Source: Microcaldota archaeon
Lineage (GTDB): Archaea; Micrarchaeota; Micrarchaeia; Anstonellales; Bilamarchaeaceae
Length of the DNA stretch: 14,645 nt
Direction of reading: 5' to 3'
Assembly: GCA_013331535.1 (NCBI GenBank)
Contig: DUGF01000027.1
Location: forward strand, 9,136-23,780
The translations under genes were made by a program, and so were the position numbers. This document shows positions 1 to 14,645 of this stretch, in pieces; position 1 is the first letter of the stretch, and each line of letters starts with the position of its first letter. Under the pieces are notes generated by a model that did not search any database, was not told the DNA's origin, and saw only the letters and a program-made list of their open reading frames with translations.

Positions 1-2040
1 TTGGTAGTTTCCGTGCGCAGAATAGAATCTACTGCGCTTCCAAAATCTGATTTTCCTGAAAAAATTGATGCACGGAGAGTACTCGAATTTTCCCCAACAA
101 AATTTTTAGACCAGGGATATCATGAAATTTTGAATGACTATTCTGTGATTCAGAAGATAATCTCCACGTCAAAGCTTGATATTTTTACTTCGGGAGCGGG
201 AGAAGAAAGAAAAGTCCCGCAAATGCAAACAATGGAAATCGAGTCAAAGGTAAAAGAAATAACCTCTGCGGCACTTGAAAGCAGGATGAAACTTGAGGAA
301 GTTACTGTACCGCCTCCAATAGAAGAATTTGAGGCTGAAAAAGGGCAAGAAGCGGAAAAAGTTTCTGCTGAAAAATCTCAAATTCAAAAGTCAGTTAAAC
401 TCTCCAAATCTTCTTCTGTTATGTCATTTGAATCTGATTTTGACAAGGAATTGGAATCCGAATTTAAGCTCGACGTAGAAACGGGAGAAAAAGAAAAAGC
501 ATTATCTTTTGAAAAACCCCCCGTAAAATCGTTTGAGACCGAAGCGAAAAAGTCTGAGAAACCGAAATTTGAAAGTTTCAAGGAAGAAAAAGAAGAAGTT
601 GTTGCCCCGCAATTTGAATTTGAAACCGAATCAGGGGGGGAAGCAAGGGAAGAAGCGCAAAAAGAGCAAAGAGAGTTTGAAACGGAAAAAGAAAGAAAAC
701 CCACTAAGTTTGCAACTCCTCCTGTTCCAGAAGAAAAAGAAAAGGCATTTGAAAAACCATCAGAAGAATCTTTGCCTGAAAACCAACCTGTTGTTGAAGA
801 AGTTCATCCCGAGCTCAAACATGCAGAGCCAAAGGTGCCTCCGCTTTTGTTGCAACGTTCTGAAGAAGCAGGAGCCCGGCATTTTGAAAAAATGGAAGAG
901 CATTTCAAGTCAGAATGGGGCGCGGGAATGAGTGAATCTGATATCCGAAAAAAGATGGTGGAGCTTACACGCGAGCTTTTCAAGGAAAAATTGACTACTC
1001 GTAAAGAGGAGTTGAAAGCGCAAATTGTGATGTTGAAGGGTATGCTTGGAAAAGGGGAGGGGGTGCCAGTAGTTTCCGCACCAATATCTGCTGTTTCCAA
1101 ATCCGGAAACGAAGAAGAAAAAGAAGTAGAAAAGCAGGATAAAAAGGCAAGGGCGTTGGCTGCACTGCGAGCCCTGAAGGAAAGGCGCAAGATCGGTGCT
1201 GGAAAAGATGCAGGAAAAGAAACTCCTGCTGTCCCAGAGCCTGCGGCAATTGCAAAGTCAGGCTATTCTACAGGATTGCTGGAAACAGTTTCAAACACCC
1301 AGCGCGTAGAGCTAACCTCGGCCAAAGAGAACGTCCTCTCATCATTTTCATCGAAAATCCAGGAGTTCAGGGATCAATTCAACTCTTCAGTTGCTGCATT
1401 GGAGGAAGACGAACGCGAAGAAGGCAAGAAGAAGGCCTATGATAAATTCATTTTCAGTCTCACAGCTTTGAAGAATCAGCTCCCGGCATTTTCAACAAAA
1501 TTCGAGTCATTTATTGCTAAGAAACACTCTGCCGAACTTGAGAAACTCAAGGAATCTGTTGAAAAAGAAGATCCAAAGGGCGCGGCAGCAGTTTCCGAGC
1601 GACTTGCGGCTCTTCAAAAATCTTATGCTGAGGAATTCGGAAATGTCCGTGATATAATATCCAGGAATATAGATTCTGTTATAGATTCAATGGGTCCGAT
1701 TGTTTTTGTTGCAAAAAAAGAGGCTGAAGAAGTGGAAAAGGGAGAGGCTGCGGAAAAAGAGAAAGAAGATGCCTCAGGCAAGAAAGGAGCAATCAAACCC
1801 AAAGAAAAGAAACTCGAAAAATCGGAAAAGTTTGAATCAGAGGACATCCTGCGTGAGGTAAATGGCATGGATGATGGCAGTCTTCTATACTATCTTCATT
1901 CCACTGATAAGGAAACCTACCGTCAGTATGAACGTAAGCACATATCCAAACATGAGGCTGTTTTCAAGGCAAAGCGGTTGATTGCAAAAGAACGTGGCAT
2001 GAGTGCGGTTCAACTTGCAAAATATTTCGGAAAAGGTTAG
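1..2040 (+). CDS. Large charged coiled-coil protein of unknown function, upstream of pilus platform genes (start uncertain, possibly 5' partial)
   Basis: The frame is open from the first base (a TTG) to a TAG stop, giving at least 679 residues. The true start may lie outside the window, because no ribosome binding site can be seen. I do not recognise the family. Roughly residues 75-290 are low-complexity, rich in Glu, Lys and Ser, with Phe scattered in short Phe-Glu motifs (SFEKP, SFETE, FEFETE, FEKP). Residues about 295-350 and 430-590 look like long amphipathic helices or coiled coils. A second charged linker follows, then a compact C-terminal block (about 613-679, starting SEDILREVNG) that looks folded and could be the conserved domain. 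No signal peptide or membrane segment is visible, so it is probably cytoplasmic. It lies 32 bases upstream of two TadC/FlaJ-like genes in the same direction, which suggests an accessory or scaffold role in that machine; this is inference. Confidence 0.75.
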   Translation: MVVSVRRIESTALPKSDFPEKIDARRVLEFSPTKFLDQGYHEILNDYSVIQKIISTSKLDIFTSGAGEERKVPQMQTMEIESKVKEITSAALESRMKLEEVTVPPPIEEFEAEKGQEAEKVSAEKSQIQKSVKLSKSSSVMSFESDFDKELESEFKLDVETGEKEKALSFEKPPVKSFETEAKKSEKPKFESFKEEKEEVVAPQFEFETESGGEAREEAQKEQREFETEKERKPTKFATPPVPEEKEKAFEKPSEESLPENQPVVEEVHPELKHAEPKVPPLLLQRSEEAGARHFEKMEEHFKSEWGAGMSESDIRKKMVELTRELFKEKLTTRKEELKAQIVMLKGMLGKGEGVPVVSAPISAVSKSGNEEEKEVEKQDKKARALAALRALKERRKIGAGKDAGKETPAVPEPAAIAKSGYSTGLLETVSNTQRVELTSAKENVLSSFSSKIQEFRDQFNSSVAALEEDEREEGKKKAYDKFIFSLTALKNQLPAFSTKFESFIAKKHSAELEKLKESVEKEDPKGAAAVSERLAALQKSYAEEFGNVRDIISRNIDSVIDSMGPIVFVAKKEAEEVEKGEAAEKEKEDASGKKGAIKPKEKKLEKSEKFESEDILREVNGMDDGSLLYYLHSTDKETYRQYERKHISKHEAVFKAKRLIAKERGMSAVQLAKYFGKG

Positions 2041-2050
2041 TTTTATAAAA
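2041..2050. promoter_or_regulatory. Possible internal TATA box (TTTTATAAAA palindrome)
   Basis: A perfect 10-base palindrome directly after the stop codon of the upstream gene is centred about 27 bases before the ATG at 2073. That is the archaeal TATA-to-start distance for a leaderless transcript. However, a good ribosome binding site (AAAGGTG, 2061-2067) lies between it and the ATG, which favours translation from a longer operon message. The site may therefore be a secondary promoter or chance. Confidence 0.25.
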
Positions 2051-2072
2051 CTGGATAGGTAAAGGTGTTTCA

Positions 2073-2948
2073 ATGGTTGCTAGAAGATTTATCCCTGCTC
2101 AGGATCGGCAAAGAAAATATAATCCGTTTACTCCTCTAGCAGAGCTTTTGCTTCCATATTTTCCGGATTTGAAAAAGAAACTGGTTGGCGGGCAGATCCA
2201 ACAGTCGCCCATCGAATTTCTCGAAAGAGCGGTAATGTCCACGATTTTTCTTTCAATAGCTCTTATCATTCTCACCACTATGTTTTTTGTGCGGATAAAC
2301 GCAACCCTACTCTATATTATTCCATTTATCGCCGTCTATCCGTTTCTTATATTTAGTTTTATGATGCTTTATCCTGATGCTTATCTAAAGAAAAGACAAA
2401 GGGAAATCGATCGGGATATAGTATTTGCAGGAAGGCATCTGGTAATTGCTCTTCGCTCAGGAATGCCGCTTTTCGATTCAATGGTCGGAGTTTCCTCTGG
2501 TCATGGCGAGGTTAGCAAAGAATTCAATTCTATTGTTGAAAAAGTTACAATTGGTACTCCTCTTTCACAGGCAATCCGCGAAGTTGCGCAAAACAATCCC
2601 TCAAAATCTTTTGTTCGCCTTACAATGCAGATCGCGAATGCCCTTTCTTCTGGCGCTGATGTTGCGAGTTCCCTGGACGCAGTTCTTGACCAGATTTCAA
2701 AGGAGCAGATGATTGATCTGAAGGAATATGGGCAAAAACTTACCCCCATGGTAATGTTCTTTATGATATTCGGGATTATCATGCCGTCGCTTGGTGTTGC
2801 GTTTGCAATAATCCTGTTTTCGTTGATAAGTGGCGGGAAAGTTGGGATAACCTCTTCGATTCTGGTGCTTGTGTTCGCGCTTATAGCTGTAGTTCAGTTC
2901 CTGTTCCTGGCAATGGTGGAAAATTCAAGACCAAATTACGTAGTTTAG
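2073..2948 (+). CDS. Type II secretion system F domain membrane protein (TadC/FlaJ-like), first of a tandem pair
   Basis: This 291-residue integral membrane protein is a probable platform subunit of an archaeal type IV-pilus-like or secretion machine. Such proteins sit in the membrane and couple the motor ATPase to filament assembly. Predicted membrane segments lie at about residues 54-73, 78-98, 224-252 and 260-282. Between the two pairs is a cytoplasmic helical T2SSF domain (about 112-220) with the typical RSGMPLFDSM stretch near 128-137 and the ANALSSGADVASSLDAVL region near 188-205. The ATG is preceded by AAAGGTG at 2061-2067. It lies 32 bases after the coiled-coil gene and 11 bases before a second T2SSF gene, so the three probably form one operon. 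No motor ATPase is present in the window. Family assignment is firm; the particular filament system is not resolved. Confidence 0.85.
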   Translation: MVARRFIPAQDRQRKYNPFTPLAELLLPYFPDLKKKLVGGQIQQSPIEFLERAVMSTIFLSIALIILTTMFFVRINATLLYIIPFIAVYPFLIFSFMMLYPDAYLKKRQREIDRDIVFAGRHLVIALRSGMPLFDSMVGVSSGHGEVSKEFNSIVEKVTIGTPLSQAIREVAQNNPSKSFVRLTMQIANALSSGADVASSLDAVLDQISKEQMIDLKEYGQKLTPMVMFFMIFGIIMPSLGVAFAIILFSLISGGKVGITSSILVLVFALIAVVQFLFLAMVENSRPNYVV

Positions 2949-2959
2949 GTGAAATTATT

Positions 2960-4015
2960 ATGACCACACGTTCATCTTTCTTTGAAATCTTCGGAAGGCT
3001 TTTATCCAGAGAACAGATACGCGACATAAGCAAGCACCTTTCTGCAGCAGGCATAGAATACTCGGCAGAGGCATTTGCAGGATACTTTGTTCTTAACGTG
3101 GTCATTCTCACTCTCCTGCTTGCATTTTCCATCTGGTATGTTCCTTCTCTCAATAAGATGGTGTTCGGTCTTGTTCTTGCCATACTTCCATCTGCATATG
3201 CAGAGGTTGTTGCAATACTCTCCGTGATGCTTGCAGTGTTCGTTGTATTTTTTGTCCTGTTTTTCTTTTTGTCATCTATCCTGGTAGTTCTGACCGAAGC
3301 GCGCAGAAAAGCACTTGAAGCAGCGCTTCCAGATTTTCTTATGCTTGTTGCAGCGAACATCCGTGCAGGAATGCCGCTTGACCAGGCAATGTGGTATTCT
3401 GCAAAACCGGAATTCGGATTAATCTCAACTGAAATAAAAGGCATAATAAAAAAATCATTCAGCGGGAGTTCTCTTTCATCCGTGCTTGACGAGCTTTCAG
3501 AAAGGTTTGATTCAAAGGTTTTTGCAAGAACTGTGTCGTTGATAAAGCAAGCATCTAATACAGGAGGAGAGCTTGCGGAAATCCTTGAACGCACCTCCCA
3601 GGATGCGCGCAATTCGTTTTTAATGAAAAAAGAAATCTCTGCCTCTCTTGTGTTGTACGAAATATTTGTATTCTTTTCCGCTGCGATAGGAACTCCATTT
3701 TTGTTCTCGGTTTCATCCAAGCTTATAGGAGTTCTTGAAAAGGCATTTACCTATCTTCCAGCTACAAAAACGTCTGTACAGCAATTTTCATTCTTCAAGC
3801 CAGTTGCCCCTCTGGTTACTTCAACTGAATTTTATTATTTCACTTTGGCGGCACTGCTTGTAACTTCAATATTCTCTTCATTCATCATAGGTGTGATTCG
3901 CACAGGTTCAAAGAACGAGGGAATTAAATTCCTTCCATTTGTTGCAGTGAGCGCATTCATAGTTTATTTCATCGTGTCCACGCTTTTGGATACGTTCTTT
4001 TCAAGCATTTCTTGA
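2960..4015 (+). CDS. Type II secretion system F domain membrane protein (TadC/FlaJ-like), second of a tandem pair
   Basis: This 351-residue membrane protein is a second, clearly different platform-type subunit. Membrane segments are predicted at about 40-60, 68-111 (one long or two short), 229-258, 293-313 and 322-345. The cytoplasmic T2SSF helical domain is at about 114-225, with the recognisable NIRAGMPLDQAM stretch (133-144) and a SNTGGELAEIL stretch (199-209). The ATG is preceded by AGGTGA at 2947-2952, which overlaps the stop codon of the preceding gene, so translation is probably coupled. Many archaeal pilus loci carry two adjacent T2SSF genes or one gene with two such domains; this pair fits that pattern. 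The stop codon directly abuts the palindromic element beginning at 4016. Confidence 0.85.
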   Translation: MTTRSSFFEIFGRLLSREQIRDISKHLSAAGIEYSAEAFAGYFVLNVVILTLLLAFSIWYVPSLNKMVFGLVLAILPSAYAEVVAILSVMLAVFVVFFVLFFFLSSILVVLTEARRKALEAALPDFLMLVAANIRAGMPLDQAMWYSAKPEFGLISTEIKGIIKKSFSGSSLSSVLDELSERFDSKVFARTVSLIKQASNTGGELAEILERTSQDARNSFLMKKEISASLVLYEIFVFFSAAIGTPFLFSVSSKLIGVLEKAFTYLPATKTSVQQFSFFKPVAPLVTSTEFYYFTLAALLVTSIFSSFIIGVIRTGSKNEGIKFLPFVAVSAFIVYFIVSTLLDTFFSSIS

Positions 4016-4104
4016 TTTGAAAAATGCAAATCATTTACAAATTGTGGGTTTGATACCCCGCTGCTTGCAGCGTCCACAATTTGTAAAGTAGTGACCGAAT
4101 GAGG

Positions 4105-4137
4105 CATGTCAAGAACGACGTTTCGTTCTTGAGCATG
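4105..4137. repeat. Hairpin A of the nested element
   Basis: The sequence 4109-4118 pairs perfectly with 4123-4132 around a CGTT loop (10 pairs). CATG at 4105-4108 and 4134-4137 extends the stem past one bulged G. It contains the 16-base motif GAACG-N6-CGTTC at 4113-4128. Confidence 0.75.
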
Positions 4138-4138
4138 T

Positions 4139-4162
4139 TCATGAACGTTGCGACGTTCATGA
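4139..4162. repeat. Hairpin B of the nested element
   Basis: The sequence 4139-4148 pairs perfectly with 4153-4162 around a TGCG loop (10 pairs). It carries the second GAACG-N6-CGTTC motif at 4143-4158, exactly 30 bases after the first. Confidence 0.75.
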
Positions 4163-4165
4163 CAT

Positions 4166-4188
4166 ACCCCGCCTGCTTGCAGCGGGGT
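4166..4188. repeat. Hairpin C of the nested element (GC-rich)
   Basis: ACCCCGC at 4166-4172 pairs with GCGGGGT at 4182-4188. After one bulged C (4173), TGC pairs with GCA, leaving a very tight TT loop. A near-copy of its 5' half is present at 4053-4072 in the preceding hairpin. Confidence 0.7.
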
Positions 4189-4216
4189 CTCTTCGGTCAC
4201 TTTGATTTTTCAAAGT

Positions 4217-4238
4217 TTTGAACGATATGTCGTTCGAA
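4217..4238. repeat. Hairpin D, outside the closed element, upstream of the pilin gene
   Basis: GAACGA (4220-4225) pairs with TCGTTC (4230-4235) around a TATG loop, and the stem extends by one G-T wobble and two A-T pairs. This is the third GAACG-N6-CGTTC motif. It lies about 50 bases before the pilin start codon, where a regulator or leader structure could act. Confidence 0.6.
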
Positions 4239-4240
4239 TT

Positions 4241-4285
4241 GATTATGAATTAATTTCGTGATAAATTATTATGGGGTGAAAAAAC
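4241..4285 (+). promoter_or_regulatory. Weak candidate promoter and ribosome binding site for the pilin gene
   Basis: The region is very A/T-rich. A weak TATA-like stretch around 4241-4253 would place transcription start near 4273. A clear ribosome binding site (GGGGTGA, 4273-4279) lies six bases before the ATG at 4286. The ribosome site is convincing; the promoter is not certain, since transcription could also read through from the platform genes. Confidence 0.4.
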
Positions 4286-4834
4286 ATGGTTGAAAAAAAT
4301 ATCCGCAGCCCGAAAGGCCAAGCTGCAATGGAGTATTTAATGACATACGGCTGGGCGATATTGGTTATCGTCATTGTTATTGCCGCACTATTGTTCCTGA
4401 ATCCGTTTAAGGCACCAGAAACCTGTTTGTTCCAGCAGCCTGGATTTAGCTGCTCTGAAGCAAAGCCACAGGTTTATGTTGGCGAAGACGGAGCGACAAA
4501 GGTCAGTATGAGAATCTACAACAAGCAGGGTCAGGTTGTTAAACTGAAGAAGGTTCTCTGCACGAATGTTGCCAGCGGTGATATTACCTCTGATAACGCA
4601 GACGATTTTTCAGCAGAGCCGAAGTCGGTTCCTGCTGGTGGAAGCGTTCTCTTTGCCGCAGATACGTCTGTGACCTGCAAGGATGAAAGCGGAAATGCAT
4701 TGCAATTGTCTGCAAACTCCGAGTTCAAGGGAATCATTGCATTGTGGTATAACTTTGACAATGATCCTGACCAGAGCATAGAACGGACAGCCACTGCAAC
4801 CTTAATTAGCACTGTGCTTGCAACCGGTCAGTAA
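4286..4834 (+). CDS. Class III signal peptide (pilin-like) secreted or filament protein
   Basis: This 182-residue protein has a basic N-terminus followed by the archaeal class III signal motif KGQAAMEYLMTYGWAIL (10-26) and a hydrophobic helix to about residue 38. A prepilin peptidase would be expected to cut between Gly11 and Gln12, leaving the helix as the filament core. The exposed part (about 42-182) has four cysteines (47, 56, 92, 131) that could form two disulfides, and looks beta-rich. The ATG has a strong ribosome binding site six bases upstream. It follows two TadC/FlaJ-like genes, so it is a natural candidate substrate of that machine, but the palindromic element between them suggests separate expression control. 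The signal peptide is clear. Whether this is a major pilin, a minor pilin or another surface protein is not resolved. Confidence 0.88.
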   Translation: MVEKNIRSPKGQAAMEYLMTYGWAILVIVIVIAALLFLNPFKAPETCLFQQPGFSCSEAKPQVYVGEDGATKVSMRIYNKQGQVVKLKKVLCTNVASGDITSDNADDFSAEPKSVPAGGSVLFAADTSVTCKDESGNALQLSANSEFKGIIALWYNFDNDPDQSIERTATATLISTVLATGQ

Positions 4835-4840
4835 TTCAGA

Positions 4841-4869
4841 TTTTTCTTTCTTTTTTTATTTTTTATTTT
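4841..4869 (+). terminator. Poly-T archaeal terminator after the pilin gene
   Basis: Several T runs (up to seven T) begin seven bases after the pilin stop codon, with no hairpin needed. This matches the T-tract mode of archaeal termination. It also separates the pilin from the following gene pair, which has its own promoter. Confidence 0.6.
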
Positions 4870-4903
4870 GGTTTAAATTATTGTGTAATCCTTTCTAGAT
4901 ATC

Positions 4904-4950
4904 TTTTTAAATTTCATAGGAGTAATATATTGGTTGCAAAGGGTGAACAA
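4904..4950 (+). promoter_or_regulatory. Promoter and ribosome binding site of the 80/232-residue gene pair
   Basis: A TATA-like TTTTTAAATTT at 4904-4914 would start transcription near 4934 and give a leader of about 17 bases. GGGTGA at 4941-4946 is a good ribosome binding site four bases before the ATG at 4951. This chooses the ATG over the upstream in-frame TTG at 4930. A second TATA-like stretch (about 4923-4930) would give a leaderless message instead. Confidence 0.5.
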
Positions 4951-5193
4951 ATGGAATTAATATCTATAAAAAATATGCCAAAAGAGGCAAAGATTCTATT
5001 ATTACGTGGATTAGGCTATTCATCAGACGGTACTTTTGTCCTTGATAGTTCTGGTCATAAAGTAAAGGATAGATATATCGAAGTCGAAGTGAAACTTTCT
5101 AATATGCTTATTTTTCCAGGAAGTACCATCATCCTTGACGATAATCCACTAAGCATTGCTTCTTATTTAGAGGAACACAAGAATGGACTCTAA
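4951..5193 (+). CDS. Small unknown protein, first gene of an overlapping pair
   Basis: The protein has 80 residues from the ATG chosen for its ribosome binding site. I do not recognise a named family. It has no signal peptide or membrane segment. The N-terminal half (MPKEAKILLLRGLGY, about 9-23) looks helical. The C-terminal half holds a tight, conserved-looking stretch, MLIFPGSTIILDDNPLSIAS (about 52-71), suggesting a small folded domain rather than a random frame. Its last 11 bases overlap the start of the 232-residue gene, so the two are translationally coupled and probably work together. Base composition is more A/T-rich than in the surrounding glycan and pilus genes. A two-gene regulator, defence or toxin-antitoxin-like cassette is possible, but no sequence motif supports a specific function. 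Confidence 0.7.
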   Translation: MELISIKNMPKEAKILLLRGLGYSSDGTFVLDSSGHKVKDRYIEVEVKLSNMLIFPGSTIILDDNPLSIASYLEEHKNGL

Positions 5194-5881
5194 TACTATT
5201 ATAAAAGATGCTGCAGAAGGGGCAGCAAAAGGTGCCTTAGAATTTAGTGCTGAAAAGATAGATCTACTAGTTAAGCGTTTTGCTCAAGGCGATCTCGCGT
5301 TCATTGAAGATGAAGCGAATATTCAATTGGTAAAAGATCAACGAAAAACACCAGAATGGAATCAATATATTAAATATATAAAAGATAAGGATTTGAGACT
5401 GCAACTCGAAATGGGTCTTTCTCTGAAGCGTTTGCAAAATGATAAATTAAAACGTAAGAGACTTCTTGATCTAAAACAAAAAATTCTTATAAAATACGGG
5501 GATCGTGGGGTTCATATAGCCCAATTGGTTCAAAACGGGCTTTTCGGTCGTTATGTTGGTCTTCTGGTTGGAAATACGAATAATGATAAAGAGATGGAAG
5601 AGGGGATCAACTCTGTTCTTCTTAATATCGATAGGTATGTCCTATTTGTTAAAGAAACTGATCAAGTTGAATATACCTCAAAAACAATCGTTACTCGTAT
5701 AAATGCCCTTGTCCCGAAAGCTATAATCATCTTTAGTCGCGGTCCTATAGCAGTCAAAATTGCTAAAAAAATTATAGAAAAAACCAAAAAAGAAATCATG
5801 GGTTATCGTTTTGAGAACCAAATTGATTTGAGTTCTTATCAACAATACGATTTTATCCTTAAAGTCCCCGATCAAATCTGA
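5183..5881 (+). CDS. Unknown 232-residue helical protein, second gene of an overlapping pair
   Basis: The ATG overlaps the end of the 80-residue gene by 11 bases, so the pair is one translational unit. The protein looks soluble. The N-terminal region (about 1-35) is helical with an EGAAKGALEFSAEKIDLL pattern. Next come an acidic stretch (FIEDEANIQLVKDQ, 40-53) and a strongly charged helical section (60-105). A HIAQLVQNGLFGRYVGLLVG stretch (111-130) resembles a conserved core helix. The C-terminal half (about 145-232) looks alpha/beta, with strand-like RYVLFVKE (151-158), KAIIIFSRG (179-187) and FILKVP (224-229), as in small Rossmann-like or sensor domains. I cannot name the family, and no catalytic motif is evident. 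The A/T-rich composition and position between a terminator and a convergent operon suggest an acquired module. Confidence 0.75.
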   Translation: MDSNTIIKDAAEGAAKGALEFSAEKIDLLVKRFAQGDLAFIEDEANIQLVKDQRKTPEWNQYIKYIKDKDLRLQLEMGLSLKRLQNDKLKRKRLLDLKQKILIKYGDRGVHIAQLVQNGLFGRYVGLLVGNTNNDKEMEEGINSVLLNIDRYVLFVKETDQVEYTSKTIVTRINALVPKAIIIFSRGPIAVKIAKKIIEKTKKEIMGYRFENQIDLSSYQQYDFILKVPDQI

Positions 5882-5908
5882 TTTCCTGTTTTATTTAATT
5901 CTCTTCTC
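5882..5908 (+). terminator. T/C-rich 3' end of the unknown gene pair
   Basis: A T-rich stretch follows the stop codon and runs into the 3' end of the convergent minus-strand gene, which ends only nine bases away. It may terminate plus-strand transcription. Support is only compositional. Confidence 0.3.
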
Positions 5909-7222
5909 TTCCGCCAATTCCTCTATCGCCCATGCCGCCCTTTTCCCGGATTTTCCATCTATAGAAAGAAGCTGTTCTTTCAGGAAATTCTCACGGCTTT
6001 TTTTCATATCTTTTAAGAGTGCGGAGAAGCCACGGCCGTCAGGCCGTTGAGCGTCCCCAAGAAGACGTTTTACTACTCTGCGTATCTCTTCCTTTTTTCT
6101 CATTTCCAGTGCAACCCCTTTGCGCATATATTCTTCCGGATAAGGAATGCATGGATATGGCCTTCCGGTGAGATTCACTATTCCAACCGGTTTTCCCATT
6201 GCTATTGCGTCAAGTGCAACACTGGAAATGTCTGTTAAGACTGCACCAGAAGCGTCTATAAGGTCGTAAATGTTCGTGTCTTTGGTCACGATTACCTTGG
6301 TGCGCTGCGCCGTCGTTAGGTATCGGTCATAATCTGATTTAATTTCGCGCGGATGGATTTTGATTATAAGCTGCACGCCATCGTCTTCCATATTGCAGAC
6401 TTCTGAAACCACGCTTTTTACGAAGTATTCCATATCTTCATAGGTCCAGAGCCTTGCGCCTGCCAAATCTGATGTTGCAAGAAGAACTATTTTTTTGTTT
6501 TCCGGAATTCCGAATATTTTTCGTATGTTCGTCCGTGCGGAATACTTATCCGCGAATCGGTCATAATCCGGGTTTCCAACAACAACTACGCGGGAAGAGT
6601 CTGTTCCTCGCTCAACCAGCATTTTTTTCGTGAATTCCCCGAAAACCGCAATCTTCGTGCAGTTTCCGATTCCATAAAGCGCTCTTGGTTTTACATTGTC
6701 GTTTTGAGTTTTGTTTTTGTCTCCTATCGCACGCAATTTATCTCCAAGTCTTTTCAGCAGGTATTGCGGTTTGTAAAGTGAAAATGCCCTTAAAAGATGC
6801 CTGAGAGTGAACTTTGTTGTTGCAGTGATTACGTGATATGCTCCGTCTTGAAGGGTTATGCTTGGTATTCCAAGCTCGTTTCCTACATCAACAAACATTG
6901 CAGGAGTTACTTCGGTATAATTTCCTATTACAATAACCGAGGGCTTTTTGCTTTTTATAATCTTTCGCACCGCATCCATGCTTAATTCTTCCAGTCTTTC
7001 GTATCTAATACCCGCAGCGTTTAGTGCCTCTTCTATTCCTTCCTGCTTGAATTTGGCTATGCTCACGACTTCTAATATCCTGTGCAGTTTTCTGGCAACC
7101 GGAAGAAATTTTCTTATCTGGATGTCGTTTCCAGGAATATAAAGAACGCAACCTTCTCCACAATCCTTTCTATCGTCCATGTTTTTCCCTCTATTTTCTT
7201 CTCCGAAGATTCTTCTCTTCAT
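5891..7222 (-). CDS. GT-B-fold glycosyltransferase or CDP-glycerol glycerophosphotransferase-like surface polysaccharide protein
   Basis: The protein has 443 residues from the first ATG (7222) or 429 from the second (7180); both have purine-rich upstream sequences. It resembles the GT-B-fold group that includes CDP-glycerol:polyglycerophosphate glycerophosphotransferases and UDP-GlcNAc 2-epimerases. The N-terminal half has an opening strand (CVLYIPGND, 25-33) and VIVIGNYTEVTP (96-107). The C-terminal half has VVVVGNPDYDRF (212-223), LIIKIHPRE (285-293) and DISSVALDAIAMGKPVGIV (331-349), which in these families lie around the nucleotide-binding cleft. No membrane segment is visible. It is the last gene of a three-gene minus-strand operon after an acyltransferase and a methyltransferase, 10 bases behind the methyltransferase. 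A role in attaching sugar or polyol-phosphate units to a surface glycan is likely; the donor is unknown. Confidence 0.7.
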   Translation of the reverse strand: MKRRIFGEENRGKNMDDRKDCGEGCVLYIPGNDIQIRKFLPVARKLHRILEVVSIAKFKQEGIEEALNAAGIRYERLEELSMDAVRKIIKSKKPSVIVIGNYTEVTPAMFVDVGNELGIPSITLQDGAYHVITATTKFTLRHLLRAFSLYKPQYLLKRLGDKLRAIGDKNKTQNDNVKPRALYGIGNCTKIAVFGEFTKKMLVERGTDSSRVVVVGNPDYDRFADKYSARTNIRKIFGIPENKKIVLLATSDLAGARLWTYEDMEYFVKSVVSEVCNMEDDGVQLIIKIHPREIKSDYDRYLTTAQRTKVIVTKDTNIYDLIDASGAVLTDISSVALDAIAMGKPVGIVNLTGRPYPCIPYPEEYMRKGVALEMRKKEEIRRVVKRLLGDAQRPDGRGFSALLKDMKKSRENFLKEQLLSIDGKSGKRAAWAIEELAEEKRIK

Positions 7223-7232
7223 TTTCTCCTCT

Positions 7233-7907
7233 CTATTTTCTTCCCCACATAACTACCGGATCTCCGAATCCTGTTTTCACAAAAAGACATTTTTTTGATA
7301 AAGAGAACGGAATCGGGATTCGTTGGACTGTTTCTGCATGAAATTCGCTCCATTCTCCTGCGTTTTCAAGAATTTTTTTCCATTCCTGTCGGCTATGCGC
7401 GTTTTTATATGCAGTTTTTGCCCTCAACATCTTGAAAAAGAACGGGCGTTCGGAACTCGGCCCTGAGCAAATGAATGTTCCGCCATCCTTCAGTGCATTG
7501 TAGCAATTCTTCACAACCGCTTCGGCATTTTCAATAAGCCCGAGCGTTCCAAGGCAGGATACCATGTCAAATTTTTCATTTGCAGGAATAGGGAACGGTT
7601 TTGTTGCATCATGAATATAGAGATACGCCTCATCAATGTTTTTTCTTGCCTCGGTTATTGCATACGCAGAAACATCAAGACCGTATAATTTTTCGTATCC
7701 ATGCTCGCGGAACAATTCAAGCATATATCCGTACGAGCATCCGACATCAAGAACAGAGCGGTAGGTGCCATCTCCTCCTCTCCATTGTATTCCAAGAAAA
7801 TCAAAAAGATCCTTGTGGTATGCTTTTACGTAATCCTTTATTCCCCTATATACCTCTCTTCCTTCCTCTGTTTTGAAGTATGCATCTTTGCTGAAATCAA
7901 AAGACAT
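7233..7907 (-). CDS. Class I SAM-dependent methyltransferase (glycan-associated)
   Basis: This 224-residue protein has a Rossmann methyltransferase core. Motif I, VLDVGCSYGY, lies at 52-61, the acidic ribose-contact position is in GLDVS (76-80), IHDAT (98-102) fits motif II/III, and KFDMVSCLGTLGLIEN (112-127) is the post-strand-4 motif. The ATG is preceded by GGAGAGGAG, a good ribosome binding site. It stands between an acyltransferase gene and a glycan transferase gene in the same operon, so it probably O- or N-methylates a sugar residue or lipid-linked glycan intermediate. The exact substrate cannot be read. The C-terminal part (about 150-224) is variable and probably contacts the acceptor. 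Confidence 0.85.
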   Translation of the reverse strand: MSFDFSKDAYFKTEEGREVYRGIKDYVKAYHKDLFDFLGIQWRGGDGTYRSVLDVGCSYGYMLELFREHGYEKLYGLDVSAYAITEARKNIDEAYLYIHDATKPFPIPANEKFDMVSCLGTLGLIENAEAVVKNCYNALKDGGTFICSGPSSERPFFFKMLRAKTAYKNAHSRQEWKKILENAGEWSEFHAETVQRIPIPFSLSKKCLFVKTGFGDPVVMWGRK

Positions 7908-7948
7908 GTGAAACTCCTCTCCGTGGCAGCACTTATCTGCTTGCGTTC

Positions 7949-8638
7949 TTACTCCCTGGTTTTTATCACTTGTGCCGGAACTCCAACTGCGATAGAATTC
8001 GGCGGAATATCCTTTGTAACAACGCTGTGTGCGCCAATTACTGCACCATCTCCAATTGTAACTCCCTTAAGAATCGAAACCCCTCTTGCCAGCCATACAT
8101 TATTCCCAATGCGAACAGGTTTGGTACGAATGCGCTCTTCATTCATAGTTTCGCTTGCATTTGTGTCGTGGTCTGTGTCTATTATCATCACAAATCCGGA
8201 AATAAGACAGTTGTCGCCAATTTCTATTTTATCAAATGCGTTAATGTTTGCAAGCTGCCCAAAATAACAGTTTTTGCCGATTTTCAATGTTCCGTTATAC
8301 GCAGTATTGAGCCGCACCATTTTCTCAAGATGCGTTCCGCTTCCGACATCTATTTTTCCGTTGTCCCTTGCCCAGATTTCGCAATTTCCATCCAGTCCGA
8401 CTTCATCGTCAAGTATAATCTCCCCTTTATTATATGCCCGGAAGCTGTTCCATCCGCTCAGTCTTACGTTCTTGCCAATATGTTTGCATTTTCGCAGGAT
8501 GTTAATGCGGTTCAATATCAGGAATGGGTTAAGCGCATCTACGAGCCGGTCCAGTACTATTTCTAATGTTTGCCAGAATCCATATTTTGCGATAAAGCCG
8601 GTTAGTTTTCTTATCACGTGCACTGGGTCGTACACCAT
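7949..8638 (-). CDS. Left-handed beta-helix (hexapeptide repeat) acyltransferase, probably sugar O-acetyltransferase
   Basis: This 229-residue protein is of the WcaF/Maa/NodL-like acetyltransferase type. It has an N-terminal helical section (about 1-55). Repeated hexapeptide turns follow: IGKNVRLSG (54-62), DDEVGLDGNCEIWA (77-90), IGKNCYFG (120-127), IGDNCLISG (140-148), IGNNVWLARGVSILKGVTIG (177-196) and VVTKDIPPNSIAVGVPAQVI (207-226). The loop containing DTDHD (154-158) carries the expected catalytic histidine (His157). Such enzymes transfer acetyl from acetyl-CoA to sugar hydroxyls or amines. It is the first gene of the minus-strand glycan operon and diverges from the aminotransferase gene. 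An A/T-rich TATA-like stretch lies just upstream, and the message may be nearly leaderless. Possible substrates include the nonulosonate sugar or another glycan unit. Confidence 0.85.
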   Translation of the reverse strand: MVYDPVHVIRKLTGFIAKYGFWQTLEIVLDRLVDALNPFLILNRINILRKCKHIGKNVRLSGWNSFRAYNKGEIILDDEVGLDGNCEIWARDNGKIDVGSGTHLEKMVRLNTAYNGTLKIGKNCYFGQLANINAFDKIEIGDNCLISGFVMIIDTDHDTNASETMNEERIRTKPVRIGNNVWLARGVSILKGVTIGDGAVIGAHSVVTKDIPPNSIAVGVPAQVIKTRE

Positions 8639-8653
8639 GGTAATACCTAATCC

Positions 8654-8666
8654 CCATATATTTTAA
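8654..8666 (-). promoter_or_regulatory. Candidate TATA box for the minus-strand glycan operon
   Basis: On the minus strand this reads TTAAAATATATGG, about 22-25 bases upstream of the acyltransferase ATG at 8638. That spacing fits a leaderless or nearly leaderless archaeal message, and no strong ribosome binding site competes with this reading. Confidence 0.4.
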
Positions 8667-8679
8667 TCCTTGAGGGTAT

Positions 8680-8690
8680 AGTATATTTTA
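8680..8690 (+). promoter_or_regulatory. Candidate TATA box for the aminotransferase gene
   Basis: AGTATATTTTA lies about 36-40 bases before the ATG at 8723, placing transcription start around 8710 and leaving a short leader that includes GGTG at 8713-8716. It makes 8639-8722 a divergent promoter region shared with the minus-strand operon. Confidence 0.45.
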
Positions 8691-8722
8691 CGTAATTGTT
8701 TATTGGTTTTCTGGTGTTTTAT

Positions 8723-10042
8723 ATGACCAACTCTAACTCTGGACTTGAATTGTGGAAGCGTGCAAAACAGATTATTCCGGGCGGTTCTCAATTGCTTTCA
8801 AAGCGTTCTGAAATGTTTCTTCCTGATCAATGGCCTTCATATTATTCAAAAGCAAAAGGTATTAACGTCTGGGACCTTGATGGAAATAAATTCACGGATA
8901 TGTGCATAATGGGTATTGGTGCATGCATTCTTGGTTATGCAGATGATGACGTAAATCGTGCGGTAAAAGATCGCATCGATCGCGGCAATATGGCAACATT
9001 TAATTGCCCGGAAGAGGTTGAGCTTGCGGAAAAATTAATCTCTCTTAATCCCTGGGCAGGCGGTGTGCGATATGCACGAACTGGCGGAGAATCCATGTCA
9101 ATGGCTGTTCGCATTGCGCGCGGTTCTTCCAAACGCGATAAAATCGCATTTTGCGGCTATCACGGCTGGTCTGACTGGTATCTTGCAACCAATCTGAAGA
9201 ATCCGAACGGTTTGAATGACCATCTTCTTAAGGGTTTGGAGCCGCTCGGAGTTCCTCAAAACCTCAGCGGTTCTGTATTGCCGTTTCATTACAATAAGAT
9301 TGAGGAACTTGAGGCAATAATTGACCAGAATAAGGATATCGGCGTAATCGTTGTTGAGGCAATCAGAAGCCAGAAGCCTGAAAATGATTTTCTTGGGAAG
9401 GTTAGAAAAATCGCAGATGAAATCGGTGCGGTTCTTGTTTTTGATGAGATTACTTCTGCATGGAGAATGACTATTGGCGGTGCATATCCAATGTTTGGAG
9501 TAAAACCAGATGTTGTTGTATTCGGAAAGGCAATGAGCAATGGCTATCCCATGGCAGCGGTTGTTGGAAAGGCAGAAGTGATGGATGTGGCACAGCAAAG
9601 CTTTATCAGCAGTACTTACTGGTCTGAGGGGGTCGGGCCTACTGCTGCATTGGCAACCATCGGGAAGCTCGAAGCGCGGGATGTTCCAAAGTACATTGTG
9701 GAAATTGGAAACTATGCCGGGCAGGTCTGGGAAAGGCTTGGAAAGGAAAGCGGATTAAAGTTGCATGTTGATTTCGGTTTCCCGCCGATAATGCATTTTG
9801 ATTTTGAATATGAGAACAAACTCGCAATAATGACTTTTTTCACGCAGGAAATGCTGGCACGAGGATATCTTGCCACGGGCGGGTTCTATGTTTCTTATGC
9901 ACATCAGAAAGCGGGCGTAGATAAATATGGTGAGGCTGTGGGAGAAGTCTTCAAGCTGATAAAAAATGCAATTGATAACGGAACCGTTGAGAAACAGCTA
10001 AAAGGGCCAGTGAAGCATTCTGGGTTTCAGAGACTGACCTGA
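8723..10042 (+). CDS. Class III PLP-dependent aminotransferase (glutamate-1-semialdehyde-aminomutase-like) in a nonulosonate/glycan cluster
   Basis: The protein has 439 residues from the ATG at 8723, preferred over an in-frame TTG at 8696 because GGTG (8713-8716) sits six bases before it. Fold-type I class III features are present. TGGES (120-124) forms the phosphate-binding cup and GYHGW (145-149) is the ring-stacking region. VFDEIT (239-244) carries the PLP-pairing Asp241, and FGKAMSNGYP (267-276) carries the PLP-binding Lys269. This group includes HemL-type aminomutases, but carbohydrate loci often hold relatives that aminate keto-sugars. Here it stands beside a SpsF-type cytidylyltransferase and a Gfo/Idh oxidoreductase, so an aminotransferase step on a keto-sugar is a reasonable inference. 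In the standard pseudaminic pathway that step is done by a different (DegT/DnrJ-type) family. HemL itself is less likely because of the context. Confidence 0.85.
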   Translation: MTNSNSGLELWKRAKQIIPGGSQLLSKRSEMFLPDQWPSYYSKAKGINVWDLDGNKFTDMCIMGIGACILGYADDDVNRAVKDRIDRGNMATFNCPEEVELAEKLISLNPWAGGVRYARTGGESMSMAVRIARGSSKRDKIAFCGYHGWSDWYLATNLKNPNGLNDHLLKGLEPLGVPQNLSGSVLPFHYNKIEELEAIIDQNKDIGVIVVEAIRSQKPENDFLGKVRKIADEIGAVLVFDEITSAWRMTIGGAYPMFGVKPDVVVFGKAMSNGYPMAAVVGKAEVMDVAQQSFISSTYWSEGVGPTAALATIGKLEARDVPKYIVEIGNYAGQVWERLGKESGLKLHVDFGFPPIMHFDFEYENKLAIMTFFTQEMLARGYLATGGFYVSYAHQKAGVDKYGEAVGEVFKLIKNAIDNGTVEKQLKGPVKHSGFQRLT

Positions 10043-10107
10043 GAATATTCTTTCCAGGTGGAGAACTCTGGTCTGATTAGAATGCATGGGAAGTGCCCCA
10101 ATCTTCT

Positions 10108-10896
10108 CTACCCCACCTTTTTATCCTCTCTCATCGATTTCTCATACCCTTCATTCCTTCCGAACCCCTTATTTATCTCGATTACTTTCTTATTCCTCTC
10201 AATTGCCTCAAAAACATCTTTTCTTGTGAAGCTGTGGGTCCTGCCTTTATCCCCCAACAATCCGTAAATTGCACGAACGAATTCCAAATCCTGTGGCTCA
10301 TCCACCGTCCATCTCATTTCAGAAAGATCTCCGCCTTCTTCATTTGTTACATTAAAAATATGGAATTTATCCGGTTGTTTCCAGATATATGGGGTAACAT
10401 GCTCGCGTTCTGACTGGAGTTTTGCTTCTTTCCATGCACGTTCAAGCGTTGCAAATGAGAACACTTCTGTGTCCAGTCCATCTGGATAAGTTGGTGGCTG
10501 GGTATTGCAAACATAATCATATTTTCCATTGGATTTAACGAACGTACCAACTACTTTATCTACAACCTCAGGGTCAAGAAGCGGACAATCTGCGGTAACA
10601 CGGACAATCACGTCTCCGGTTTCGGTGCCATTTGCCTTTGCTGCCTGGTAATACCTGTCCAGCACATCATTTTCACTTCCCTGAAAATATCCAACGCCTT
10701 CGCTTTTTGCAAACTGTGCGATTTTGTTGTCCGCCTCGTTTGTCGTGGTGGCAACAACAATTTTGTTTATAGTTTTTGATTTTTTGAGCCGCTGGATTAC
10801 GTGCCATAAAAGCGGCTTTCCGTTCAGTTCAGCCATTGATTTTCCGGGTAATCTTGTAGAACCAAGCCTTGCCTGAAGAATTGCGATAATTGTCAT
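10108..10896 (-). CDS. spsF: SpsF-type cytidylyltransferase (probable CMP-nonulosonate or related nucleotide-sugar synthase)
   Basis: The protein has 262 residues from the ATG at 10896, chosen because AAAGGTGA lies seven bases upstream and the protein then opens with the family signature. A longer form beginning at 10917 overlaps the stop of the preceding gene but lacks support. The signature ILQARLGSTRLPGKSMAEL (6-24) is the nucleotide-binding loop of the SpsF/KdsB-like transferase family. VRVTADCPLLDPEVVD (98-113) carries metal-binding aspartates, followed by EREHVTPYIW (163-172) and MRWTVDEPQDLEFV (194-207), the latter a hallmark of this family. The enzyme would activate a sugar acid with CTP. 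Next to a PseI/NeuB-type synthase it is the best candidate for making the CMP-sugar, in place of the more usual PseF/NeuA family. It forms an operon with the oxidoreductase upstream. Confidence 0.85.
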   Translation of the reverse strand: MTIIAILQARLGSTRLPGKSMAELNGKPLLWHVIQRLKKSKTINKIVVATTTNEADNKIAQFAKSEGVGYFQGSENDVLDRYYQAAKANGTETGDVIVRVTADCPLLDPEVVDKVVGTFVKSNGKYDYVCNTQPPTYPDGLDTEVFSFATLERAWKEAKLQSEREHVTPYIWKQPDKFHIFNVTNEEGGDLSEMRWTVDEPQDLEFVRAIYGLLGDKGRTHSFTRKDVFEAIERNKKVIEINKGFGRNEGYEKSMREDKKVG

Positions 10897-10913
10897 TTCA
10901 AAGTCACCTTTTT

Positions 10914-11909
10914 TCATACGTGTATTATTTTTCCTTTTTCCGGTGATTTTTTCGCAGCAAGGGCAACCGCAAGGCTTTTCTTTCCCTCATCCCCGTCCAC
11001 GAGCGGCTTTCCATTAGTTTTTATGCACTCGATAAACTGTTTCATTTCTTCAACGTACATTTCATTAGGTTCGCATTTCACGTCAATGGTTTCGGTTTGT
11101 TTTGTTTCCGCACGATATATCTCTATTACAGCTTTTGTATAATCCCATTTTATCGTTCCTTTTTCCCCAATCAATTCGCAATTGCGTGCATAATCCTGCC
11201 TTACGAAATCCATATGGATCTGGGCAATTGAACCGCTTTTGAATTTGAGTGTCATATCTGCAGTATCCTCGGTTTCGACCTCAAGATTACTTACTTTTGC
11301 AGCAATACAACCAACTTCCACAACTTCTCCCATCAACCATCTCGCATAGTCTATCTCATGTGAATCATCAAGAATTATCCCACCGCCCATGCTTTTGCTT
11401 GCGGTGTAGCTTTTTCTATAATCTTGCGTTGGCCTCCATAATGGAAGATACTGGCCAAAAAGAATTCTTGCTGACACTACCCTGCCAATTGCGCCCGAAT
11501 CTACAAGCTCCTTTAATTTCGCAATTCCCTTATGAAAACGAAGATTGTATCCAACTGCAATTATTTTTTTCCTTTTTGCCGCAAATTTAAGAAGTGCATC
11601 CACTCCTTTGCCATCATGAGAAATCGGTTTTTCAATGAACACGTGCGCTTTGGCAGCAAGCGCCTGTTTTGCAATCAGGACATGCAAATGCGGAGGGGTG
11701 CAGACAAGCGCTGCATCTGGTTTTTCTTTACTGAGCGCATCCTTTAGCTCTTCAAAGGTCTTGATTCCTAGATTCTCTTCAATCCATTTTCTATTATCCG
11801 GAACAATATCTGTCCCGATAACCTCTTCTCCAAGTTCTTTGAGGTTTTTTGCATGCCTTCTGCCTATTGAGCCACAGCCGATAATAAGAAATTTCATTAT
11901 ATCACTCAT
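10914..11909 (-). CDS. Gfo/Idh/MocA-family NAD(P)-dependent sugar oxidoreductase
   Basis: The protein has 331 residues from the ATG at 11909; an internal ATG four codons later (start MKFLIIGCG) is also plausible. The N-terminal Rossmann domain has FLIIGCGSIGRRH (7-19), Asp34 in GTDI as the likely cofactor-ribose contact, CTPPHLH (70-76) and the family motif EKP (93-95). The C-terminal alpha/beta domain has the catalytic-region motif DDSHEIDYARW (181-191). Such enzymes oxidise or reduce sugar hydroxyls, and homologues occur in nonulosonate clusters. It is followed 17 bases later by the SpsF-type gene, forming an operon. Its ATG lies about 22 bases from a TATA palindrome shared with the divergent glycosyltransferase, suggesting leaderless transcription. 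The substrate is not identified; the aminotransferase nearby may act on its product. Confidence 0.88.
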   Translation of the reverse strand: MSDIMKFLIIGCGSIGRRHAKNLKELGEEVIGTDIVPDNRKWIEENLGIKTFEELKDALSKEKPDAALVCTPPHLHVLIAKQALAAKAHVFIEKPISHDGKGVDALLKFAAKRKKIIAVGYNLRFHKGIAKLKELVDSGAIGRVVSARILFGQYLPLWRPTQDYRKSYTASKSMGGGIILDDSHEIDYARWLMGEVVEVGCIAAKVSNLEVETEDTADMTLKFKSGSIAQIHMDFVRQDYARNCELIGEKGTIKWDYTKAVIEIYRAETKQTETIDVKCEPNEMYVEEMKQFIECIKTNGKPLVDGDEGKKSLAVALAAKKSPEKGKIIHV

Positions 11910-11928
11910 TGTTCTTTTCGTCAGAGAA

Positions 11929-11934
11929 TTATAA
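11929..11934. promoter_or_regulatory. Shared bidirectional TATA box (TTATAA)
   Basis: This palindromic TTATAA sits 25-26 bases before the glycosyltransferase ATG at 11957 (plus) and 22-23 bases before the oxidoreductase ATG at 11909 (minus). Both distances are the archaeal TATA-to-start spacing expected for leaderless messages, and no ribosome binding site lies in front of either ATG. Confidence 0.55.
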
Positions 11935-11956
11935 ACCTTTCTTCCGAATACTTTTC

Positions 11957-12799
11957 ATGGTCAAATCCGAGTCCAAATCTAATTGGAATCTAATAATTCA
12001 TATTCCTGCATATAATTCAGAGAAATCCCTGCCAGAACTTCTTCTACGGCTTGGAAAATCAGTTGAATCATTGAAAAAAAGCGGAATAACCACAAAACAG
12101 GTTATTGTAATTGACGACGGAAGTACGGACGGAACTGCGAATGTTATTCGCAGTGCGACTCGCGATGCGGAAAAAAAACTTCAGTCTAATCTTCCACTTG
12201 CGTTAATCCAGAAAAAGAAAAATGAAGGTCCGGTTGCTGCGGTTCTTGATGGAATGAAAGCCGCGCTTGATTTTGCTGATAAAAATGGCTTAACCCTGGC
12301 AAATACAATTATTCTTCGCATGGATTCTGACCTTGAGCACCAACCAGAGGATATTGAAAGGGTTCTTGATGCAGTGGTTTCAGGAGCTGCAGATGTTTCC
12401 GTGGGTTATATTCATTTTGATTCCAGAAATGGCCTTCTTGCCCCGTTTTTCAACGAGATGGTTGGCCTGAGTGAAAGCTCTCTATTGGGAATGGGAATCC
12501 CGCAATTCTGTCCTGGTTTTGTGGCATTCCGTGCGCATATTCTGAAAAAGGTCTATCCGAAATTAATAAACGCGTCCGAGCGGTTCAAAAAAACATTCGG
12601 AATTGAGATGGTAACATTAGATTTCGTGGCATTAGCAATGGCAAAACTCGAATTCAGTTCAACAATAGAATCCGTGCGGCTCTCACCAATAGAAAACAAA
12701 TGGATAAAGAAAATTCCATTAGGGAAGTTGTGGAAATATCTTGATTTACATAAAAAAACGATGGAGTTTTTGAAGAAATATTCCATTTCTCAGGAATAA
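11957..12799 (+). CDS. Family 2 (GT-A fold) glycosyltransferase
   Basis: The protein has 280 residues from the ATG at 11957. A more upstream in-frame ATG (11909) is rejected because the TATA box at 11929-11934 lies downstream of it. The protein opens with a classic GT2 N-terminus: IIHIPAYNSEKSLPELL (13-29), then VIDDGSTDGT (51-60) for nucleotide binding and RMDSDLEHQPED (121-132), whose Asp-Ser-Asp is the metal-binding DXD motif. The C-terminal part (about 170-280) contains CPGFVAFR (185-192) and a hydrophilic tail, with no clear membrane anchor, so it is probably peripheral. GT2 enzymes build glycan chains or load dolichol phosphate. It lies in the nonulosonate cluster but has its own promoter and opposite direction to its neighbours. 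The donor and acceptor sugars are unknown. Confidence 0.87.
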   Translation: MVKSESKSNWNLIIHIPAYNSEKSLPELLLRLGKSVESLKKSGITTKQVIVIDDGSTDGTANVIRSATRDAEKKLQSNLPLALIQKKKNEGPVAAVLDGMKAALDFADKNGLTLANTIILRMDSDLEHQPEDIERVLDAVVSGAADVSVGYIHFDSRNGLLAPFFNEMVGLSESSLLGMGIPQFCPGFVAFRAHILKKVYPKLINASERFKKTFGIEMVTLDFVALAMAKLEFSSTIESVRLSPIENKWIKKIPLGKLWKYLDLHKKTMEFLKKYSISQE

Positions 12800-12801
12800 C
12801 T

Positions 12802-13491
12802 TTAACGTTGATAGAGTCCAGCTCTTCTTCCTGGAGATTGCGGTGGTGAATCACAAAATTTTTTTCCAGGAACCATAGGCGCTGTTTCATATCTCCATAC
12901 TGTTGCTTGAAGCGGACCTCTTGTAAATCGTTTACCAGTTCTTTCCATATACGCAGAGTTTGCCTTTTCTCTATCATCTTCTGAAAAAATTTTACCGTTG
13001 TGATCATAGCGGAAAACGTATAACTGAATAAGACCAAAATATTCTTTCTTAATACATATCTCTACATATGCATGGGCCGCGGCTTTACTAACCTGTTCTA
13101 TAATATCAGAACTAGCATGTATTAGAAATCTTGAGTGGCCATTTACACCCAATGCAATGTCATAAACTTTAGTTAAATGGACGGAACCATTCCCAGAGTC
13201 TTCTTTGGCTAGTTCGATGATTATTCCAAAATGACCAACAATAGCAGCGTCTCTAACCTTTTGGGTCAAACCATAGTTTTTTGCTGTGTCAGATAAGCGG
13301 GCGTATTCTCGTTTTTCAACACACCATTTTACGTACTCTGTGCCCGCAGTTTCTGCACGCTCTGGATGTGATCTATCTAATGCATTGTTCAGCATGGCAT
13401 CCAAATCTACAGTTACTGGTTGTTTTGAGATAGTCCTTGCATCAATTGCTTTTCTATACCAGGCACCTAAATCGTATTCATCCATATCCAT
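12802..13491 (-). CDS. Unknown 229-residue protein with its own promoter
   Basis: I do not recognise this family. The start ATG at 13491 is fixed by a TATA box at 13518-13525, which puts transcription start within about five bases of it. No signal peptide or membrane segment is visible. The first 150 residues look like consecutive amphipathic helices (LDAMLNNALDRS, 30-41; YVKWCVEKREYARLSDTAKNY, 53-73; VRDAAIVGHFGIIIELA, 79-95; KAAAHAYVEICIKKEYFGLIQ, 136-156). The pattern recalls helical solenoid repeats, though no repeat consensus can be shown. The C-terminal 60 residues are charged and end in a Pro/Arg-rich tail. It interrupts the sugar genes between the GNAT gene and a convergent glycosyltransferase whose stop is only two bases away. 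Nothing in its sequence suggests carbohydrate metabolism, so it may be an unrelated insertion. Confidence 0.75.
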   Translation of the reverse strand: MDMDEYDLGAWYRKAIDARTISKQPVTVDLDAMLNNALDRSHPERAETAGTEYVKWCVEKREYARLSDTAKNYGLTQKVRDAAIVGHFGIIIELAKEDSGNGSVHLTKVYDIALGVNGHSRFLIHASSDIIEQVSKAAAHAYVEICIKKEYFGLIQLYVFRYDHNGKIFSEDDREKANSAYMERTGKRFTRGPLQATVWRYETAPMVPGKKFCDSPPQSPGRRAGLYQR

Positions 13492-13517
13492 TACCCAATA
13501 TATTATTGTTGAAAAGA

Positions 13518-13525
13518 TTTATAAA
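13518..13525 (-). promoter_or_regulatory. TATA box of the unknown 229-residue gene
   Basis: On the minus strand the sequence reads GGTTTATAAATC, about 31 bases upstream of the ATG. It implies a leader of only a few bases, so this gene is transcribed independently of the GNAT/synthase operon that ends at 13559. Confidence 0.5.
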
Positions 13526-13558
13526 CCATTCTATAACACAAAAATAAACACAATTAAT

Positions 13559-14008
13559 TCAAAGTGAAAATTCATATAGCACGTATTCCTCATTTCCGCC
13601 CTTCCTTTCAAACCCGTTCTTTTCAAAAATCTTTTGCGAGGGGATATTATCTGGTTTAACCCGTGCAATTAGTCTGGTTATCCCAAATCCTGCCGCGATT
13701 TTCTTGGTTTCAGCTATCGTGGCAATCCCAAGTCCTTTACCCCGGAATCCTGGCGCAATAAGTATGTTTATTTCGTATTCTCCGCTTTCTTTTTTGTCGA
13801 GCCGCACTAAACCAGCGTCAGTGCCTTCTAATACTGCAATGTATGAATAATTCGTTTTGTCAGCCAGCCGCATTGTCCAATACGAAGAGTGTTCTTCCCA
13901 TTTTATTTCAGAAGTCTGGAAACTGTTTGCCCTTACGCCAGGATTGTTGCGCCATTCAAGTATCTTTTTTATGTCCGCTTCGGTTACCGGACGAAGTTTC
14001 AGTTCCAT
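13559..14008 (-). CDS. GNAT-family N-acetyltransferase, probably in nonulosonate (PseH-like) biosynthesis
   Basis: This 149-residue single-domain protein has the GNAT fold. The N-terminal block LRPVTEADIKKILEWRNNPGVR (5-26) and EHSSYW (39-44) are typical of the sugar N-acetyltransferases found in pseudaminic and legionaminic acid loci. The acetyl-CoA-binding motif A is APGFRGKGLGIA (85-96). ARVKPDNIPSQKIFEKNGF (115-133) is the C-terminal motif B region. The expected reaction is transfer of acetyl from acetyl-CoA to the amino group of a 4-amino sugar nucleotide, or a related acylation. Its start lies 13 bases after the stop of the synthase gene with GGTGG upstream, so the two are an operon. 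The exact substrate is inferred from context; ribosomal-protein RimI/RimJ-type acetylation is a less likely alternative. Confidence 0.82.
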   Translation of the reverse strand: MELKLRPVTEADIKKILEWRNNPGVRANSFQTSEIKWEEHSSYWTMRLADKTNYSYIAVLEGTDAGLVRLDKKESGEYEINILIAPGFRGKGLGIATIAETKKIAAGFGITRLIARVKPDNIPSQKIFEKNGFERKGGNEEYVLYEFSL

Positions 14009-14021
14009 TACAATTCCACCA

Positions 14022-14645
14022 TTACCCGATCATGCTCATTTCCAGAGGAGTTCCTTTTTTCAAATCATTTTTTGCAACCTTGTCAAGTATCTCCTCATAA
14101 TGCTTTGGATGAAGGCCATTTCCCGGTCTGACCACGCGAACATTCTTTTTGGTGAGTTTCTCCCCCTTCCTGATGTCTTCGGCTACAAAAATAGATCTCA
14201 TAGCAAAAAGGTGTTTTTTTGTCTTCTCTCCGAGTTCGTATGTTACTTCTCCGAGTGCCTCTTCTGTTTCCCTGATTGCCTTTACCATTGCCTTTAATTC
14301 CGCAGGTTCAAGTGAAAATTCCACATCTGGTCCTCCGAGATTACGATCTAGTATAAAGTGTTTTTCTATTACTTTCGCTCCGACTGCAACTGCTGCCACG
14401 GCTACATTTGGATTCATGCTGTGGTCAGAAAGTCCAGATACCACTCCAAATCTTTTGGCAAGGTCTGGTATAGTATTCAGATTCATTTCATTCAGCGGTG
14501 CTGGATACGCACTGGTGCATTTCAACAATATGATCTGATCATTTTTCTGTCCGCGTATCGTTTGCACTGCCAATTCTATATCCGCGCTCGTAGCAACTCC
14601 GGTAGAGACCATAATCGGCTTTCCGAGACGCGCAACATGCTTTAT
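14022..14645 (-). CDS. pseI: Nonulosonic acid synthase, pseudaminic acid synthase type (5' end outside the window)
   Basis: The frame stays open to the right edge, so only the C-terminal 207 residues are present. The in-frame ATG at 14612 is internal, since it follows ARLGKP, a core strand region of the family. The enzyme condenses phosphoenolpyruvate with a six-carbon sugar to make a nine-carbon sialic-acid-like sugar. The TIM-barrel part shows LLKCTSAYPAP, SGLSDHSMNPNVAVAAVAVGA and EKHFILDRNLGGPD. This is followed by a C-terminal SAF (antifreeze-like) domain with RSIFVAEDIRKGEKLT and RPGNGLHPKHYEEIL. GGPDVEFSLEP and the GLHPK form of the SAF domain favour the PseI (pseudaminic) branch over NeuB or LegI, but the branch is a judgement from memory. 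It is the first visible gene of an operon with the GNAT gene. Confidence 0.85.
   Translation of the reverse strand: MKHVARLGKPIMVSTGVATSADIELAVQTIRGQKNDQIILLKCTSAYPAPLNEMNLNTIPDLAKRFGVVSGLSDHSMNPNVAVAAVAVGAKVIEKHFILDRNLGGPDVEFSLEPAELKAMVKAIRETEEALGEVTYELGEKTKKHLFAMRSIFVAEDIRKGEKLTKKNVRVVRPGNGLHPKHYEEILDKVAKNDLKKGTPLEMSMIG

Follow-up and report, generated by a model that had tools for sequence, protein, structure and literature searches.

A 199-base palindromic structure between archaeal pilus genes as a probable stack of nested mobile palindromes

Introduction

In-frame protein-coding palindromes are known to us mainly from Rickettsia and its relatives, and we know of no transposition mechanism for them. 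Double-hairpin elements that are short, mobile and merging occur in fungal mitochondria; to our knowledge they contain no protein-coding frame.

Intragenic REPs and RPEs have been reported from bacteria (PMC10969869, PMC3733652). The cited sections of these two reports describe RPEs as palindromic repeats of about 150 bp which are found in frame in unrelated protein genes and also outside genes, encoding a conserved peptide. Insertion sequences of the IS200/IS605 type, as outlined in the cited section of PMC7290912, lack terminal inverted repeats, do not duplicate their target, integrate on the 3' side of a fixed short sequence and have hairpins at their ends; the forms consisting of the ends only are termed PATEs.

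Here we analyse a structure of 199 bases between two archaeal pilus genes. It is probably a stack of insertions, in which an element A entered an older palindrome and an element B later entered A.

Results

Position and fold of the structure

The structure is located at positions 4016-4214 of the window, which is the whole stretch of 14,645 nt that was analysed and which belongs to a 1.18 Mb draft genome (84% complete). As given in the preliminary description, it starts with the base after a stop codon, namely the TGA at 4013-4015 of the upstream gene (2960..4015, plus strand) for a T2SSF / TadC-like archaeal pilus platform protein (PF00482, E 3.4e-14). It also lies, as described, between platform and pilin genes and ends 71 nt 5' of the ATG (4286) of the downstream gene (4286..4834, plus strand). 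The product of this gene, which has no Pfam match, is presumably a class III signal-peptide pilin, judging from the signal motif (KGQAAMEYLMTYGWA). A surface-sugar cluster occupies 5891-14612 of the window (NeuB family, cytidylyltransferase, GFO/IDH, class III aminotransferase, glycerophosphotransferase-like).

All helices that had been named for 4016-4214 were found in the RNA fold. The expected excess of folding energy over shuffled controls was likewise borne out: the minimum free energy was -92.7 kcal/mol (z -11.8) for the plus-strand RNA, -93.9 (z -11.5) for the minus-strand RNA and -63.8 (z -13.7) for the plus strand folded as single-stranded DNA, and in each of the three foldings 0 of 200 shuffles gave an equal value. 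With the covariance models of Rfam 15, no match above the gathering score was obtained within the window.

Three nested layers

The structure had been read as a single design. Instead it is made up of three layers, a host palindrome, element A and element B. When the window is rejoined around A, the minus strand reads TTTGAAAAATG ATTTG CATTTTTCAAA, an 11-bp palindrome; therefore the outer part of the "closing stem" is regarded as an older host palindrome. Its left arm (TTTGAAAAATG, 4016..4026) and its right arm (ATTTTTCAAA, 4205..4214) are defined by the rejoined site with its 11-bp stem and by the fold. Prior to the insertion, 4016-4026 could have paired with C4032 and 4205-4214, leaving a 5-nt loop in between.

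Element A (4033..4204, minus strand) comprises 172 nt, consisting of a 114-nt element and a 58-nt insert, and is situated 3' of AAT (minus strand) without a target duplication. Fold and covariation define two hairpins, both on the minus strand. Hairpin 1 (4034..4087) has the outer stem TTTACAAATTGTGG/CCACAATTTGTAAA and the inner hairpin CGCTGCTTGCAGCG. Hairpin 2 (4090..4201) has the outer stem GTGACCGAA/TTCGGTCAC and the inner hairpin CCCCGCCTGCTTGCAGCGGGG at 4167-4187, and is split by B. Element B (4107..4164) is a 58-nt double hairpin of the form TGTC..GA-GCATGT-TC..GACA that occupies the internal loop of hairpin 2; its ends are ambiguous by 1-2 nt (microhomology). Of the helices described before, A comprises the hairpin 4034-4087, the stem 4091-4103/4189-4200 and the hairpin at about 4165-4187, and the remaining two internal hairpins form B. 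A further small palindrome (GAACGATATGTCGTTC, 4219-4237), similar to the stems of B, is found close 3' of the structure.

A search of the source genome with the 199 bases found query positions 18-92 and 149-195 contiguous at one locus (G000:C81; genomes, contigs and loci carry our handles G, C and L), and positions 91-151, that is B, recurring alone at other places. Consequently, the C81 copy is an A without insert, and B is an insert. Copies of both parts are dispersed in the source genome and in its relatives. The proposal of a MITE-like palindromic element thus holds for the type of element, but there are two nested elements, and A lacks both terminal inverted repeats and target duplications.

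Distribution and covariation of A and B

A and B represent two distinct families of dispersed repeats in Micrarchaeota. With a covariance model made from an alignment of 7 A copies, the window copy with B left out, A was detected in 10 of 59 genomes including the source genome. Among 295 genomes of the phylum (E 1e-4) 15 carry A; 12 of them are from the same family, two from one other family of the order and one from elsewhere in the class. Several copies per genome are present in G000, G009, G041 and G156. The genomes are drafts, the named ones being MAGs. If neither interrupted nor deleted, A measures 111-114 nt, usually 113-114 nt, and forms two complex hairpins. The exact pattern of A was matched at six named loci, five of which are Candidatus Micrarchaeota, from 4 MAGs; viral contigs of IMG/VR gave no match to one exact A pattern. 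The sixth locus is on a Muribaculaceae contig (L129 6122-6149), where the pattern covers 22 bases (19 of them fixed) and 28 bases align with 89%; this match is probably due to chance.

The covariance model of B was made from an alignment of 16 copies, all of which (16/16 rows) extend over 58 nt from TGTC to GACA. Among the matches listed, B is present in at least 15 of the 59 genomes, and copies often match on both strands, B being quasi-palindromic. The weaker of these matches may represent double hairpins of other kinds.

In A, 11 of 39 pairs show compensatory changes and 94.1% of the cells are paired; in B, these are 9 of 20 pairs and 280 of 280 cells in 14 distinct rows. For neither element was the covariation score reached in 500 shuffles. 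The same holds for four of the five covariation measures; by the fifth, "further pair types", neither A (17 of 500 shuffles) nor B (289 of 500) is outstanding. The border and inner-hairpin sequences of A are also conserved among the aligned copies. Covarying pairs, previously named as a mark of a conserved copy upstream of the pilins, are therefore present in A and B, but they belong to dispersed elements.

It could be argued that the perfection and covariation of the stems arose at the DNA level, by hairpin-templated repair or by gene conversion between copies, and are not the result of selection on folded RNA or single-stranded DNA. The complete pairing of B in spite of differing sequences would agree with this, as would the folding of the units on both strands. 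The stems of A, however, keep imperfections and bulges across genera (94.1% paired), and sequence is conserved at its borders and inner hairpins too, so that we consider a DNA effect unlikely.

The platform-pilin junction in relatives

It had also been suggested that a structured RNA uncouples pilin expression from the platform genes. As a conserved function this is not borne out by the relatives with a readable pilin, in which the junction is without the structure. A match to the platform gene was found in 48 of 49 genomes, including the source genome. We fetched 24 relatives with the platform gene; in 21 the pilin was readable by its motif, start codons being picked by script. The gap between the two genes is -26 to 73 nt in these 21 relatives, not more than 25 nt in 20 of them, compared with 270 nt in the window, and a conserved pilin regulator was rejected on these grounds. 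The junctions of those relatives are neither among the A matches of the 59-genome search nor among the B matches listed.

Another reading is a cis-acting RNA (attenuator, processing or stabilising element) that selection maintains at this locus to uncouple the pilin from the platform mRNA. Its very stable fold on both strands, its covarying stems and its position exactly between platform and pilin genes would be in line with such a role, which is nonetheless improbable, as the structure is missing from the orthologous junction of the 21 relatives whose pilin could be read, copies are found within or next to unrelated genes and the window has no Rfam match. Most likely the window copy of A would be a neutral or mildly polar passenger and not a regulator; a local effect of the insertion on the pilin mRNA is possible.

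Insertion sites of element A

The borders were analysed at 16 sites, namely the A copies with both ends readable that were known before the search of the 295 genomes; copies from that search were judged separately. Left out were copies at contig ends (G009:C125 and four in G049), the two weak matches in G007 and G012, and G000:C76. The 16 copies start with (C/G)A(A/G)NG(T/C)GA and end with AAT. Positions -2 and -1 before A are AT at all 16 sites, and position -3 is A at 13. Behind A, the first base is G in 9 of 16 cases and the second and third bases are A in 14. A direct repeat of at least 3 nt between the flanks was found at 0 of 16 sites, and A has no terminal inverted repeats. By this border analysis a classical MITE (TIR + TSD) was rejected for A.

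The Pop5 orthologue of G019 represents an empty site. There nothing is lost or doubled and AT is host sequence, which, as the DNA of one orthologue, supports the assignment of AT to the host target side. In G156 a relative of A has spread recently: seven copies at seven places share 99-100% identity over 116-117 nt. All seven near-identical copies are flanked as AT-element-GAA, and as AT and GAA are constant around them, both might be part of the element rather than of the target. A thus shows recent movement by insertion that prefers certain sites and leaves no target duplication.

We also inspected the rejoined A sites for stems across the junction. Stems of at least 8 bp are present at 3 of 16 sites, compared with 1.2% of the 6479 AT sites that served as background (P 0.0009), and stems of at least 5 bp at 9 of 16, compared with 23% of the background (P 0.004). 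At other thresholds the values are 3 of 16 (at least 7 bp, P 0.011), 4 of 16 (at least 6 bp, P 0.057) and 11 of 16 compared with 55% of the background (at least 4 bp, P 0.2). The result is mixed over the thresholds and, because these were chosen post hoc, it is only suggestive of an aiming of A at palindromic host sites.

Element A inside genes

On the minus strand of an undamaged A, frame 0 is open, and its 114 nt correspond to 38 codons (QCDRRDPTASRWGIPHSVTTSQIVVAASSGVSDPQFVN in the C81 copy). In G014, A is inserted in frame in the Pop5 gene (PF01900, E 1.4e-13) and in the NFACT gene (PF05670, E 2.2e-27). The element is absent from all 16 aligned Pop5 orthologues (16 of 25 fetched loci, the 25 including the query and element-only matches) and from all 19 aligned NFACT homologues (the best 19 of 456). 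In G003 a copy shorter by 33 nt is read through with the frame kept in an ORF of 397 aa that has no Pfam match. A copy of 111 nt in G006 uses another phase and is open into a GNAT gene, and a copy in G009 with the same frame as in Pop5 runs off the contig end. The length is divisible by 3 in 5 of 6 in-gene copies versus 2 of the 10 remaining copies (P about 0.02 in a one-sided Fisher test calculated by hand).

Not every in-gene copy is harmless. In the source genome the phase of a copy in a HepT-like gene meets a stop, a copy with a nested hairpin insert (L082, G041:C24) leaves a gene out of frame that we take to be HIT-like from its motif, and an antisense copy (L210, G156:C8) splits an ORF. 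At gene ends A supplies the stop codon, namely of a tRNase Z-like gene, a class I tRNA synthetase gene and a gene that is presumably Fic-like. In G173, two genes whose starts resemble signal peptides have A in antisense orientation at their 5' end (L216, C29; L215, C11), and A may provide their start codon and first residues.

In the structure predicted by AlphaFold for the insert-bearing NFACT protein (mean pLDDT 77.8, pTM 0.64), residues 200-235 have a pLDDT below 50 and are placed between the strands 192-197 and 238-243. According to this model, a floppy loop may be the reason why the insert is tolerated.

That the in-gene copies are archaeal-type introns cut out by the tRNA splicing endonuclease, which would make the frame irrelevant and would suit the strong conserved fold of A in Pop5, NFACT and other genes as well as the out-of-frame copy in the HIT-like gene (G041:C24), is hardly credible, since A is open throughout in the Pop5, NFACT, 397-aa ORF and GNAT genes, the lengths of in-gene copies tend to be divisible by 3, the copy in the 397-aa ORF lacks 33 nt with the frame kept, and the consensus fold leaves both borders of A unpaired.

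Element B and other nested double hairpins

Several copies of A, from different genera, carry further double hairpins (G013, G041, G049, G156), for example L045 603-997, L094, L084 and L235. We counted 16 inserts of at least 15 nt in A, without the tandem duplication in L081. Seven of these are exactly 57 nt long with different sequences, although two of the seven rows represent one repeat found at two contig ends; the other nine measure 30, 31, 31, 52, 54, 58, 60, 91 and 108 nt. G156 has three distinct inserts of 56-58 nt in A, and those in G241 and G216 are shorter. The length of A itself, 114 nt, equals 2 x 57 nt. Many insert sites, which are uncertain by a few nt, are in apical loops, in the internal loop or near a bulge or the junction between the hairpins. 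A recurrent site, between CCCCA and CTGC, is inside a predicted stem.

At ten loci (L003, L004, L006, L007, L008, L016, L018, L021, L022, L032) B seems to be the core of a larger composite, a hairpin ..TTGGTTCAGTATGTC[B]GACATAGATTGAGACGG..GTCTCGGGATA with variants.

Comparison with IS200/IS605 elements

The two inner hairpins of A are in direct orientation and have the form CCCC(A/G)CTGCTTGCAG. Hairpins of the type CCCC-(A/G)C(A/T)GCTTGC were found beside Y1_Tnp in 3 of 12 Micrarchaeal neighbourhoods (G020, G033, G026) and were absent from the other 9 examined. Y1_Tnp genes are present in 11 of 40 genomes and in 3 of 5 genomes carrying A; in the source genome, an 84% complete draft, there is a fragment only. 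An autonomous element with the ends of A was not found in 12 + 3 Y1 neighbourhoods, and both Y1 genes of G156 have ends other than those of A. The hairpins and the insertion mode suggest single-strand transposition of the IS200/IS605 type for A, and the similarity of the short, GC-rich hairpins to those of the Y1 neighbourhoods could also be convergence. A different machinery may move B and the other double hairpins.

In G000:C97 (L134) a B copy is about 0.4 kb away from the Y1 fragment, and in G018:C26 (L133) the sole B of this genome among the matches listed is about 1.5 kb away from its sole Y1 gene. In neither case do they form a flanking pair.

Discussion

For the structure in the window, the most probable course of events is the following. 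A, a non-autonomous palindromic element of canonically 114 nt, would have inserted first into the older palindrome downstream of the platform gene, following an AAT of the minus strand and causing no target duplication. B, a different mobile double hairpin, would have entered the internal loop of A afterwards. A may move as a single strand folded into its two end hairpins and may be moved in trans by a Y1 (HUH) transposase of the IS200/IS605 type. Inside genes A could be tolerated by virtue of one open frame, a length that is a multiple of three and 38 residues forming a disordered loop, as proposed for RPE.

A wider idea is that a family of DPANN palindromes moving as single strands aims at hairpins, so that units of a near-constant 57-58 nt enter loops, bulges and junctions of existing palindromes, the structures grow by nesting and some are translated in core genes. 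We put this forward as a tentative proposal. The insert positions may reflect either hairpin targeting or the survival of only such insertions.

The archaeal A family combines duplication-free sites, open frames in core genes (the RNase P protein Pop5, NFACT), recently amplified copies and hairpins that resemble those beside some IS200-type genes. By these features the movement and the tolerance of such elements become testable. The locus is also a warning that very stable, covarying intergenic folds need not be regulatory RNA, as nested mobile palindromes leave the same signature.

Of the known systems, the GC clusters of fungal mitochondria, for instance GC42 in the cited section of PMC4478555, resemble A and B in being short mobile double hairpins that merge, but they reside in organelle DNA and have other sequences. 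B resembles the REPINs, as far as the cited section of PMC3116915 describes them, in being a symmetric hairpin pair of fixed length with compensatory changes and dispersed copies. It differs from REPINs and BIMEs in that no GTAG or CGTC tag is present at its ends (TGTC/GACA in 16/16 rows) and in that it is nested in another palindrome.

Like the PATEs of the section cited from PMC7290912, A has two subterminal imperfect hairpins and no terminal inverted repeats, it causes no target duplication (0/16; empty Pop5 site of G019) and it is situated 3' of a fixed short target (AT at 16/16 sites and at all seven copies in G156), although borders alone do not separate element from target. In contrast to PATEs, no parent with the ends of A was found in the 12 + 3 Y1 neighbourhoods, A has an open coding frame, and each of its inner hairpins is enclosed in a long outer stem.

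A also resembles the RPEs. It is palindromic, has several copies per genome and, with 111-114 nt, is within the RPE size of about 100-150 bp; it is inserted in frame in unrelated genes whose orthologues are without it (Pop5, NFACT). Unlike RPEs, A belongs to an archaeal phylum, is built of two complex hairpins, the inner hairpins of which are IS200-like, inserts clearly after AT without target duplication and has other double hairpins nested inside. The top-ranked open-licence literature contained neither in-frame palindromic elements of archaea nor such repeats in Micrarchaeota, which is weak evidence of novelty. A would be a new, archaeal form of the in-frame palindromic elements, nested with the REPIN-like double hairpin B. 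Likened by description, and with no membership claimed, A is by its behaviour an archaeal counterpart of the RPEs.
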